NCBI GenBank assembly: GCA_024742275.1
Contig: JANSYS010000004.1
Location: 186,001 to 250,000 of the forward strand
Length of the DNA: 64,000 bases
Source of the DNA: Alphaproteobacteria bacterium
GTDB lineage: Bacteria > Pseudomonadota > Alphaproteobacteria > Thalassobaculales > Thalassobaculaceae
Reading direction: 5' to 3'
The notes below the pieces were generated by a model. The model had not been told where the DNA came from, ran no database searches, and saw only the letters and a list, made by a program, of their open reading frames with translations. The translations under genes and the position numbers were made by a program. This document shows positions 1 through 64,000 of the stretch, piece after piece; the stretch's first letter is position 1; every line of letters begins with the position of its first letter.

Positions 1-343
1 GGTTCTGGGCGAAGTCGGGATGCGCGACGACGTCCAGCAATCCGCCTTGTCCGGACGCGCGGACGGTTGGGGCGCCGAAGATGGGAGTCTTCTCGCCGCT
101 TTGCGCGTCGGCGAACCAGAGACCGCCGCCGCGTTCGGTGATCACGGCTCCGCCTTCCGGCAGGAAGGCGACGCTCCAGGGATGATCCAGTCCGGTGATG
201 CGAGTTTCGGCGGAGAGTGTGCAGGCCCGCGCCCGTTCCGTCTGTTGCGCTGATACGGGTGTCGAGAGAACGCCGGTCAGGGCGGCGGCGAATGCTATGG
301 CGAAGAGAAGACGGCCTGAAACCGGGCGGTGGGTCGGGAGCAT
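1..343 (-). CDS. PQQ-dependent sugar dehydrogenase family protein, 3' part missing
   Basis: The start codon is at 343 and the gene runs off the left edge, so only the first 114 residues are visible. Residues 1-33 form a signal peptide (hydrophobic core LLFAIAFAAALTGVL, then an Ala-x-Ala-type site before QQ), so the mature enzyme should be periplasmic. The following stretch (GLDHPWSVAFLPEGG, then ITERGG, then GQGGLLDVVAHPDF) is the typical first blade of soluble glucose/sorbosone dehydrogenases, which oxidise aldoses with PQQ in a six-bladed beta-propeller. The catalytic and PQQ-binding part lies outside the window, so the substrate is unknown. It is divergent from the D-aminoacylase gene across 258 bp. 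Confidence 0.75.
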   Translation of the reverse strand, partial: MLPTHRPVSGRLLFAIAFAAALTGVLSTPVSAQQTERARACTLSAETRITGLDHPWSVAFLPEGGAVITERGGGLWFADAQSGEKTPIFGAPTVRASGQGGLLDVVAHPDFAQN

Positions 344-601
344 GGCAAACCTCTCGGCCGGATGATCTGTACCGGTGAGAAGTGGTGGCCGAAATGCCGG
401 GGTCAATGTGTCGGCCCGCTCCCGCTATGGCTGCCGAGCGGGATTCTTCGCGTCGGATGAAGGCTGAAAGAGTGTCGGCGGCCCCGGGAACGGTTCCACC
501 GCGTCTACCATGGCCCAAACGGCACTTGTGCATAGGCGGAGGAAGGCGCCTTGACACTGCCGCATCGCCGGGCTGCCATCGGCCTGCGACAAGAGGAGAG
601 A

Positions 602-2056
602 ATGATGACCGGATTGGATCGGTGCGATCTGAAGCTGAGCGGCGGCGAGGTGATCGACGGAACCGGCGCGGCGCGGATGCGTGCCGATGTCGCCATCGTC
701 GACGACCGGATCGTCGCCGTCGGCGATCTATCCAAGGTGCAGGCGGGGCGCGAGATCGACGTCACCGGCCGGATCGTTGCTCCCGGATTCGTCGACGTGC
801 ATACCCATGACGACCGCGCGCTCCTGTCCAAGCCGACCATGGACATGAAGGTCAGCCAGGGCGTGACCAGCGTCGTGGTCGGCAATTGCGGGATCTCTCT
901 GGCGCCGCTGGTGATGGACCGCCGTCCGCCGCCGCCGCTGGATCTCCTCGGGACCGAGGAGTGGTGGAACTACGCAACCTTCGACGCTTTCCTGACCGCC
1001 GTCGACGAGGCTCCGGCAAGCGTCAATGCTGCCTTCCTCGTCGGTCATTCCACGCTGCGCGTGGGTACAATGGATGACGTCTACCGGGCGGCCGAAGCCG
1101 ACGAGATCAGGACCATGCGGTCGACGCTCGAAGAGTCGCTGGACGCCGGTGCCTGCGGTCTTTCGACCGGGTTGTTCTACGCGCCGGCCGAGCAGGCGCC
1201 GACCGAAGAGATCATCGAGATCGCCAAAGCCCTGAAGAGCCACGGCGGGCGATACGTCACCCATATGCGCAACGAGGGCGACGATGTTCTGAAAAGTCTG
1301 GAGGAGACCTTCCTCATCGGCCGCGAAGCCGGGGTGCCGGTCATCGTTTCCCACCACAAGGTTCACGGCAAGGACAACTTCGGCCGGTCGAAGGAGACGC
1401 TCGAGCTGTTCGAGCGGTATCGCAAGAGCCAGAAGATCGGCCTCGACGTGTATCCGTATCACGCCTCCTCGACGGTGCTGAAGGCGGACAGCATCGCCTT
1501 CTCGAACCGCGTCATGGTCACCTGGTCGGTTCCCCATCCGGAGCATAAGGGCCGCGACCTGAAGGACATCGCCGACGAATGGGGCGTGGACGTCTATGCG
1601 GCGGCCGAGCGCCTGCAGCCGGCGGGCGCCATCTATTTCTCCATGGACGAGGACGACGTCCAGCGCATCCTCTCCTACCCGCAGGCGATGTTCGGGTCGG
1701 ACGGGCTGCCCCATGACGAGTTCCCGCATCCGCGCCTTTGGGGCACGTTCCCGCGCATCCTCGGGCACTACTCCCGCGACCTCGGCCTGTTCCCGCTGGA
1801 GGAGGCGGTGCGGCGCATGACGTCGCTCTCGGCGGACGAGTTCGGGCTGGTCGACCGGGGCGAGATCGCGGCGGGCAAGTTCGCCGATCTCTGCGTGTTC
1901 GACGCCCGCGACATCATCGACAGCGCGACGTTCGAGGACCCGATGACCCCCGCCGCCGGGATCGACACGGTGATCGTCAACGGCCGCGTCGCCTGGGCCG
2001 AGGGCCGCTCCACCGGCGAACGATCGGGCCGCGCGCTTCGCCAGGGCCGGGCCTAG
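602..2056 (+). CDS. N-acyl-D-amino-acid deacylase (D-aminoacylase)
   Basis: This 484-residue amidohydrolase-superfamily enzyme should release D-amino acids from N-acyl-D-amino acids. The metal motif HTHDD lies at residues 67-71. Cys96 in GNCGIS occupies the place of the bridging cysteine of D-aminoacylases; His221 (VTHMRNEG) and His251 (SHHKVHG) are the expected further ligands, and FGSDGLPH near residue 367 carries the catalytic Asp. A frame-open start exists at 551, but ATG 602 is preceded by an AGAGGAGAG ribosome-binding site and gives the usual family length. It is probably monocistronic. Specificity among D-aminoacylase, D-glutamate deacylase and D-aspartate deacylase cannot be decided from sequence alone. 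Confidence 0.9.
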   Translation: MMTGLDRCDLKLSGGEVIDGTGAARMRADVAIVDDRIVAVGDLSKVQAGREIDVTGRIVAPGFVDVHTHDDRALLSKPTMDMKVSQGVTSVVVGNCGISLAPLVMDRRPPPPLDLLGTEEWWNYATFDAFLTAVDEAPASVNAAFLVGHSTLRVGTMDDVYRAAEADEIRTMRSTLEESLDAGACGLSTGLFYAPAEQAPTEEIIEIAKALKSHGGRYVTHMRNEGDDVLKSLEETFLIGREAGVPVIVSHHKVHGKDNFGRSKETLELFERYRKSQKIGLDVYPYHASSTVLKADSIAFSNRVMVTWSVPHPEHKGRDLKDIADEWGVDVYAAAERLQPAGAIYFSMDEDDVQRILSYPQAMFGSDGLPHDEFPHPRLWGTFPRILGHYSRDLGLFPLEEAVRRMTSLSADEFGLVDRGEIAAGKFADLCVFDARDIIDSATFEDPMTPAAGIDTVIVNGRVAWAEGRSTGERSGRALRQGRA

Positions 2057-2057
2057 A

Positions 2058-2085
2058 GCCCAAACGCCTCGCGGAGGCGCTGGGC
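2058..2085 (+). terminator. Stem-loop just after the D-aminoacylase stop
   Basis: Outer arms GCCCA (2058-2062) and TGGGC (2081-2085) enclose inner arms CGCCTC (2065-2070) and GAGGCG (2074-2079) around a GCG loop. It begins two bases after the stop codon. No T-tract follows, so it may be a Rho-assisted end or an mRNA-stabilising hairpin. Confidence 0.4.
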
Positions 2086-2206
2086 GCAGACATCTGGGCC
2101 TTAGGGCGTTCCGAACGGCGTTGAATGCTTGGTCGTCGATCGTGCCTCCGAAACGCCACAGTGCGAATACACGCTATCGAACGGATCCAAGAATGGGGGA
2201 CGGCCG

Positions 2207-2812
2207 ATGGTTCGGATGGCGGTGCTGATTGCCTGTCTCGCCATCCTACCCCATCCGATTTGGGCGGCGGAGAAGCTCCTCCATCTGGTCAATATCGGGT
2301 GGCATACAGGCGTCGCCGTGCGGGCCACCGATATCGATCCCGCGCTGATCCCGGAGATCGCCGATCTGCCCGGCGCCGAGTGGATCGAGTTCGGATGGGG
2401 CGACGCCGCGTTTTATCGGGACCCTGAGCCGGCGATCGCGACCTATTTCAGTGCCGCTTTCGTCGAGACGCCGGCGGTCATGCATCTCGTCGGCATGCCG
2501 ATGGCGCCGGGTCGGTATTTTCCGAGCGCGGAGATCGTGGACGTGCCGTTGGCTCCGGAAGCGTTCGACGGGTTGATCGATTTCGTCGCGGCGAGCTTCG
2601 CGCGCTCTGCCGGCGAACGGTTGGCGCCGCTCGGGCCGGGACTGTATCCGCAGAGCCGGTTCTACGACGCCCGCGGCACCTTCTCCCTGTCCAACACCTG
2701 CAATACCTGGGTGGCTCGGGCCTTCGCCGCCGCCGGCCTGGCGATCGATGCCGATCTGCGCCGGGCCAGCACCGTCACCGCGCGGGTGCGGGCGGCGGTC
2801 GCCGCGCGTTGA
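2207..2812 (+). CDS. DUF2459 family secreted protein
   Basis: The 201-residue product starts with a signal peptide (MVRMAVLIACLAILPHPIWA, cleavage before AEK), so it is exported. The mature part carries the DUF2459 hallmarks: NIGWHTGV near residue 30, then WIEFGWGD and AFYRDPEP, and later a TCNTWVARA segment containing a conserved cysteine. The pattern of an early His and a late Cys-containing block recalls papain-like NlpC/P60 folds, but no enzymatic activity is established for this family. Starting at ATG 2129 would put 26 unrelated residues in front of the signal peptide, so ATG 2207 is preferred. It converges with the amidase gene, six bases apart. Confidence 0.75.
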   Translation: MVRMAVLIACLAILPHPIWAAEKLLHLVNIGWHTGVAVRATDIDPALIPEIADLPGAEWIEFGWGDAAFYRDPEPAIATYFSAAFVETPAVMHLVGMPMAPGRYFPSAEIVDVPLAPEAFDGLIDFVAASFARSAGERLAPLGPGLYPQSRFYDARGTFSLSNTCNTWVARAFAAAGLAIDADLRRASTVTARVRAAVAAR

Positions 2813-2818
2813 GCCGGA

Positions 2819-4213
2819 TCAGAGCGGCGGCGGCTCGATCGGCATCACGCTCTCGTAGGCGGCCGACGCGGTAAGGACCATGTCCTCCCCCCATTTCGGA
2901 CCGACGATCTGCAGACCGATCGGCAGGCCGCCAACCCGGCCGCAGGGGATCGTCGCCGCCGGCTGCTGGGTCAGGTTGAAGGGGTAGGAGAACGGCGTCC
3001 ATTCGGTCCAGCGCTTCATGTTGGAGCCTGGCGGCACCTCTTCGCCTGCTTGGAAGGCCGGTTGCGGAAGCGTCGGGGTCAGCAGAAGGTCGTAGGTCTC
3101 GTGAAACTCGTTCATCGCCGTACCCATCGCTTCCCGCTGTTTGACCGCGGCGAAGTAGTCCATCAGGGAATAGCGGGCGCCTGCCTCAGCCACCTCGACC
3201 AGCCCCGGATCGATCACCGCCTTCTGTTGGTCGCTGAACGCGGTGAATAGGTTCGCGGCCCCGGTGAACCAATGCACGGTGAAGATGTCGTGGCTGTCCG
3301 GGATCGGGCTGTCGATCTCCTCGACGGTGGCGCCGAGTTCGCGGAACACCTCGACGGCTCTAGCCACAAGCGCCGCCACCTCCGTCTGCACCGTGGCACC
3401 GCCGAGGGTGGGGCAATAGGCGATGCGCCAACCGGCGATCGTGGGGCGCAAGGCGTTGCGGTAGTCGGCGCCGTCATGGGGGGCGGCGTACCAGTCACGG
3501 GCGTCGGGCTCGCTCATCACCGTCAGCATGAGCGCCGAGTCGGCCACCGTGCGGGTCATCGGGCCGATATGGGCGACCGAACCGAAGGGCGAGAGAGGGA
3601 ATGCCGGTACCCGTCCGAAGGTCGGCTTGATGCCGTAGATTCCGGTATATCCCGCAGGCATACGGATCGAGCCGCCACCGTCGGATCCCTGATGCAGGGC
3701 GCCCATGCCGGTCGCCGCCGCCACCGCCGCTCCGCCGGAACTTCCGCCAGGGGTCTTGCTCGGGTCCCAGGGGTTGCGGGTGATACCGGTCAACGGACTG
3801 TCGGTCACCCCCTTCCAGCCGAACTCCGGCGTGGTCGTCTTGCCGAGCAGAACCGCGCCGTGCTCCCGGAGTCGCGCGACGAACGGCGCGTCCACGTCCC
3901 ACGGACCGTCTTCCGTGACGGTCTTGGAACCGCGCATGGTGGACCAGCCCTCGGTCAGCGACAGGTCCTTGATCGAGGTCGGCACGCCGTCGACAAGCCC
4001 GACCGGTTCGCCTCTCGCCCAGCGCGCTTCGGATTTCCGGGCGCTGGCCAACGCCGACTCGTGATCGACGAGCCTGAAGGCGTTGAGCTTGCCGTTCAGC
4101 GCGTCGATACGGTCGAGTGCCGCCTGCGTGGCCTCCACCGGCGAGATGGTCTTGCGGGCGTATCCGTGCAGCAGCTCTGTGGCCGACAGGAGGGCGAGAT
4201 CGGTGCTGGTCAT
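2819..4213 (-). CDS. Amidase signature family protein
   Basis: This 464-residue protein belongs to the amidase signature (AS) family, which hydrolyses amides with a Ser-cisSer-Lys triad. The triad is visible as Lys82 (SIKDL), Ser158 in TPGGSSGG, and the nucleophile Ser182 in DGGGSIRMPAG. The rest (VGLVDGVPTSIKD, GIKPTFGRVP, IGLQIVGPKWGED) matches GatA-like amidases of ordinary length. There is no GatC- or GatB-like gene beside it, so a stand-alone catabolic amidase is more likely than a tRNA amidotransferase subunit. Its substrate cannot be read from sequence. It is divergent from the PAS gene, sharing a 114-bp promoter region. Confidence 0.88.
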   Translation of the reverse strand: MTSTDLALLSATELLHGYARKTISPVEATQAALDRIDALNGKLNAFRLVDHESALASARKSEARWARGEPVGLVDGVPTSIKDLSLTEGWSTMRGSKTVTEDGPWDVDAPFVARLREHGAVLLGKTTTPEFGWKGVTDSPLTGITRNPWDPSKTPGGSSGGAAVAAATGMGALHQGSDGGGSIRMPAGYTGIYGIKPTFGRVPAFPLSPFGSVAHIGPMTRTVADSALMLTVMSEPDARDWYAAPHDGADYRNALRPTIAGWRIAYCPTLGGATVQTEVAALVARAVEVFRELGATVEEIDSPIPDSHDIFTVHWFTGAANLFTAFSDQQKAVIDPGLVEVAEAGARYSLMDYFAAVKQREAMGTAMNEFHETYDLLLTPTLPQPAFQAGEEVPPGSNMKRWTEWTPFSYPFNLTQQPAATIPCGRVGGLPIGLQIVGPKWGEDMVLTASAAYESVMPIEPPPL

Positions 4214-4327
4214 GGGCGGTTCCTTGGCGCGATGCGTCGTCTCGACGTCAACGAAACATTAGGAACCTCGGCGGTAGGGTGTCGAGTAGGAACACTCGTC
4301 ACACAGATCAATGGGAATCATCGCATC

Positions 4328-4822
4328 ATGGGCGTCGAACTTGCCGATCTTGGCCGGCGTGAACTTAAGGAGCTTTTGGGATTCTGGAAGCAAGCGCGGC
4401 GCGGTCGGGCGTTGCCGGCGGTCGGCAGCGTCTGCCCGATCGACGTCGCTCCCTATCTCAGCCAGATCGTGATCGTCGAGATCGAGGAGCGCACGGATCG
4501 CGTCCGCTTTGTCCAGGTTGGCCGGGAGTTGGCGCCGATCCTGGGTGACGATTTAGAGGGGCGCTACCTGGACACCCTGCCGAAGGGCCTGCGAAGCCAC
4601 GTCGAGGAAAGCTACAAGGTGATGCTGGCCGAGCGTGCGCCGCAATATGCCGAGTTCGAGGTCGCCGGAGACAGTTGGGTCGTCCTCTTCGAGCGCCTTA
4701 TGATGCCGTTCTGCGACGAAGAGTCCGGCCGCGTCGCCGGGGCGATGGTGGCGATCTATCCGCGCATCTCGATCACAAAGGGGACGCCCGCCGTCAAGTC
4801 GCAGGAATCCGCCGCCGCTTGA
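4328..4822 (+). CDS. PAS domain protein (PAS_5-like)
   Basis: The 164-residue protein starts at the first in-frame ATG after the divergent promoter. It contains one PAS-like region: ELLGFWKQARRGRALPAVGSVCP, then VFVQVG-type strands and the GDDLEGRYLDTLP turn, then a C-terminal strand FERLMMPF. This arrangement (an N-terminal helix with a W-x-x-ARRG motif before a single PAS core) is typical of the PAS_5 domain proteins common in Rhodospirillales, often present in many copies per genome. No output domain is attached, so it may sense a ligand and act through a partner. The ligand and partner are unknown. Confidence 0.7.
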   Translation: MGVELADLGRRELKELLGFWKQARRGRALPAVGSVCPIDVAPYLSQIVIVEIEERTDRVRFVQVGRELAPILGDDLEGRYLDTLPKGLRSHVEESYKVMLAERAPQYAEFEVAGDSWVVLFERLMMPFCDEESGRVAGAMVAIYPRISITKGTPAVKSQESAAA

Positions 4823-4831
4823 GACGCGGGC

Positions 4832-5221
4832 TCAGGAGACCGGCACGGGCCAGCTTGGATCCCGGAACTCCTGGATCTCGAATCGGTAGTTCTCGATCCC
4901 GCCAAAGAATGCCGAGTAGACATTGAAGCGCTCGCTGAGCTGCGGCGGCGCTTCGAATTCCACCCCCCGACCCCTGAGTGTCTCGTAGGCGGCGTCGGTG
5001 TCGCTCACCACGAAGGAGTAGGTGACGCCCGGATCGGCCGGTGCCGGACGGTTGGTGCAAACGCCGAGAAACGCGTTCGGGGCGACCTCGTAGATATGGC
5101 AGAGATCGAACTGGTTCAGCGCAAGCCGCAGGCCGATCTTGTCGCGCAGGAACGCGGAGCCGGCGGCGAGATCCCGCGTGTAGAGGAACGTAACCTGCTG
5201 TTGGATGGTGAACGGCGGCAT
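4832..5221 (-). CDS. VOC (glyoxalase/bleomycin-resistance) family protein
   Basis: A 129-residue protein with the paired beta-alpha-beta-beta-beta layout of the vicinal oxygen chelate fold: an opening VTFLYTRDLAAGSAFLRDKIGL, a middle VTYSFVVSDTDAAYETLRGRGVEFE, and an end in YRFEIQEF. The position of the terminal Glu (FEIQEF) fits a metal ligand of the fold, but the first His ligand is not obvious, so catalysis is not certain. Members include glyoxalases, dioxygenases and antibiotic-binding proteins. It converges with the PAS gene, nine bases apart, and has no operon partner. Confidence 0.75.
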   Translation of the reverse strand: MPPFTIQQQVTFLYTRDLAAGSAFLRDKIGLRLALNQFDLCHIYEVAPNAFLGVCTNRPAPADPGVTYSFVVSDTDAAYETLRGRGVEFEAPPQLSERFNVYSAFFGGIENYRFEIQEFRDPSWPVPVS

Positions 5222-5302
5222 TGGCGTCTCCGGATCATGTTCGCGAACTGTAGAAACAGCCTACGGTCTCTGTCGAGGCTCGCTTAGGGTGCCAGCGTGC
5301 GA

Positions 5303-7273
5303 CTAGATTCGGCGGCGCTTGAGGGCGCGGACGACGAACCGGTTCGGGTGAACGGCCACGGCGGCGGCGCGCTCGATGGGCCAGGGCTCTCCGAGCATCT
5401 GCGCGACCGCCAATTCCGCCATGAGCGGAGCGGTCACCAGCCCGCGAGAGCCAAGTCCTGTCAGCGCATAGATATCTTGCAGATAGGGGGGCGACCCTCC
5501 CTCGCGGCGCCGGGCGTCCGTTCGCAGGTGCCCATAGGTCTCTCCCAGCGCCTGCGCTTCGCAGACCGGTCCGGCAATCGGTTGACGGTCTGGGGTGACC
5601 GCACGGACGGCCGCCCGCCCGCCGAGAATGGACGGCCCGTCGGGGAACAGTCGGGCAAGATCGGGAGGCATGCCGGAAAGCGTGCGCCGATGATCGTCCG
5701 CCCGCACCGGCACCGGCCACGCTCCGGGCGCGAAACCGTCGCGGGTGTAGGTGGCGCCGGCGACATGGGTGCCCGAGATCGCCGGTGAAAGATAGCCGCC
5801 GAACGCCACGCAGGCGCGCAGCCGCCGGCTTGTCGGCGTCTCCCCTATGCGGGTTAGCTGACCGCGGATCGCTTCGAGCGGCAAAGCGGCACCCGCAAGC
5901 AGTTCCGCCGATCCCATGGCGGAGGCGATGAAGACCGCTCCGACCTCGGCGAGGTGGCGTCCGGACCGGTCGAGCAGCGCCCAGCCCTCGGGGGCGCGGG
6001 TTATCCGCGCGATGTCATACCGTGCCGGTCGTTGCCCAGCGGCCAAAATGAGTGACCACAAGCGGGGATCTATCCATCCGCCGGTGCTGTGCCACAGGGC
6101 GGGCCGGTCGAGTCGTACGCCTGCCATGGCGCTGGCCTCTGCACAGTCGACCGGTCGCGCGGCGATCGGTTCGAGTCTCCCGGCGGCCGAGAGCGCAAGG
6201 AACTTTTCTGCGGCCGCGTCGTCGGTCGCCAGTTCGAGGATCCCGTTCCCGCCGAAAGCCAGGCCCGCCGACATCGCCTCGGCGGCTGCATAGCGGAAAG
6301 CGGCGCCGCTGATCCCACCCTGGACGCTGTCGTCTACCGTCGGTCGGGCCATCATAAGCCCCGCGGGGTTGCCGGAGGCCTCCGCGCCGATCCGACCGTG
6401 CCGGTCCGTCCAGAGGGTATCGATTCCCCGCCGCCGGAGGGCACTGACCAGCGCCGCGCCGCCGATGCCGGCGCCGACGACGGCCGCCCGGTTCGGCCTC
6501 CGCGCCGTCGGAGGCATGAACCATGGGGCGATCTGCGCCGATACGGGCGGCCCGTACCAATGGCCGGCGATACAGTCGCGTTTTCGTCCGAAGCCGGGCC
6601 GCTTGGCGATGTCAAACCCGACATCTGCAAGATCGCGACGCACTTGCCCTGCGGCCGTGAAACTCGCGAGCCGGGCGCCGGGCACCGACAGCCGGGCGAC
6701 CTCGCGAAGCACCTTCGGCCGCCACATCGCCGGATTTCGAGACGGTGCGAACCCGTCGAGGAACCACGCATCGACCCGGGCCTCCGTCGCGGCGAGCACG
6801 TCGGCGACCTCGCCGATCGCCAGGGTCAGGCAAACCCGGTCATCGTCGAACCAGATCCGGTGAAAGCCGGCAGTCGGCCGATCCGGGTAGCGGTCGCACA
6901 GCCGGGTCGCGAGCGTCGCTAGGGCGGGAAAGGCGGCGAGAGTATCGCCCAGTTGGGACTTGGCAATGGGGAACCCCTCCACCGCGAGATAGTGCAGGAC
7001 GCCGCCGGCCGGTCGATGCCGCCGCCAGAGGTCCCACGTCGCCAGGAAGTTCAGGCCGGTGCCGAAGCCCGTCTCCGCGATCGTGAAGCCAGCCGTTTCG
7101 GACCAGCTTTCGGGTAGACGGCAGCCATCGAGAAACACGTGCGCCGTCTCCGCCAGTCCGTTCTCGCGCGAGAAATAGACATCGTCGAAACGGCTCGAGG
7201 TCGGCACGCCGTCGCGCCACACGAGGCCCGGGTCGCGGCCGTTTGGGTCGAGGGTTTCCGTCGTCTGGTTCAT
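5303..7273 (-). CDS. mnmC: Bifunctional tRNA mnm5s2U34 biosynthesis enzyme MnmC
   Basis: The 656-residue protein carries out the last two steps of 5-methylaminomethyl-2-thiouridine formation at tRNA wobble position 34: FAD-dependent removal of the carboxymethyl group, then SAM-dependent methylation. The N-terminal methyltransferase domain shows ETGFGTGLNFL (67-77) and WFLDGFAPSRNPAMW (170-184). The FAD domain begins at VVGAGIGG (265-272) and ends with ALTGLGSRGL, the usual C-terminal FAD motif. Reading frame is open to 7444, but ATG 7273 starts the conserved domain (LVWRDGVPTSSRFDDVYFS) and removes 57 unsupported residues. It is divergent from the small gene at 7397. Confidence 0.93.
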   Translation of the reverse strand: MNQTTETLDPNGRDPGLVWRDGVPTSSRFDDVYFSRENGLAETAHVFLDGCRLPESWSETAGFTIAETGFGTGLNFLATWDLWRRHRPAGGVLHYLAVEGFPIAKSQLGDTLAAFPALATLATRLCDRYPDRPTAGFHRIWFDDDRVCLTLAIGEVADVLAATEARVDAWFLDGFAPSRNPAMWRPKVLREVARLSVPGARLASFTAAGQVRRDLADVGFDIAKRPGFGRKRDCIAGHWYGPPVSAQIAPWFMPPTARRPNRAAVVGAGIGGAALVSALRRRGIDTLWTDRHGRIGAEASGNPAGLMMARPTVDDSVQGGISGAAFRYAAAEAMSAGLAFGGNGILELATDDAAAEKFLALSAAGRLEPIAARPVDCAEASAMAGVRLDRPALWHSTGGWIDPRLWSLILAAGQRPARYDIARITRAPEGWALLDRSGRHLAEVGAVFIASAMGSAELLAGAALPLEAIRGQLTRIGETPTSRRLRACVAFGGYLSPAISGTHVAGATYTRDGFAPGAWPVPVRADDHRRTLSGMPPDLARLFPDGPSILGGRAAVRAVTPDRQPIAGPVCEAQALGETYGHLRTDARRREGGSPPYLQDIYALTGLGSRGLVTAPLMAELAVAQMLGEPWPIERAAAVAVHPNRFVVRALKRRRI

Positions 7274-7396
7274 GGCCTGACACTGCCACGGGCGGCGCGA
7301 TGCCGCCACGTTCAGGGTGACAGCGCGGACCGGTCGCGCTAAGCCTCCAAGCAACCGGGTTGCCGCTTGGTCGGGAGCCGACGCATGGAGGTCAGC

Positions 7397-7654
7397 ATGA
7401 GCGACGACGAGCAACAGCCGCCGATCCTTCCGGAGGACGAGCAAAAGCGTCTGGCGTTACGGGTCATGCTGGAGGCGTGGGACGACGCCGTGGCTCAGGG
7501 GGCGTCCTCCGAGATCGTCGCGTCGTCGGCGATCTTCGCCGCCCTGACCGATATGATCGACATCTATGGGGAAGAGACCGTTGCCGAGATGGTGGCCGAA
7601 TGGCCCGACCGGATCCGTGAAGGCGAGTTCACCCTCAAAGAGCAGGGCGACTGA
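7397..7654 (+). CDS. Small acidic conserved-type hypothetical protein
   Basis: This 85-residue acidic protein is predicted to be mostly helical (LALRVMLEAWDDAVAQ, then AIFAALTDMIDIYGEETVAEMVAEWPDRI). The ATG at 7397 has a GGAGG box nine bases upstream; an earlier in-frame Met at 7385 lacks one. I do not recognise a named family. It has no signal peptide or membrane segment, so it is cytoplasmic. It is divergent from mnmC; that pairing alone does not give a function. Confidence 0.6.
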   Translation: MSDDEQQPPILPEDEQKRLALRVMLEAWDDAVAQGASSEIVASSAIFAALTDMIDIYGEETVAEMVAEWPDRIREGEFTLKEQGD

Positions 7655-7727
7655 CGGATCCGGTCCAGCGCGCTGAATGGGTCGTATCTCGCTCCGGCGG
7701 AAGGTGTGCGGCCCGGCGCGCCGGATA

Positions 7728-8717
7728 TCAAAGATCGAAGTTGCGGCTCCAAACGTCCCGCAATGCCGAGAGTCTCGCCGCCGGAAGCGGCCCGGACTCC
7801 GCTGCCTGGAGCGCGAGCTCCAGGTGCTCCAGTTCCGCCAATCCCACCACCACGCAGGACAGATCGGCATTGGCGAGGGAGAACCGGATCGCCGTCTCGG
7901 CCCGACTCTCGCCACTGTCGCCGGCGGCTTCCATGGCGGCCCTTGCGCGTTGCGCTTCCGCTTTCAGGTCTGCGGACTCCGGGGTAATCGCCACTTCCCG
8001 TCCGTGCCGCCGGTCGGTCGCCAGCACGCCGGCGGCGAAAACCCGAATATTCATGATACCGACGTCGTGGCGTCGGCACGCCGCCATAAGCCCGCAAAAA
8101 TCTTGCGCCTGCAGCCCCTCGATCGTCTCGTCCATGGCGGCGGTCGGATTGAGCATGTTGTAGTAGACCTGAGCGCTGTCCATCTTTCCGCTTTCGACCA
8201 CCCGGATGCAGGACGCCGTGTCGCCGAGCGCGGTGAAGCCGATTTGATCGGTCAAACCCTCGCGCCGCAGACCGTCTAGCAGGTCGGCGATACCGCCATC
8301 CGCGATCACGTCATCCACGCTCACATGCTGGTCGGTCGCCTTCGGTTGGACGGGATTGTGCAGCTGAAACAGGCTCACCTTGTTCAGGCGGAGCCTGTGG
8401 AGGCTCGTCTCGATGCCCCGTCTGATCTGGCTCTCATGGCTCTCGTCGCTTGTCAGGTCGAGGCGAACCTTCGTCGAGACGTGCGGCCGTTCGGCGGTCT
8501 CGAGCTCTTCCAGCAGCCAGCCCAGGGCGATCTCCGATTGGCCCTGTCCGTAATCCCCTGCCGTGTCGATCCAGTTGATTCCGCCGTCGATCGCCCGGCG
8601 GATCGCCGCCCGTTTCACCTCGTCGTCCTGGTGGATCAGAAGGCCGCCGACCCATCCGCCGCCGAATACCAATTCGGAAATCTGCAGGCCAGTGCGGCCG
8701 AACCGACGCGTCTTCAT
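7728..8717 (-). CDS. Aldo/keto reductase
   Basis: A 329-residue NAD(P)H-dependent oxidoreductase of the (beta/alpha)8 aldo/keto reductase superfamily. The catalytic tetrad is visible: Asp51 and Tyr56 in WIDTAGDYGQG, Lys83 in VSTKVRL, and His120 in SLFQLHNP. The C-terminal part (IRFSLANADLSCVVVGL) is the coenzyme-binding end typical of the L-fucose dehydrogenase/pyridoxal reductase-like branch. The start at 8717 is preceded by a GGGAGG ribosome-binding site. It stands alone; its carbonyl substrate is not predictable. Confidence 0.88.
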   Translation of the reverse strand: MKTRRFGRTGLQISELVFGGGWVGGLLIHQDDEVKRAAIRRAIDGGINWIDTAGDYGQGQSEIALGWLLEELETAERPHVSTKVRLDLTSDESHESQIRRGIETSLHRLRLNKVSLFQLHNPVQPKATDQHVSVDDVIADGGIADLLDGLRREGLTDQIGFTALGDTASCIRVVESGKMDSAQVYYNMLNPTAAMDETIEGLQAQDFCGLMAACRRHDVGIMNIRVFAAGVLATDRRHGREVAITPESADLKAEAQRARAAMEAAGDSGESRAETAIRFSLANADLSCVVVGLAELEHLELALQAAESGPLPAARLSALRDVWSRNFDL

Positions 8718-9051
8718 CTAGATGCCTCCCTGGAGCTGGGTCTCAGTTCACGCTTGTTGAATTTTTGGCTGATCGCGGTCTTGCGAGCCGACAGGAAACG
8801 AGTAGGGGGCAGTCACGATGCCCTCTGCATGCACGTTCCGCCACTTGATTTCGGTCGGTCGCCTCACGTTCATCGCCCCGTGTGGCGGCCTCGACGCGCT
8901 CCGGGGCGACGGCTGGGGCATCCGGTACGAAACCGCCGCCACAAGCCCGCCGCGCACGCTAGGGAAACCCGCCGGGCTTGAACTCACCGGCGTTTCCGGT
9001 CATGTGATAAGCCCTTACCGCCGGGAGGCGGGGCATTCCTTTGGGGGCACC
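8718..9051 (+). other. 334-bp intergenic region upstream of the LysA-type gene
   Basis: This divergent promoter region is longer than its neighbours. Reading is open on both strands for up to about 80 codons (for example 8748-8987 minus) but without ribosome-binding sites or recognisable protein motifs. The 8870-9020 stretch is rich in short GC inverted segments, such as GCCGGGCTTG facing CAAGCCCGCC. I could not match it to a known riboswitch consensus. Confidence 0.35.
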
Positions 9052-10365
9052 ATGGCCGCAGAGATACAGGACGCCGGCCGGTTCGGGACGAGCGAGGGGG
9101 ACGGTGCCCTGATCGCCGCCGTGGCGGCCGAAGTCGGCACGCCGTTCTGGCTCTACGACGCCGCACGGATCGAGCGCCAGATAGCGAGGTTGCGCGGGTT
9201 CGACACCATCCGCTATGCGCAGAAGGCCAACAGCAATCTTGACCTGCTGCGGGTGATGCGCCGCAACGGTGTCAAGATCGACGCGGTGTCCAACGGCGAG
9301 ATCAGCCGGGCGCTGGCCGCGGGTTATGAAGCCGGCGGGGACGATTTGGTCTTCACCGCGGATCTGTTCGACCGTTCAACCCTCGAGCGGGTGGCGGCAT
9401 TGAACATCCCGGTGAATTGCGGGTCTCCGGACATGATCGACCAGATTGCGGCCGCAAGTCCCGGGCACCGGATCTGGCTCCGGATCAATCCGGGCTTCGG
9501 CCATGGCCACAGCAACAAGACCAACACGGGCGGACCCTTCTCGAAGCACGGCATCTGGCATGAGGAGCTCGCGTCGCTGGCACCGCGGATCACGGCGGCG
9601 GGCCTGGATCTCGTCGGCCTGCACATGCATATCGGCTCGGGCGTCGATTACGCGCATCTGGAGCGGGTTGGTGACGCCATGATCGAAGCCTATCGGGCGT
9701 TGGGTTTACCCGTCCGCGCCGTTTCGGCCGGTGGCGGGCTGTCCGTCCCGTATCGCGAGGGCGGTACGGAGATCGACACGGCGGCGTATTTCGAGAAATG
9801 GGACTCCGCGCGACTGGCGATCCAGCAGCATCAGAACGCGCCGGTCGAGATGGAGATCGAGCCGGGCCGGTTCCTGGTAGCGGCGGCCGGTTGCCTCGTC
9901 GCCGAGGTGCGGGCGGTGAAGCGGGTCGCGGAGCGGTATTTCGTGATGGTCGACGCCGGCTTCAACGATCTCGCCCGACCGTCCATGTACGGCAGCTATC
10001 ACCGGATTGATTTCGTCGACGCTGGCGGAAACCTGGTGGCGGGCGAACGTCATCCGGTGGCCGTCGCGGGACCGCTTTGCGAATCCGGCGACGTCTTCAC
10101 CCAGGGCGAGGGGGGAGTGGTCGAGTTCCGCGAGCTTCCTTTGCCCAAGGTCGGCGATTTCTGCGTATTCGGCGATGCTGGAGCCTACGGAGCGGCCATG
10201 TCCTCGAACTACAACTCGCGGCCGCTGATCCCGGAGGTGATGATTGATGGCGGGGGGATCCGCCTGGCGCGGCGGCGTCAGACGGTGGAGGAGCTTCTGT
10301 CGTTGGAAACCGGCGAGTCCCTCTCGGTCTCCCGGCAGACAGCGAGTGTGTCGCGTAGCGCCTGA
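9052..10365 (+). CDS. lysA: Diaminopimelate decarboxylase-type PLP enzyme
   Basis: A 437-residue fold-type III PLP decarboxylase, most similar in pattern to LysA, which converts meso-diaminopimelate to L-lysine. The PLP lysine is Lys58 in RYAQKANSN. The HGHSNKTNTGGPFSKHGI segment, the glycine-rich SAGGGLSVPY phosphate loop, EPGRFLVAAAG, the catalytic CESGDVF and the final GAYGAAMSSNYNSRP are all present. ATG 9052 is chosen because earlier in-frame residues do not look like LysA. It is separate from any lysine operon. A related decarboxylase for carboxynorspermidine or ornithine is possible, but the GAYGAAMSSNYN end favours LysA. Confidence 0.85.
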   Translation: MAAEIQDAGRFGTSEGDGALIAAVAAEVGTPFWLYDAARIERQIARLRGFDTIRYAQKANSNLDLLRVMRRNGVKIDAVSNGEISRALAAGYEAGGDDLVFTADLFDRSTLERVAALNIPVNCGSPDMIDQIAAASPGHRIWLRINPGFGHGHSNKTNTGGPFSKHGIWHEELASLAPRITAAGLDLVGLHMHIGSGVDYAHLERVGDAMIEAYRALGLPVRAVSAGGGLSVPYREGGTEIDTAAYFEKWDSARLAIQQHQNAPVEMEIEPGRFLVAAAGCLVAEVRAVKRVAERYFVMVDAGFNDLARPSMYGSYHRIDFVDAGGNLVAGERHPVAVAGPLCESGDVFTQGEGGVVEFRELPLPKVGDFCVFGDAGAYGAAMSSNYNSRPLIPEVMIDGGGIRLARRRQTVEELLSLETGESLSVSRQTASVSRSA

Positions 10366-10381
10366 GCGCGCGGGCGCCCGC

Positions 10382-12031
10382 TCAAGCGTTCGGACTTGCA
10401 GGGACGGTCAAGCGAACCTTGGTCCCCACGCCGACGGTACTGTCGATGGTAAACGTGCCGTCCATCATCCGAGCGAGAGACAGGCAAATGGTCAGTCCCA
10501 GACCCACACCGCCGGCGGTGCGGGCGTAGGAGGACGACAACTGGACGAACGGTTTCATGATCTCGCCGAGTTTTTCTTCGGGGATGCCCGGCCCGTTGTC
10601 CGAGACGATGATCTCGATCCGATCCGTATCCGTCCAGGCGGCCGCAATCGTCACGTTGGCGGACGGGCCCGCGTACTTCAGGGCGTTTGTCAGGAGATTA
10701 TTGAGGATCTGGATTATCGCGCGGCGGTCGCCCCTGGCGATCATTTCTTCGCTCTCCGCCGACACGGCAAGCGCGATGCCGTGCGTCTCGAACTCGACCC
10801 GCATGCGTTTGGCGGCTTCGAGGATGAGCGGAACCACGTCCGCGTGTTCAATGGTGGCAGTCCGCCTCCCACTTTCGATCCGGGAAAGATCCAGAATGTC
10901 GTCAATGATCGAGAGCAGAAAACGCCCGCTCTGGCGGATGTCGCTGACGTATTCCGGCGCCCGCTCCCAGATCCGGCTATCGCGAGGACTGTTTTCCAGC
11001 AGTTCGCTGAACCCGATGATGGCGTTGAGCGGCGTACGCAACTCGTGACTCATGACCGCAAGGAAGGTCGATTTCGCGGCACTCGCCTCTTCCGCCCGCT
11101 GGAGGGCCGCTAGGACCTCCTTGTTTGCGTTGATACGCTCTTCGATGAGGCGGAACCGCGACAGCTCCCAAATCGCATAGATCAGAAGCAGGATCACAAG
11201 GATCGGCAGCAGCAGCGGCAGGTACGTGATGAACGTCGGCCAGCCTTCTCTGGGCGCTGCCAGAATGCGCCAGGAGCCGGTCGGGATGACCACGTCGAGG
11301 GTTACGGGATCGAGGCTTCGGATATCCGGATCGCCCCAAATGATCTCATCGCTCGTCGGATCCCCGTCCCGGCCGACCAGTGCTATGCGGTAGTCGGCGC
11401 TGAGTGATCCGTAGCCTGTATGATCCAGAAGAGCGGGAAAATCCAAAACGGACGAAACGACTCCCCACAGAGGTCGGTCGCTCCTGTCCTCGGCCCGGAG
11501 CGTGATTGGAACCCGTGCGACCAGGCCCACCCCGCCCTGTACCAGATCTATCGGACCCGCGACGATGATCCTTTGTTCCTGAATAGCGCGTTCCACTGCC
11601 GGCCATTGCTGAGGTTGCGACCGGTAGTCCAGACCCAGTGCAGTTTCGTTCCCTTCCTCCGGGTAAATGTGTGAAATCACCAGATCCCGGGCGAGCGCGA
11701 TGTTCTTGAGATGGTCGGGCGCGCCCTCGAGGATATCGCTGGCTATCAGGCGGAACTCCTCGACGGTCAAGTTTGGCTGAGCGCGGACGTAGCCGACCAT
11801 GCCCCGGATAAGCTGAACGTCGCGGCTCAGGACCTGTTGGAGAGCGGCGCGGAACCGGTTGACGTCGCCCTGCGTCCGGTTTTGCGCGTTGCTGCGCGCC
11901 AGGTCGGACAGCGCAAGTTCCAGAAGACCGAAGACGAACAGCCCCGCGATCGCCGCCAGGGCGAGGCGACGGGTCAAGTATTTGACCAGTTCTCGATGCT
12001 GATTTCCGTCGTCTTTCCGCTTCGGGATCAT
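10382..12031 (-). CDS. Membrane sensor histidine kinase with CHASE-like sensor domain
   Basis: The 549-residue kinase has a transmembrane segment at about 22-42, a periplasmic region of about 220 residues resembling CHASE domains (DVNRFRAALQQVLSRDVQLI, then the PLWGVVSSVLDFPALL end), and a second membrane segment at 267-290. The cytoplasmic part has the H-box with His329 (MSHELRTPLN), N-box NNLLTNALKYAG, G1 DNGPGIPEEK and G2 GVGLGLTI. Frame continues to a TTG at 12133, but ATG 12031 gives a normal N-terminus; neither has a strong ribosome-binding site. No response regulator is adjacent, so it is an orphan here. It converges with lysA. Confidence 0.88.
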   Translation of the reverse strand: MIPKRKDDGNQHRELVKYLTRRLALAAIAGLFVFGLLELALSDLARSNAQNRTQGDVNRFRAALQQVLSRDVQLIRGMVGYVRAQPNLTVEEFRLIASDILEGAPDHLKNIALARDLVISHIYPEEGNETALGLDYRSQPQQWPAVERAIQEQRIIVAGPIDLVQGGVGLVARVPITLRAEDRSDRPLWGVVSSVLDFPALLDHTGYGSLSADYRIALVGRDGDPTSDEIIWGDPDIRSLDPVTLDVVIPTGSWRILAAPREGWPTFITYLPLLLPILVILLLIYAIWELSRFRLIEERINANKEVLAALQRAEEASAAKSTFLAVMSHELRTPLNAIIGFSELLENSPRDSRIWERAPEYVSDIRQSGRFLLSIIDDILDLSRIESGRRTATIEHADVVPLILEAAKRMRVEFETHGIALAVSAESEEMIARGDRRAIIQILNNLLTNALKYAGPSANVTIAAAWTDTDRIEIIVSDNGPGIPEEKLGEIMKPFVQLSSSYARTAGGVGLGLTICLSLARMMDGTFTIDSTVGVGTKVRLTVPASPNA

Positions 12032-12247
12032 AGGAGAGGGCGCTCTGGATTGATTGGCAGGTGGGTGACGGTTGGAACGTTGACGGACGAGCACCCTTTT
12101 CGACCGAACCAAGAACCGTAGTGAACGCCACAATTGGTTAATTTTTCGTGAGTGCTCCAGGGCGCCGGCCCAATTCAGGGCTATCGCCCTCTATATCGAA
12201 GACTCGACGTGTCATATTCTGTCGAAAACATGGGCGAAGGGACGGAA

Positions 12248-12652
12248 ATGACTGCGGAGGAGATAGCGCGACGGCTCGGCGACCTGCCGGATCTGGTGAA
12301 TGACAACGTGGCGCTGGTGCGCCGGGGGCGGACGCTGAGCGGCGAGTTCCTGGTCCAGGCGGATGAACTCCCGGTTCATATCCGCGTCCATGAGGGTCGC
12401 ATCGAGGTGGTTGAGACCGGCCCATTCCGCATGCGGGCCTGGCGCTTCGCGATCAAGGCCGACGCCGCGGCATGGGCCCGGCACTGGGAAGCGATGCCGG
12501 CGCCGGGCTACCACGACATGATCGCCATGACCCGTCTGGGCGTCGCGCGGATCGAAGGCGACCTGCAGCCGCTGATGGCTCATCTGCGCTACGTCAAGGA
12601 AGTGCTCGCCGCCCCCCGCGCGACCTCCGGTTTGTCGGCAAGGAGGGGGTGA
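12248..12652 (+). CDS. Small SCP2-like hypothetical protein
   Basis: The 134-residue protein is cytoplasmic. Its middle (LVRRGRTLSGEFLVQADELPVHIRVHEGRIEVVETGPF) alternates strands in the way of SCP2 sterol-carrier-like domains, and the C-terminal half is helical (MIAMTRLGVARIEGDLQPLMAHLRYVKEVL). ATG 12248 follows an AGGGACGG box. Its stop overlaps the ribosome-binding site of the next gene (AAGGAGGGGGTGA), so the two are probably co-expressed, which suggests a role in the same small-molecule pathway. The SCP2 relation is a pattern-level judgement. Confidence 0.55.
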   Translation: MTAEEIARRLGDLPDLVNDNVALVRRGRTLSGEFLVQADELPVHIRVHEGRIEVVETGPFRMRAWRFAIKADAAAWARHWEAMPAPGYHDMIAMTRLGVARIEGDLQPLMAHLRYVKEVLAAPRATSGLSARRG

Positions 12653-12654
12653 CG

Positions 12655-13509
12655 ATGGCGATTCAGTACGAACCCATCACCGGACGCTATGCGACGATCG
12701 AGATCGGCGGCCGGGCGTGCCGGGTCTATATCGAGGAGGCGGGCGAGGGTATCCCGCTGCTTTGCCTGCATACCGCCGGATCGGATGGCCGCCAGTACCG
12801 GCACATGATGACCGACCCGGACATCACCCGCGATTTCCGGGTCATCGCCTTCGATCTGCCCTGGCACGGCAAATCCAATCCTCCAGTCGGTTATCACGAC
12901 GAAGAGTATCGGCTTACCACCAGTCTCTACACCGACGCGATCCTGGCGGTCGCGGACGCGATGGAACTCGACCGGCCGGTGGTGATCGGCTGCTCCATGG
13001 GCGGGCGCATCGTCCTGCATCTCGGCGCGCATCATGCCGACCGGTTCCGGGCGCTGATCGGAATCGAATGCGCCGACCACCAGACCTCCTGGTACGATAC
13101 GAGCTGGCTGCACCGGGGAGACGTCCATGGAGGGGAAGTGTGCGCCGCCATGGTCTCGGGGCTGGTGGCGCCCCAGTCGCCGGACGAGTATCGGTGGGAG
13201 ACGCTGTGGGGCTACATGCAGAGCGGCCCGGGGATATTCAAAGGCGATCTCTATTTCTACCGAGAGGATTCCGACTTCAGAGACCGTACGCACCTGATCG
13301 ACACCAAGCGATGCCCGCTCTACCTTCTTACCGGCGAGTACGACTATTCCTGCACGCCCGAGGACACCGAACGGACGGCGGCGGCGATCGACGGCGCCGA
13401 GGCGGTGATCATGAAGGAATGCGGCCACTTCCCGATGAGTGAGAATCCGACCGTGTTTCGCGACTACATCCTGCCGGTGCTCGGGGAAATTCGAGATCGA
13501 GGGCAATAA
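12655..13509 (+). CDS. Alpha/beta hydrolase
   Basis: The 284-residue hydrolase has the nucleophile elbow GCSMGG with Ser114, an oxyanion region at LHTAGSDGRQY (38-48), the acid Asp230 in LTGEYDY, and His258 in ECGHFPMSE. This is the complete triad. Its start is two bases after the previous stop and behind an AGGAGGGGG box. The next gene down is a class II aldolase, so the three may act on a common catabolic substrate, for example hydrolysis of a ring-cleavage or ester intermediate. That is inference from gene order. Confidence 0.85.
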   Translation: MAIQYEPITGRYATIEIGGRACRVYIEEAGEGIPLLCLHTAGSDGRQYRHMMTDPDITRDFRVIAFDLPWHGKSNPPVGYHDEEYRLTTSLYTDAILAVADAMELDRPVVIGCSMGGRIVLHLGAHHADRFRALIGIECADHQTSWYDTSWLHRGDVHGGEVCAAMVSGLVAPQSPDEYRWETLWGYMQSGPGIFKGDLYFYREDSDFRDRTHLIDTKRCPLYLLTGEYDYSCTPEDTERTAAAIDGAEAVIMKECGHFPMSENPTVFRDYILPVLGEIRDRGQ

Positions 13510-13561
13510 GCAACGCAGCGCCTGTCAAACCGGCGCGCCAATCGACGAGGAGGAAACCGCC

Positions 13562-14344
13562 ATGAACGAACTGAGCCCTGCGAAGGTCGCACGCCCGTCC
13601 GGCATCAGCGATGCCGAGTGGGATCTGCGCGTTCAACTGGCCGCTGCCTATCGCATGGTCGACCATTTCGGCTGGTGCGAGCTGATCTACGGTCATCTGA
13701 CGGCCAAGGTCCCGGGCCCCGACCTGCACTTCCTGATCAACCCCTACGGCCTGAACTACGACGAGGTTACCGCGTCCAATCTGGTCAAGATCGACGTGGA
13801 GGGGAACAAGATCGACACCGCGAACCCGTACCCGGTGAATCAGGCCGGTTTCGTGATCCATTCCGCAGTCCACATGGCCCATAGCGAACTGCATCAGGTC
13901 GTGATGCACACCCACTCGCGTTCGGGTATGGCGATCGCCGCCGTCAAGGAAGGGGTGCTGCCGATCTCCATGGGCTCGACCGCCTTTGTCGACCGGATCA
14001 GCTATCACGACTACGAGGGTGTCAGTCTCTATCTGGACGAGCGCGACCGCATCGTCGAGAGCCTGGGCGACAACCATGCCATGGTGCTGAAGAACCACGG
14101 GTTGCTCACGACCGGTCGGACGGTCGCCGAGGCGTTCCTGTGGCTATACCGCCTGGAGCGCGCGGCGCAGGTGCAGATCGACGCCGGATCGGCCGGGACG
14201 CTGAACATCATCTCGGACAATATCGCCAAGAAGTCGGGAGAGGACGTCAATGGCTTCGCCGCTTCCGAGGCGGAGTACGGCACGCTCGAGTTCGCTGCGC
14301 TGATGCGCAAGATGGACAAGATCGATCCGAGTTACCGCGACTGA
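13562..14344 (+). CDS. Class II aldolase/adducin family protein
   Basis: A 260-residue member of the metal-dependent class II aldolase/adducin family. The metal site is seen as HTH (116-118) in VVMHTHSRSGMA with a later histidine in VLKNHGLLTTGRT; GHLTAKVPG near 45 is the substrate-phosphate-like loop. The start has a strong AGGAGG box 8 bases upstream. It lies 52 bases after the hydrolase gene and is probably in the same operon. Family members include fuculose/ribulose phosphate aldolases and decarboxylases acting on ring-cleavage products, so the substrate is open. Confidence 0.82.
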   Translation: MNELSPAKVARPSGISDAEWDLRVQLAAAYRMVDHFGWCELIYGHLTAKVPGPDLHFLINPYGLNYDEVTASNLVKIDVEGNKIDTANPYPVNQAGFVIHSAVHMAHSELHQVVMHTHSRSGMAIAAVKEGVLPISMGSTAFVDRISYHDYEGVSLYLDERDRIVESLGDNHAMVLKNHGLLTTGRTVAEAFLWLYRLERAAQVQIDAGSAGTLNIISDNIAKKSGEDVNGFAASEAEYGTLEFAALMRKMDKIDPSYRD

Positions 14345-14350
14345 GCCGGC

Positions 14351-14806
14351 GTGTCCGCGGAGCAGCCACAGGATCGGTTCTGGGAAACCAAACCGCTCGC
14401 GCGGATGACCAAGCGCGAGTGGGAAAGCCTGTGCGACGGTTGCGGCAAGTGCTGCCTCGTGAAACTGCAGGACGCCGACACCGATGAGATTTCCTACACC
14501 GATGTCGCCTGCAAGCTGCTCGACTGCACCAGCGCCCGGTGTTCGGACTATCCCAACCGCAAGAAGCAGGTTCCGGATTGCGTGGTCCTGAGCGTCAAGC
14601 TGGTGAATCAACTCGACTGGATGCCGTCGACCTGCGCCTACCGATTGCTGAAGGAAGGCAAGCCGCTCTACTGGTGGCACCACCTTGAATGCGGCGATCC
14701 GAACGCCGTTCACGAGGCTGGGATCTCGGTGCGCGAGCGGGTTGTCTCCGAGACCCTTGTGGACGATGCCGAACTGGTCGAACACGTGGTCGACTGGCCC
14801 GCGTAA
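14351..14806 (+). CDS. YcgN family cysteine-cluster protein (UPF0260)
   Basis: A 151-residue protein matching the YcgN/UPF0260 family of the CxxCxxCC metal-binding superfamily. Cysteines lie in CDGCGKCCLVKLQD, in CKLLDCTSARCSDYPNR and in PSTCAYR, and the typical LPYWW-like site is YWWHHLECGDP. The superfamily is thought to bind zinc or iron, but no reaction is established. The start is GTG at 14351, six bases past the aldolase stop, so translation may be coupled. The link to the upstream catabolic genes may be only positional since this is a broadly conserved housekeeping-like gene. Confidence 0.85.
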   Translation: MSAEQPQDRFWETKPLARMTKREWESLCDGCGKCCLVKLQDADTDEISYTDVACKLLDCTSARCSDYPNRKKQVPDCVVLSVKLVNQLDWMPSTCAYRLLKEGKPLYWWHHLECGDPNAVHEAGISVRERVVSETLVDDAELVEHVVDWPA

Positions 14807-14891
14807 TGCCGCCCCCACCAGCCCTGGCGTCCGACACCCGCGATCCCCATATACGGGACGGTAGAAACTAGCCCATGGGAATGAGGACGCG

Positions 14892-15149
14892 ATGAGCCGA
14901 GGCATGTGGATTCTGGCGGCAATCCTGGCCGTTCTCGTTATCAGTCAGATGTATATGTCCGGGTCCGGGCAACTCGACCGGCCCTGGGCGGAGTGCAAGG
15001 AAAGTCTGATGTCGCAGGTGATATCCGGTGAATGCACCCCACGCGATGGTAGCCTCGCACCGCCCGCGACGGCCGGCGGCGGTCTGTCGACGGAGCCCAC
15101 TCAGCCGCCGCTCGACGACGGCACGCAGAAGGTGGACCGGGGTCAGTAG
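14892..15149 (+). CDS. Small membrane-anchored hypothetical protein
   Basis: The 85-residue product begins with one hydrophobic segment (residues 5-22, MWILAAILAVLVISQMYM), followed by a short polar part with two cysteines (Cys35, Cys48) and a Pro/Thr-rich tail. It is either anchored in the inner membrane or exported. I do not recognise the family. It has a fair ribosome-binding site (GAGGACGCG before ATG). It converges with the cupin gene. Confidence 0.5.
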   Translation: MSRGMWILAAILAVLVISQMYMSGSGQLDRPWAECKESLMSQVISGECTPRDGSLAPPATAGGGLSTEPTQPPLDDGTQKVDRGQ

Positions 15150-15164
15150 CCCCGGCGCACCAAC

Positions 15165-15731
15165 TCAGAGCGCGCCCGCCGCCTTCAGTTCCTCGAGCCG
15201 CGTGTTGCTCTCCTCGAAGAGGCGGACCAGCTTCTCGCTGTCGTAGGGCCCCTCCTTCAGCGTCTCGTCGTCCCATTCGCTGCGGCCGGGCGCGAAGAAG
15301 TCGCCGCCATAGACGTGCAGCGCGCCGGTCAGTTTGGTCAGCGGGTTGGTGACCGAATGGATCGCCGTCTCGCCGAGCCACACCGCTTCCTTCTCGCCCA
15401 TCTCCTTGGCGCCGAGCTGCTGGAGCCCGCCGTCGGGCGTGCGGCGCCAGAAGGTGTTCTGCTCGGCCCCGGTATAGATGCCGATGGAGGCCCACATGTT
15501 GTGATTGTGGGGCATCAGGTGCATCTCCGGGCCCCAGACAAGATTGAGCACGGTCAGACGGTCGGACCGGTGGAGGGTATTCACTCCGGCCTTCTGCGGC
15601 TCGCCGATCACCTTCATGACGGCGGCCGGATCCTCGACCGCGCGGGCCACGACCTCCTGGGCCGCGCGTTCCGGCGTCTTCTCGTCCAGCGCCGCGTAAC
15701 AGTCCTCGATGAACCGTTCCAGATCCAACAT
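15165..15731 (-). CDS. Thiol dioxygenase-like cupin (cysteine dioxygenase type I family)
   Basis: This 188-residue single-cupin protein resembles bacterial thiol dioxygenases, which oxidise cysteine or 3-mercaptopropionate to sulfinates with Fe(II). The three-His iron site is His75 and His77 in MPHNHNMWASIG, with His125 in ETAIHSVTN. The VYGGDFFAPGRSEWD segment at the C-terminal side is also family-like. ATG 15731 is preferred to 15797, which overlaps the divergent gene. The substrate is uncertain: the branch annotated as predicted metal-dependent double-stranded beta-helix enzymes has few characterised members. Confidence 0.7.
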   Translation of the reverse strand: MLDLERFIEDCYAALDEKTPERAAQEVVARAVEDPAAVMKVIGEPQKAGVNTLHRSDRLTVLNLVWGPEMHLMPHNHNMWASIGIYTGAEQNTFWRRTPDGGLQQLGAKEMGEKEAVWLGETAIHSVTNPLTKLTGALHVYGGDFFAPGRSEWDDETLKEGPYDSEKLVRLFEESNTRLEELKAAGAL

Positions 15732-15787
15732 GCTAGCCTCCCTCGGATTTGTTGCGGCCATTATGCCGAAGCCGGCGGGGCGGGGGA

Positions 15788-17248
15788 ATGCGACCAAGGG
15801 TGCTGATCGCCGGGATCTGGCACGAAACCAACACCTTTTCGCCGATCCGCACCGATCTCGCGGCCTTCCACGCCTATCAGTGGGCCGAGGGCGAGGGGCT
15901 CGCGCCGCGTTACGCCGGCACCAACACGGAGGTCGGCGGCATGCTCGCTGGCGCCGAGGCGGCCGGTCTGACGGTCGTCCCCGGGCTCTTCGCCGGCGCT
16001 ATCCCCAGCGGCCCGGTCACCCGTGACGCTTTCGAGGCGATGGCCGGGCTGATCGCCGGTCTCGCCGCCGAGGAGCGCCCCGACGGCGTGCTCCTGGCGC
16101 TGCACGGGGCGATGGTGGTCGAGGGCGTCGAGCAGAGCGATGCCGCGCTTGCCCGGCGGGTGCGAGACGCGATCGGACCCGATATCCCGATCGTCGCCAC
16201 TTACGACCTGCACGCCAATATCGGGCCGGCCCTGGTCGATGCCTGCGACATGCTCATAGGCTACGACACCTTTCCCCATACCGACATGGGAGCACGGGGC
16301 GAGGAGGCGGCACGGCGGCTTGCCGGTCTGCTCGCTGACGGAACGCGCCCCGCCAAGGTCTTCCGCAAGCTGGCGATGATCACCGTTCCGCAGATGCAGG
16401 CGACGGCCGAAGCGCCGATGGCCGGGGTGATGGCGCGGGTCGGCGAGGCGGAGGCGGTTCCCGGTGTTGACGTGGTCTCTGTCGCCCAGGGTTTCGCTTA
16501 TGCCGATGTCGACCATCTCGGCGTGGCGGTCACCGGTTATGGCACCGACCTGGTGGCCGTGGAGCGCGAAGTGTCCGCGGTGGTCGACATGATCGAGCGG
16601 GCGCGGGATGACTTCCGGCCGACGCTGGTCCCGGTAGCGGATGCGGTGAGCCGTGCGGCGGAGCCGGGCGACGGTCCTGTGGTTCTGGTCGAGCCGGCGG
16701 ATAACGTGGGCGGCGGCGCGCCCGGCGACGGGACCGCCGTCCTGGCCGAACTCATGCGGCGGGAAGTCGGGGGGACCGTCGTCCTGTGGGATCCGGCGGC
16801 GGCTTCCGCCGCTCTCGGACAGTCCAGGTTCCGCGGGCCGGTCGGCGGCCGAACCCTGCCCGATCTGCACGGGCCGCCGGTGGAGATCGCCGGCGACGTC
16901 GTCTTCGCCGAGCCGTCGGTCCGCTATATCCGGGACGGCGCTTATATGACCGGCCAGGAGGTCCCCATGGGCGACGTCGCCGTCGTCCGCACCACCTTCG
17001 GCCTGAACGTGGTGCTGACCGGTGAGCGGGTGATGCCGTTCGACGATACCCACCTGCGCCGCGTCGGCATCGAGCCGGCCAGGGAGCCGGTGCTGGTGGC
17101 CAAGTCGGGCAGTGCCTGGAAGATTGCTTTCGAGGGGATCGCCCGCGCGGCGTTCGTGGTCGATACCGGCGGCGTGTGCGCGTCCGATGTCACCCGGCTG
17201 CCCTATACCCGCGCCGCGGTTCGGCGGTGCTGGCCTTTCGCGGGGTAG
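15788..17248 (+). CDS. M81 family metallopeptidase (MlrC-like)
   Basis: A 486-residue homologue of MlrC, the zinc peptidase that cleaves linearised microcystin; most bacterial members have other, unknown amide substrates. Family motifs are AGIWHETNTFSP (8-19), DGVLLALHGAMV, the zinc site TYDLHANI, and GYDTFPHTDMGARGEEA; the C-terminal DUF1485-like domain has DNVGGGAPGDGT. ATG 15788 has a CGGGGGA box. Its promoter overlaps the 5' end of the divergent cupin gene. Given amidases and peptidases elsewhere in the window, amide or peptide scavenging is the likely job. Confidence 0.87.
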   Translation: MRPRVLIAGIWHETNTFSPIRTDLAAFHAYQWAEGEGLAPRYAGTNTEVGGMLAGAEAAGLTVVPGLFAGAIPSGPVTRDAFEAMAGLIAGLAAEERPDGVLLALHGAMVVEGVEQSDAALARRVRDAIGPDIPIVATYDLHANIGPALVDACDMLIGYDTFPHTDMGARGEEAARRLAGLLADGTRPAKVFRKLAMITVPQMQATAEAPMAGVMARVGEAEAVPGVDVVSVAQGFAYADVDHLGVAVTGYGTDLVAVEREVSAVVDMIERARDDFRPTLVPVADAVSRAAEPGDGPVVLVEPADNVGGGAPGDGTAVLAELMRREVGGTVVLWDPAAASAALGQSRFRGPVGGRTLPDLHGPPVEIAGDVVFAEPSVRYIRDGAYMTGQEVPMGDVAVVRTTFGLNVVLTGERVMPFDDTHLRRVGIEPAREPVLVAKSGSAWKIAFEGIARAAFVVDTGGVCASDVTRLPYTRAAVRRCWPFAG

Positions 17249-17254
17249 AGGGGA

Positions 17255-17287
17255 GGGACGGCCGAGAGAACCGTCCCCCGCCCTTTT

Positions 17288-17289
<2 letters not shown>
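17255..17289 (+). terminator. Rho-independent terminator after the M81 peptidase
   Basis: Arms GGGACGG (17255-17261) and CCGTCCC (17271-17277) with a nine-base loop are followed by a T6 run (17284-17289). This is the clearest intrinsic terminator in the window and lies seven bases after the stop codon, between convergent genes. Confidence 0.85.
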
Positions 17290-19641
<2,352 letters not shown>

Positions 19642-19718
19642 TTGTTCCTCCCGGTCATCCGCTTCCGAAGAAGCTCATTGGGCTTAGGGGAGGATGTTAT
19701 GCATGAATGCAGTCTAAG

Positions 19719-19740
19719 GTTGTGTAAGAAATCACACAAC
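19719..19740 (-). promoter_or_regulatory. Inverted repeat upstream of the secreted CxxCH protein
   Basis: Arms GTTGTGT (19719-19725) and ACACAAC (19734-19740) flank an eight-base spacer, 78 bp upstream of the start at 19641. On the minus strand TTGTGT followed after 17 bases by TAGACT could be -35 and -10 boxes, so this may be an operator over a promoter. It could also be the end of the upstream gene's transcript. Confidence 0.3.
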
Positions 19741-19781
19741 AAAACCGCTGGATTATTCGAACGCGCTCTTAAGACGACGGC

Positions 19782-20921
19782 TCAGTTCACCCGCCAGCGG
19801 TCCAGCACGTCGCGACGGATCTCGACGCCCAGGCCCGGCCCGTCGGGCACGTGGGCGATGCCGTCCTCCACCAGCACCGGCTCGACCAGAAGATCCTGAC
19901 GGAACGGGTGAGGCGTGCTGTCGTACTCCAGGAGCGGCTGGTGGGCGCCGAAGGCGGGGACGGTGGTCGGCAGCACGGCGAGAAGCTGCATCGCGGCCGC
20001 CAGGCCGATGCCGGTACCCCAGACATGCGGGTTGTAGCGGGTGCCGTGCGCCCAGGCCATGTCGGCGATCCGCTTCGCCTCGGTCAGGCCGCCGCAGGAG
20101 GCGGTGTCCGGCTGGATCACGTCCATCGCCCGCATCTCCAGGATGCGGCGGAAGTCGTGTCGGGTGAAGGAGCACTCGCCGCCGGCGATGGGGATCGAGG
20201 TGCGGGTGCGCAACTCGGCATAGCCCTCGACGTCTTCCGGCTCCACCGGCTCCTCGAACCAGCCGATGTCGAAGGGCTCCATGGCGCGGGCGAGGCGGGT
20301 GGCCTGGACCCTGTCGCAGCCATGGTTGGCGTCAACGAAGAGTTCGATGCCGTCACCGATCGATCGGCGCAGCATCTCCACCAGCGCGATGTCGTCATCG
20401 AAGCCGAACCCGACCTTGGTCTTCATGGCGGTGAAGCCGGCGTCGATGTAGCCGCGCGCCTCGTCGGCCAGCAGCCGGTGGTTCTCCGCGCGGTCGTCGC
20501 TGCGCCGGTACAGGCCGGTGGCGTAGGCCCGCACGGTCGAGCGGATCGGGCCCCCCATCAGAACGTGAACCGGCACTCCGAGAACCTTGCCGCGCAGATC
20601 CCATAGCGCGATGTCGATGGCCGACAGCGCCTGGACCGGCACGCCGCGCTGCCCGTGGTCGCGCAGGCCGTTGTACAGCTCCTCCCAGAGCGCGTCTCCG
20701 GCGAGAGGCGAGCGACCGATCAGTCTCGGTGCGTAGTATCTCTCGATCACCGTGGCCAGCGCCCAGGGCGGCCCGTAACCGTCGCCCCAGCCGGTGATTC
20801 CGGCATCGGTCTCGATCTCGACAACAAGCCCGACGCGGCGGTCGACCCAGGTCTGGCTGAAGGCGAACCGGTCGGCGATGGGGGCTTCCAGCACATGGGC
20901 GCGGACGGCGGTGATCTTCAT
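19782..20921 (-). CDS. Mandelate racemase/muconate lactonizing enzyme family protein
   Basis: A 379-residue enolase-superfamily enzyme that should abstract a proton alpha to a carboxylate with Mg2+ help. The Lys pair is K167-x-K169 (AMKTKVGFG). Metal ligands are Asp197 (FVDANHG), Glu223 or Glu224 (WFEEPVEPED) and Glu249 (AGGECSF). A C-terminal His near 300 (NPHVWGTGIG) supplies the second base, which places it in the mandelate racemase subgroup of acid-sugar dehydratases and racemases. The substrate cannot be assigned, and no sugar-acid pathway gene is adjacent. Confidence 0.85.
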   Translation of the reverse strand: MKITAVRAHVLEAPIADRFAFSQTWVDRRVGLVVEIETDAGITGWGDGYGPPWALATVIERYYAPRLIGRSPLAGDALWEELYNGLRDHGQRGVPVQALSAIDIALWDLRGKVLGVPVHVLMGGPIRSTVRAYATGLYRRSDDRAENHRLLADEARGYIDAGFTAMKTKVGFGFDDDIALVEMLRRSIGDGIELFVDANHGCDRVQATRLARAMEPFDIGWFEEPVEPEDVEGYAELRTRTSIPIAGGECSFTRHDFRRILEMRAMDVIQPDTASCGGLTEAKRIADMAWAHGTRYNPHVWGTGIGLAAAMQLLAVLPTTVPAFGAHQPLLEYDSTPHPFRQDLLVEPVLVEDGIAHVPDGPGLGVEIRRDVLDRWRVN

Positions 20922-21066
20922 AGCGCTCCTCCCTGATCCGCCCGAACGGTATCAGCACCTCTCGGGCGATCACATCCGCGATGGGACGCCGGTCTGTTAC
21001 CCGATAGTCCTTGCCCGCATTGATGCGGGCAACAATCCTCTGCCAGTCAAGGATAGGGAGCGGCGG

Positions 21067-21303
21067 ATGACCTTTGCCAGCGCACTGATATCGATCGCCG
21101 AAGCCTATGCATGGATCGGCACGGGAGTCGCCGCACTCTTTCTGCTGTGGGGCGTCGACCGCATCGATCCCTCGGCACGGGGGGCCTACCTGTTCCGCCT
21201 GCTGGCATTGCCGGGCGTCGTCGGTCTCTGGCCGCTGGTCCTGTGGCGCTGGTTCTTCCGGCCCGCGCCGGATGGTGGGACCGGAACCGGGGAGGCGGTC
21301 TGA
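21067..21303 (+). CDS. Small membrane protein, first gene of the Rieske/ferric-reductase-like operon
   Basis: This 78-residue protein has two hydrophobic segments (about 15-28 and 42-62, the second LFRLLALPGVVGLWPLVLWRWFF). The start ATG 21067 follows a GGGAGCGGCGG box. Its TGA overlaps the next ATG by one base, so translation is coupled. It looks like a small inner-membrane subunit. I do not recognise a named family; its function should be read from the operon, which appears to encode a membrane redox module. Confidence 0.6.
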   Translation: MTFASALISIAEAYAWIGTGVAALFLLWGVDRIDPSARGAYLFRLLALPGVVGLWPLVLWRWFFRPAPDGGTGTGEAV

Positions 21304-21446
21304 TGCAGGCCCCCTGGCGCCGGGCCCATCGCCGGCTCTGGCCGGCTCTGACGCTTGTTCTGGCGCTCGGGCTTGTGCTGGGCGTGGCGATGAAGCAGGA
21401 GCGTCCGGTCGAGCCGGGCGCGGTGATCGAAGGGGCGCGGCAATGA
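21303..21446 (+). CDS. Very small single-span membrane protein (47 aa)
   Basis: A positively charged start (MQAPWRRAHRRLW) precedes one hydrophobic segment (residues 14-29, PALTLVLALGLVLGVA), then a short acidic tail. The start overlaps the previous stop (TGATG) and its stop overlaps the next start (ATGA), so the small frame is locked into a chain of coupled genes, which is the main support for its reality. The tail would lie in the periplasm under the positive-inside rule. Such short subunits often assist assembly of membrane redox complexes, but this is inference. Confidence 0.55.
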   Translation: MQAPWRRAHRRLWPALTLVLALGLVLGVAMKQERPVEPGAVIEGARQ

Positions 21447-22504
21447 GCGCGGCGTACCGGCCGGTCCAGTGGACCCGCTTCAAACTCGCCTACGACGCCG
21501 CGCTTGGCCTCGGCGTCGCGGCCTATCTCATCCTGTATCTGCGCTTTGCTCCGGGATGGCTTGAAGTCCCGGGTATCGGCGGCGCGGAACTTCGGATGCG
21601 GGCCTTCGGTACCTGCGCCTTCTGGATGCTGACGGTGATCCTCTGCATCGGTCCGCTGGCTCGCCTGGATCGGCGTTTCCTTCCGGTGCTCTACAACCGC
21701 CGGCATTTCGGCGTGCTCACCCTCTTCGTCGTGCTCGCCCACATGTATGCCGTGCTGGGATGGTATGCGGCGTTCTCGCCGATCGATCCATGGACGGCGA
21801 TGCTGACCGCCAATACGGACGTCACCTCCTTTGTCGGCTTCCCCTTCGAGTGGCTCGGCATGGCGGCCTTGGCGATCCTGTTCGCCATGGCCGCGACCAG
21901 CCATGATTTCTGGCTCGCGTTTCTCGGCCCGAAGACCTGGAAAACGCTGCACATGCTGGTCTACCTGGCCTACGGGCTGGTGGTGATGCATGTGGTCCTG
22001 GGCGTCGTCCAGGCGGAGGAGAGTGGCGCGTTCCCGACCATGGTGGCGGTCAGCCTGGCGCTGGTCGGCGGGCTGCACATCGCCGCCGGTCGGGTCGAGC
22101 ACCGCATCGACAGGGCCCATGCGGCGCTCGACCTGGCGGACGGTGGTTGGATCCGCGCCCTGCGGATCGACGAGTTGGAGGATGGCCGCGGACGAACCGT
22201 GACCCTGCCAAGCGGCGAGCGCGCGGCGGTTTTCCGATACGGGGCCAAGATCTCGGCGCTCTGGAACGCCTGTGCCCACCAGAACGGTCCGCTCGGGGAG
22301 GGACGGATCCTCGACGGTTGCGTCACCTGCCCCTGGCACGGCTTCCAGTACGACCCGGAGACCGGCTGCGCCCCGGCTCCCTTCACCGAGAAGGTGCCGA
22401 CGTTCCGGGTGCGACGGGACGGCGACTACGTGCTGATCGATCCCAGGGCCTTGCCGCCGGGGACCAGGACGCCGCCCATCGTTCTCGAGGAGACCAAGCC
22501 ATGA
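21443..22504 (+). CDS. Ferric-reductase-like transmembrane/Rieske [2Fe-2S] fusion protein
   Basis: This 353-residue protein joins two redox modules. Residues 15-215 contain about six membrane helices of the ferric reductase/MsrQ-like type; His88, His100, His170 and His183 are placed to bind two b haems (RRHFGVLTLFVVLAHMY and LHMLVYLAYGLVVMHVV). Residues 250-335 form a Rieske domain: Cys277-x-His279 (CAHQNGPLG) and Cys296-x-x-His299 (CPWHGFQY) bind a [2Fe-2S] cluster, and the surrounding YDPETG is typical of ferredoxin-like Rieske proteins. No FAD/NAD domain is attached. Electron transfer between haems and the Rieske centre across the membrane is likely; the donor and acceptor are unknown. Start and stop both overlap neighbours (ATGA). 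Confidence 0.85.
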   Translation: MSAAYRPVQWTRFKLAYDAALGLGVAAYLILYLRFAPGWLEVPGIGGAELRMRAFGTCAFWMLTVILCIGPLARLDRRFLPVLYNRRHFGVLTLFVVLAHMYAVLGWYAAFSPIDPWTAMLTANTDVTSFVGFPFEWLGMAALAILFAMAATSHDFWLAFLGPKTWKTLHMLVYLAYGLVVMHVVLGVVQAEESGAFPTMVAVSLALVGGLHIAAGRVEHRIDRAHAALDLADGGWIRALRIDELEDGRGRTVTLPSGERAAVFRYGAKISALWNACAHQNGPLGEGRILDGCVTCPWHGFQYDPETGCAPAPFTEKVPTFRVRRDGDYVLIDPRALPPGTRTPPIVLEETKP

Positions 22505-23283
22505 GCCGGCCCGACTCCGGGAAGGACCCGTTCTTCGTCGGGTATGCGCCGACGCCGAAAGCGCTGGTCGGGTTCCTCGCCGTCGTCGCGGGTGCCGTGA
22601 TCGGCGGGGGTATGGCGGCCGCGGCCGTTCTCGCGATGGCCCAGGGGGACTGGGGGGCGGCGTCGTTCAAATGGGGCGACGGGTATCAGACCCGAACCGG
22701 CGTTCTCGCTGCCGCACCCTATCCGGTGCTCTACCAGCCGCCGAGCCCGGACTATCCGCAGGGACGCGCCGTCGTCCTTTCGGGTCAGGGGAAGCGGGGC
22801 GTGCAGCAGGTCGCCACCGAACTCGACGGCCGCCCGGCTGATGTGGGCGGCATCGCGCTGGGGCGCGACGAGGTCGGGGTGGAGTTCATCCAGGTCGGCG
22901 GCGAGGTGAAACTGCGTTCGGCAGAGGACTCGGGCTCCGTTCCTGTCGGCTGGACCCCGCCGACAGAGGATCTCGGCCCGCGCACGCTGAAGGGCGAGAT
23001 CGTCGACAGCAAGTGCTACCTCGGTGCGATGCGCCCTGGATCGGGCAAGACCCACAAGCTCTGCGCCAACCTGTGCCTGGTCGGCGGCATACCGCCGATG
23101 TTCGTGGTCTATCGGGAGGAGGGGGCGCCGTTGGTCATGCTGTTGGGCGTTGCCGAAGGCGCGCCGATCCCGGACGCCCTGTTGGACCACACCAGCCACT
23201 ACGTCGAGCTGTCGGGCCGCGTGGAACGGCGCGCCGATCTGCTGATCTTTCTGGTCGATCCCGCGTCGGTGAGGCGGCTGTGA
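22501..23283 (+). CDS. Membrane-anchored protein with conserved-looking cysteine cluster
   Basis: A 260-residue protein with one membrane span (about 20-46, ALVGFLAVVAGAVIGGGMAAAA). The remainder is probably extracytoplasmic and beta-rich. Near residues 165-200 lies GEIVDSKCYLGAMRPG followed by KTHKLCANLCLVGGIPP, bringing three cysteines (172, 188, 192) and a histidine (185) together; this looks like a metal or haem site or a disulfide site. The start overlaps the fusion protein stop (ATGA), so it is very probably its functional partner. I cannot name the family. A redox or metal-handling partner of the Rieske protein is the working idea. Confidence 0.6.
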   Translation: MSRPDSGKDPFFVGYAPTPKALVGFLAVVAGAVIGGGMAAAAVLAMAQGDWGAASFKWGDGYQTRTGVLAAAPYPVLYQPPSPDYPQGRAVVLSGQGKRGVQQVATELDGRPADVGGIALGRDEVGVEFIQVGGEVKLRSAEDSGSVPVGWTPPTEDLGPRTLKGEIVDSKCYLGAMRPGSGKTHKLCANLCLVGGIPPMFVVYREEGAPLVMLLGVAEGAPIPDALLDHTSHYVELSGRVERRADLLIFLVDPASVRRL

Positions 23284-23374
23284 CGGGCTCGCGAACGATG
23301 TTCGGTTCGAGCGTGCGGGCCGCCTGCCGCCGCGTCGCTTCGGCGGAGGGATTGGACACAGGGGAGGTGAGCGA

Positions 23375-23614
23375 ATGGCCCATCTGATCCGTCTAGCGGT
23401 GACCGTTCTCGTCGGCGTCGCCCTGTGGAAGCTCTGGGTCGGCTTCAACGTGGAAATCCTGGATGTGGATATCGTCGCGTTCGACGGTCTGCGGCGCCAG
23501 TTGCGGGGAACCTGGCTCTGGGATCTGAGGTATCCTCTGATTCCGGTCTACGCCGTTCTGGCTCTCTGGATCGCGGAGCAGGTGGCGGCGCGGCTTCCGA
23601 CGGGGCGGGGCTGA
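23375..23614 (+). CDS. Small membrane protein, last gene of the redox operon
   Basis: The 79-residue product has hydrophobic segments at 4-22 and 55-70 with a charged middle (DVDIVAFDGLRRQLRGTW). The ATG at 23375 has a GGGGAGGTGAGCG box. It lies 91 bp after the cysteine-cluster gene with no terminator visible between them, so it may be the fifth operon member. The family is not recognised. It converges with the AbrB-type gene six bases away. Confidence 0.5.
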   Translation: MAHLIRLAVTVLVGVALWKLWVGFNVEILDVDIVAFDGLRRQLRGTWLWDLRYPLIPVYAVLALWIAEQVAARLPTGRG

Positions 23615-23619
23615 GACGC

Positions 23620-24783
23620 TCAGTCCTTCGCACCCCGCCGCATCAGCCGGAAGGCCGCCGGGGCCAGGATCACGATGAAGCCGATCCGGAAGATGTGGTG
23701 GGTGGCGACGAAGGCGACGTCGCGGCCCAGCGCCAGGGCGATGAGGCTCATCTCGGCCAGGCCGCCGGGGGCGTAGGCCAGGACGAGGATGAACCACGGG
23801 ACGCCGGTCAGGCTCTCGAGCGCCAGCCCGAACAGAACGCCCGAGACCATCAGGATCGCCGTCGAGCCGATGGAGATCTTCACGATGCGGGCGATCTCGC
23901 GCACCGGCGTGCCGGCGAAGCGGCAGCCGATGCCGCTGCCCATCACCACCTGGGCGCAGGCGACGAGCAGGCTCGGCGGGCTCGCCTCGGTGAAGCCGGC
24001 GAGATGGATCACGCCGGAGACGGCCATGGGGCCGACCAGGAAGGCGGCCGGAATCCGCAGCAGCTTGCCGACGATCGCGCCGACCACAGCGCAGCCCGCC
24101 AGCAGCGCCCAGTCGACGGGTGCCAGGTCGAGCCCTGCGCCGGGCGGCAGCAGGGTCCCGGAGGGGGTGTAGTCGGCGAAGATCCGGAAGACGAAGGGGA
24201 TCGTCATCACCACCAGCAGGATGCGGGCGGAGTGGGTGAGGGCGATCACCCGGTCGTCGCCGCCCATGGCGCGGCCGACCAGCACCATCTCGTTCAGTCC
24301 TCCCGGCGAGGAGGCGAAGTAGGAAGTCACGGGGTCGTAGCCGCCGACCTTGCGGAAATACCAGGTGACGAGCGCGCCGGCGGTCACGGCGTAGACCAGC
24401 AGGCCGGCGATCGAGACGGCCCATTCGCCCGCCCGATCGATCAGGTCGGGACTGAATGCGCTGCCCAGCATGACGCCGAGGATGGCGATCATCGACATGC
24501 GCAGGCGGTACTCGATGCGGATGTTCGCGCCGGCGACCGAGGCGATCGTGGTGGCGACCATCGCCCCCATCATCCACGGCAGCGGCAACTGAGCCCAGGC
24601 GAAGAGCAGACCGCCGGCCGTCCCGATCGCCAGGGCGAGGGTCATGGAGCCCCGCTTGCCGCCGGAGGTCATCCGGTCGCCGCCCGGCTTGCCGGCGGTC
24701 TCCTCCGGAACGATCGGGTCGTCGTCTGATGTTTTGGCGGTGGGGTCTTGGTCGACCGCGCGGTTTCTCTCCCGCTCAGCCAT
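23620..24783 (-). CDS. AbrB family membrane protein (COG3180 type)
   Basis: The 387-residue integral membrane protein has about ten predicted helices arranged as two repeats, each opening with a LPWMMGAM-like or AFLVGPMAVSG motif, as in the AbrB/ammonia-monooxygenase-named family (PF05145). YFASSPGGLNEMVLVG and its repeat counterpart YAPGGLAEMSLIALALG are the signature boxes. Members are thought to be transporters or regulators, but no substrate is established; the ammonia monooxygenase label is historical. The first 44 residues are polar. The start overlaps the upstream gene stop by eight bases, so it is co-transcribed with the aspartoacylase-like gene. Confidence 0.85.
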   Translation of the reverse strand: MAERERNRAVDQDPTAKTSDDDPIVPEETAGKPGGDRMTSGGKRGSMTLALAIGTAGGLLFAWAQLPLPWMMGAMVATTIASVAGANIRIEYRLRMSMIAILGVMLGSAFSPDLIDRAGEWAVSIAGLLVYAVTAGALVTWYFRKVGGYDPVTSYFASSPGGLNEMVLVGRAMGGDDRVIALTHSARILLVVMTIPFVFRIFADYTPSGTLLPPGAGLDLAPVDWALLAGCAVVGAIVGKLLRIPAAFLVGPMAVSGVIHLAGFTEASPPSLLVACAQVVMGSGIGCRFAGTPVREIARIVKISIGSTAILMVSGVLFGLALESLTGVPWFILVLAYAPGGLAEMSLIALALGRDVAFVATHHIFRIGFIVILAPAAFRLMRRGAKD

Positions 24784-25771
24784 CGACGACGCGTCCGAAG
24801 CGAACCGCCGTCTGTCCAGGCACGAGGCGTCGTCCCGGCATGATCAGAATGCAACCGTCATAGGGCGTTCGCACCGGTTCTTCCCCGTCATAGCCGAGCA
24901 CCGTCCCCGCTTCCGGGATCTCCTCCATACCGAGATAGTGGTCGATGAAACGGAAGTGGTCGTGTCGAACAGTCACCGCTTCCGTGACCTGGATGACCCG
25001 CTGCGGGGGCGGGGGGGGGCGGTAGGCGTCTGGGATATCCTCGACCTCCAGTGCGCCCGTGGCCGCCAGGAACCTGTGGAACGCTTCCTCCGCGACGGGA
25101 AGCGTGCCGGCCGCCCAGTGCTGTCCTGCTTCCAGCAGCAGGGCGGCTCTGTTGTCTGCGGGATCGGCGAAGAAGGCGTAGTCCCGCATCCGTACGCCGG
25201 CTGCATGGCCTGCATCGACAACGATCGACGCCGGCGTTCCGACCCGGCGTGCCAGGGCCACGCCTTTGTCGCAGGCGCCGGCGAGCATCAACGGCTCGAC
25301 CGGATTGGACATGGAATGGATGTCGAGCAGCAGATCCGCCGTGTCGAGCAGCGGGCGGATAGCGCGGGCCCGGGCGAGTTCGACGCTGGACCGAGGGCCG
25401 TCCAGGGTATCACGGTCCCAGACCCGGTTCAGGTCTTCGTCGACGAAGCGGGACAGGTTCGGATAGTCGGCTTCGAAGGACCGGTAGGCCGCCACGTTGG
25501 AAAAGCCGAGGGTAAGTTTGCCGGCGCGGGGCCGCTGGCCGGATGCGAGGAATCCGTCAAGCACGATGGCGCCACACAATTCGTTGCCGTGGGTGACGGC
25601 TGTGACCATGACGTGCGGACCCGGCCGCCCTGAGTCGAAACTCCAGAAGAAGGGGATGCCGGTGTTTCCGGCCCTCCAGCGTTCGATATCGGGAGCGGGC
25701 AGTTCCACCGGCCACGACGGCGTCGATCTTGGTCCGTCGGGACCGGCGCCCGCTGCCCCACCGACGCTCAT
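24776..25771 (-). CDS. Succinylglutamate desuccinylase/aspartoacylase family protein
   Basis: This 331-residue zinc carboxypeptidase-fold enzyme should hydrolyse an N-acyl amino acid. Zinc ligands are His61 and Glu64 in VTHGNELCG and His152 in LDIHSMSNP. The FVDEDLNRVW block (110-118) carries the conserved Asn-Arg pair that binds the substrate carboxylate. It is immediately upstream of, and overlaps, the AbrB-type transporter gene, which suggests that the transporter moves the substrate or product. The acyl group (acetyl, succinyl or other) cannot be told from sequence. Confidence 0.85.
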   Translation of the reverse strand: MSVGGAAGAGPDGPRSTPSWPVELPAPDIERWRAGNTGIPFFWSFDSGRPGPHVMVTAVTHGNELCGAIVLDGFLASGQRPRAGKLTLGFSNVAAYRSFEADYPNLSRFVDEDLNRVWDRDTLDGPRSSVELARARAIRPLLDTADLLLDIHSMSNPVEPLMLAGACDKGVALARRVGTPASIVVDAGHAAGVRMRDYAFFADPADNRAALLLEAGQHWAAGTLPVAEEAFHRFLAATGALEVEDIPDAYRPPPPPQRVIQVTEAVTVRHDHFRFIDHYLGMEEIPEAGTVLGYDGEEPVRTPYDGCILIMPGRRLVPGQTAVRFGRVVDG

Positions 25772-26059
25772 GCTACCTGCTCGTCGGGTGTGTCCGGAAA
25801 CCGTTTCGAAAAGGCAGAGGGCATCGCTTGGCCGCGGTTGTGAATAGAACGTTCGGGTGGGGCGGTTGCAAGAGAGGGCAGGATGGACTTTCGGCGGTCA
25901 GGCTAGGCCATGGCCAGGCCGAAGACCATAGGGAGAAGGGCAGAACGAGCCCGATCCGGGATTGTGCGGTGCGGCCAATTCGGCCATGCTCTCGGCTCCG
26001 CGCGTGCAACGACACGACTGCGCATACCAATCAATCCCAATGCAGAGATGGAGGCAGGG

Positions 26060-27673
26060 ATGAGTTTCATTCGTCGGCTGGGGGTTACGGCGGTCGCGAT
26101 GGCGGCTTTGGCCGGCCCGGCAATGGCCGAGGACATTACGATCGGTATCCGTTCGGAGCCGTCGTCCATGGATCCGTATTTCCACAACCTTGGCCCCAAC
26201 AACGCCATGATCGGCCACGTGTTCGCACGTCTGGTCGATTTCGATTCGAATCAGCAGCTCTTCCCGAGCATCGCCGAGTCGTACAAGGCGATCGACGACA
26301 CTACCTGGGAGTTCAAGCTGCGCCAGGGCGTCAAGTTCCACGATGGAACCGATCTGACCGTGGATGACGTGATCTATTCGTTCGAACGGGCGGATGGCTA
26401 TACCGGCGGCAACTCTTCGTTCCGGATCTACACGAAGGGCAAGACCCTGACGAAGATCGACGATCACACGCTGCACATCTCGACGGAGAAGCCCTACCCG
26501 CTGATGCCGAACGACCTGACCACGGTCATGATCATGTCGTCCGAGGCGAAGGGTACCGGGGCTCCCGACACCAACAAGGGGATCGAGGCCAGCGACTTCA
26601 ACGACGGTACCGCCACCATGGGCTCCGGCCCGTACAAATTCGTGGAGTGGAAGAAAGGCGACCGCATCGTCCTGGAGAAGTACGAGGACTATGTCGGGCC
26701 GCTTTCCCAACCCTGGGACAAGGTAACGTTCCGGTTCATTCCGTCCGAGCCGGCCCGCGTCGCGGCGCTGCTCGCGGGCGACGTCGACATGATCGACAAC
26801 GTTCCGACCTCCGACATCGCGACTCTCCAGAAAAACAAGGACGTGTCTCTGAGCGACGGTGTGTCGAACCGGGTGATCTACCTGCACCTGGACCAATGGC
26901 GCGACAACTCGCCGTTCGTCACCGATAAGGACGGCAATCCGCTGGACAAGAACCCGCTGAAGGACGCGCGTGTCCGCAAGGCGATCTCCATGATGATCAA
27001 CCGCCCGGCCATCGTCGAGCGTGTCATGGAGGGTGTTGCCCTGCCGGCCGGTCAGCTCCTCCCGGATGGCTTCTTCGGCCGATCGCCGAACCTGAAGCCC
27101 GAGAAGTACGACGTCGCCGGCGCCAAGAAGCTGCTGGCCGAGGCCGGCTATCCGGATGGCTTCGGGCTGACGATCCACGGTCCGAACGACCGCTACATCA
27201 ACGACGCCAAGATTGCGGAAGCGATCGGGCAGTTGCTGTCTGCGGCGGGCATTCCGACCAAGGTCGTCACCATGCCGAAGAACGTCTACTTCTCCCGCGC
27301 CTCGAAGGGTGCGGACGGCAAGCCGGAGTTCAGCTTCGTGCTCGTCGGATGGGGATCGGGTACGGGCGAGGCGTCCTCGCCGCTGAAGTCGCTCTTGGCC
27401 ACCCACGACCCCGACAAGGGTTGGGGGGCGTCGAACCGCGGCCGTCACACCGATCCCAAGGTCGACGCGCTGATCGGCGAGGCTCTGGCCACCGTGGACG
27501 ACGCGAAACGGGGTCAGCTGCTGGCTGAAGCGACCGACATCGCCATTGGTGAGAATCAGGGCATCATCCCCTTGCACTATCAGGTGAACACCTGGGCGAC
27601 GCGTGCGGGGCTGACCTACAACTCCCGGACCGATGAACGGACACTCGCGTACGATCTGAAGCCGGCAAACTGA
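26060..27673 (+). CDS. Dipeptide/oligopeptide ABC transporter substrate-binding protein
   Basis: A 537-residue family 5 solute-binding protein with a signal peptide (MSFIRRLGVTAVAMAALAGPAMA, cut before EDIT). The mature protein begins with IGIRSEPSSMDPYFHN and shows KLRQGVKFHDGTDLT, the family signature. ATG 26060 is preferred over 26048 because GGAGGCAGGG sits directly before it. It is the first gene of a complete importer: two permeases and two ATPases follow, then an N-formylglutamate amidohydrolase. Ligands of this family are peptides, but also nickel, glutathione, or modified amino acids. Confidence 0.92.
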   Translation: MSFIRRLGVTAVAMAALAGPAMAEDITIGIRSEPSSMDPYFHNLGPNNAMIGHVFARLVDFDSNQQLFPSIAESYKAIDDTTWEFKLRQGVKFHDGTDLTVDDVIYSFERADGYTGGNSSFRIYTKGKTLTKIDDHTLHISTEKPYPLMPNDLTTVMIMSSEAKGTGAPDTNKGIEASDFNDGTATMGSGPYKFVEWKKGDRIVLEKYEDYVGPLSQPWDKVTFRFIPSEPARVAALLAGDVDMIDNVPTSDIATLQKNKDVSLSDGVSNRVIYLHLDQWRDNSPFVTDKDGNPLDKNPLKDARVRKAISMMINRPAIVERVMEGVALPAGQLLPDGFFGRSPNLKPEKYDVAGAKKLLAEAGYPDGFGLTIHGPNDRYINDAKIAEAIGQLLSAAGIPTKVVTMPKNVYFSRASKGADGKPEFSFVLVGWGSGTGEASSPLKSLLATHDPDKGWGASNRGRHTDPKVDALIGEALATVDDAKRGQLLAEATDIAIGENQGIIPLHYQVNTWATRAGLTYNSRTDERTLAYDLKPAN

Positions 27674-27692
27674 CCGGACGTCACGCAATCGG

Positions 27693-27719
27693 GGCACGGC
27701 CGGATCGACCGGCCGTGCC
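27693..27719 (+). terminator. Strong intergenic hairpin after the substrate-binding protein gene
   Basis: GGCACGGCCGG (27693-27703) and CCGGCCGTGCC (27709-27719) form a perfect 11-bp stem with a five-base loop. It is followed by TCTCAAAAAC rather than a T-tract. In ABC importer operons such hairpins commonly protect the upstream binding-protein message and reduce downstream expression, so partial termination or RNA stabilisation is likelier than an operon end. Confidence 0.6.
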
Positions 27720-27805
27720 TCTCAAAAACAAAAACTCGTTTCGACTTGCCTCCCGCGCGGTCCCCTTGGACTCGATCGCGGGTTGAGCTTTATGAGAGGT
27801 CGGTG

Positions 27806-28786
27806 ATGACGGTCTTCATCATCAGACGATTGATGCAGGCGGCCCTGGTCGTACTGATCATGTCATTCCTGGTCTTCTCGGGCGTGTTCCTGGTTGGCGA
27901 CCCGACAGAAATCCTTGTCGCCGACGATGCCGATCAGGCCGAGCGGGCGGCGGTAATAGAGAGTCTCGGCCTCGATAAGCCGTTTCATATCCAGTACCTG
28001 CGTTTCCTGACCAAGGCCGCGGAAGGGGATCTCGGCGAGAGTTTCGTGTTCAACGAACCGGCGCTGCAACTGATCCTCGATCGGCTGCCTGCGACGATGG
28101 AACTCGCGATCGCAGCTCTCCTGATCTCCATCGTCTTCGGCATTCCGCTCGGCGTGATCGCCGGCCTGAAGCCCGACGCGGTCTATTCGAAGTTCATCAT
28201 GACCGGCTCGATCCTCGGCTTCAGTCTGCCGACGTTCTGGGTCGGCATCATGTTGATCCTGCTGTTCTCGGTGCAACTCGGCTGGCTCCCGTCGACCGGG
28301 CGCGGAGACGAGATCCATTACGTGTTCGGATTTCCGACCTCGCTGCTGACGTTGGACGGTTGGAGCCATGTGCTGCTCCCGGCGGTCAATCTGGCGCTGT
28401 TCAAGCTCTCCGCGGTGACTCGCCTGGCCCGTGCCGGCACCCGCGAAGTCGTGCATCAGGACTACGTCAAATTCGCGCGTGCGAAGGGTCTGACCGACCA
28501 ACGCGTCATCTTCGTTCACGTGCTCAAGAACATCCTGATCCCCGTCGTCACCGTCCTCGGTCTGGAGTTCGGCGGTCTGGTCGCCTTCTCCGTAGTGACC
28601 GAGACGATCTTCGCGTGGCCGGGGATTGGAAAGCTGCTGATCGACTCGATCGGCCTTCTCGACCGGCCGGTGATCGTCGCCTATCTGATGATCATCGTGC
28701 TGCTCTTCGTCTTCCTGAACCTGATGGTCGATATCTGCTACTCGCTGCTCGATCCGAGGGTTCGTCTGCAGGACATCAAGGCATGA
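27806..28786 (+). CDS. Dipeptide-type ABC transporter permease (DppB-like)
   Basis: A 326-residue inner-membrane permease with six predicted helices. It begins FIIRRLMQAALVVLIMSFLVF and shows the binding-protein-dependent EAA region as RAGTREVVHQDYVKFARAKGLT, the loop that contacts the ATPases. ATG 27806 follows GAGAGGTCGG. Its stop overlaps the next start (ATGA), so it is coupled to the second permease. Confidence 0.92.
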   Translation: MTVFIIRRLMQAALVVLIMSFLVFSGVFLVGDPTEILVADDADQAERAAVIESLGLDKPFHIQYLRFLTKAAEGDLGESFVFNEPALQLILDRLPATMELAIAALLISIVFGIPLGVIAGLKPDAVYSKFIMTGSILGFSLPTFWVGIMLILLFSVQLGWLPSTGRGDEIHYVFGFPTSLLTLDGWSHVLLPAVNLALFKLSAVTRLARAGTREVVHQDYVKFARAKGLTDQRVIFVHVLKNILIPVVTVLGLEFGGLVAFSVVTETIFAWPGIGKLLIDSIGLLDRPVIVAYLMIIVLLFVFLNLMVDICYSLLDPRVRLQDIKA

Positions 28787-29742
28787 CCGCGATCCAAGAA
28801 GAAACCGTTGTCGAGGATACGGCCGCCGACAGGAAGAACGCGGCCGTTCAAACCCCGTTCCGGCGCATTCTCTCCGACTTCATGGACAGCCCGGTGGCCG
28901 TTCTCGGCGCCTTTGGGGTGATTGTGGTGATCTTTATCGCGGTTTTCGGTCCCTGGCTGGCGCCGACCGATCCGTACGATCTCTCGTCCGTCAGCTTCAT
29001 GGACAACCTGCTGGCGCCGGGTGAAACAATGGCGAACGGGACGGTTGCCTGGCTCGGCACCGACGGGGCCGGACGCGACCTGTTGAGCGCCATGATCTAC
29101 GGCCTGCGGATCAGTCTCGGCGTCGGCGTGGGCTCCGGCATCATCGCCCTGATCATCGGCTGCACGCTTGGCATGATCGCCGCGTATTTCGGCGGCCGCA
29201 CCGACATGGTCATCATGCGCATCGTCGACATGCAGCTTTCGTTTCCGGCGATCCTGGTCGCACTGATCCTGCTGGCGGTGGTGAAGGGCGGGCCGAACGA
29301 GCCCGGTTACTTTGCGGTGCTGAAGATCATCGCGGCTCTGGTCGTGGTCCAGTGGGCCTACTACGCCCGCACGATCCGTGGGTCCGCCCTGGTCGAGCGG
29401 CGCAAGGAATATGTGGAGGCGGCGAACTGTCTTGCGCTCAGCAACGGCCGCGTGGTGTTCCGTCATCTGCTGCCGAACTGCATCGCGCCGATTATCGTTG
29501 TCGGCACCATGCAGACCGCGCACGCGATCTCCCTGGAGGCAACGCTGTCCTTCCTCGGGCTGGGCCTTCCGCAGACCGAACCGTCGCTCGGCAAGCTGAT
29601 CTCAAACGGTTTCGACTACGTCATGAGCGGGAAGTACTGGATCACCGTGTTTCCCGGGCTGGCCCTGCTGTTCATGATCGTGAGCATCAACTTGGTCGGC
29701 GATCGGCTGCGCGACGTGCTCAATCCGCGTCTTCAGAAGTAA
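28783..29742 (+). CDS. Dipeptide-type ABC transporter permease (DppC-like)
   Basis: The 319-residue second permease has a polar N-terminal stretch of about 35 residues, then a first helix (VAVLGAFGVIVVIFIAVFGPWLAP) followed by the DPYDLS and LGTDGAGRDLLSAMIYGLRISL region typical of DppC/OppC. The EAA-like loop is RRKEYVEAANCLALSNGRVVFRHLLPN. It overlaps the DppB-like gene by four bases and is 12 bases before the ATPase gene, so all belong to one operon. Confidence 0.92.
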   Translation: MTAIQEETVVEDTAADRKNAAVQTPFRRILSDFMDSPVAVLGAFGVIVVIFIAVFGPWLAPTDPYDLSSVSFMDNLLAPGETMANGTVAWLGTDGAGRDLLSAMIYGLRISLGVGVGSGIIALIIGCTLGMIAAYFGGRTDMVIMRIVDMQLSFPAILVALILLAVVKGGPNEPGYFAVLKIIAALVVVQWAYYARTIRGSALVERRKEYVEAANCLALSNGRVVFRHLLPNCIAPIIVVGTMQTAHAISLEATLSFLGLGLPQTEPSLGKLISNGFDYVMSGKYWITVFPGLALLFMIVSINLVGDRLRDVLNPRLQK

Positions 29743-29754
29743 GAGGGGACCCCG

Positions 29755-30768
29755 GTGGCGAATTCCGACGTTCCGACGCTCGAGGTCCGGAACCTGCAGA
29801 CCCATTTCTTCACCCGTGCCGGTGTGGTCAAGGCGGTGGACGACGTGTCCTTCTCCGTGCGCCCGGGAGAGGTCCTCGGTCTGGTGGGTGAGTCCGGCTC
29901 GGGCAAAACCGTGACGGGCTTCTCGATTCTCGGCCTGGTCGATGAACCCGGCCGCGTGGTCGGCGGCGAGATCCTGTACAAGGGCGAGAATATCGCAAAT
30001 GCCTCGGACGAGCGGATGCGCCGCCTGAGGGGTAACAACATCGCGATGATCTTCCAGGATCCGATGATGACCCTGAACCCGGTTCTGCGTGTCGACACGC
30101 AGATGATCGAGGCGATTCAGGCGCACGAGAACGTCAGTAGGAACGAGGCTTGGGAGCGGTCGCGGGCGGCACTGGAACAGGTGGGTATCCCGGCGGCCGA
30201 GGAGCGGCTGAAATCCTATCCGCACCAGTTCTCCGGCGGCATGCGCCAGCGGGTGGCGATTGCGATCGCCTTGCTCAACAAGCCTGACCTCATCGTCGCC
30301 GACGAGCCGACAACGGCGCTCGACGTGACCATCCAGGGGCAGATCCTCTACGAGGTGCAGAAGCTCTGCGAGGAGACCGGGACGGCGATGATCTGGATCA
30401 CCCACGATCTCTCCGTGGTCGCCGGGCTCGCGGATGAGATTTGCGTGATGTACGCCGGCCGCGTGGTCGAGCACGGGACGGTCAACGATGTTCTGGACAA
30501 CCCGGCGCATCCCTACACGCTGGGGCTGATCAACTCGGTGCCCAGCCGGAACAGGCGGGGCGAGCCGCTGGCCCAGATTCCGGGCATGACACCATCGCTG
30601 CTGAACCTTCCGAAGGGCTGCCCGTTCAAGACTCGCTGCCCGCGGGTGGGGCCGGACTGCGAGATCGAACCGGCTATCACCCACCCGGTAACCGCGCGCG
30701 ATGTCCGCTGCCACTATCCGGTGACGGCGGGGGAAGCCGCCGCGCCCACGTCCGAGGTGACCGCATGA
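29755..30768 (+). CDS. Dipeptide-type ABC transporter ATP-binding protein (DppD-like)
   Basis: The 337-residue ATPase has Walker A GESGSGKT (45-52), signature [14 protein letters not shown], Walker [13 protein letters not shown] and the H-loop WITHDLSVV. The C-terminal oligopeptide-transporter extension contains the cysteine motif [14 protein letters not shown], which in some relatives holds an iron-sulfur cluster. The start is GTG at 29755 after an AGAGGGGACC box. It overlaps the next ATPase gene by four bases. Confidence 0.92.
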
Positions 30769-31808
30769 GCGCCATGATGGAAACCGGTGAGAGCAAGCCT
30801 GCGGCGGCCGACAGCAAGCCGATCCTGGAATTGCGGAACGTTTCGAAGCGTTTCGTGAAGTCTCTGGACGCTGCCGCCAAGATCGCCAACCTGTTCGGTG
30901 CGGGTCTGAAGGACGAGGTGGTTCACGCAGTCGACACTGTGTCGATGACCGTTGCCGATGGCGAGGTGGTGGGGCTGGTCGGCGAGTCCGGATGCGGCAA
31001 GTCGACTCTCGGCCGGGTGGTGGCGGGCGTCCATCCCGCGACAAGTGGCGACGTGCTGTTCCGCGGACGCGAGCTGTCGACCCAGAGCTCGGCCGAGGCA
31101 CGGGATACCGCCCTCAAGGTTCAGATGATCTTCCAGGATCCGATGAGCTCCCTGAATCCGCGCCTCCGGGTCGAGGATATCGTGGGTGAGGCGCCTAGGA
31201 TCCACGGCCTTGTCGATGCGAAGGGGCTGGAAGACTACGTGGCGGAGATGCTGCTAAGGGTCGGCTTGGATCCGACTTACGCGAAACGCTATCCCCACCA
31301 GTTTTCCGGAGGCCAGCGCCAGCGCATCGGGATCGCCCGTGCGCTCGCCGTGAACCCGGAATTCCTGGTTTGCGACGAGTCGGTGGCCGCGCTCGACGTG
31401 TCGATTCAGGCCCAGGTCTTGAACTTGTTCATGCGCCTGCGCGAGGAGTTCAACCTCACCTATCTGTTCATCAGCCACGATCTCGGCGTTGTCGAGCATC
31501 TGTCCGACCGGGTCGTGATCATGTACCTCGGCCGGGTGGTGGAGACCGCGAGGACCGAGGATATCTTTTCCTCGCCGAATCATCCCTATACCCAGGCGCT
31601 GCTGGCGGAGGTACCGCGGCTCGACACCCGCAAGCGCAAGTTCGTCCCGGTGAAGGGAGAAATCCCGTCCCCCCTGAACCCGCCGCCCGGCTGCCATTTC
31701 AATCCGCGCTGCCCGCATGCCCACGAGCGTTGCCGCGTCGAGCAGCCGACGCTCAGAGAGATCGCTCCCGGCCGCTGGTCCGCCTGCCATCTCAACGATG
31801 GGGCATGA
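30765..31808 (+). CDS. Dipeptide-type ABC transporter ATP-binding protein (DppF-like)
   Basis: The 347-residue partner ATPase shows Walker A GESGCGKS (73-80), signature HQFSGGQRQRIGIA, Walker B FLVCDESVAALD and FISHDLGVV. The C-terminal tail has CHFNPRCPHAHERC. An extra 20 residues precede the usual start of the family (ILELRNVSKRF). Its stop overlaps the start of the formylglutamate amidohydrolase gene (ATGA), which couples transport to hydrolysis. Confidence 0.92.
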   Translation: MSAMMETGESKPAAADSKPILELRNVSKRFVKSLDAAAKIANLFGAGLKDEVVHAVDTVSMTVADGEVVGLVGESGCGKSTLGRVVAGVHPATSGDVLFRGRELSTQSSAEARDTALKVQMIFQDPMSSLNPRLRVEDIVGEAPRIHGLVDAKGLEDYVAEMLLRVGLDPTYAKRYPHQFSGGQRQRIGIARALAVNPEFLVCDESVAALDVSIQAQVLNLFMRLREEFNLTYLFISHDLGVVEHLSDRVVIMYLGRVVETARTEDIFSSPNHPYTQALLAEVPRLDTRKRKFVPVKGEIPSPLNPPPGCHFNPRCPHAHERCRVEQPTLREIAPGRWSACHLNDGA

Positions 31809-32683
31809 GTCCGCATCCTGGCGATCCGGACCGTTCCGTTCCCGGCGTCCTGTGGCGCCGGGATCCGCGCGGCGCTCCGATCCCTCTGGTGGTCGACAGC
31901 CCGCATAACGGCACCGACTGGCCGGACGATTTCGATCATATCGTCACCGAGGCCGAACTTATGACCTCCGTTGACCGTTTCGTGGACGAGCTGTTCGCGC
32001 ATGCGCCGGCGGTTGGGGCGACGCTGATCGCCGCCCAGTTTCCCCGCGCCTATATCGACGCGAACCGGGCCGAGGACGATCTCGATCTCGCGCTGATCGA
32101 AGGCGACTGGCCGTTGCCCGTTAACCCCGGCGAAAAGACCGAGTTCGGCATGGGCGTGGTTCGCCGATACATCCTCAAGGGCCGGCCCATCTACGGACGC
32201 AGGCTGACGGTCGACGAGGTCATGCGCCGGCTGGAGACCTACCATCGGCCCTACCATGCCGCCGTATCCGAGGCGATCGGCGACGCCCATCAACGGTTCG
32301 GGGTCGCGTTCCATCTCGACTGTCACTCGATGAAACCGGTCGGCAATGCGATGAACGTGGACGCGGGCGCCCCGCGCCCCGATGTCGTCCTGAGCGACAG
32401 GGAAGGCGTCACCTGCGATCGAGCGTTCATCGAGACCGCCGCCTCGCTTCTGGGCGATCGCGGCTATCGGGTGGGGATCAACCATCCGTACAAGGGAGCC
32501 GAACTGGTCGCGCGCCATTCGGACCCTGCGGCCGGACGCCACTCCCTGCAGATCGAACTCAATCGCGCCCTCTACATGGACGTCGAGACCTTCGAGAAAT
32601 CGGCGGGGTTCGACACTCTGAAGGCTGATCTCGACGGGTTCCTCGAGGACCTAGCCGACTTCGTGATGGACCGGGCCGTGTAG
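31805..32683 (+). CDS. N-formylglutamate amidohydrolase family protein
   Basis: A 292-residue protein of the FGase family, zinc enzymes that hydrolyse N-formyl-L-glutamate and related N-acyl amino acids. Family blocks are VVDSPHNGTDWPDDF near the start, RAYIDANRAEDD, FHLDCHSMKPVG (a zinc-site histidine region), GINHPYKGAELVARH and LQIELNRALYM. The start overlaps the stop of the DppF-like ATPase. No histidine-utilisation genes are nearby, so it more likely processes the compound brought in by the ABC importer than histidine-derived formylglutamate. Confidence 0.87.
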   Translation: MSPHPGDPDRSVPGVLWRRDPRGAPIPLVVDSPHNGTDWPDDFDHIVTEAELMTSVDRFVDELFAHAPAVGATLIAAQFPRAYIDANRAEDDLDLALIEGDWPLPVNPGEKTEFGMGVVRRYILKGRPIYGRRLTVDEVMRRLETYHRPYHAAVSEAIGDAHQRFGVAFHLDCHSMKPVGNAMNVDAGAPRPDVVLSDREGVTCDRAFIETAASLLGDRGYRVGINHPYKGAELVARHSDPAAGRHSLQIELNRALYMDVETFEKSAGFDTLKADLDGFLEDLADFVMDRAV

Positions 32684-32837
32684 CGGCTCCTGTCCCCAGG
32701 ATCCAGGCGGCGTTTGATGTGTCGGTGCCGGGATCTGGACCACTCGGTTCCAAAAGCCTTTGAAGCCAGGGTCCTTGCGCGTTGGCGCGCGGCACCCGGG
32801 GCAGCGCGAAGCGGCGCGTTGGCTGATGCGAGGACGC

Positions 32838-33722
32838 TCAGACGGCCGTCCCCTCGGCCCGCGTCAGCGCCCGGTACTTCTCCATCAAGGCCGACGTGAC
32901 GGGGCCTGGTATCGGTCCCTTCAAGCGGCGTCCGTCAATCGCCTTCACCGGGACCAGCTCGCCGACGGTTCCGCAGATGAACACTTCGTCGGCGGTCACG
33001 AAGTCGTAGACCGACAGGTCGGCTTCTCGGGGTCCCCAGCCCTCGTCGAGGGCCATCTCCAGCAGGATCCCGCGGGTGATCCCGACCACGATATAGGTCG
33101 GATGCGGGGTCATCAGGATGCCGTCCTTGACGCAGAACATGGTGGTGGAGTTCGTCTCGGCGACGAACCCTCGGTCGTCCAGCATGATCGCCTCGTCCGC
33201 CCCCTGCCGGTTGGCTTCGATGTTGGCGAGGATTTGGTTGAGCTGATTGGTGTGATGGATCTTCGCGTCCATCACGTTCGGCGATGCCCGGCGCAGGGTC
33301 GAGGTGATCAGCGTGATCCCCGCCTTGTCGAAGATCGGCGGCTTATGGTCGACGAACGCGACGATCGAGGCGGGCCCGATGTTCAGCATCGGATTCATGC
33401 CGGTCATGCGTTTGCGCCCGCGGGTCACCTGGAGGCGCATGTGAAGGTCGGTGGTCAACTCGTTGGCGCGGAAGGTGTCGAGAACGATCTGCGTCATCCC
33501 GGCCTCGTCCACGCCCGGATCGATGTCGAGCATGGTCAGCGCTTCGAACAGGCGGCGGATATGGGCTTCCAGGCGGAAGACCTTGCCGTCATACAGCCGG
33601 ATTCCTTCGTAGGCCCCGTCGCCGTGACAGAACCCGCTGTCGTAGATCGAAATCACAGCCTCCGACTTCCGGACGAGGCGGCCGTTCACGTAGACGATCG
33701 TGTCAGTTTCGGGGATCTGCAT
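32838..33722 (-). CDS. Class IV aminotransferase (branched-chain/D-amino acid type)
   Basis: A 294-residue fold-type IV PLP aminotransferase. Family blocks are YDSGFCHGDGAYEGIRLYDGK (25-45), the PLP lysine in MDAKIHHTNQLN, the D-E-A-I-M-L-D-D-RGFVAETNSTT segment that binds the cofactor, and ADEVFICGTVGELVPV. It is of the length of IlvE-like enzymes, but D-amino acid aminotransferases and aminodeoxychorismate lyases share this fold. ATG 33722 has GGAG nine bases upstream. With D-aminoacylase and a racemase in the window, a D-amino acid role is worth testing; the sequence does not decide. Confidence 0.82.
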   Translation of the reverse strand: MQIPETDTIVYVNGRLVRKSEAVISIYDSGFCHGDGAYEGIRLYDGKVFRLEAHIRRLFEALTMLDIDPGVDEAGMTQIVLDTFRANELTTDLHMRLQVTRGRKRMTGMNPMLNIGPASIVAFVDHKPPIFDKAGITLITSTLRRASPNVMDAKIHHTNQLNQILANIEANRQGADEAIMLDDRGFVAETNSTTMFCVKDGILMTPHPTYIVVGITRGILLEMALDEGWGPREADLSVYDFVTADEVFICGTVGELVPVKAIDGRRLKGPIPGPVTSALMEKYRALTRAEGTAV

Positions 33723-33946
33723 GAGGTCGGACTCCAACAATTCCGAAAGCCGGGCTCCAAGGTTAAGATGCTGGTGTACACCTTTTCCAGATTGATACCC
33801 TGATCCGTATCTGAGCGCAGCGCCGGATCACCGTCGGCACCGAGGCACCGTCATGCCGTGATCCGCTCGCCGGTCCCTCTGTCCCGGATCTTGGCAGCGG
33901 CTGCGGCGGGGCCTAGTCTGCAGCGACTCATGTCAGGAGCCCCCCA

Positions 33947-35131
33947 ATGCCGATCATCAATCGCATCGCCGATTTCCACGAACAGATGACCGAGTGGCGG
34001 CGCGCGATGCACGCCCATCCGGAAACCGCGTTCGAGGAGGTCTGGACATCCGATTTCATCGCCAAGCGGCTTGAGGAGATCGGTGTGGATCATATCGAGC
34101 GCGGCCTTGCCAAGACCGGTGTCGTCGCCACGATCAAAGGTAACGGGGGGGAGGGCGGACGGATCGGCATCCGGGCCGACTTCGACGCGTTGGATATTCT
34201 CGAGGACACCGGAAAGGAATGGGCGTCGCAAATCCCGGGCAAGATGCACGCCTGCGGCCACGATGGACACACGGCGATTCTCCTCGGCGCTGCGCGGTAT
34301 CTGGCGGAAACCCGGAACTTCGCCGGAGAGGTGGTGCTGATCTTCCAGCCGGCGGAGGAGAACGTAGCCGGCGGCCGGGTCATGGTCGAGGAGGACGGCC
34401 TGTTCGAGAAGTTCCCGGTCGATGCGGTCTACGGACTGCACAATCGGCCGGGTTTGCCGGTCGGGAAGATTTGCATGCGCCCGGGACCGTCCATGGCCGG
34501 CGCCGACATGTTCGAGATCACCATTCACGGATACGGCGGCCACGCCGCGAGACCGCACAAGACCGTCGATCCGGTCGTCGTTCAGGCGCAGATCGTTCTG
34601 GGCCTGCAGACCATCGCGAGCCGTTCCACGGATCCGCTCGACAGCGTGGTCGTGTCGGTAACCCAAGTGACGGGAGGCGATACCTTCAACGTGATTCCTG
34701 AGAAGGTGGTTCTTCGCGGCACCGTCCGGGCGTTCAGGCCGGAGGTTCAGGACGCGACCGAGGCGAAGATGTCCAAGATCTGCCGCTCGATCGCCGAAGC
34801 CTTCGATGCGCGGGTCGATGTCAACTACGACCGCCGCTATCCGCCCCTGATCAACGATGCCGAGCATATCGAGAAATGCGCCGGGATCGCTCGTGAGCTG
34901 ATTGGCGACGACAATGTCGACACCGAGGCGGCGCCGGTCATGGGCTCGGAGGATTTCGCCTACATGCTTCAGCATCGGCCCGGCTGCTACATCAATCTCG
35001 GCAACGGGGTCGGTGACGAGGGCGGGGTGAACGTCCACAATCCGGGCTACGACTTCAACGACGCCGCGCTTCCCTATGGCGCCTCGTTCTGGGCGCTGCT
35101 GGTCGAAAAGCTGCTGCCGAAAGCGGCCTGA
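33947..35131 (+). CDS. M20 family amidohydrolase (hippurate hydrolase/IAA-amino acid hydrolase type)
   Basis: The 394-residue metal-dependent amidohydrolase shows MHACGHDGHTA with Cys103 and His105 as metal ligands, catalytic/ligand Glu137-Glu138 in QPAEENVAGG, the HNRPGLPVG ligand region near 164, a lid domain starting at FEITIHGYGGHAARPHKTVDP, and the final MGSEDFAYMLQ with its ligand Glu. This subfamily removes acyl groups from N-acyl amino acids. It is followed 122 bp later by the aromatic-degradation operon but may be separate. Substrate candidates are N-benzoyl or N-acetyl amino acids. Confidence 0.9.
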   Translation: MPIINRIADFHEQMTEWRRAMHAHPETAFEEVWTSDFIAKRLEEIGVDHIERGLAKTGVVATIKGNGGEGGRIGIRADFDALDILEDTGKEWASQIPGKMHACGHDGHTAILLGAARYLAETRNFAGEVVLIFQPAEENVAGGRVMVEEDGLFEKFPVDAVYGLHNRPGLPVGKICMRPGPSMAGADMFEITIHGYGGHAARPHKTVDPVVVQAQIVLGLQTIASRSTDPLDSVVVSVTQVTGGDTFNVIPEKVVLRGTVRAFRPEVQDATEAKMSKICRSIAEAFDARVDVNYDRRYPPLINDAEHIEKCAGIARELIGDDNVDTEAAPVMGSEDFAYMLQHRPGCYINLGNGVGDEGGVNVHNPGYDFNDAALPYGASFWALLVEKLLPKAA

Positions 35132-35253
35132 CCGCCGGATTTTGCGGCCGTTTGCGACGCCTGTCCCGCGCGTCGCAGGCTTACGAGGAACTATGACAAA
35201 CATCCGAACGCGCGAGTGCGCGTGGCGGAGCGACGAACAAGCGGAGGAAGACA

Positions 35254-36204
35254 ATGGCGAAGGCTTTCGCGTCCCAGGGGGATCTCGGCGAGAAGAAGGT
35301 CAGCTTTACGGAGGTTGGCAAGGATCTCTGGGCCTTTACCGCCGAGGGCGACCCGAATTCTGGTGTGATCATCGGCGACGATAGCGTCATGATCGTCGAG
35401 GCGCAGGCCACCCCACGCTTGGCCGAAATGGTGATCGCCAAGGTTCGCGAAGTGACGGACAAGCCGATCAGCCATGTGGTCCTGACCCACTACCACGCGG
35501 TCCGCGTGCTCGGCGCCAGCGCGTTCGGCGACGTTCAGATCATCATGTCGGACAAGGCGCGCTCCATGGTCGTCGAGCGCGGCCAGGAAGACTGGGACAG
35601 CGAGTTCCAGCGGTTCCCGCGGCTGTTCGAGGGCCACGAGAGCATTCCCGGCCTGACTTGGCCGACCACGACCTTCTCGGATTCGATGACGGTCTATCTC
35701 GGCAACCGCAAGGTCGAGATCAAGCAGATCGGCCGAGCCCACACCGCCGGCGACGCCGTGATCTGGGTGCCGGACGAGCAGGTCATGTTCACCGGCGACA
35801 TCGTCGAGTACCACTCCGCCTGCTACTGTGGTGATGGTCATTTCGAGGACTGGGGCGGGACCTTGGAGGCGGTCAAGGCTTACGATCCAGAATCCATCGC
35901 GCCGGGTCGCGGCGACGCCCTCGTCGGCGTGGACATGGTTGATGCCGGCCTGGAGTCGACACGGGACTTCGTGGAGAGCACCTACCGGCCGGCGCAGCGG
36001 GTGGCGGCGCGTGGCGGCAGCCTCAAGGACGCCTGGGACGCCGTGCGCGACGCCTGCGACGCAAAGTTCAAGGACTACGCCATCTACGAGCATTGCCTGC
36101 CGTTCAATGTGGCTCGCGCCTACGACGAGGCCCTGGGTATCGATACGCCCCGCATTTGGACCGCTCAGCGCGACCTCGAGATGTGGGAGGCCCTCCAGGG
36201 GTAG
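35254..36204 (+). CDS. Metallo-beta-lactamase-fold hydrolase with altered metal motif
   Basis: This 316-residue MBL-fold protein has the expected strand then VVLTHYHAVRVLGAS (74-88). The canonical H-x-H-x-D-H is here H79-Y-H81-A-V-R, so the Asp and third His of the second metal site are absent. Later FTGDIVEYHSACYCGD supplies the usual GD metal ligand. It may bind one metal or work on a different reaction. The ATG has a GGAGGA box. It is the first gene of an operon with an FAD monooxygenase, a DUF2783 protein and fumarylacetoacetase, so it probably acts on an aromatic-catabolism intermediate. Confidence 0.82.
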   Translation: MAKAFASQGDLGEKKVSFTEVGKDLWAFTAEGDPNSGVIIGDDSVMIVEAQATPRLAEMVIAKVREVTDKPISHVVLTHYHAVRVLGASAFGDVQIIMSDKARSMVVERGQEDWDSEFQRFPRLFEGHESIPGLTWPTTTFSDSMTVYLGNRKVEIKQIGRAHTAGDAVIWVPDEQVMFTGDIVEYHSACYCGDGHFEDWGGTLEAVKAYDPESIAPGRGDALVGVDMVDAGLESTRDFVESTYRPAQRVAARGGSLKDAWDAVRDACDAKFKDYAIYEHCLPFNVARAYDEALGIDTPRIWTAQRDLEMWEALQG

Positions 36205-36233
36205 GAGCCCCCGAAGGAGTGGGGAGAGGCGCG

Positions 36234-37856
36234 ATGCTACAGGATCGCTATACGCTTGCCTTCCGGGAGTACCCCTACCGGCGCTCGGTCGATCAGGACT
36301 TGCCGTCCCCGGTAAGGCACCCCGTGGTGATCGTCGGCGGCGGGCCGGTCGGGATGACGGCGGCCCTGGATCTGGGACTGAAGGGCGTCCCGGTCCTTGT
36401 GCTGGACGACCATGAAGGCATCGGCATGGGCAGCCGGGCGATCTGCATCGCCAAACGGACACTGGAGATTTCCGACCGCCTCGGCTGCGGCACGGCGTTG
36501 GTCGAGCGCGGAGTCGTCTGGAATTTGGGAAAGGTGTTCCACCGCGATCGCAAGGTCTTCGAGTTCAACCTGCTGCCGGAGGAGGGCCATCGGTATCCCG
36601 CCTTCATCAATCTCCAGCAGCCGTATTTCGAAAAGGTGCTGGTCGACCGGATCCGGGCGGCTCAGGCCGACGGCGCGCCGATCGAAATCCGGGGGCGGAA
36701 CAGGGTCGACGGTGTCCAGATGGAGGACGGCGGCGTCATCCTTGAGGTGACGACGCCCGACGGGCCGTACGCCGTTGCCGCCGACTGGGTCGTCGCCTGC
36801 GACGGCGCCGGTTCGCCGATGCGCACCGCGCTGGGGCTCGAATTCGACGGCCGGGTCTTCGAGGACAGCTTCCTGATTGCGGATGTCAGGATGAAGGCCG
36901 ACTTTCCGACAGAACGGCGATTCTGGTTCGACCCGCCGTTCAAGTCGGGATCTTCGGCCCTCCTGCACAAGCAGCCGGACGATGTCTGGCGCCTCGACTT
37001 CCAGATCGGCTGGCATGTTGACCGGGAGAAGGAACTGCGCGACGAGAACGTTCGGGCGCGGATCGAGGAGATGCTCGGTCCCGAGATCCCCTACGAGGTG
37101 GTCTGGAAATCGATCTACACGTTCCAGTGCCGCCGCATGACCGCGTTCCGAAACGGCCGTGTTCTGTTCGCCGGCGACAGCGCGCACCAGGTCTCTCCCT
37201 TCGGCGCCCGCGGGGCCAATTCCGGCGTCCAGGACGCGGACAACCTCGCGTGGAAACTCGAGATGGTGATCCGGGGCCTCGCGCCCGACACACTGCTCGA
37301 CAGCTACGCGTCGGAACGGGAGTTCGGCGCAGACGAGAATATCCTCAACTCCACCCGCGCCACCGATTTCATCACACCGAAATCCGACACCTCAAAACTG
37401 TTCCGCGATGCCGTGTTGGATCTCAGCGAGCGCTACGCTTTCGCCAGACCCCTGGTGAATTCCGGTCGGCTGTCTGTTCCCTGCACCTATGACGGCTCGC
37501 CGCTGAACGGCCCGGACGCGCTTCCCGGCGGCCCCGACCGGTCCCGTCCAGGGAGCCCATGCCCTGACGCGCCGCTCGACGGCGGCTTCCTGCTGGGCCG
37601 GCTGGGGGGGACATTCCGTCTGCTCACCATCGATGCGGAGGCGCCGCCGGAGGTTTCGGCGGATGGCATCGACGTCCCGCGGCTCGCGCTGTCTGCGGCG
37701 CTCGACCCGAGTGGTGCGCTTGCGGATCGCTATCTGGGCAAGGCACGTTCCGCCGTCTACCTGCTGCGTCCCGACCAGCACGTCGCCGCCCGCTGGGAGA
37801 GCTACGACGAGGACGCTGTACTGACGGCGATCCGGGGCGCTACGGGGAGGCACTGA
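36234..37856 (+). CDS. FAD-dependent aromatic monooxygenase (MhpA/PheA-like)
   Basis: The 540-residue flavoprotein hydroxylase has the ADP-binding GGGPVG (35-40), the DG motif VVACDGAGSPMRTALG, and the GD motif LFAGDSAHQVSPFGARGANSGVQDADNLAWKLE. A C-terminal thioredoxin-like domain (FRLLTIDAEA, then DRYLGKARSAVYLLRPDQHVAARWE) is typical of 3-(3-hydroxyphenyl)propionate and phenol hydroxylase relatives. ATG 36234 lies 29 bases after the MBL gene behind GGGGAGAGG. It likely hydroxylates an aromatic acid that ends in homogentisate or gentisate-like cleavage, as a fumarylacetoacetase is downstream. The substrate is unproven. Confidence 0.88.
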   Translation: MLQDRYTLAFREYPYRRSVDQDLPSPVRHPVVIVGGGPVGMTAALDLGLKGVPVLVLDDHEGIGMGSRAICIAKRTLEISDRLGCGTALVERGVVWNLGKVFHRDRKVFEFNLLPEEGHRYPAFINLQQPYFEKVLVDRIRAAQADGAPIEIRGRNRVDGVQMEDGGVILEVTTPDGPYAVAADWVVACDGAGSPMRTALGLEFDGRVFEDSFLIADVRMKADFPTERRFWFDPPFKSGSSALLHKQPDDVWRLDFQIGWHVDREKELRDENVRARIEEMLGPEIPYEVVWKSIYTFQCRRMTAFRNGRVLFAGDSAHQVSPFGARGANSGVQDADNLAWKLEMVIRGLAPDTLLDSYASEREFGADENILNSTRATDFITPKSDTSKLFRDAVLDLSERYAFARPLVNSGRLSVPCTYDGSPLNGPDALPGGPDRSRPGSPCPDAPLDGGFLLGRLGGTFRLLTIDAEAPPEVSADGIDVPRLALSAALDPSGALADRYLGKARSAVYLLRPDQHVAARWESYDEDAVLTAIRGATGRH

Positions 37857-37857
37857 T

Positions 37858-38076
37858 ATGCAGGACCTGATCCTCACCCCGAACATCGACGGACCGGACG
37901 ATTTCTACGCCGAGCTGATTGCGGCCCATGACGGGCTGAGCAAGGAGGAGAGTGACGCCTTCAACGCCCGGCTGATCCTGATCCTTGCCAACCATATCGG
38001 CGACCGGGCGGCCCTCTCGGCCGCGCTCGCCGCTGCCAAGCTATCGCAGGAGGATACGACCGCATGTCCGGACTGA
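37858..38076 (+). CDS. DUF2783 family small protein
   Basis: This 72-residue acidic helical protein fits DUF2783: NIDGPDDFYAELIAAHDGLSKEES followed by AFNARLILILANHIGD. It starts one base after the monooxygenase stop and ends 13 bases inside the fumarylacetoacetase frame, so it is translated as part of the operon. DUF2783 genes typically sit beside FAD hydroxylases. It may be an accessory subunit of the hydroxylase; that is inference from position and size. Confidence 0.8.
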   Translation: MQDLILTPNIDGPDDFYAELIAAHDGLSKEESDAFNARLILILANHIGDRAALSAALAAAKLSQEDTTACPD

Positions 38077-39335
38077 ATGCCACCCATGACCCGGCCCGGC
38101 GAAGCTGGGTCGAGAGCGCAAATGCACCCGGTTCGGATTTTCCGATCCAGAATTTGCCTTTCGGCGTGTTCTCCGAAGGCGATGGAGCGGCGCGCGTCGG
38201 CGTGGCGATCGGCGATATGATCCTGGACCTCACGGCCCTGGAGCAGGCCGGAACGCTTGTTCCGGCGCCCGGGGAGTGGGTGTTCGGCGATGGCGTGCTC
38301 AACCCGTTCATGGCCTTGCCGCAGCATGTCTGGTCGCAGACCCGTGCGCGGATCGCCGAACTCCTGGACGCGGAAACCGGCGGGCCCGAGGGACAGATCC
38401 TTGTCGCGCAGGCGGACGCGAGGATGCACCTGCCGTTCTTCGTGCGCAGCTTCACCGATTTCTACGCCTCGCGGGAACATGCCAGCAACGTCGGCAGCAT
38501 GTTCCGCGGTCCGGACAACGCGCTGATGCCGAACTGGCTGCACTTGCCGGTCGGCTACAACGGGCGGGCCTCGACGGTGGTGGTGTCGGGCACGGCGATC
38601 CGCCGTCCGAACGGCCAGTTGAAGGCGCCGGATGCCGCCGTTCCCCATTTCGGGCCCTGCCGTCGTCTGGATATCGAGCTGGAGATGGGCGCCGTCGTCG
38701 GCACGCCGAGCGAGATGGGCCGGCCGCTGACCACCGAGGAGGCCTACGACGCCATCTTCGGCTACGTGCTGCTGAACGACTGGTCGGCCCGCGACATTCA
38801 GGTCTGGGAGTACCAGCCGCTAGGACCGTTCCAGGCCAAGGCCTTCGCCACCACGATCAGTCCCTGGGTGGTGACCCGCGAAGCGCTGGAGCCGTTCCGG
38901 GTTTCGACGCCTGAGCGGGCGATGCCGTTGCTCCCGTATCTGGCTGAGAGCGCGCCGAACAATTTCGACATCCGCCTCGAGGTCGACATGGTGCCCGCCG
39001 GAGGGACGGCCAAGACAATCAGCCGGACCAACTACCGGCATATGTACTATTCCTCCGCCCAGCAGCTCGCCCATCACAGCGCGTCCGGTTGTGCGATGTG
39101 TACCGGCGATCTGCTCGGTTCGGGGACGGTGTCGGGTCAGACACCGGACAGTCTAGGCTCGCTGCTTGAAATCACCTGGAACGGCCGGGACCCGATCGAT
39201 CTCGGCGGCGTGTCGCGAACCTTCATCGAGGACGGCGATACGCTCACCCTGCGCGGCTGGTGCGAGGGGGATTACAGGCTCGGGTTCGGCGACTGCGTGG
39301 GTACGATCCTGCCGGCGATGCAGTACGGCATTTGA
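38064..39335 (+). CDS. fahA: Fumarylacetoacetase
   Basis: A 423-residue enzyme that splits fumarylacetoacetate into fumarate and acetoacetate at the end of homogentisate (and tyrosine) breakdown. Diagnostic are the N-terminal SH3-like domain, FTDFYASREHASNVGSMFRG with the catalytic His and metal Asp, LHLPVGYNGRASTVVVSG, the LELEMGAVVG-type metal glutamates (DIELEMGAVVG), NDWSARDIQVWEY and QLAHHSASGCAMCTGDLLGSGT. It overlaps the DUF2783 gene. The neighbouring homogentisate dioxygenase and maleylacetoacetate isomerase genes usually found with it are not present in this window. Confidence 0.92.
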   Translation: MSGLNATHDPARRSWVESANAPGSDFPIQNLPFGVFSEGDGAARVGVAIGDMILDLTALEQAGTLVPAPGEWVFGDGVLNPFMALPQHVWSQTRARIAELLDAETGGPEGQILVAQADARMHLPFFVRSFTDFYASREHASNVGSMFRGPDNALMPNWLHLPVGYNGRASTVVVSGTAIRRPNGQLKAPDAAVPHFGPCRRLDIELEMGAVVGTPSEMGRPLTTEEAYDAIFGYVLLNDWSARDIQVWEYQPLGPFQAKAFATTISPWVVTREALEPFRVSTPERAMPLLPYLAESAPNNFDIRLEVDMVPAGGTAKTISRTNYRHMYYSSAQQLAHHSASGCAMCTGDLLGSGTVSGQTPDSLGSLLEITWNGRDPIDLGGVSRTFIEDGDTLTLRGWCEGDYRLGFGDCVGTILPAMQYGI

Positions 39336-39376
39336 GCGACCGGTCGTCCTCTCGCCACTTCTCCGGGCCCCGCACG

Positions 39377-39406
39377 CCCCTAGCTCTCCAGCCCCTAGCT
39401 CTCCAG
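39377..39406. repeat. 15-bp tandem duplication across the phnX stop codon
   Basis: CCCCTAGCTCTCCAG occurs twice head to tail (39377-39391 and 39392-39406). On the minus strand the unit encodes the last residues Leu-Glu-Ser plus the TAG stop of phosphonoacetaldehyde hydrolase, so the coding end has been duplicated into the 3' flank. Confidence 0.9.
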
Positions 39407-40174
39407 CCGCTCGACCAACGCGGGCAGGTCGGCGATTGTGTCGATGACGTGATCGGCGCTCGCCGCCTTGAGCACCTCCGTCGCCTTGGTTCGCAGGGAC
39501 GCGATCTCGCTCTCCGACAGGGTTGCCAGGTCTTCCGGCGTCCTGCCGACCGTGTTTCCCGATAGCGCCACACCGACGGTAACGCACCCGGCCGCGATGC
39601 CCTCCGCGATGCCGGGCTCGGTATCGTCGACCTTGATGACTGCGCTCGGCGGATAGACGACCAGGTCGACGAAGCACTTGTACATCATCAACGGGCCCGG
39701 CCGTCCTTCCGGCAGATCGTCGGCGCAGACGAGATTGTCCGGCTCATAGCCCTGCGCGGCGGCGAGCGGCACGACCCGCTCCATGATCGACCGGGTGTAG
39801 CCGGTGGTCGACCCGATCTTCAGCCCGCGAGCCCGCAGCCACTCGACGGTTTCCTTCGTGCCCGGGACCAGGGTGGCGTAGTCGGCCACGACCTCCTCGT
39901 TCATCGGCACGAAGACCTCGTAGACCCGATCCACATCCGCCTTGGCGGGAGCTGCTCCATACTTCGCCCGCCACTGTCTCGCGACCGTGGGGAGTTTCAT
40001 CATGGCGTCGATGTGATGCCATTTCGGCGCTCCCATCGGGCCGCGCGCCTCGTCGATGCTGGTCTCGATGCCGAAGCGTCCGAATGTCTCGACGAACACC
40101 CCCATGGGCGCGAAGGAGCCGAAATCGATCGTCGTGCCGGCCCAGTCGAACACCACAGCCTTGAATGTGCTCAT
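39395..40174 (-). CDS. phnX: Phosphonoacetaldehyde hydrolase (phosphonatase)
   Basis: The 259-residue HAD-family enzyme cleaves the C-P bond of phosphonoacetaldehyde to acetaldehyde and phosphate. The nucleophile is Asp10 in VVFDWAGTTIDFG, and the Schiff-base lysine unique to PhnX is Lys51 in MGAPKWHHI; the second HAD motifs are STTGYTRSIM and VKVDDTEPGIAEG. Start 40174 overlaps the stop of the flavoprotein gene above it (ATGA), so the two are coupled. No PhnW transaminase lies in the window. The flavoproteins upstream could supply phosphonoacetaldehyde by oxidising 2-aminoethylphosphonate or an N-methyl form. Confidence 0.92.
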   Translation of the reverse strand: MSTFKAVVFDWAGTTIDFGSFAPMGVFVETFGRFGIETSIDEARGPMGAPKWHHIDAMMKLPTVARQWRAKYGAAPAKADVDRVYEVFVPMNEEVVADYATLVPGTKETVEWLRARGLKIGSTTGYTRSIMERVVPLAAAQGYEPDNLVCADDLPEGRPGPLMMYKCFVDLVVYPPSAVIKVDDTEPGIAEGIAAGCVTVGVALSGNTVGRTPEDLATLSESEIASLRTKATEVLKAASADHVIDTIADLPALVERLES

Positions 40175-41301
40175 CCCGCGTTCCTTCCGAACAGATCGTC
40201 GATCGTCTCCTCCGCGATGCCGAAGGCGGTCGAGGCGCCGCAACCCGCCGTCACCATAACCACCCGCGTCGCGCCGTCGGGCGCATCGGTGAAGCGCCAG
40301 CGGTCGTCGGCGCTTGCATAGGTGCCGATCCAGGTCTCGCTCACCCGCCGGGTTCCGAGATCGAGCACGGCGTCGAGTTCGTGCAGAACGAGATCGTTCA
40401 GCGTCTCGGAGATGAACGGGTCCAGGGTTTCGCCGTACTCGTGTGTATCGCCGACCACGAGCGAGCCGTCGGCCGACTGAACCACGATCAGATGAACGCC
40501 GTTGTTTCGTTTTGCCGGTTCCTCGCGATCGAGCCGGGCTTTCAGCGGACCCGATTCCGGGAGATCGGCATAGCCCTGGTAGCGGGCGAGGCCGTGGTCG
40601 GACATGACCGCCGAGCCGAGGCTGATGGGGTGCTCAGGCACCACGCGCATCATCTGGAGCTTGCAGCGGGTCGGCGCATAGGCGGCGATGCGGTCGGCGA
40701 ACAGCCCCTGGAAGCCGTCGCCCGGGCACACGACCACCGTTTCCGCCTCGATGCGGCCGGCGGTGGTCGCCAGGACCGGCGTGTGGACGGCAGTCACCAG
40801 GGTCGACCAGCGGAAAGCGACGCCATGGACCTCCGCCAGCCAGCGGGCCAGGGCGGGAAGGGCGGTCTTCGATTCCACCCGCAGCTCGTGCGGGGAGTAC
40901 AGGGCGGCGGTGACGCCCTCGGCGCGCAGGGACGGGCAGCGGGTCCGCGCTGCCTCGGCCGTCAGGCGTTCGCACTCCGCTCCCATCTCGGTGTTCAGGA
41001 AGGCGTCGATCACCGCTTCCGCTTCCGGATGACGGGCCGTGACGATGAGGCCCTCGTGCAGGACCGGTATGCGTGCCGCCGCCGCCACCTCACTCCAGAC
41101 GTCACGGGATCGACGGGCCAGGGTCCAGCAATCGCCGGCCGCTTGGCCGGTCACGGTGACGAAGCCGAAATTCCGGATCGATGCGCCGGTGGCGAAGGCG
41201 TCGCGTTCGATCACCACCACGCGCTTGCCGAGGCGGGCGGCGGCCAGCGCATGGGCGAGCCCCAAAATTCCGGCGCCGACGATGGCGACGTCTTACTTCA
41301 T
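40171..41301 (-). pseudogene. TIGR03364-type FAD oxidoreductase gene interrupted by TAA at codon 3
   Basis: Reading from ATG at 41301 the frame is Met-Lys-stop-Asp, then VAIVGAGILGLAHALAAARLGKRVVVIERD, which is the normal N-terminus of a DAO-family flavoprotein of the phosphonate-linked TIGR03364 group. The stop is TAA at 41295-41293, one base change from a Tyr codon. The remaining 373 codons are intact (FVTVTGQAAGD, ASIRNFGF, VVMVTAGCGASTAFG). A downstream TTG at 41265 could restart translation but would remove most of the GxGxxG FAD loop. It overlaps phnX by four bases. Relatives oxidise aminophosphonates to phosphonoacetaldehyde. It could be a young pseudogene, a sequencing error, or a readthrough case. 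Confidence 0.8.
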
Positions 41302-41388
41302 GAACGGCCTCGAGTGTCCCGAAGCCAATCATCTAGTCGGCCCGCGTGCGGCGCCGCAAGGCTCGGAATGTGAACTTTCCGTGTCGCC

Positions 41389-42558
41389 TCAGGCTATCGT
41401 CGGCAGGCGGAGCAGATCGCGGTCCACTGGATGGTCCCACGGTTCTCCGACAACCAGGCGAGCGGCAAGCCATCCCCAGTCGTCGGCGGACTTGGCCCCC
41501 TTGCCGTTGCCTCCGACGGCAACCGCGATGCGGCCGTCGTCGACCCAGTCGATGTACGGGTAACCGGAGGGGGTCCATGCGACTGCACATGTATCCGTAT
41601 GCCAATGGGTGCAGCGGGCGAGACCTGGGATCAGATCGGTCAGAAAGGACCTGAAGGAGTGACGATTACCTTCCGAGCCGGCGCCCGTGTACCAGGTCGT
41701 AAAGTCTTCTCGGGTTCGCAGATCGGCATCGCCGGTGCTTCCGATGCCGATCTTCAGATATAGATGGCCGTCGGGATAGCGAATGGGCGGCAGGATGTAG
41801 GCGCCGCTCTCGGCGTGTCCCATGGTGGGCATCGTTGCCAGCTCGTCCGCCAGGTCGCCTTCGATCCTGGCCAGGACGACGGTCCGTCCGAACACCCGCA
41901 ACTTGAGATCCGCGGCCACGAGACCGCAGGCGCCGGTGAAGGCGCCGGCGGCGATCAGAACCCTTTCCGTCCGATGGATCGTCCCGCAGGCGGTTTCGAC
42001 TTCAACACCGCTGGAAACCGGTCGGATCGCGACGGCCTCTTCGGCGACAATCGAGGCGCCCCGTTTTCGGGCGGCTTCGTTCTGCGCCCGGACCATGGCC
42101 CGTGGGCTCAGGTGGCCGGCCCGGCCGGTCTCGCTCAGCCCGCGTATGTCTTCGCCGACCTTCAGGAACGGAAACCGCTCCCGGATACCCGCTGGGTCGA
42201 GCCATTCGGTTTCGGCACCCAACGTGACGCCGATCGCACGGGAACGCTCGAGGTACTCCGATCCCATCCCGCCGATGCCGAGATAGCCCGAAGGCGTAAA
42301 GAAACTGATGCCGCTCTCGGCCTCTATTTCGTCATAGCGTTCGATCGACCATTTGGCGGTCAGCGACCAGACAGGGTCCGGATCGACGATTCGCGTCATC
42401 CGCCCCTCGTCGTAGTGACTGGCGAAGGCGCTGGTCTGGGCGGCGCGGCTGGTAGGTTCGTCCGGGCCCATAAGGACCACGCCGTCCGTGAGGCCCGCCA
42501 GATGCCGGCCGGCGGCGCTGCCGATCAGCCCGCGGCCGACCACGATGACTCTGTGCAT
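41389..42558 (-). CDS. FAD-dependent amine oxidase (sarcosine oxidase/DAO family)
   Basis: The 389-residue flavoprotein starts with the dinucleotide loop VIVVGRGLIGSAAGRHLAG (4-22) and ends with WTPSGYPYIDWVDDGRIAVAVGGNGKGAK, where sarcosine and N-methyltryptophan oxidases contact FAD. The middle HLSPRAMVRAQNEAARKRGA is the family substrate-domain entry. It should oxidise a secondary or primary amine. Its place in the phosphonatase operon suggests an aminophosphonate or N-methyl amino acid substrate. It is nine bases after the GNAT gene and 87 bp before the interrupted flavoprotein gene. Confidence 0.82.
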   Translation of the reverse strand: MHRVIVVGRGLIGSAAGRHLAGLTDGVVLMGPDEPTSRAAQTSAFASHYDEGRMTRIVDPDPVWSLTAKWSIERYDEIEAESGISFFTPSGYLGIGGMGSEYLERSRAIGVTLGAETEWLDPAGIRERFPFLKVGEDIRGLSETGRAGHLSPRAMVRAQNEAARKRGASIVAEEAVAIRPVSSGVEVETACGTIHRTERVLIAAGAFTGACGLVAADLKLRVFGRTVVLARIEGDLADELATMPTMGHAESGAYILPPIRYPDGHLYLKIGIGSTGDADLRTREDFTTWYTGAGSEGNRHSFRSFLTDLIPGLARCTHWHTDTCAVAWTPSGYPYIDWVDDGRIAVAVGGNGKGAKSADDWGWLAARLVVGEPWDHPVDRDLLRLPTIA

Positions 42559-42567
42559 GGTCGTCCC

Positions 42568-43404
42568 CTACCCAAGCGCGTGACTGGAGAGCGCGAACAG
42601 GCGTGGATCATTCATCGGATCCGGCCAGTCGCCCAGGACCATCACCGGCGAGTCGGCACCCGCAGCGGTCAGTCCGCAGTCGACGAGATGCCGGGCGAAG
42701 GTATCGCCGATCACGGGCAGATCGACCCGGACGAATCCCGGTCGGGCGAGCGCCTGGAACAGACGTATCGCCGCCTGTTCCGTGGGGGCGACGATCGGGC
42801 CCACGACGGTCCCGCGCCCGAAGTCGCGTTCCATCGCATAGCCGCTGGCACCCGAACCGCCGTCCAAAACGACCGCGCGTCCGGCCCCCATCAGGGCCCG
42901 CAAAACCGCGGCGCGCCCAGCGCCGAACGCGACCGCGTCCAGCGCCAGGATCGCCCGCATGTCTTCAGGTCGAGCCTCCCGGATGCCGGTATCCGCTGCC
43001 GGTGAGCCTCCATACGTACCTTGATACTGCCGACAGGCCCCGATCTCGACGAAACCGAGGGAGTCATAGAGCGGCTTTCCCGCCTCGGTGGCGAGCAGCT
43101 TCATCGATCGTCCGCCGGCATCGGCCAGCACCTGCTCGACCAGCCGTCGGCCGATGCCGCGCCCCTGGCTCGCGGGGTCCACCATCACCAGTCCAAGGCG
43201 CGCGGCGGCGGGTTCGAAAGCCCACCAGAGCGCGACGCCAAGCAGCTCGCCAGACCCATCCCGCGCAATCCGACCGGCGCCAAGCCGCATGAACAGCGCG
43301 ATATCTTCCGGTCTGTGCGGCCACTTCAGGGTTTTCACGAGGGCGGCCACGGCGTCCAGGTCGCGGTTCTCGAGCGCGTCGAAATCGAGGGCGGAAGCGG
43401 TCAT
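42568..43404 (-). CDS. GNAT family N-acetyltransferase with C-terminal second GNAT-like domain
   Basis: A 278-residue protein. Residues 1-135 form a GNAT domain with the acetyl-CoA loop ASQGRGIGRRLVEQVL (about 78-93) and the LATEAGKPLYDSLGFVEIG end. Residues 140-278 look like a degenerate second acetyltransferase domain (REARPEDMRAILALDAVAFGAGRAAVLRALM, then VGPIVAPTEQAAIRLFQAL) as in the YitH/Acetyltransf_18 group. It is coupled to the GntR gene by a four-base overlap and lies in an operon for aminophosphonate use; acetylating an aminophosphonate, as PhnO does, is possible but not shown. Confidence 0.8.
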   Translation of the reverse strand: MTASALDFDALENRDLDAVAALVKTLKWPHRPEDIALFMRLGAGRIARDGSGELLGVALWWAFEPAAARLGLVMVDPASQGRGIGRRLVEQVLADAGGRSMKLLATEAGKPLYDSLGFVEIGACRQYQGTYGGSPAADTGIREARPEDMRAILALDAVAFGAGRAAVLRALMGAGRAVVLDGGSGASGYAMERDFGRGTVVGPIVAPTEQAAIRLFQALARPGFVRVDLPVIGDTFARHLVDCGLTAAGADSPVMVLGDWPDPMNDPRLFALSSHALG

Positions 43405-44093
43405 CGGGTGGTGTCCTCCGCCGCGCCGTCAGAGTCTTTCAGGGATCGGCGCAGAGTGGCCGCAGGGTCGCCGAAATGCCGATGAAGTTCCTCCAGAACC
43501 GCGTCCAACGGGGCCGAGGCGATCAGGTCGGCCAGACGGACGTGTTCCAAGGCCAGGTCGGCCCGGCGTCGATAGCCTCCCATCAGGCGGTGCAGGCAGA
43601 GACGGGTTTCCGCCTGGACCGTCGCGTAGGTCCGCGACAGGCGGGCGCTGCCGGCCCCGTCCACCAGCGTTCGATGAAAGGCGAAATCGAGATCGCCTCC
43701 CACGGCGCTGTCGCCGGCTCGCATCGCCTTGTCCATTCTGTCGGCGATACCGTGCAGGAGTTTGGCGGTTGCCGACCGCGTCCCTCCGGAGACGATCCGT
43801 CTCACGGCCGCCTCTTCGAGACTTGCCCGGACGAAGAACACGTCCCTCAGATCGTCTTCGCTCAAATCGACCACGAAGACGCCGCGATGCGGAATGCTGG
43901 TCAGCAGACCTTCCTGCACCAGCCGCTGCATCGCCTCGCGCAGCGGTCCTCGGCTGACGCCGAGGGCAAGCGCCAGTTCCACTTCGTGCAATTGCTGACC
44001 CGGAAGATAGGTGCCGGCGAGGATGTCGCCGCGCAGCCTCTCCGCTACGAGGGTCGAGAGCGTGAGCCGCTCGATGGGTTTGGAGGCGGCCAT
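43401..44093 (-). CDS. GntR family transcriptional regulator, FCD (FadR) subgroup
   Basis: The 230-residue regulator has an N-terminal winged helix (LSTLVAERLRGDILAGTYLPGQQL, then LALALGVSRGPLREAMQRLVQEGLLTSIPHRGVFV, residues about 10-75) and a C-terminal all-helical FCD ligand domain from about 80 (VFFVRASLEEAAVRRIV, DLDFAFHRTLVDGAG, metal/ligand histidines). FCD regulators usually repress their own operon until a carboxylate or amino compound binds. A 26-bp palindrome 41 bp upstream of the first gene of this operon is the probable operator. The gene is second in the operon, three bases after the HAD gene. Confidence 0.9.
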   Translation of the reverse strand: MAASKPIERLTLSTLVAERLRGDILAGTYLPGQQLHEVELALALGVSRGPLREAMQRLVQEGLLTSIPHRGVFVVDLSEDDLRDVFFVRASLEEAAVRRIVSGGTRSATAKLLHGIADRMDKAMRAGDSAVGGDLDFAFHRTLVDGAGSARLSRTYATVQAETRLCLHRLMGGYRRRADLALEHVRLADLIASAPLDAVLEELHRHFGDPAATLRRSLKDSDGAAEDTTR

Positions 44094-44096
44094 CGG

Positions 44097-44765
44097 TCAG
44101 GCGCCGATCAGGGCGGCAAGGCCACCGATATCGGAGATCGCGTCATAGCCGTAGGCCGGGTTGCCGGGACCGTGGCCGCGCTCGACGAACACCCGGCGCG
44201 CAATCCGCAGGTCGTGTGCCGACATCAGGTCGTACCTGAGGCTGGAGGAGACGTGCATCACGTGCTCCGGCCCGCAGCCGAGGGAATCGAACATGTACTC
44301 GAACGCCTGCAGGCGCGGCTTGTAGGCCTGCGCCTGTTCGGCCGTCAGCACGCGATCAAATGGAGCGCCGAGCTTGTCGACATTGGCCTGGATCTGGTTG
44401 TCGGAGGCGTTCGAGAGGATGACGAGCGGCAGCTTTTCCGCAGCGCGCGCGAGCCCGGCAGGGACGTCGGCATGGGGCCCCCAACTCGGAATCGCGTCGA
44501 CGATCGCCTGGGCGTCCTCGACACGGAACGGCAGGTTCCAAAGTTTGCACGTTCTCTCAAGCGCGCGGTGCAACAAGTCCGGGTAGGGGTTCCACGCGCC
44601 CATCGCCTCGTCGAACCGGTAGGCGGTGAAGTCCTCCAGAAAGATCGGCATCGTTTCGTCAGCGACCCGATCGGCCAAGAGGTCTCGCGTGACGTCGCCA
44701 ATCTGGAAGTTGGTCAGTGTGCCGTAGCAGTCAAAGCTGACGTAGCGGATATCGGCGAGGGACAC
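44097..44765 (-). CDS. Haloacid dehalogenase-like hydrolase, type II
   Basis: A 222-residue HAD-superfamily protein with nucleophile Asp12 in VSFDCYGTLTNF. ILSNASDNQIQANVDKLGAPFDRVLTAEQAQAYKP carries motifs II and III, and MHVSSSLRYDLMSAHDLRIARRVFVERG is the motif IV region typical of L-2-haloacid dehalogenase-like proteins. In true dehalogenases a D appears in the last motif where here SSSLRYD is found. It may dephosphorylate or dehalogenate a small acid. It is the first gene behind the palindromic operator and belongs to the phosphonate-linked operon. Confidence 0.82.
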   Translation of the reverse strand: MSLADIRYVSFDCYGTLTNFQIGDVTRDLLADRVADETMPIFLEDFTAYRFDEAMGAWNPYPDLLHRALERTCKLWNLPFRVEDAQAIVDAIPSWGPHADVPAGLARAAEKLPLVILSNASDNQIQANVDKLGAPFDRVLTAEQAQAYKPRLQAFEYMFDSLGCGPEHVMHVSSSLRYDLMSAHDLRIARRVFVERGHGPGNPAYGYDAISDIGGLAALIGA

Positions 44766-44805
44766 GAGCGGCTCCGGATCAGTGGGCGGCTAAAATCCCT
44801 CCCGA

Positions 44806-44831
44806 TTGTCGGATTGTCAACAATCCGACAA
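44806..44831. promoter_or_regulatory. Perfect 26-bp palindrome, predicted operator of the GntR/FCD regulator
   Basis: Arms TTGTCGGATTGT (44806-44817) and ACAATCCGACAA (44820-44831) are exact inverted repeats around a CA spacer. The centre ATTGT-CA-ACAAT resembles the short TTGT...ACAA sites bound by FCD-type GntR proteins. It lies 41-66 bp upstream of the operon start at 44765, where RNA polymerase would bind, fitting autorepression. Confidence 0.75.
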
Positions 44832-44877
44832 GTGAACAGGTCCCTGGATCGATTCGATCCTAAGTTCCTCGGACGGG

Positions 44878-44899
44878 CTCGCGGGTTCCGACCCGCGAG
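44878..44899 (-). terminator. Hairpin downstream of metG
   Basis: CTCGCGGG (44878-44885) and CCCGCGAG (44892-44899) form an eight-bp perfect stem with a six-base loop, 108 bp past the metG stop on the minus strand. No T-tract follows. It may end metG transcription with Rho or be unrelated. Confidence 0.35.
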
Positions 44900-45006
44900 A
44901 CGGTCGTTTCCGCCCCGCGGATTCCACGTCCGCCAAACAGGAGGCTGTTGCTGGTGCCGGGTCTCAGTTCGGGTCAATGCCCCGAAACCAGGTCGTCGGA
45001 CATGCC

Positions 45007-46725
45007 CTAACCGGCCGAGAAACGCACGCGCCAGGTTTCGACATCCGCATCCTCGATCTGCCTGAACAAAATATCCGGAGCGGCAACCGCCTGACCGGTG
45101 GGCAGGGCGTCCAGAAACGCGCCGTCGGACGGGTCTGGCCATGACGCCACGCCGATTTCTCCGAGTGCTTGCAGGATTTTAGCCGTTGCGGCGGGAATCA
45201 CCGGCGCGCCGACCAACGCCGATACGCGGGCGAGATTGAGAGCGAAACGGACGGCGACGCCGGCCCGGACCGGATCGGTCTTCATCGCCTTCCAGGGCTC
45301 CGATGCCTGCATATATTCATTGCCGGCGACCCATAGGGCGCGCATGGCCGCGGCCGACTTGCGGAAATTCATGGCTTCGAGCTCACGGTCGATCTCGGCA
45401 ACCAACTCGCCGACGCGCTTGGCGCAATCGGTTTCCAGCGCGGTGAGATCACCGCCTTCCGGCACTTTGCCGTCGAACCGGCTGGCGCAGAACTTGGCCA
45501 CCCGGTTGACGAAGTTCCCGAGTACGTTGGCAAGGTCGGCATTGACCGAACTTTGGAGACCTTCGAGCGTGAAGCTGAAATCCGAAGACTCGGGTGCGTT
45601 CGCCGTCAGGTGCCAGCGCCACGCATCCGAGGGCAGAATCTCTAGGGCGTCATCCAGGAAGATACCGCGATGCTCGGAGGTGGAGAACTTGGAGCCGTAC
45701 CAGTTCACCCAGTTCATCGCCTTCAGCTTGTCGACCAGCTTCCACGGCTCGCCGCTCCCGATCAGGGTCACGGGGAAGCTGACGGCATGGAAGGCGACGT
45801 TGTCCTTGCCCATAAACTCCACATACGTGACGTCTTCTGCGCCTTTGTCCCGGCGCCACCAAGCCTCCCAGTCTCCCTTTCCCGCATCCGACCATTGCTT
45901 GGTGGCGGCGATGTACGCGATCGGAGCGTCGAACCAGACGTAGAACACCTTGTTCTCGAAGCCCGGACGGACCTTGCCCTGGTACGCGACGGGTACGCCC
46001 CAACTCAGGTCGCGTGTGATCGCCCGGTCCTGAAGGCCTTCGTCGAGCCATTTGAAGGCAATGGACCGCGCGAGCGGCGGCCACTCGGTGGCGGCTTCGA
46101 CCCAGGCGCGGATCTTTTCCTGCATCTGGGACTGACGAAGGAACAGATGGCTGGTTTCCCGAATCTCCACATTGGTCGACCCGCTGATACGGGAGCGCGG
46201 ATTCTTCAGATCGACGGGGTCCAGCAGCCGGCTGCAACTGTCGCATTGGTCGCCGCGGGCGCGCTCGAACCCGCAATGCGGACACTCGCCCTCGACGTAG
46301 CGGTCGGGCAGGAAACGGCCGTCGTCGATCGAGTAGACCTGATTGGAGGCGCGCTCCTCGATCAGGCCGTTCTGTTCAAGGTGATGGGCGAGCAGTTGCG
46401 TCAGCTCGTGGTTTTGCGGGCAGGACGATCGGCCGAAGAAGTCGAACGACAGGTCGAGACGGTCGTACTGTGACTTCTGGATGTCGTATAGCTTCGCGCA
46501 ATAATCCGCCGGCGAAAGCCCATCCTCGTGGGCGGCAAGTTCGGCCGGCGTTCCGTGCTCGTCGGTCGCGCAGATGTACAGAACGTCCTCGCCTTTCATC
46601 CGCATGAACCTGGCGTACACGTCCGCCGGCAACATCGAACCGGCGAGATTTCCCAGGTGCTTCACCCCGTTGATGTAGGGGAGGGCGGAGGTGATCAGGA
46701 TGCGGCATTGGGACGGGCTCGACAT
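45007..46725 (-). CDS. metG: Methionyl-tRNA synthetase
   Basis: The 572-residue enzyme attaches methionine to initiator and elongator tRNA. The class I HIGH-type site appears as PYINGVKHLGNLAGS (16-30), the ATDEHGTPAEL block follows, and zinc-binding cysteines are in CPHCGFERARGDQCDSC. The KMSKS-like loop is GSKFSTSEHRG. The C-terminal part is the anticodon-binding helical bundle (NFVNRVAKFCASRFDG, WVAGNEYMQASEPWKA). Frame is open to 47016, but ATG 46725 starts the catalytic fold. The zinc-knuckle, E. coli-like form differs from the MetRS usual in many Alphaproteobacteria, so a second copy may exist elsewhere. Confidence 0.9.
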   Translation of the reverse strand: MSSPSQCRILITSALPYINGVKHLGNLAGSMLPADVYARFMRMKGEDVLYICATDEHGTPAELAAHEDGLSPADYCAKLYDIQKSQYDRLDLSFDFFGRSSCPQNHELTQLLAHHLEQNGLIEERASNQVYSIDDGRFLPDRYVEGECPHCGFERARGDQCDSCSRLLDPVDLKNPRSRISGSTNVEIRETSHLFLRQSQMQEKIRAWVEAATEWPPLARSIAFKWLDEGLQDRAITRDLSWGVPVAYQGKVRPGFENKVFYVWFDAPIAYIAATKQWSDAGKGDWEAWWRRDKGAEDVTYVEFMGKDNVAFHAVSFPVTLIGSGEPWKLVDKLKAMNWVNWYGSKFSTSEHRGIFLDDALEILPSDAWRWHLTANAPESSDFSFTLEGLQSSVNADLANVLGNFVNRVAKFCASRFDGKVPEGGDLTALETDCAKRVGELVAEIDRELEAMNFRKSAAAMRALWVAGNEYMQASEPWKAMKTDPVRAGVAVRFALNLARVSALVGAPVIPAATAKILQALGEIGVASWPDPSDGAFLDALPTGQAVAAPDILFRQIEDADVETWRVRFSAG

Positions 46726-47213
46726 GTTCGGGCGCCATTCTGGTTGAGGGTGGGGCCCCTGCGGGCGCGCACGGGACGCGCCGCGGGAGTGCCGGCCGTG
46801 CCGACGTTTCGCGGAAAACCGGCCACAAGGCCAGGATCGCCGCGCGGTTCTAGTACGCGCCTGACCGGTCGATTTCAAGCAGGCCGGTCGCTCCGCATGT
46901 CTTGCACGGTAGTTGGCAACGGCCGGGATGCGCCAGTGTTTCCATCGATGGTCAAGCGACAGTCCAGCCGATCGGCGAGATTCCGGGGGCCGCTGTGGAA
47001 TAACCGATCGCTTCAAGCCGTCTTGCTGGAGTTGAAACGAGAAAGCGATGGTTCCGTCCGATCGCCCTCCGGACAGTCCGGCGGTTCGGGCTGAGCGCGA
47101 CGGAAGCTTCGCTGATTGTCGGAATTCCGATGGCCGTCAGGCGGCGGATCCAATCCGTCGTCCAGAAGGCGAAACGATCTTCATGTGCGACACGAAAACC
47201 CAGGAGAGACCGA
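46726..47213. other. 488-bp divergent intergenic region between metG and the OmpA-family gene
   Basis: I see no gene here. Both strands stay open in places, but without ribosome-binding sites or domain-like translations. It should contain the metG and OmpA-family promoters; I could not pick a convincing -35/-10 pair. No tRNA-like fold is recognisable. Confidence 0.4.
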
Positions 47214-48158
47214 ATGCGTAAATCCGTCGTCTATGCCGTACCGATTGCTCTGGTCACGCTGATGACAGCCGGTGGTGCCCATGCCAATGACGGGATTCTT
47301 TTCCCGAACGTCCATGCGATGCGGATGGCAACGCCGGTCGGCGGCGACTTCAATCAGGAACTGGTCAAGGAGTACAAGCAGCTCGCGTTGTTCGAGGCGG
47401 ATCAGATGTTCGACTGGTTCGACGCTGAGAACCATGCGGCGAAGGGCGTGATGGCTGAGAAAGGCGAAACGCCTTTGCCGTCCAATCCCGAAGAGTGGGG
47501 TATCGAGGACCCGGCGCAATTGGCGGAGCTGAAGCTGGCCCGCACGGAGTTGCTGGGCGCCCTGGACGCCGGTGGTCGCGAGATCGCTCCGTCCGAGGCG
47601 GCCATCGCCCAGGCGAAATACGACTGCTGGGTCGAGCAGCAGGAGGAGGGGCACCAGCCGGTCCATATCGCGGCCTGCCGCGACAGCTTCCTGATCGCGA
47701 TGGAGAACCTCCGTGCAGCGATGGAGCCGACGGTCGCTACGACCGAGGTGACGACGACCTTTGAGGAAGTTGCCCGCGAAGTCGTCTATTTCGACTTCGA
47801 CAGCGACGCGATCACCCCGGATGCCCAGGTCAAGATCGACGCCTTGGTCGCGGAGATGAGGACTCTGCAGAACATCACCCTGTTCATCACCGGGCATACC
47901 GACCGCGCCGGTTCCAACGAGTACAACCAGGCCCTTTCGGCACGCCGTGCCGCCAATGTCCGGGCCGAACTGGAGCGTCAGGGCATGACCACGGGAGATG
48001 TGGAGGACATGGAGATCGACGCGAGGGGCGAGCAGAACCCTGCCGTGGAGACTGCGGACGGTGTCCGCGAGCCGCTCAACCGACGGGTCGAGATCGTCGC
48101 CCAGGGTGCTGTGACCGAGCGCTCTACGGTGACCACGATCACCGCGCCGACCAACTGA
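47214..48158 (+). CDS. OmpA family envelope protein
   Basis: The 314-residue exported protein has a signal peptide (MRKSVVYAVPIALVTLMTAGGAHA, cut before NDG). Residues 25-180 are a helical region, probably periplasmic and perhaps coiled (NQELVKEYKQLALFEADQMFDWF). Residues 195-300 form an OmpA C-terminal peptidoglycan-binding domain: VYFDFDSDAITPDAQ, then ITGHTDRAGSNEYNQALSARRAANVRAEL with the Asp and Arg that hold diaminopimelate. There is no beta-barrel, so it is a periplasmic peptidoglycan-associated protein of the kind that tethers or spans the envelope. ATG 47214 has an AGGAGAG box. Confidence 0.87.
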   Translation: MRKSVVYAVPIALVTLMTAGGAHANDGILFPNVHAMRMATPVGGDFNQELVKEYKQLALFEADQMFDWFDAENHAAKGVMAEKGETPLPSNPEEWGIEDPAQLAELKLARTELLGALDAGGREIAPSEAAIAQAKYDCWVEQQEEGHQPVHIAACRDSFLIAMENLRAAMEPTVATTEVTTTFEEVAREVVYFDFDSDAITPDAQVKIDALVAEMRTLQNITLFITGHTDRAGSNEYNQALSARRAANVRAELERQGMTTGDVEDMEIDARGEQNPAVETADGVREPLNRRVEIVAQGAVTERSTVTTITAPTN

Positions 48159-48198
48159 GGCCGGCTCGTCCGGTTCTCCGGATCGACGACACTGACCG

Positions 48199-48234
48199 CC
48201 AGGGACCCCGGCCGATCGGGTCGGGGTCTCCTGG
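48199..48234 (+). terminator. Stem-loop after the OmpA-family gene
   Basis: CCAGGGACCCCG (48199-48210) pairs with CGGGGTCTCCTGG (48222-48234) with one bulge. It is followed by TCTTCC, a weak pyrimidine run, 40 bases after the stop. Likely a transcription terminator. Confidence 0.6.
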
Positions 48235-48406
48235 TCTTCCGATGTCCGCCCGCCGTATCGGTTGCGGGGCGCCCGGTTTCATAGCTTCGGACCGCATGGT
48301 CCGGGGGCCCAGGCGGAACGGTGGGCGCGTCCATCGCCGACCGCAGGAACGAGAGAACGATGTTCGGAGGATTGACAGAAATCGGTGTCGAGGCGATGTC
48401 TCGTCG

Positions 48407-48892
48407 ATGCGTCCGCTTATCGCTCTCATCTGCGCTCTGCCGCTGGCTGCCTGTGCCGCAGATTCCAGCCGACAGGTGCCGACGCTACAGCTCCCCTTGT
48501 CGGCGGAACCCCGACCGGAGGTTGCCGCCCAGCCCAGGCTCCGCCCTCCACTTCCCGAACCGCGTCCCAAAATGGAGCGCTCGGCAACATCGGAGGAGTC
48601 CGAGCCGCAGAAGTCGGCAGCGGTTCGCGCTCTCGACGTTGATGCGCTCTCCGGCGCGGATCGCGCCAGTCTGCGAACAATCCTGGGACCTGCCGACGAG
48701 GTTCGCGGACAACCGCCCGGCGAGGTCTGGATCTATCGGGTCCCTGGATGTTCAGTGGAACTCTACCTGTTCCCGCAGCTCTCCGCGTCTCAGTTCGCCG
48801 TCCTCGGCCACAAGGTTCTTCCGTCCTCTCTCGCGGACGAGGAGCGCACGGCATGCTTGACGAAGCTGGCTTCGAGAGCGCGCGCGTCGTAA
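48407..48892 (+). CDS. Predicted lipoprotein upstream of a two-component system
   Basis: A 161-residue lipoprotein with signal MRPLIALICALPLAAC: the lipobox LAAC places the lipidated cysteine at residue 16. A Pro-rich linker (about 30-55) is followed by a compact domain, SGADRASLRTILGPADEVRGQPPGEVWIYRVPGCSVELYLFP, which resembles small SmpA/BamE-like folds in which a short helix precedes a three-stranded sheet. No family is certain. Its TAA overlaps the ATG of the response regulator (TAATG), so it belongs to the same operon and may be an envelope partner of the sensor kinase. Confidence 0.68.
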   Translation: MRPLIALICALPLAACAADSSRQVPTLQLPLSAEPRPEVAAQPRLRPPLPEPRPKMERSATSEESEPQKSAAVRALDVDALSGADRASLRTILGPADEVRGQPPGEVWIYRVPGCSVELYLFPQLSASQFAVLGHKVLPSSLADEERTACLTKLASRARAS

Positions 48893-49644
48893 TGCCGTCT
48901 GGCCCTCCAGCCCGTGTCCTGATCGTCGACGACGATCCGTTGTTACTCGAGACCCTCGCCATCAATCTCGAAGATAACGGTATTGAGACCGAGACCGCCG
49001 AGTCCGGAGAGGCGGCGATGCGTCGCCTGTCGGAGGGCGCGGATTTCGACTTGGTGATCCTCGACTGGAAGATGCCGGGCATGTCCGGCCTCGACACGTT
49101 GAAGGCCATGAATGCCGAGGGTATGGAGCTTCCGGCGATCATCCTGACCAGTCTGACGGATCAGATATTCGAGGAGTCCGCCCTGGCGACGGGCGCCGTC
49201 GATTTCGTCGACAAATCTCGGAGCTTCTCCATCGTTCTGCGCCGGGTGCAGATCATCCTGTCGGGCGTGCGCGGGCGGAGCGGCGCTTCGGAGGCGGAGG
49301 GCGACGGCAGGGCCGGTGCCGACCGGCTCGTCGTCGGGGCGCTCGCCTTGGACCGCAAAGCGGGGCGGGCCTTCTGGAACGGCGATCAGGTGCCGCTGAC
49401 CCTAACCGAGTATCAACTCGTCTACGAACTGGCCTCGCATCCAGGCCGCGATATCAAGTATCGCGATCTTTACAACCTGGTGCATGGCGAGAATTTCTTC
49501 GTCGGCACGGGCGGCGACGGGTATCGCGCCAACGTCCGAAGCTTCGTGAAGCGTATCCGGCAGAAGTTCCGGGACATGGACGGGTCCTTCGAACAGATCG
49601 AAAACTACCCGGGCTTCGGCTACCGTTGGCGAGCGCCGGGTTGA
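48892..49644 (+). CDS. OmpR/PhoB-type response regulator
   Basis: The 250-residue regulator has a receiver domain (about 8-125) with acidic pocket VDDDP, phospho-acceptor Asp in VILDWKMPGMSGLD, Thr/Ser in IILTSLTDQ and the switch Lys in VDFVDKSRS. The C-terminal winged helix (about 150-245) contains LTLTEYQLVYELASHPGRDIKYRDLYNLVHG and VKRIRQKFRDMD. ATG 48892 overlaps the lipoprotein stop; an alternative ATG 48853 would add 13 residues. Its cognate kinase follows seven bases later. Confidence 0.88.
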   Translation: MPSGPPARVLIVDDDPLLLETLAINLEDNGIETETAESGEAAMRRLSEGADFDLVILDWKMPGMSGLDTLKAMNAEGMELPAIILTSLTDQIFEESALATGAVDFVDKSRSFSIVLRRVQIILSGVRGRSGASEAEGDGRAGADRLVVGALALDRKAGRAFWNGDQVPLTLTEYQLVYELASHPGRDIKYRDLYNLVHGENFFVGTGGDGYRANVRSFVKRIRQKFRDMDGSFEQIENYPGFGYRWRAPG

Positions 49645-49650
49645 CCGCCT

Positions 49651-51162
49651 GTGAGCAAGCGCGGTTCTTCGTTGGCTTCCCGCTACGCCCGCTCGATCGG
49701 TGCGAAGCTCATTGTCATCCTCGTGCTGTTCCTCGTGGTGCCGGCGGTTATCTACGGACGGTTTCAGGCAGCCGACGAGGAGCGCCGATCCTTCATGTTG
49801 GAGAGCGTGCGCAGCCACGGGGCCGCGATCGCGCAGGCGCTCGCCAACGATCTCGGCAGACCGGACGGAGACGTGTTCTCCATGGTGCCGCAACGGCTCC
49901 AGCTCTTCGAGTCCAGGACCATGCGGCTGCGGCTCCTGTTCAGCCCGGCCGCCGAAGACGATCTGTCGGACTTTTTCTACGTTGCCACCGCGCCGGCGTC
50001 GACTCTTGAGCAGCTCGAGCTGGAACGAACCCTGTTTCGCGAGACCGGCCTGCTGAGCGATGTCTGGTCATCTTGTTCCGGCATGGTGGAGCTCAGCCGG
50101 GTGACCGCTGCGCCCGACGCGGGCCGCGAACTCCTGGTATCGATCACGCCGATCCAGACCGCGCGGGGGTGCTGGGCTCTGATCGCTTCCCTGGCACTCG
50201 ACGACGATGTGGCGGCGTCGTTGATCGAGCCCTACTGGCAGCGTCCGGAGGTCATCGCCGCGGCCGTTATCTATGTGGCGATGGCTTCGCTTCTCATTCT
50301 GATCCTGCTGGACGTGCGCGGCGCCCTCAAGAGGTTTGAGCGCCATGCGAGGCGGATCGCGGCGGGCGGGAGCCATGGACGGTCTTTTCGCCGTTTGAAC
50401 AAGGTCCCGGAACTGGATGGCGTGGCCGGCGAGTTCGACGCCATGGTCAAGCGCCTGAACGACGTATCCGCCGATATCCGCTCGACCGCGGAAGAGCAGG
50501 TCCACGCCCTGAAGACGCCGATCGGGACCATTGCCCAGTCGATCGAGGCGCTGCGGCGGGCTGTGCCCGACGATAACGCGCGCGCCCATCGGATGATGGG
50601 GATCATCGACCAGTCCCGCCAGCGACTGAGCAGCCTGATCGTCGCGGGCCAGCGCACGACGGAGGCTGCTGCGCTGCTGGCGTCGCCCCCCCGTCAGCCC
50701 GTAAGGGTCGATGAACTGTTGAAGGAGCTCTGCACCGATTTCGAAGGGCCGTGCGAGGCGCGCGGTGTCCGTCTGCGCGCGGAGATAGAGGCCTCGGCCG
50801 TGGTGCTCGGCAGCGAGGAGCTGCTTGAGGCGGTGTTCGAGAATGTGATCGAGAATGCCGTCGGTTTCAGCCCCGAAGGCTCTTCGGTGGTGGTCCGCCT
50901 GGTCGGTACCGGCGGCGGCGTTCGCATCATTGTGCGGGACTCGGGCCCCGGCGCGGCCGACGACGTGCTGGCACGCCTGTTCGAAAAAGGATTCACCAAG
51001 CGGCCGGCGTCGGCGATGAATCGCGGCGGCGGCCATTTCGGCCTCGGCATGTGGATCGTCAACCGCAATGTGAGAGCGCTCAACGGTAGAGTTAGCGCCC
51101 GCAATGCCGATCCCTCGGGCCTCGAGGTGACCATCGATCTGCCGGTAGCGGAGCCAAGGTGA
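49651..51162 (+). CDS. Membrane sensor histidine kinase of the lipoprotein/response regulator operon
   Basis: A 503-residue kinase beginning with GTG. Helices at about 19-36 (IVILVLFLVVPAVIYG) and 206-228 (VIAAAVIYVAMASLLILILL) flank a periplasmic sensor of about 165 residues with no named domain; two cysteines (WSSCSG, ARGCWA) may form a disulfide there. A HAMP-like linker leads to an H-box with an unusual His in EEQVHALKTPIGTIAQ, then N-box ENVIENAVGFSPEG, G1 DSGPG and G2 GGHFGLGMWIV. It is the partner of the OmpR-type regulator. The signal is unknown; the upstream lipoprotein may take part. Confidence 0.87.
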   Translation: MSKRGSSLASRYARSIGAKLIVILVLFLVVPAVIYGRFQAADEERRSFMLESVRSHGAAIAQALANDLGRPDGDVFSMVPQRLQLFESRTMRLRLLFSPAAEDDLSDFFYVATAPASTLEQLELERTLFRETGLLSDVWSSCSGMVELSRVTAAPDAGRELLVSITPIQTARGCWALIASLALDDDVAASLIEPYWQRPEVIAAAVIYVAMASLLILILLDVRGALKRFERHARRIAAGGSHGRSFRRLNKVPELDGVAGEFDAMVKRLNDVSADIRSTAEEQVHALKTPIGTIAQSIEALRRAVPDDNARAHRMMGIIDQSRQRLSSLIVAGQRTTEAAALLASPPRQPVRVDELLKELCTDFEGPCEARGVRLRAEIEASAVVLGSEELLEAVFENVIENAVGFSPEGSSVVVRLVGTGGGVRIIVRDSGPGAADDVLARLFEKGFTKRPASAMNRGGGHFGLGMWIVNRNVRALNGRVSARNADPSGLEVTIDLPVAEPR

Positions 51163-51258
51163 CGGAAATCCGTCGGTGGCCGGGAATAATCGGGGCCATT
51201 GCACGGTCATCCTGTCAGCGGCCCCGAATTGGGGCTGCAGATTTGCCCCGCTTTCCCG

Positions 51259-51292
51259 CGCAGGGTCCGCTTCGGCGGACCCTGCGTCGTTT
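51259..51292 (+). terminator. UUCG tetraloop terminator of the two-component operon
   Basis: A perfect 12-bp stem, CGCAGGGTCCGC (51259-51270) with GCGGACCCTGCG (51275-51286), is closed by a TTCG loop and followed by TCGTTT. The UUCG loop gives exceptional stability. It sits 96 bp past the kinase stop and works in either orientation. Confidence 0.75.
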
Positions 51293-51401
51293 CGGCCTTG
51301 GTCACAAGCCTGCTCGATATCGAGCGCGCGAGACCGGATCGAGGCACAGCCGGTCGCGTGTTCATGCCCGAGATTCTGCCGCTTGCCCCGGTTTACTCAC
51401 C

Positions 51402-51454
51402 CTGTGACCGAACTGGCTCAAACTTGTCACAGCTCTGGCCCAACAACGTCACAG
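51402..51454. repeat. Short repeats upstream of the ECF sigma factor
   Basis: CTGTGAC (51402-51408) is followed by two copies of its complement, GTCACAG (51426-51432 and 51448-51454). The two direct copies start 22 bp apart, about two helical turns. They lie 70-120 bp before the sigma-factor start and could be a regulator-binding cluster. Confidence 0.4.
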
Positions 51455-51523
51455 CGCTCCAACTAAGTCTTGTCGGTGAGACGGCGACACGCCGGAGACA
51501 CATTGGGTTGTTGGAGCAAAGCG

Positions 51524-52036
51524 ATGACGATCACCGAAGTTCAGGCGAGAGAGCACTATAGCAGCGTCCAGCGCACGGCCCGGCGGCTCGTCGGCAACCG
51601 GGCCGATGCCGACGATATTGCCCAGGAGGCTTTACTTCGCGCGATCGTCTACGTCCGGGACGGTCGCCAGGTGGAGAACTGGCAGGCGTATCTGAACCGG
51701 ATCGTTCGCAACGTGATCGCCGACGACTATGCCCGGCGGAAGCGGCAGGGTCCCGTCGTCGATCTGGACGACGTCCAGGGTAGCCTCGGCGTGCCGCCGA
51801 ACCAGTACCAGCGCCATCGGCTGCATGAAATGCAGGATGCCATGGATGCGCTGCCCGAGCAGCAACACGACGTGGTGCAGATGATCGCGGTCGACGGCCT
51901 GTCGTATCGGGCGGCCGCCGAGCGGCTGGGTGTACCGGTCGGGACGGTCATGTCCCGGCTCTACCGGGGGCGCGAAGCGCTCAAGCTCAGTATGGATGAG
52001 GTCGCGGCGCCGGAAATCGTCGCCGCGGCGGCCTGA
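51524..52036 (+). CDS. ECF-type RNA polymerase sigma factor
   Basis: This 170-residue protein has region 2 (TARRLVGNRADADDIAQEALLRAIVYV, the core-binding helix) followed by LNRIVRNVIADDYARRKRQ (-10 recognition), and region 4 (LPEQQHDVVQMIAVDGLSYRAAAERLGVPVGTVMSRLYRGREAL, -35 recognition). No region 1.1 or 3, so it is an extracytoplasmic-function sigma. ATG 51524 has a TTGGAG box. No anti-sigma gene is adjacent: upstream is a two-component operon and downstream a convergent exporter, so its control is not visible here. Confidence 0.88.
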   Translation: MTITEVQAREHYSSVQRTARRLVGNRADADDIAQEALLRAIVYVRDGRQVENWQAYLNRIVRNVIADDYARRKRQGPVVDLDDVQGSLGVPPNQYQRHRLHEMQDAMDALPEQQHDVVQMIAVDGLSYRAAAERLGVPVGTVMSRLYRGREALKLSMDEVAAPEIVAAAA

Positions 52037-52162
52037 CGCGGCTGTTCCATATCGTGAGTTCGGGGCGGCGTGTTTCCCCATCTCCCGCCCTGATCCCGGC
52101 CCGCCGGTATCCAGACTGAGGATATCGGCGGGCAGACTGGATCACGGACTCCCGACAGGCAG

Positions 52163-55100
52163 CTACTCGGCGGCCTGCGCAGCGCCGAGTTGGCGCGACA
52201 CGAGCTGGGCGTAGAGCCCGCCCCTTGCCAGCAGAGAGTCGTGGGTGCCTTCCTCCGCGACGCGACCGTCCTCCAGCACGGCGATCTTGTCGGCATCGCG
52301 GATCGTCGATAGTCGGTGGGCGATCACGATCGTCGTGCGGTCCGCCTTCAGGGTGTCGAGGGCGCCACGGACTGCCTGTTCGTTGACCGCGTCGAGATGG
52401 GATGTCGCCTCGTCGAGAATGAGGATCGGCGCGTCCTTCAGAAAGGCCCGGGCGATGGCGACCCGTTGCCGCTGGCCGCCGGAGAGCGATGTGCCACGCT
52501 CGCCGACCTGCGTGTCGATTCCGTCCGGAAGGGTTGCCACCAGGTCTTCCAGGGACGCTTGGCGGATCGCCGCTTCGAGCTCTTCCTCGGTGGCTTCCGG
52601 CCGTGCGACCATGACGTTGGCTCGGAGGGTGTCGTTGAAGAGATAAGTGTCCTGGGCTACCAGGGCGATCCGGCCGCGCAGATCGTCGAGTTTGTAGTCC
52701 TTGAGGTCGACGCCGTTCATCGTCACCCGGCCTTTGTCCGGGTCCCAGAACCGCATGAGAAGCTGCGCCGTGGTCGTCTTTCCTGCTCCCGAGGTCCCAA
52801 CCAATGCGACCGTTGCGCCGGCCGGGATATCCAGACTGACGGTGTCCAGGGCGTAACGATGCTGGCCCGGATAGGCGAAGGACACGGCGTCCAGCGTCAT
52901 CGGGGCCGGTCCCTCCGCCGGAGGCACGCCGGGACCGTCCGTCACCGGCACGGGTTCGTTCGCCAGCCCATAGTAGCGCCGGGTCGCGCCGAGCGTGTCG
53001 GCGAGCTGGCGGCCGATTTGGGCGATCTCCGAGATCGGCAGGAAGGCGGCCATGGCAAGCAGCGTCAGCAGCGGCAGGATACCGGCATCGATGACGCCGT
53101 TCGCCGCCATTATGCCGCCGGTGACGACGACCGCGAGACCGCCGAGACCTGTGAAGATCTCGAGCAGCGCCTGCTGCAGGGTAAGTTCCTTGAAGAACGG
53201 CAGCCGCAGGTCGATATGCCGTTGGGTCAGACGTTCGATCAGTTGGCCGCGCCGGTCCTCCTGTTGGAAGGCGACGATCTCTCCCAGCCCCTGAACGGAG
53301 TCGACCGCCACGGCGCCGAGTTCGCCTGCCGCCTCCCGCGCTTCCGATCCGAGCTGATCGACTTTGCCGCGCATGAGGAACGGGGCGACCGCGACCGCTG
53401 CCAGGAACGGCAACAGCGCGAGAGCGACCCATATGCTTTGGCTCGCGAGAACGGCCAGGACGGAAGCCGGCACCAACACGGCGACGAAGGCCGGCGCGAC
53501 GGTGTGAGCGAAGAAGTACTCGATCAGCTCGATATCGTTGGTCGCCAGAGACATCAGGTCTCCGGTGCGCCGTCGCACCAGATAGGCGGGCGCCAGGGCG
53601 TCGAGCTTGCGGAAGGTATCGATTCTCATCTCTGCGAGCAGACGGAACGCCATGTCGTGGGCAAGCCAGGACTCGAGCCAATGAAGCAGGCCGGACAGAG
53701 GGGCGACGATCGCGAGGCCGATCAGCCACTGGTCGAAGGGCGTGCCGTTCTTCAGTGCCAGGATGGTGAGCGCGCTGAACACGCCGACCCCGATGAACGT
53801 CAGCACCCGGAGCACGCCGAATACGAAGGTGAGAGTCAGCTTGCCCCACCAGGGCATGATGGTGCCCATCAGGGTCTTGACGACATCGAACCAGCCGAGA
53901 CCTTCGGCCTTGATAATCCCCTCGGTCGGAGCCTGCTTGGCGCCGCCCGGTATGGACGCGAGGGTCTCCGTGGCGGGGCGTGCGTCGAGGGTGACGTCGC
54001 TCTCTCCGCCCCGGAATTCACGCGCCTGCTCGGCCATCAGATCGGCATAGGCGCCGCCTTTCGCCATTAGGGCGTCGTGGCCGCCTTCCTCGACAACCTT
54101 GCCCTTGTCGAGCACGAGGATTCGGTCGCAGTCGATGACGCTCGACAGCCGATGGGCCAGCACGAGGGTTGTGCGCCCCTTCATCAGACGGTTGAGGGCG
54201 TCCTGAATAACCGCCTCGTTCTCCGCGTCGACCGCGCTCAGGGCCTCGTCCAGCACCAGGATCGGGGTGTCGCGCAGCAATGCCCGGGCGATGGCGACGC
54301 GCTGGCGCTGGCCGCCGGAAAGCTTGATGCCTTTCTCGCCGACGACGGTATCGTAGCCCTCGGGAAGAGCGGCGATGAAGCCATGGATGTTGGCGGCGGT
54401 CGCGGCGGCGATCACCTGGTCCTCGGTCGCTTCCGGCGCGCCCATACGGATGTTGTCGCCGATGGTCCCATGGAACAGGAACGTGTCCTGGTTCACGACA
54501 CTGATCCGCGAACGGATCTGGTCGAACGACATCTCCCTCAGGTCAACGCCGCCGATCGTGACGCGACCCCGTTCCGGATCAAAGAAGCGCAGGAGTAGAC
54601 GGACCACCGAAGACTTGCCGCAGCCGCTCGGCCCAACGAGTCCAATGCGCTCGCCGGCGGCGACGGTGAAATCGAGACCGTCATGCACGACTCGCCGGGC
54701 ACCGGGATAATGGAAGCCCACTGCTTCGAATGAAACGCTCGCCTCCAGGCTCTCGGCCGCCGGGTTGCGCGGGCCGTCAACCACCGCCGGCTCGCCGTCG
54801 AGGAGATGATAGACCCCCTTGGCTGCCGACATGCCGACCATGCCCTGATGCAGCACGTTCCGTAGCTCACGCATGGGCCGGAAGATCTCGACGCCCAGCA
54901 TCATGATCACCAGCAGTTCCGGCAGATCCATGGCCCCGGCCTCGACCCGCCAGGCGCCGACGGCCAGCGCCAGGGCGGCGCCGCAGGCGATCGCGCTGTC
55001 GGTGATGCCGCGCGACAGGACATTGGTGGCCAGAACCCACATGGTACGGCGGAACAGGTCGCGCGCCTTGTCGGCCAGCGTGTCGGCGCGCCGGGTGCTT

Positions 55101-55738
55101 TGACCGAACGCCTTCAGGGTCGGCAGTCCCTGGATCGAGTCTAGGAACTCGGCGGCGAAGGCGGCATAGGCCTTCTGACGGTTGCGGGAATTACGCTCGT
55201 CATGGCTGTGCCAGATCGCCGGCGCGAACAGCGCGATCAGCGCGAAGACCAGTAGTACGCCGGCCACGGGGAGGTCGAGGAAAGCGGCGAAGGCAAAGAT
55301 GCCGATGGGGGTCAGAAGCGAGACCAGGCCCTGTGGCATGTACTGTCCGAAATAGGTCTCGAGCTGTTCCACGCCGTCGACCAGGGTCAGGGTGATCCCG
55401 CCGGACCGCTCGCGCCCGACATAGGCCGGACCGAGTTCGGCCAACTTGTCGAACAGCTTCCGGCGCAGTCTCTTCTGCACAATTGAGGCCGTGCGGTGGG
55501 CGACGGTATTGCGCCAGTGCTCGAACGCGCCCCGCAAAACCATCACGGCGGCAATCGCGATGATCGGCCATATGAGCTGCTCGACCGTGTCGCCGGCGAA
55601 GATCCGGCCGATCAGCCAGCCGAGCAGGGCAAGCCGGGCGATCCCGAGAGCGACCGCGGCGAGCCCGACCAGGACGGCGAAGACGATCCGCCAGCGAACG
55701 CCTTCGGTGAAGGCCCAGAGACGGGTTTCGAAATGCAT
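52163..55738 (-). CDS. Fused double ABC exporter (two TMD-NBD halves in one chain)
   Basis: A 1191-residue ABC transporter with two membrane-ATPase units. The first membrane domain (about 15-300) precedes Walker A VGPSGCGKSS, signature LSGGQRQRVAIARALL and Walker B ILVLDEALSAVD; the second (about 630-910) precedes VGTSGAGKTTT, LSGGQRQRVAIARAFL and ILILDEATSHLD. Both ATPase sites look complete, with H-loops AHRLSS and AHRLST. The opening WRIVFAVLVGLAAVALGIARLALLGWLIG and the overall layout resemble CydDC and other heterodimeric exporters, here fused. The substrate may be a thiol, haem-related compound or lipid; nothing nearby decides. It is divergent from the LysR gene. Confidence 0.88.
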   Translation of the reverse strand: MHFETRLWAFTEGVRWRIVFAVLVGLAAVALGIARLALLGWLIGRIFAGDTVEQLIWPIIAIAAVMVLRGAFEHWRNTVAHRTASIVQKRLRRKLFDKLAELGPAYVGRERSGGITLTLVDGVEQLETYFGQYMPQGLVSLLTPIGIFAFAAFLDLPVAGVLLVFALIALFAPAIWHSHDERNSRNRQKAYAAFAAEFLDSIQGLPTLKAFGQSTRRADTLADKARDLFRRTMWVLATNVLSRGITDSAIACGAALALAVGAWRVEAGAMDLPELLVIMMLGVEIFRPMRELRNVLHQGMVGMSAAKGVYHLLDGEPAVVDGPRNPAAESLEASVSFEAVGFHYPGARRVVHDGLDFTVAAGERIGLVGPSGCGKSSVVRLLLRFFDPERGRVTIGGVDLREMSFDQIRSRISVVNQDTFLFHGTIGDNIRMGAPEATEDQVIAAATAANIHGFIAALPEGYDTVVGEKGIKLSGGQRQRVAIARALLRDTPILVLDEALSAVDAENEAVIQDALNRLMKGRTTLVLAHRLSSVIDCDRILVLDKGKVVEEGGHDALMAKGGAYADLMAEQAREFRGGESDVTLDARPATETLASIPGGAKQAPTEGIIKAEGLGWFDVVKTLMGTIMPWWGKLTLTFVFGVLRVLTFIGVGVFSALTILALKNGTPFDQWLIGLAIVAPLSGLLHWLESWLAHDMAFRLLAEMRIDTFRKLDALAPAYLVRRRTGDLMSLATNDIELIEYFFAHTVAPAFVAVLVPASVLAVLASQSIWVALALLPFLAAVAVAPFLMRGKVDQLGSEAREAAGELGAVAVDSVQGLGEIVAFQQEDRRGQLIERLTQRHIDLRLPFFKELTLQQALLEIFTGLGGLAVVVTGGIMAANGVIDAGILPLLTLLAMAAFLPISEIAQIGRQLADTLGATRRYYGLANEPVPVTDGPGVPPAEGPAPMTLDAVSFAYPGQHRYALDTVSLDIPAGATVALVGTSGAGKTTTAQLLMRFWDPDKGRVTMNGVDLKDYKLDDLRGRIALVAQDTYLFNDTLRANVMVARPEATEEELEAAIRQASLEDLVATLPDGIDTQVGERGTSLSGGQRQRVAIARAFLKDAPILILDEATSHLDAVNEQAVRGALDTLKADRTTIVIAHRLSTIRDADKIAVLEDGRVAEEGTHDSLLARGGLYAQLVSRQLGAAQAAE

Positions 55739-55914
55739 GACCTCAATCCTCGAACGTCGATTTCGCGATCATCCTATTTCAGGCGGCCCCGGAACCCAGT
55801 GGACGATTGCGAAGATCCTCTGAACGAATTTGAACATTGATGCAGTGCGGGATGAACGCGCAATATCAGGTGGGACGGTACGCGGGACCGTCAGCTGTGC
55901 GATTGGAGGGTTCG

Positions 55915-56844
55915 GTGATCAGCGATTGGGACAATCTGCGCGTGTTCCTGGCGTTGGCAGAGGAGGGCAGCCTAACCGCGGCTGCCCGCAAGCTGAAGGT
56001 CAGCCATCCGACCGTGTCCCGACGGGTTAAGGCACTCGAGGACGAGTTGGGAACGCGGTTGTTCGACCGGCTTCCCGACCGCTTCGTTCCGACGTTGGCG
56101 GCGACCCATCTGCTGGATGAGGTGCGGGCGATGGAACAGGCGGCCCAGGCGCTTGCGCGCCGAAGCGCAGGCCTGGTCGACAACCATCTCGGCACCGTCC
56201 GGATCTCGGTCGACGAGACCATGGCGGAGTTCGTCTCGCGACATCTCATGAAGTTGCGGGAGAACCATCGCTGCATCGAGTTCGAGATCGCTGTGGCCCA
56301 TATCTCGGCCAACCTGTCCCGGCGCGAGGCCGACTTGCTGATCCGCAACACCCTCCCGGACAGCGCCAGCCTGGTCGGCCGAAAACTCGGCCGGTTCGCC
56401 TACGCGGTCTACGGCACCCGGGCTTTCGCCGCCGATTGCGACGGAAGCGAAGCCTCTCTCCGCGTACTGCCCTGGGTCGGCTTCGACGACGATCACGTCT
56501 ATATGCCGGGTCAGCAATGGCAGGTCGGTCTGCTGGCGGGCACCGTGCCTGAGGTCCGCACCAACAATGGCGTGGTGCTCTATCACGCGATCCGTGAGGG
56601 TCATGGGGTCGGGGTGCTCCCCTGTTTCCTTGGCGACAGGGATCCCGGCCTGGTTCGCCTGACCCCGATCCTGGACGAGGTGATCGTCGACGAGTGGTTG
56701 CTGGTCCATCGGGACATGCGCTCGCTGCCGCGGATTCGCATCGTGATGGATGCCCTTGTGAAACTCTTCCAGGATATGCGTGCGGAGTATGAGGGCCGGA
56801 TCGATGCCGGGCGGCCGGTAAACGATCTGAAAGCCGCCGGCTAG
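55915..56844 (+). CDS. LysR family transcriptional regulator
   Basis: The 309-residue protein starts with a winged helix-turn-helix, WDNLRVFLALAEEGSLTAAARKLKVSHPTVSRRVKALEDELGTRLFDRLPDRFVPT, then an effector domain from about residue 85. The branch resembles LysR proteins with HPTVSRRV. The start is GTG 55915 because TTGGAGGG precedes it at 6 bases; the frame is open to 55837 without such a site. It is divergent from the ABC exporter, a common arrangement for a LysR protein and its target, but no operator was recognised. The stop overlaps the convergent racemase stop by four bases. Confidence 0.87.
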   Translation: MISDWDNLRVFLALAEEGSLTAAARKLKVSHPTVSRRVKALEDELGTRLFDRLPDRFVPTLAATHLLDEVRAMEQAAQALARRSAGLVDNHLGTVRISVDETMAEFVSRHLMKLRENHRCIEFEIAVAHISANLSRREADLLIRNTLPDSASLVGRKLGRFAYAVYGTRAFAADCDGSEASLRVLPWVGFDDDHVYMPGQQWQVGLLAGTVPEVRTNNGVVLYHAIREGHGVGVLPCFLGDRDPGLVRLTPILDEVIVDEWLLVHRDMRSLPRIRIVMDALVKLFQDMRAEYEGRIDAGRPVNDLKAAG

Positions 56845-57599
56845 TCCGACGCCCGGCGCTCCGATATCGCATGGCGCAAGGCCGCATCGGCGAGCAGGCG
56901 AGTGGAGTCCAGCGTGGGCAGGGGGCTGTTCCGATCCGACAGGACGAGCGGCAGTTCGGTGCAACCGAGGATCACGGCGTCGCAACCGCGATCCTTCATG
57001 TCTGAGATCAGAGCCGTCAGGAAAGCCGTCGACGAGTCGGTCTGAACATCTTTTACCAGCTCGTTCATGATGATTCGGGCGAGCATGTCTTTCTCGTCCT
57101 CCTCCGGGCGCACGCAGTCTATGCCGTGGATCGATAGCGCGTCCGGATAGACCAGGCTGTCGACGAGCCAGCGCGTTCCGAGAAGTGCCGCCCGCCGTAC
57201 GCCGCCACGCAGCGCCTGCTCGGCAACGACGTCGGCGATGTGCAGCCACGGTAGGGGAGAATAAGGCCGGACGTGGTCGAGGGCGGCGTGGATGGTGTTA
57301 TCCGGGCAGATCAGGAAGTCGGCGCCCATTGCCGCCAGTTTATCGGCTGAGCGTAGCATGATGCCGCCGACAGCCTCGAGGTTCGCGGCGTCCAGAGCCG
57401 TCACGTACTCCGCCAGCGAAAAGCCGTGCAGGGCGATTTCCGGATGCGTATGCGGTCCGAGGATCGTCGGCGCACGGGAACAGATCGTCCGATAGCAGAG
57501 AGCGGCTCCCTCGGCTGAACAGGCGACGATCCCAATCGTCCGGACAGGCCCGGTACCTGTGGCGAGCGTGACGGCCGGGGTGCGTTCGGGATATGTCAT
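56841..57599 (-). CDS. Aspartate/glutamate racemase family protein
   Basis: A 252-residue cofactor-independent racemase of the Asp/Glu family, with the catalytic cysteine pair Cys98 (LICPDNT) and Cys213 (ILGCTELPL). The fold opening TIGIVACSAEGAALCYRTIC is as usual, with Ser rather than Gly in the first loop. It would interconvert L- and D-aspartate, glutamate or a related acid; some relatives act on hydantoins or maleate. It shares its promoter region with the divergent XRE-cupin regulator, which probably controls it. Confidence 0.87.
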   Translation of the reverse strand: MTYPERTPAVTLATGTGPVRTIGIVACSAEGAALCYRTICSRAPTILGPHTHPEIALHGFSLAEYVTALDAANLEAVGGIMLRSADKLAAMGADFLICPDNTIHAALDHVRPYSPLPWLHIADVVAEQALRGGVRRAALLGTRWLVDSLVYPDALSIHGIDCVRPEEDEKDMLARIIMNELVKDVQTDSSTAFLTALISDMKDRGCDAVILGCTELPLVLSDRNSPLPTLDSTRLLADAALRHAISERRASD

Positions 57600-57617
57600 G
57601 GTAGCCTCTGTGTTGAA

Positions 57618-57643
57618 CGATCGTTCTATTTATAGAACGATCG
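57618..57643. promoter_or_regulatory. Inverted-repeat operator between the racemase and the XRE-cupin regulator
   Basis: CGATCGTTCTA (57618-57628) and TAGAACGATCG (57633-57643) are perfect 11-bp inverted repeats around TTTA. The left arm sits within GAACGATCGTTC (57615-57626), itself fully palindromic. It lies 19-44 bp before the racemase start and 43-68 bp before the regulator start, so one bound regulator could control both. Confidence 0.75.
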
Positions 57644-57685
57644 CCCCAAGCGTCAACGCGGGACCTTCGAGCTGGAGCAGAGACG

Positions 57686-58240
57686 ATGATGAACACGGAC
57701 CGGCGCCGGGCCTTCGCCCGGATGCTCACTGCGCGTCGTATCCAGAAGGGGCTGTCGTTGAGCGAACTTGCCAGGGCGGCAGGAATGGCAAAATCGAACC
57801 TGTTCCGTTTGGAGGCGGGCGAGGGCAACCCCAGCTTGGAGACGCTGTGGGCGTTGAGCGGCGCGCTCGGTGTCAGCGTCAGCGACCTGATCGACGACAG
57901 GAGCGCCGCGGTAAGACTGGTGCGTCGGGACCAGGCCGCCGATACCGGTGCCGAGGATGCGTTCTACGCTGTAACTCTGCTGTCTCGTTGCCCCGGGGGG
58001 GCGATCAGAGACCTATACCGCGTAGCGTTCCAGCCTGGCTCGGTAAAGGTGTCCGACCCTCACGGCGCGGCGACGGTAGAGCATATCGTTCTGCTGTCCG
58101 GTCGGGCCCGGGTGGGACCGACGGGGGCGACGGAAACCCTGGAACCCGGGGACTATTTCACCTTTCCGGCGGGACAGGGACACAGCTACGAGGCGTTGGC
58201 GCCGGACACGACGGCGCTGATCGTGATCGAGAATGGGTGA
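57686..58240 (+). CDS. XRE family transcriptional regulator with cupin domain
   Basis: The 184-residue protein joins an N-terminal helix-turn-helix (ARMLTARRIQKGLSLSELARAAGMAKSNLFRLEAGEGNPSLETLWALSGALGVSV, about 12-65) to a C-terminal cupin (about 105-184, ATVEHIVLLSGRARVGPTGATETLEPGDYFTFPAGQGHSYEA). Such regulators bind amino acids or related ligands in the cupin. It is divergent from the Asp/Glu racemase, sharing an inverted-repeat operator, so autoregulation and control of the racemase are likely. Two adjacent ATGs (57686, 57689) are possible starts. Confidence 0.88.
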   Translation: MMNTDRRRAFARMLTARRIQKGLSLSELARAAGMAKSNLFRLEAGEGNPSLETLWALSGALGVSVSDLIDDRSAAVRLVRRDQAADTGAEDAFYAVTLLSRCPGGAIRDLYRVAFQPGSVKVSDPHGAATVEHIVLLSGRARVGPTGATETLEPGDYFTFPAGQGHSYEALAPDTTALIVIENG

Positions 58241-58312
58241 CCGCCCGCCCAACGAAGCCCCCTGGGGAGGACGCCGGGGCTCATCCGAGGTGTTGGTCGA
58301 TGGCGGCGGTTG

Positions 58313-60964
58313 TTACGGAGCGGCCTCAGCGGATCGGCGCCGCCAGGCTTTGTGGACCTCCTCGAGGCCGAGAAGACTGAGCGCGACGGCCAGCATGGCC
58401 GCCCATTCGTGCAGGCTGATCGGCTGGATCGCTAGCACGCCGTTCAGCCCCGGGACGTACATCGCGCCGATATGGACGAGTTGCGCGACCGGCACGGCAA
58501 GGACCAGGAACGGGTTGGACAGCAGAGGGATACCGAACAGCGAGCGGGTCTCCGATCGGCTGCACAGCGCGCGGATGTTGCCGAACAGCACCATCAGCAT
58601 GAGTGTCAGGTTCCGCGCCATGTCGAGGTCGTAGCCGAGGTTGAGCAACGTTTGGAACGTCGTGTAGGCGAGCAGACCCATGGCGCCGCCGATGAGAAGA
58701 ACCGTACCGACGATCCGGCGTTCGAAGATCGCCTCGTTAGGCCGTCGCGGCGGTTGGGAAAGTTCGCCGCCTTCCTTCGGTTCGAAGGCCAGCGCCACGT
58801 CCTGTAATCCGTTTGCGACCAGGTTGAGCCAAAGTAGCTGAACGGCGGTCAGCGGCATGGGCAAACCGGTCAGGACCGCCATGAAGAAGAGCAGGAGTGC
58901 CGAGAACCCGGTGGCGACCAGCAGGCCGACCACCTTGCGGATGTTGTTGTAGACCACGCGGCCCTGCTCGACGCCGTCGACGATGGAGGAGAACCTGTCG
59001 TCGGTGATGATGATGTCGGCTGCTTCCTTGGCGACGTCGGTGCCGCGTTTGCCCATGGCGATGCCGACATTGGCCCGGTGCATGGCAGGTGCATCGTTCA
59101 CCCCGTCCCCGGTGACCGCCACGAAGTGTCCGGCGCGCATCAGCGACTCGACGATCTGCTGTTTCTGCAGGGGCTCGATTCTGGCGAAGACCCGGGTGCC
59201 CCGAACCAGATCGTCCAAGTCAGCGGAGCCCTGCGCCGCGGCTCGCCGAAGATCGGAGCCCGTGACCACGGGGTCGCCGGGGGCGGCGATAGCGAGTTCG
59301 CGGGCGATAGCGTGGGCGGTCGCCGGATGGTCGCCGGTGATCATCGCCACCTCGATGCCGCCGGCCCGACAGCGGTCGACCGCCTCGCGGGCCTCCGGGC
59401 GGACCGGATCGATCATGGCCACCAGACCGAGCAGCGTCATTTCGGCCATGGATCCCAGCGCGGAACCCGGTTCCGGCAGATCCCGGTCGGCCAAAGCGAT
59501 CACCCGGTAGCCCGCACGCGCCAGCCCTTCGAACTGATCCGCGACGGCGGCGTGGTCGATCGGCACTCGGCCTTCGGCTGTCCGCATGTGCGTCGACATC
59601 GCCAGGAGCTTCTCCGGGCTGCCTTTGACATGAAGCACATGGTTCTCGGCACGCCGGTGCAGACTGCCGGACAGTGCCCGTTCCGACTCGTAGGGGACCA
59701 GCTCGAGCCGGCTCTGCTCGGCGTGCAGGGCGCTGATCGACAGACCCAGTTTCTTGGCGAGCACGAGGAAAGCGACGTCGACGATGTCGCCGTCGAAATC
59801 CCATTCTTGGCCGGCGTAGTCGAGGCGGCTTTCGTTCGCGAGCGCGCCGGTGGTGCAGAGGGCGCGCAGCCTCGGCAGGTGGTCTTCAAATGGCTGAGCT
59901 TCGTCGCCGTCTCCGCCTGGCGGCTCGACGGTTCCGGGTCCGATGCCGGCGCCGGTGACCTCGAAACTGAGCCCGTCGGGCAGCACGATGCGGGTGGCGG
60001 TCATCTCATTGACCGTCAACGTTCCGGTCTTGTCCGAGCAGATGAACGTACAGGAACCGAGCGCCTCGACGGCGATCAGCCTACGGATAATGACGTTGTG
60101 CTTTGCCATCCGGTCCATGCCGATGGCGAGCGCCACGGTGAGCGCCGCCGGCAGACCTTCCGGGATGGTCGAGACCGCGAGGCCGATCGCCATCAGCGCC
60201 ATTTCCGACGGGCCGTAGCCCCCCACGGCGAACATCAGGGCGATCAGGGCGGCGATGGCGACGCCGATCCCCGCCGCGACCTGATACGTGAAACGCCGGA
60301 TACGGATCATCAGCGGCGGTTCGGAGACCCGGCGGGCGGACACCTCGCCGGCGATTGAGCCGAGTTGGGTCGACAGACCTGTGGCGATCACCTCTCCCTC
60401 GGCGCGGCCGTGGGTGACGACGGTGCCGGCAAAGACCATGTCGTGGCGCTCGGCGAGCGGGGCGTCGACCGGGATGGACGAAGCGACGCCTTTCGTTACC
60501 GCCACCGACTCACCGGTAAGCATGGACTCGTCGACGGCCAGATCCTGCGTGCCGAGCAGTCGGATGTCGGCGGCGGCCTTGTCGCCTGACGAGAGAAGGA
60601 GCAGATCACCCGGCACGACCGCCTCGCCGTCAATGGTCCGGGGTCGCCCGTCGCGGACCACGCGCGCCGTCCCGCGCACCATGCGACGAAGGGCGGATGC
60701 GGATTTCTCGGCCGCGCGCTCCTGGATGGTGCCGATCAGCGCGTTGATCAGGAGCACGGCCACGATGAACACGCCGCTGGCCACGTGGCTGATGGCGAAG
60801 GAGATCGCGGCGGCGATCATCAGAATGTAGATGAACGGGCTGACGAACTGGCGAAGGAACAGGCCGAAGATGCCGGTCGGCGTCGGTTCCGGCAGCCGGT
60901 TCGGGCCATGCCGGAGGAGCCGGTCAGCCGCGTCGCGTTCGGTTAGTCCGCCCAGAGTGGCCAT
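58313..60964 (-). CDS. P-type cation-transporting ATPase (P2A, calcium pump-like)
   Basis: An 883-residue inner-membrane pump. Visible are the N-terminal cation-ATPase region (LTERDAADRLLRHGPNRLPEP), the actuator motif TGES (150-153), PEGLP (268-272) in helix M4, the phosphorylation site Asp311 in CSDKTGTLTVNE, and the hinge TGDGVNDAPAMHRANVGIAMG. Conserved helices at the end match the P2 C-terminal domain. IPEGLPAAL fits P2A calcium or manganese ATPases, but sodium/potassium-type relatives share it. ATG 60964 is preferred over the 61066 frame start. It stands alone, and no metal riboswitch was recognised before it. Confidence 0.9.
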   Translation of the reverse strand: MATLGGLTERDAADRLLRHGPNRLPEPTPTGIFGLFLRQFVSPFIYILMIAAAISFAISHVASGVFIVAVLLINALIGTIQERAAEKSASALRRMVRGTARVVRDGRPRTIDGEAVVPGDLLLLSSGDKAAADIRLLGTQDLAVDESMLTGESVAVTKGVASSIPVDAPLAERHDMVFAGTVVTHGRAEGEVIATGLSTQLGSIAGEVSARRVSEPPLMIRIRRFTYQVAAGIGVAIAALIALMFAVGGYGPSEMALMAIGLAVSTIPEGLPAALTVALAIGMDRMAKHNVIIRRLIAVEALGSCTFICSDKTGTLTVNEMTATRIVLPDGLSFEVTGAGIGPGTVEPPGGDGDEAQPFEDHLPRLRALCTTGALANESRLDYAGQEWDFDGDIVDVAFLVLAKKLGLSISALHAEQSRLELVPYESERALSGSLHRRAENHVLHVKGSPEKLLAMSTHMRTAEGRVPIDHAAVADQFEGLARAGYRVIALADRDLPEPGSALGSMAEMTLLGLVAMIDPVRPEAREAVDRCRAGGIEVAMITGDHPATAHAIARELAIAAPGDPVVTGSDLRRAAAQGSADLDDLVRGTRVFARIEPLQKQQIVESLMRAGHFVAVTGDGVNDAPAMHRANVGIAMGKRGTDVAKEAADIIITDDRFSSIVDGVEQGRVVYNNIRKVVGLLVATGFSALLLFFMAVLTGLPMPLTAVQLLWLNLVANGLQDVALAFEPKEGGELSQPPRRPNEAIFERRIVGTVLLIGGAMGLLAYTTFQTLLNLGYDLDMARNLTLMLMVLFGNIRALCSRSETRSLFGIPLLSNPFLVLAVPVAQLVHIGAMYVPGLNGVLAIQPISLHEWAAMLAVALSLLGLEEVHKAWRRRSAEAAP

Positions 60965-61189
60965 GGCAATTCGCCTTGCTCTTTGGTGAGCGGCGATGCC
61001 TAAGAGCGTTCGCGCAACGCACCCCGAAGAGGACTCCGTTGTAGCGGGGCGTGGAGCCCAGCCCAATACCCTGTTTCAGGCGCGATGGCCGTCACCGGCC
61101 AGGCGTGTCCCGTCGGGCGGTGGTCGACCGTAAGGCCGGCCGCGGCCCCGATGTAGGCCGCGGCCGGGAAATTCGCCTCGATCGCTACC

Positions 61190-62608
61190 TCAGGCCGCCT
61201 CGACCGATGCCGGCATCGGCCAGCGTTGGTGCCACTCGGTCGCCGCTTCGTAGGCCCGGCCGACCCGGAACACCGTCGCCTCGTCGAAATACCTGCCGAC
61301 GATCTGCATCGACAGGGGAAGGCCGCTTTCGCTGAATCCGATCGGGATCGACATGGCCGGATTGCCGGTGACGTTGAACGGCATGGTCTGCATCGGCCAG
61401 GCGAGAGGGAAGCCTTTCGGCGTGGCGTCGATCCGCGGCGCCGGTGTCATGGAGGACGGCGCGAGAAGCGCATCGTATTGACCGAGGAAGACGCTGTTCA
61501 CCTCCTGGCTTAGTTCCCTGCGCAACCGTTGGGCCTGGACCAGGTCGGCTGCGGAGATGTAAGCGCCGAGTATGATGCGTTCCATCGTCAACTGGCCATA
61601 GTCCAAGGGCCGTGTCTTCAGATCCTCCTCGTGAATCGCATAGGCTTCAGCGAGCAGGATCACGCGGCCGCAGGAATTGTACATGGTGAACGGCGAAGCG
61701 CCTTGAACGTCCTCCACCTCGGCGCCGAGACTCCGCAGGGTCTCCACCGCCTCGTCGATCGCCGCGATCGCCTCCGGCGACATGCCCTCAGCGTCGGCAT
61801 AGAAAGACCGCAGAAGGCCGATCTTCAAGCCCTTTACGCCGGCGCCAAGCGTGGCCCGGAAGTCCGGAACCGGGACGTCGGCGCTGCCCGGATCCGCCGG
61901 GTCGTAGCCGGCCACGGTCTGTAGGGTGATCGCCGCATCCTCCACTGTTTTAGAGAGCGGTCCGCAATGGTCCATCGTGTAGGACAAGGGGTAAACGCCG
62001 CGGCGGCTGACCCGACCGTAGGTCGGCTTGATGCCGATGACGCCGCAATAGGCCGCGGGACCGCGGATCGAACCGCCGGTGTCGGACCCCATGGCGGTGC
62101 GCGTCATGCCCATGGCGACGGCGGCGCCAGATCCACTCGAGGAGCCACCGGGGCCGTGATCTCGGTTCCAGGGATTTCGGGCCGGCGGAAAAGGCAGGTC
62201 GAAGGACGGACCGCCAAAGGCGAACTCATGGGTGGAGAGCTTTCCAAGCAGCACCCCGCCGGCCTCGGCCAGCTTCTCCGCGCAAACGCTGTCGGTCGCC
62301 GGAATGACATCCTCGCGCAGTTTGGAGTGGCAGGTGGTCAGGATGCCGGCGGTATCATAGATGTCCTTGAGCGCGTAGGGGACGCCGTGCATCGGACCTC
62401 GGTCCGTGCCTTCGGCCAGGTCCCGGTCGGCCTTGGCCGCGTCCTGCATGGCCCGATCGCCGGTGACCGTGATGAAGGCATTGAGCGCCGGATCGAGGTC
62501 GGCGACTTTCCCGAGACAGTATTCGGTGATCTTCTTCGACGTGAGCGATCCATCGCGCAGCTTGGCGCCGATCTCGGCAATGGACAGGTTCTCCAACAAT
62601 TCGGTCAT
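61190..62608 (-). CDS. Amidase (AtzE/GatA-like) with small partner
   Basis: A 472-residue amidase signature enzyme with Lys81 (YALKDIYD), the cis-Ser in HGPGGSSSGSG (Ser156-158) and nucleophile Ser180 in SDTGGSIRGPA. It ends with GLPLSMQIVGRYFDEATVFRVGRAYE, typical of the family. It resembles GatA and AtzE. The next gene upstream, overlapping by four bases, encodes an AtzG-like small protein, so the two probably form an AtzE-AtzG type complex. It is divergent from a peptide-type ABC importer, which suggests the importer supplies the amide or ureide substrate. Confidence 0.88.
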   Translation of the reverse strand: MTELLENLSIAEIGAKLRDGSLTSKKITEYCLGKVADLDPALNAFITVTGDRAMQDAAKADRDLAEGTDRGPMHGVPYALKDIYDTAGILTTCHSKLREDVIPATDSVCAEKLAEAGGVLLGKLSTHEFAFGGPSFDLPFPPARNPWNRDHGPGGSSSGSGAAVAMGMTRTAMGSDTGGSIRGPAAYCGVIGIKPTYGRVSRRGVYPLSYTMDHCGPLSKTVEDAAITLQTVAGYDPADPGSADVPVPDFRATLGAGVKGLKIGLLRSFYADAEGMSPEAIAAIDEAVETLRSLGAEVEDVQGASPFTMYNSCGRVILLAEAYAIHEEDLKTRPLDYGQLTMERIILGAYISAADLVQAQRLRRELSQEVNSVFLGQYDALLAPSSMTPAPRIDATPKGFPLAWPMQTMPFNVTGNPAMSIPIGFSESGLPLSMQIVGRYFDEATVFRVGRAYEAATEWHQRWPMPASVEAA

Positions 62609-62823
62609 GACGCAGCTCCCCGGGTGATGGTGTCCGGCACGAAGACGCTTGCAGGCTCGGCGGCGGCGCTGCGCGGTCGCCTCAGGTCGGCTGTCATGGC
62701 CTGCAGCCCGACGAAACCTTCGTAGATCGTCTCGACCCGGTCAGGCGGGAGGGTGAGCCCGTTCAAGGCGGTCATCGCCTCGAAGGCTTGGCGCATGGTG
62801 GTGGTTCTATCGTCGCTGGACAT
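62605..62823 (-). CDS. AtzG-like (DUF4089) small amidase partner
   Basis: The 72-residue protein has an N-terminal helical part (MRQAFEAMTALNGLTLPPDRVETIYEGFVGLQAM) and a short tail EPASVFVPD. The LxLPPDRVxxI...L and EPA-x-VF-x-P pattern matches AtzG/DUF4089 proteins, which fold like GatC and are needed for folding or activity of AtzE-type amidases. It overlaps the amidase start (ATGA), so they are coupled and likely made in equal amounts. The assignment rests on pattern and position. Confidence 0.7.
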   Translation of the reverse strand: MSSDDRTTTMRQAFEAMTALNGLTLPPDRVETIYEGFVGLQAMTADLRRPRSAAAEPASVFVPDTITRGAAS

Positions 62824-62893
62824 CGCGGGTTCCCCTGCTGAAGACGGGTCTAACGGCGGTCTTAGGCGGCGAGGCCGTGCCGCGTATAGCTCG

Positions 62894-62905
62894 AATTGTA
62901 TCCAA
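62894..62905 (-). promoter_or_regulatory. Element TTGGATACAATT near the amidase-pair promoter
   Basis: Read on the minus strand the bases are TTGGATACAATT, exactly as in the copy at 63241-63252 on the plus strand. It lies 71 bp before the AtzG-like start. It may be a half-site for a regulator shared by both divergent units. Confidence 0.5.
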
Positions 62906-63235
62906 AAAGGAGGCCCGGCCGTCCAGTGATTTTGCGTTGCACAAAATAGCGGCGACTAGATTTTCCTAGTTGAGAGCGAATTCAGAGGCTTGCGTAGCTG
63001 CCTCTTTGATTTGGCTTTGGCTTTCTGGGGTTCTGGACAGCAAACGCGCAACGCGTGGATTCAAAATGTGCAAAATGCTGCATTGAAATAACGCCAAGGG
63101 CTCAGAAAATCATCCTGCTTGAGGGGCGGCGGCTACCGAAATCGTTGTTCAGGCGGGAAGCTAGAAGGCCAATTAAGTGTATGAAAATAAATAATATATA
63201 TGTAATTCAAGCAGGTGTTTCGATGTGCGGCTTTT

Positions 63236-63252
63236 TTGTATTGGATACAATT
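63236..63252 (+). promoter_or_regulatory. Palindromic TTGTAT-TGG-ATACAA element upstream of the second importer
   Basis: Six-base arms TTGTAT (63236-63241) and ATACAA (63245-63250) flank TGG, and the 12-mer TTGGATACAATT at 63241-63252 repeats the element near the amidase pair. The TTGTAT/ATACAA core is like sites of FCD-type GntR regulators. It lies about 187 bp before the gene. Confidence 0.55.
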
Positions 63253-63438
63253 TCGGACGTTTCGGCACATCTGTTGCAGTTAGGTGAGGCCAAGTCGCGG
63301 TTCGTTCTGCTGGCCCCGTTCCGACGGAGCGGTTGGGCGGCAGGCGCCGAAGGAACTGCGGAAACCGTTCCAACGGGCGGTCAACCCGCGTCGGGGCGTT
63401 GCGGAAAGCGCGGCGGGTACATGCAAGGAGGCTTCACA

Positions 63439-64000
63439 ATGCGTACAATCAGGACACTGGCTTCGGCCCTTGCCGTGTCTACCGGCCTGGCGATCGCTGC
63501 CACGTCGGCGTCGGCCGAGTCCGTGCTTCGCGTCGCCATGACGGCGGGCGACATTCCGGTGACGATCGGTCAGCCCGACCAGGGGTTCGAGGGCTATCGC
63601 TTCGTCGGCTACAATCTGTATGACGGCTTGGTGCTGTGGGATTTGTCCCAGGGCGATACCGCCGCCGACATCAAGCCGGGTCTGGCGACATCGTGGGAAA
63701 TCGATCCGAACGATGACAAACGTTGGATTTTCAAACTGCGCGAGGGCGTGAAGTGGCACGACGGCTGCGACTTCACCGCCGAGGACGTGGCCTGGAATTT
63801 CGCGCGCGTCTCCGACGAGAGCGCCCCGCAGTTCAACGCCAAGCAGTTCGCGGCGATCCGCAATCGGACGGGCATCATCGACAAGGTCGAGATTCTCGGC
63901 GACCACGAAGTCGCGTTCATCACCAGCCAGCCGGACGCGCTGTTCCCGTACCAGCTCTCGTACTGGTTCATGATCAGCCGCTGCAAGCTGACCGAGCTGG
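63439..64000 (+). CDS. Peptide-type ABC transporter substrate-binding protein, 3' part missing
   Basis: The first 187 residues of a family 5 solute-binding protein. It has a signal peptide (MRTIRTLASALAVSTGLAIAATSASA, cut before ESV). The mature part shows LYDGLVLWD, KPGLATSWEIDP and WIFKLREGVKWHDGCDFTAEDV, the family signature. The ATG follows a strong AAGGAGG box. It is truncated by the window end. Divergent from the amidase/AtzG-like pair, it likely delivers that enzyme's substrate; permeases and ATPases should follow outside the window. Confidence 0.88.
   Translation, partial: MRTIRTLASALAVSTGLAIAATSASAESVLRVAMTAGDIPVTIGQPDQGFEGYRFVGYNLYDGLVLWDLSQGDTAADIKPGLATSWEIDPNDDKRWIFKLREGVKWHDGCDFTAEDVAWNFARVSDESAPQFNAKQFAAIRNRTGIIDKVEILGDHEVAFITSQPDALFPYQLSYWFMISRCKLTEL

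Follow-up and report, generated by a model that had tools for sequence, protein, structure and literature searches.

A conserved alphaproteobacterial gene module pairs a Rieske-fused ferric-reductase-domain protein with a predicted tandem OB-fold partner

Results

A conserved five-gene module

Five genes on the forward strand of the window (the whole 64,000-nucleotide stretch of alphaproteobacterial DNA that was analysed) make up a module, A-B-C-D(-E), which our comparisons strongly support as conserved and co-inherited in many Alphaproteobacteria. The genes are:

21067-21303, + strand: gene A, 78-aa two-span membrane protein
21303-21446, + strand: gene B, 47-aa single-span protein
21443-22504, + strand: gene C, 353 aa, putative cytochrome joining a ferric-reductase domain to a ferredoxin-type Rieske domain
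22501-23283, + strand: gene D, 260-aa predicted membrane-anchored tandem OB-fold protein of no family
23375-23614, + strand: gene E, 79-aa two-span membrane protein

The coordinates, lengths and residues given for A-E in an earlier annotation made from the DNA letters (henceforth referred to as the 'sequence-only reading') all match the sequence, as does the chain of overlapping stop and start codons that it described for A-B-C-D: A and B overlap by 1 base, B/C and C/D each overlap by ATGA, and E starts 91 bases beyond the end of D.

Conservation was followed in a set of loci selected through D (the best 80 of 405 relatives) and in a set of 21 genomes selected through C, with the window's own genome counted in. 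C was adjacent to D in 80/80 D-selected loci (79 by filter, plus locus L096, where the two are fused), C being cut or broken in L043, L053, L068, L084, L106 and L110. A was found in 75 of these 80 loci, A and B lay within one ORF in 37, and all five genes were kept in 59 of the 72 uncut loci, one C-D fusion counted. In the C-selected set, A and B stood beside C in 21/21 genomes and D beside C, hence A-B-C-D, in 19/21. The gene order A-B-C-D(-E) is maintained across Alphaproteobacteria, with carriers that include Pseudovibrio, Nisaea and Roseobacter relatives and also Rhizobium plasmids. The sequence-only reading had proposed a fixed unit and would have abandoned it had the genes failed to co-occur in other genomes; since they do co-occur, the proposal holds as far as the module is concerned.

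Uncorrected pN/pS ratios against four relatives were 0.43-0.56 for A, 0.55-0.63 for B, 0.27-0.36 for C and 0.51-0.53 for D, all <1, and the signal was weakest for E (0.60-1.00). E is also the least conserved subunit and at times absent: counted by profile matches only (the profile overlooked an E-like ORF in L087), it occurred in 65/80 D-selected loci and 13/21 C-selected genomes. Because E is absent by profile from 15 of the 80 loci, two of which end at a contig edge just past D, it is not essential. Among the small proteins, A conserves G18, F25, R32, F43, R44, P49, W55, P56, R61 and W62, with no conserved Cys or His, B conserves R6 and H9, and E appears two-span by hydropathy. Searches of Pfam up to E 1 returned no match for B, D or E, and for A returned DUF5337 alone, at E 0.18 and under the family cut-off.

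The C-D fusion in L096 is a single in-frame protein encoded by one MAG alone and could be an assembly indel. In a structure model of the fused protein D was not docked (linker pLDDT <50, pTM 0.59).

C carries a ferric-reductase core and a Rieske domain

The features of C, all on the + strand, are:

21608-21982: Ferric_reduct domain, residues 56-180 (Pfam E 3e-12)
21704-21706: H88, haem-type histidine
21740-21742: H100, haem-type histidine
21950-21952: H170, haem-type histidine
21989-21991: H183, haem-type histidine just past the Pfam match
22148-22405: Rieske domain, residues 236-321 (Pfam E 1e-13)
22271-22273 and 22277-22279: C277 and H279, Rieske ligand-type, C-x-H
22328-22330 and 22337-22339: C296 and H299, Rieske ligand-type, C-x2-H

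Both domains score above their cut-offs (Ferric_reduct, PF01794, 47 bits against 28; Rieske, 51.5 bits against 20.3), and no other Pfam domain of C does so, flavin and NAD domains included, in agreement with the fusion lacking either that had been read from the letters. H88, H100, H170, H183, C277, H279, C296 and H299, the candidate haem histidines and Rieske ligands named in that reading, are invariant among 17 aligned sequences (window and 16 relatives), as is H154. The structure model consists of six helices followed by a Rieske beta domain; the core gave fold matches to STEAP1 and NOX5, whereas the transmembrane part matched nothing among PDB sequences. The Rieske domain found its best match, both by PDB profile search and by fold, in dioxygenase ferredoxins of the CarAc and NdoA type, and loop charges predict that both termini of C, the Rieske domain included, lie in the cytosol. 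The four histidines also fit the pattern of the ferric-reductase-domain superfamily, in which haem is ligated by histidines of TM3 and TM5. Judged by these features, C is a six-helix cytochrome of the ferric-reductase/NOX/STEAP type with four haem-type histidines through which it would bind haem.

Such a protein might act as NOX or ferric reductases do, carrying out extracellular reduction of O2 or of ferric or cupric ions, D then serving as an accessory. However, C lacks FAD and NAD(P)H domains, no iron-transport gene was found among the recurrent neighbours identified (a part of all neighbours), and to our knowledge a dedicated and invariant periplasmic partner such as D is unusual for NOX/FRE enzymes. 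The resemblance lies in the four-histidine core, which is that described for long-form FRE/NOX proteins in a 2013 review (PMC3591440), and we consider this reading highly improbable.

D carries an invariant Cys-His-Cys-Cys set

The features of D, all on the + strand, are:

22558-22641: predicted N-terminal membrane helix, residues 20-47 (model, hydropathy)
22663-22935: first OB-like domain, residues 55-145 (model, fold search)
22960-23280: second OB-like domain, residues 154-260 (model)
23014-23016 and 23053-23055: C172 and H185, invariant
23062-23064 and 23074-23076: C188 and C192, invariant

C172, H185, C188 and C192 are invariant in 57/57 aligned sequences (the window and 56 loci, with L063, where D is split, and 23 other loci left out). 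The three cysteines, whose clustering the sequence-only reading had pointed out, are also invariant in a 17-sequence alignment of the window and 16 relatives. In the model of D (pLDDT 90.4), which has one membrane helix and two OB folds, the set lies on two inserted helices, with H185, C188 and C192 sharing one of them. D matched no family in Pfam or NCBIfam and gave only meaningless matches to PDB sequences (E 0.78 or worse). Fold searches returned generic OB folds (SSB, PriB, RPA, potempin, YgiW) with a best Z of 7.8, in the commonplace range, the match to YgiW of the BOF family (1nnx; E 0.11, probability 0.96) being accompanied by no sequence match; no function follows from them. The Cys-His-Cys-Cys site is probably either a binding site for a metal (copper or Fe-S) or a thiol redox centre, although a structural zinc site or a disulfide is also conceivable.

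In its second domain, D shows homology to small secreted proteins linked to SCO1 (hhalign E 2e-10, probability 96.8). At 12/13 loci with a solitary homologue of this domain, the 3-kb stretch held a same-strand SCO1/SenC-type ORF, as confirmed by Pfam for the two that were checked; the figure was 4/5 loci in a second draw whose genomes were partly the same. A second SCO1-linked Cys protein reached an hhalign probability of only 7.6 and was not grouped with D.

This homology raises the possibility that the module serves copper handling or oxidase maturation, C feeding a D that acts as SCO-like reductant or copper carrier and keeps periplasmic thiols or Cu(I) reduced. The target would be cytochrome oxidase or another cuproenzyme. 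One locus, L052, has a solitary D-domain homologue, SCO1, two Rieske-fused enzymes (Rieske-TPP and Rieske-GltS, see below) and the module all within 10 kb. We nevertheless regard this function as unlikely: SCO1 is close to the module in 1/80 D-selected loci, D gave no match to the SCO1/SenC domain PF02630 in Pfam up to E 1, and of the 5 genomes with the solitary family among 190 searched only G006 is listed with C.

Rieske-fused enzymes accompany the module in part of the genomes

Many module loci carry further Rieske-fused enzymes, built on a glutamate-synthase FMN domain (GltS), a TPP enzyme or an FMN reductase. Among the best 80 of 405 relatives, the Rieske-GltS type lies ≤10 kb from D in 34 loci (with a Rieske motif in 32) and the Rieske-TPP type, which is pyruvate-oxidase-like, occurs in 20 (with a Rieske motif in 19). 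The Rieske-motif scan picked up 42 loci, of which L078, L083 and L102 were dropped as not GltS/TPP-like, leaving 39/80; a single oxygenase-like Rieske ORF appeared in the scan of the 80 loci (in L102, 9 kb away). In both C-selected genomes without D beside C, a Rieske-FMN_red gene lies directly 3' of C.

Co-occurrence was assessed in a draw of 385 genomes, the surveys for C and for the enzymes being taken as the same draw from their equal tallies (385, 315, 276) and the genome identifiers they share, and a set of 24 genomes was kept out because six of them had been picked for having D. Rieske-GltS was present in 8/385 genomes, 7 of which have C (hypergeometric P 1e-9, relatedness ignored), and Rieske-TPP in 14/385, of which 6 have C (hypergeometric P 1e-5, relatedness ignored) and 8 do not. 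The CDGSH-bearing form, sought among GltS matches with E ≤1e-150, was present in 4 genomes, none with C. Conversely, among the 18 C genomes of this draw, 11 have no Rieske-GltS and 12 no Rieske-TPP. Neither enzyme was found in the window's own genome, a point against the relay proposed below; that genome has four Rieske hits at E 1e-5, C being one, and a separate pair that we take, from its motifs, to be Rieske and cytochrome b.

Other neighbours bear on a role in the repair of periplasmic methionine sulfoxide or oxidative damage, with the module as an analogue of MsrPQ. MsrA lies directly after E in L052 and at distances from D of 2.8 kb (L057) and 7.1 kb (L111), KatG lies near L112, GST genes occur in 7 Pseudovibrio loci, and C itself is MsrQ-like at 42 bits, with a true MsrQ 26 kb from C on the same contig in G006. 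That score is nevertheless well under the MsrQ cut-off of 130 bits, C has an additional haem-type histidine, a true MsrQ is already present besides C in G006 and G285, and MsrA is near the module in 3/80 loci only; we rate a repair role as very unlikely.

Recurrent neighbours that resemble single-clade synteny were not used as functional evidence (the Pseudovibrio GST and ABC genes, TctA and a TupA-like binding protein; arginase, AMP-binding, CoA transferase and OpgC genes). The flanks of the module in the window were likewise left out: the 506-aa CxxCH protein, the desuccinylase-like gene and the solute-binding protein are near the module in 0/80 loci, the AbrB gene in 1/80 and the enolase-family gene in 6/80, adjacent in the four nearest relatives.

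Discussion

A possible electron relay across the inner membrane

The sequence-only reading had suggested that the five proteins move electrons across the inner membrane between quinol or haem and a partner. The domains, the four histidines and the STEAP1/NOX5 and ferredoxin folds support a role in membrane electron transfer. As to its ends, the Rieske-fused enzymes near the module in part of the genomes point to cytosolic partners on one side, rather than to quinol or haem, with D on the other side.

Our preferred reading, to which we give a little less than an even chance, is that A-E together form an inner-membrane complex for one-electron relay between cytosol and periplasm, fed by cytosolic Rieske flavoenzymes. 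In such a complex the ferredoxin-type Rieske cluster of C would sit on the cytosolic side of a ferric-reductase-type core of six helices and two haems; the small helper subunits would be A and B, which make a three-span protein where they are fused, and E; and D, anchored in the membrane with its two OB folds in the periplasm, would be the dedicated partner of C there through its Cys-His-Cys-Cys site. The donor may be a cytosolic flavoenzyme with a Rieske domain of its own, namely Rieske-GltS, the Rieske-TPP enzyme or the Rieske-FMN reductase, depending on the genome, and electrons would pass from its cluster to that of C, on to an inner haem (H88/H170) and an outer haem (H100/H183), and through D to a periplasmic acceptor.

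The flow could also run in reverse: the complex would then take up electrons from the periplasm or the pool of quinol and hand them, by way of the haems and then the Rieske cluster of C, to cytosolic Rieske-fused enzymes that need a dedicated reductant. Glutamate-synthase FMN domains are classically fed by a 2Fe-2S ferredoxin, a situation that Rieske-GltS, near D in 34/80 loci and co-occurring with C, would parallel, and MsrQ, the nearest characterised relative of C by domain, takes its electrons from quinol. MsrQ is termed the quinone-binding subunit in PMC8238504. On the other hand, the pyruvate-oxidase-like Rieske-TPP enzyme is expected to donate rather than accept electrons, and the presence of the presumably periplasmic D in 19/21 C-selected genomes is easier to reconcile with a partner in the periplasm than with quinol alone; we rate reverse flow as fairly unlikely.

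A bolder reading, which we find doubtful, regards C as the membrane port of a modular redox network into which several cytosolic enzymes plug (the glutamate-synthase-type FMN enzyme, the pyruvate-oxidase-type TPP enzyme and the FMN reductase), each having gained a Rieske domain that connects it to a two-haem relay exchanging electrons with periplasmic D. If this 'Rieske bus' exists, the sign of plugging in would be that GltS has Rieske in place of CDGSH in module genomes, and D would stand for a novel class of OB-fold redox proteins in the periplasm. Since each candidate cytosolic partner has its own Rieske domain, these enzymes can be tested directly. Should the relay be real, it would give bacteria a way, separate from the textbook respiratory complexes, of moving electrons across the inner membrane, and D also offers an entry to the unassigned Cys-His proteins encoded beside SCO1.

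Comparison with known systems

For few bacterial ferric-reductase-domain proteins is a role known. A review of 2013 (PMC3591440) named YedZ/MsrQ as the sole characterised one among 1,755, and work on bacterial NOX enzymes has followed since. Like C, MsrQ is a six-helix ferric-reductase-domain cytochrome with a periplasmic partner, and its three haem-type histidines align with those of C, as judged from two sequences over the family cut-off with three such histidines each. Unlike MsrQ, C scores 42.2 bits against a cut-off of 130 for NF003831, carries H88 at a position taken by M, A and Y in two MsrQ sequences and an MsrQ-like one, and adds a Rieske domain predicted to be cytosolic. The partner of MsrQ is the molybdoenzyme MsrP whereas the partner gene of C is D, and MsrP was not found among the five genes and three flanking genes of the window or among the recurrent neighbours identified in relatives. 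Long-form NOX/FRE proteins and STEAP share with C a four-histidine, presumably two-haem transmembrane core, with NOX5 and STEAP1 as fold matches, the four-histidine rule for NOX/FRE being that given in PMC3591440. In NOX/FRE proteins, FAD and NAD(P)H domains take the place that Rieske has in C, and C comes with a dedicated partner D and small subunits.

The statement that no named system has this composition agrees with Pfam, NCBIfam and the literature, and neither an A-B-C-D operon nor a similar characterised Rieske-haem complex was found in open-licence full texts. It needs qualifying in one respect, as the combination of ferric-reductase domain and Rieske was tabulated in 2013 as architecture 'M4' (Zhang et al. 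2013, PMC3591440), the entry for which also lists FMN and gives no operon, partner protein or function.

The CarAc/NdoA-type ferredoxins differ from C in that C is fused to a membrane domain and does not regularly lie beside an oxygenase, and bc1/b6f complexes differ in their quinol-oxidising periplasmic Rieske protein and bc-type cytochrome b, the Rieske domain of C being predicted cytosolic and closest to dioxygenase ferredoxins and its core matching PF01794 instead of a bc-type cytochrome b. The small SCO1-linked secreted proteins share the C...HxxCxxxC pattern of the second domain of D (the one tested had no Pfam match), but they are single-domain and have no C gene in their 3-kb stretches, whereas D adds an anchor and an OB domain. 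Type 5 CISD, a CDGSH-glutamate synthase, has the same FMN enzyme domain as Rieske-GltS but, as described in PMC3174974, tandem CDGSH-type motifs in place of Rieske. Overall, the putative complex of C belongs to the ferric-reductase-domain kind of electron-transfer system and is set apart by its unusual Rieske input domain and by D, a partner family that is new.

Results

Organisation and conservation of the gene row

Five adjacent genes make up the module, of which C encodes the cytochrome–Rieske fusion.

Genes of the module in the window
21067-21303, +, gene A, 78-aa two-span membrane protein
21303-21446, +, gene B, 47-aa single-span membrane protein
21443-22504, +, gene C, ferric-reductase-type cytochrome fused to a Rieske domain
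22501-23283, +, gene D, 260-aa anchored protein
23375-23614, +, gene E, 79-aa two-span membrane protein

As the sequence-only reading had it, A to D are joined by stop/start overlaps, of one base between A and B and of four bases (ATGA) at B-C and C-D; 91 bases separate D from E. Pfam returned no match up to E 1 for B, D or E, and for A solely a sub-threshold one (DUF5337, E 0.18). On the opposite strand, 18121-19641 (-) encodes a 506-aa product whose start resembles a signal peptide and which has a single CxxCH motif, possibly an unclassified monohaem cytochrome; Pfam gave nothing for it up to E 1, and no copy turned up within 10 kb of the module in the 80 relatives' loci.

Searching with D matched 20 of 146 relatives' genomes, the weaker matches covering its C-terminal part only. 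In the fetched loci with full-length D, C lay immediately upstream, A was present almost invariably and B mostly, and three annotated Rhizobium plasmids carry the identical row, named hypothetical, hypothetical, Rieske domain protein, hypothetical and hypothetical. A D-alignment scan of a species-genome collection gave 405 stretches encoding a relative, and the best 80 of these, which are mutually non-independent, formed our study set. C adjoined D in all of these best 80, counting L096, where both form a single in-frame protein, and six others in which C is broken or cut by the contig end; A was present in 75, B in 75 and E (by profile) in 65, and A and B formed a single ORF in 37. Where the best 80 had room on both sides, the five-gene set was complete in 58 of 72 loci (59 including L096). 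Since the nine Pseudovibrio loci lack E by profile, we regard E as accessory. The L096 protein (4834-6669, +; 611 aa; a Roseobacter MAG) is either a genuine fusion or an assembly indel.

Using A2, an alignment of C itself assembled from module members, we found C in 18 of 385 genomes of the window's class and in 7 of 398 of a phylum draw, all seven belonging to that class. Across the 21 C genomes obtained by pooling both draws with the window's own genome, A and B accompanied C in 21, D in 19 and E (by profile) in 13, so that the co-occurrence check proposed in the earlier reading came out in favour of a conserved row. Both C loci without D (L128, L130) have a Rieske-fused FMN reductase immediately downstream of C. 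Uncorrected codon comparisons with four relatives suggest purifying selection on A to D; the signal for E was weaker, with a pN/pS of 1.0 in one comparison.

Protein C

Pfam domains of C
residues 56-180, Ferric_reduct domain
residues 236-321, Rieske domain

The absence of a flavin or NAD domain was borne out by Pfam, and the candidate haem histidines (88, 100, 170, 183) and Rieske residues (C277-x-H279, C296-x-x-H299) picked out beforehand were correct, being invariant across 17 aligned sequences, the window included, as was H154. The nearest NCBIfam models all scored far under cut-off: dioxygenase ferredoxin 50 bits (cut-off 150), MsrQ 42 (130) and MamZ 39 (650). By alignment, H100, H170 and H183 are shared with two MsrQ sequences that score above their family's cut-off, and H88 is extra, which gives C the four-histidine set that section 12 of a 2013 review (PMC3591440) assigns to long-form proteins, not YedZ. 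In the predicted model of the L096 fusion (pLDDT 81.5, pTM 0.59), a Rieske beta domain comes after six helices. Structures matched in fold searches with C included STEAP1/NOX5 and dioxygenase ferredoxins, the latter with TM-scores to target of up to 0.88. Loop charges predict a cytosolic position for the Rieske domain of C as well as for its N-terminus and 2-3 loop.

Protein D and its relatives

A model of D from 57 rows (pLDDT 90.4, pTM 0.82) comprises three parts.

Modelled parts of D
residues 20-47, membrane helix
residues 55-145, OB-like domain 1
residues 154-260, OB-like domain 2

C172, H185, C188 and C192 were unchanged in 57 of 57 aligned rows, and the three cysteines picked out beforehand were likewise constant in an alignment of 17 sequences that included the window. 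In the model H185, C188 and C192 share one helix (spacing 3 and 4) and C172 lies on the preceding one, a pattern suggestive of a thiol centre or of a site for a metal or Fe-S cluster. An hhalign comparison (E 2e-10, probability 96.8) shows homology between OB-like domain 2 and small secreted proteins; 12 of the 13 loci encoding one of these have a SCO1/SenC-type ORF (two Pfam-checked) on the same strand within a 3-kb stretch. At one locus (L052), the module, a Rieske-fused Glu_synthase FMN enzyme (Rieske-GltS), a Rieske-fused TPP enzyme (Rieske-TPP), a solitary D relative and SCO1 all fall within 10 kb. Given the SCO1 link, copper or thiol chemistry is our leading idea for D; that the solitary family occurs in 5 of 190 genomes, just one of them listed with C, counts against a general tie. 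Alphaproteobacterial SCO1/SenC genes (L016-L019, L022-L029) stand beside a secreted WC...HxxCAxWC protein, often with a second secreted Cys protein of LCELTGDCPxNCG pattern; neither had a Pfam match in the single pair tested.

Rieske-fused enzymes near the module

Two enzyme types, each with an N-terminal Rieske domain, recur nearby. Among the best 80 of the 405 D-selected loci, a Glu_synthase FMN enzyme lay within 10 kb in 34 (same strand, 24 upstream and 7 downstream; opposite strand, 3), with the Rieske motif in 32; a TPP enzyme closest to pyruvate oxidase occurred by clustering in 20, with the motif in 19; and at least one motif-bearing enzyme of either type was present in 39. Ignoring relatedness, full-length Rieske-GltS occurred in 8 of 385 genomes, 7 with C (hypergeometric P 1e-9; the eighth genome is 67% complete), and Rieske-TPP in 14, 6 with C (P 1e-5). 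Against a module-enzyme tie stand the window's own genome, which has neither, and the 18 C genomes, 11 of which lack Rieske-GltS and 12 Rieske-TPP.

Four further genomes, none listed with C, encode the same GltS enzyme (65-67% identity) with CDGSH-type motifs replacing Rieske; in a fifth (G378) the gene is cut by the contig end. This sorting by N-terminal domain covered GltS matches at E 1e-150 or better; C genomes, too, have weaker homologues. Depending on the genome, one and the same enzyme carries tandem CDGSH-type or Rieske 2Fe-2S domains (L141-L144, L154, L045 6824-8440). Fusions of CDGSH with GltS have been named type 5 CISDs (PMC3174974).

On haloarchaeal plasmids and one Mycobacteroides plasmid, genes with a thiamine pyrophosphate-binding annotation also match the Rieske domain of C, which suggests that Rieske-TPP fusions extend far past the module. 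Elsewhere in the window's own genome (L172 136-1803, -), a Rieske domain is joined to >400 residues without a Pfam family at E 0.001. In five Roseobacter-type loci (L066, L089, L096, L100, L101) the module is followed, ~2.7-4.5 kb past D, by a gene for a solute-binding protein (Pfam PBP_like_2) resembling tungstate-binding TupA, with a multi-4Fe-4S protein beyond it.

Discussion

We propose that A to E would form a single inner-membrane complex in which two haems could serve as an electron relay joining Rieske-linked flavoenzymes of the cytosol with D in the periplasm. The order of redox centres follows from the domain layout; haem and cluster occupancy, electron direction and the identity of the last acceptor are inferred. 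Electrons may instead run in reverse, an option that the glutamate-synthase link keeps viable. An MsrPQ-like repair role is possible and poorly supported, MsrA lying near the module in 3 of the best 80 of 405 loci.

By Pfam, C is a member of the FRD superfamily. It does not qualify as MsrQ (42 vs 130 bits): unlike MsrQ, C has an extra histidine and no MsrP among the module genes and the three flanking genes scanned in the window. Nor does it qualify as a NOX/FRE protein, from which it differs in missing the FAD and NAD domains. FRD plus Rieske was tabulated as an architecture in 2013, in an entry giving no role (PMC3591440). Full-text searches of open-licence literature turned up no account of the operon or of D, nor of an association of the two with enzymes fused to Rieske domains, in agreement with the sequence-only reading that no named system has this composition. 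The transmembrane principle is already known; undescribed, within that search, are a Rieske input domain in such a setting, the partner D and the helper subunits.
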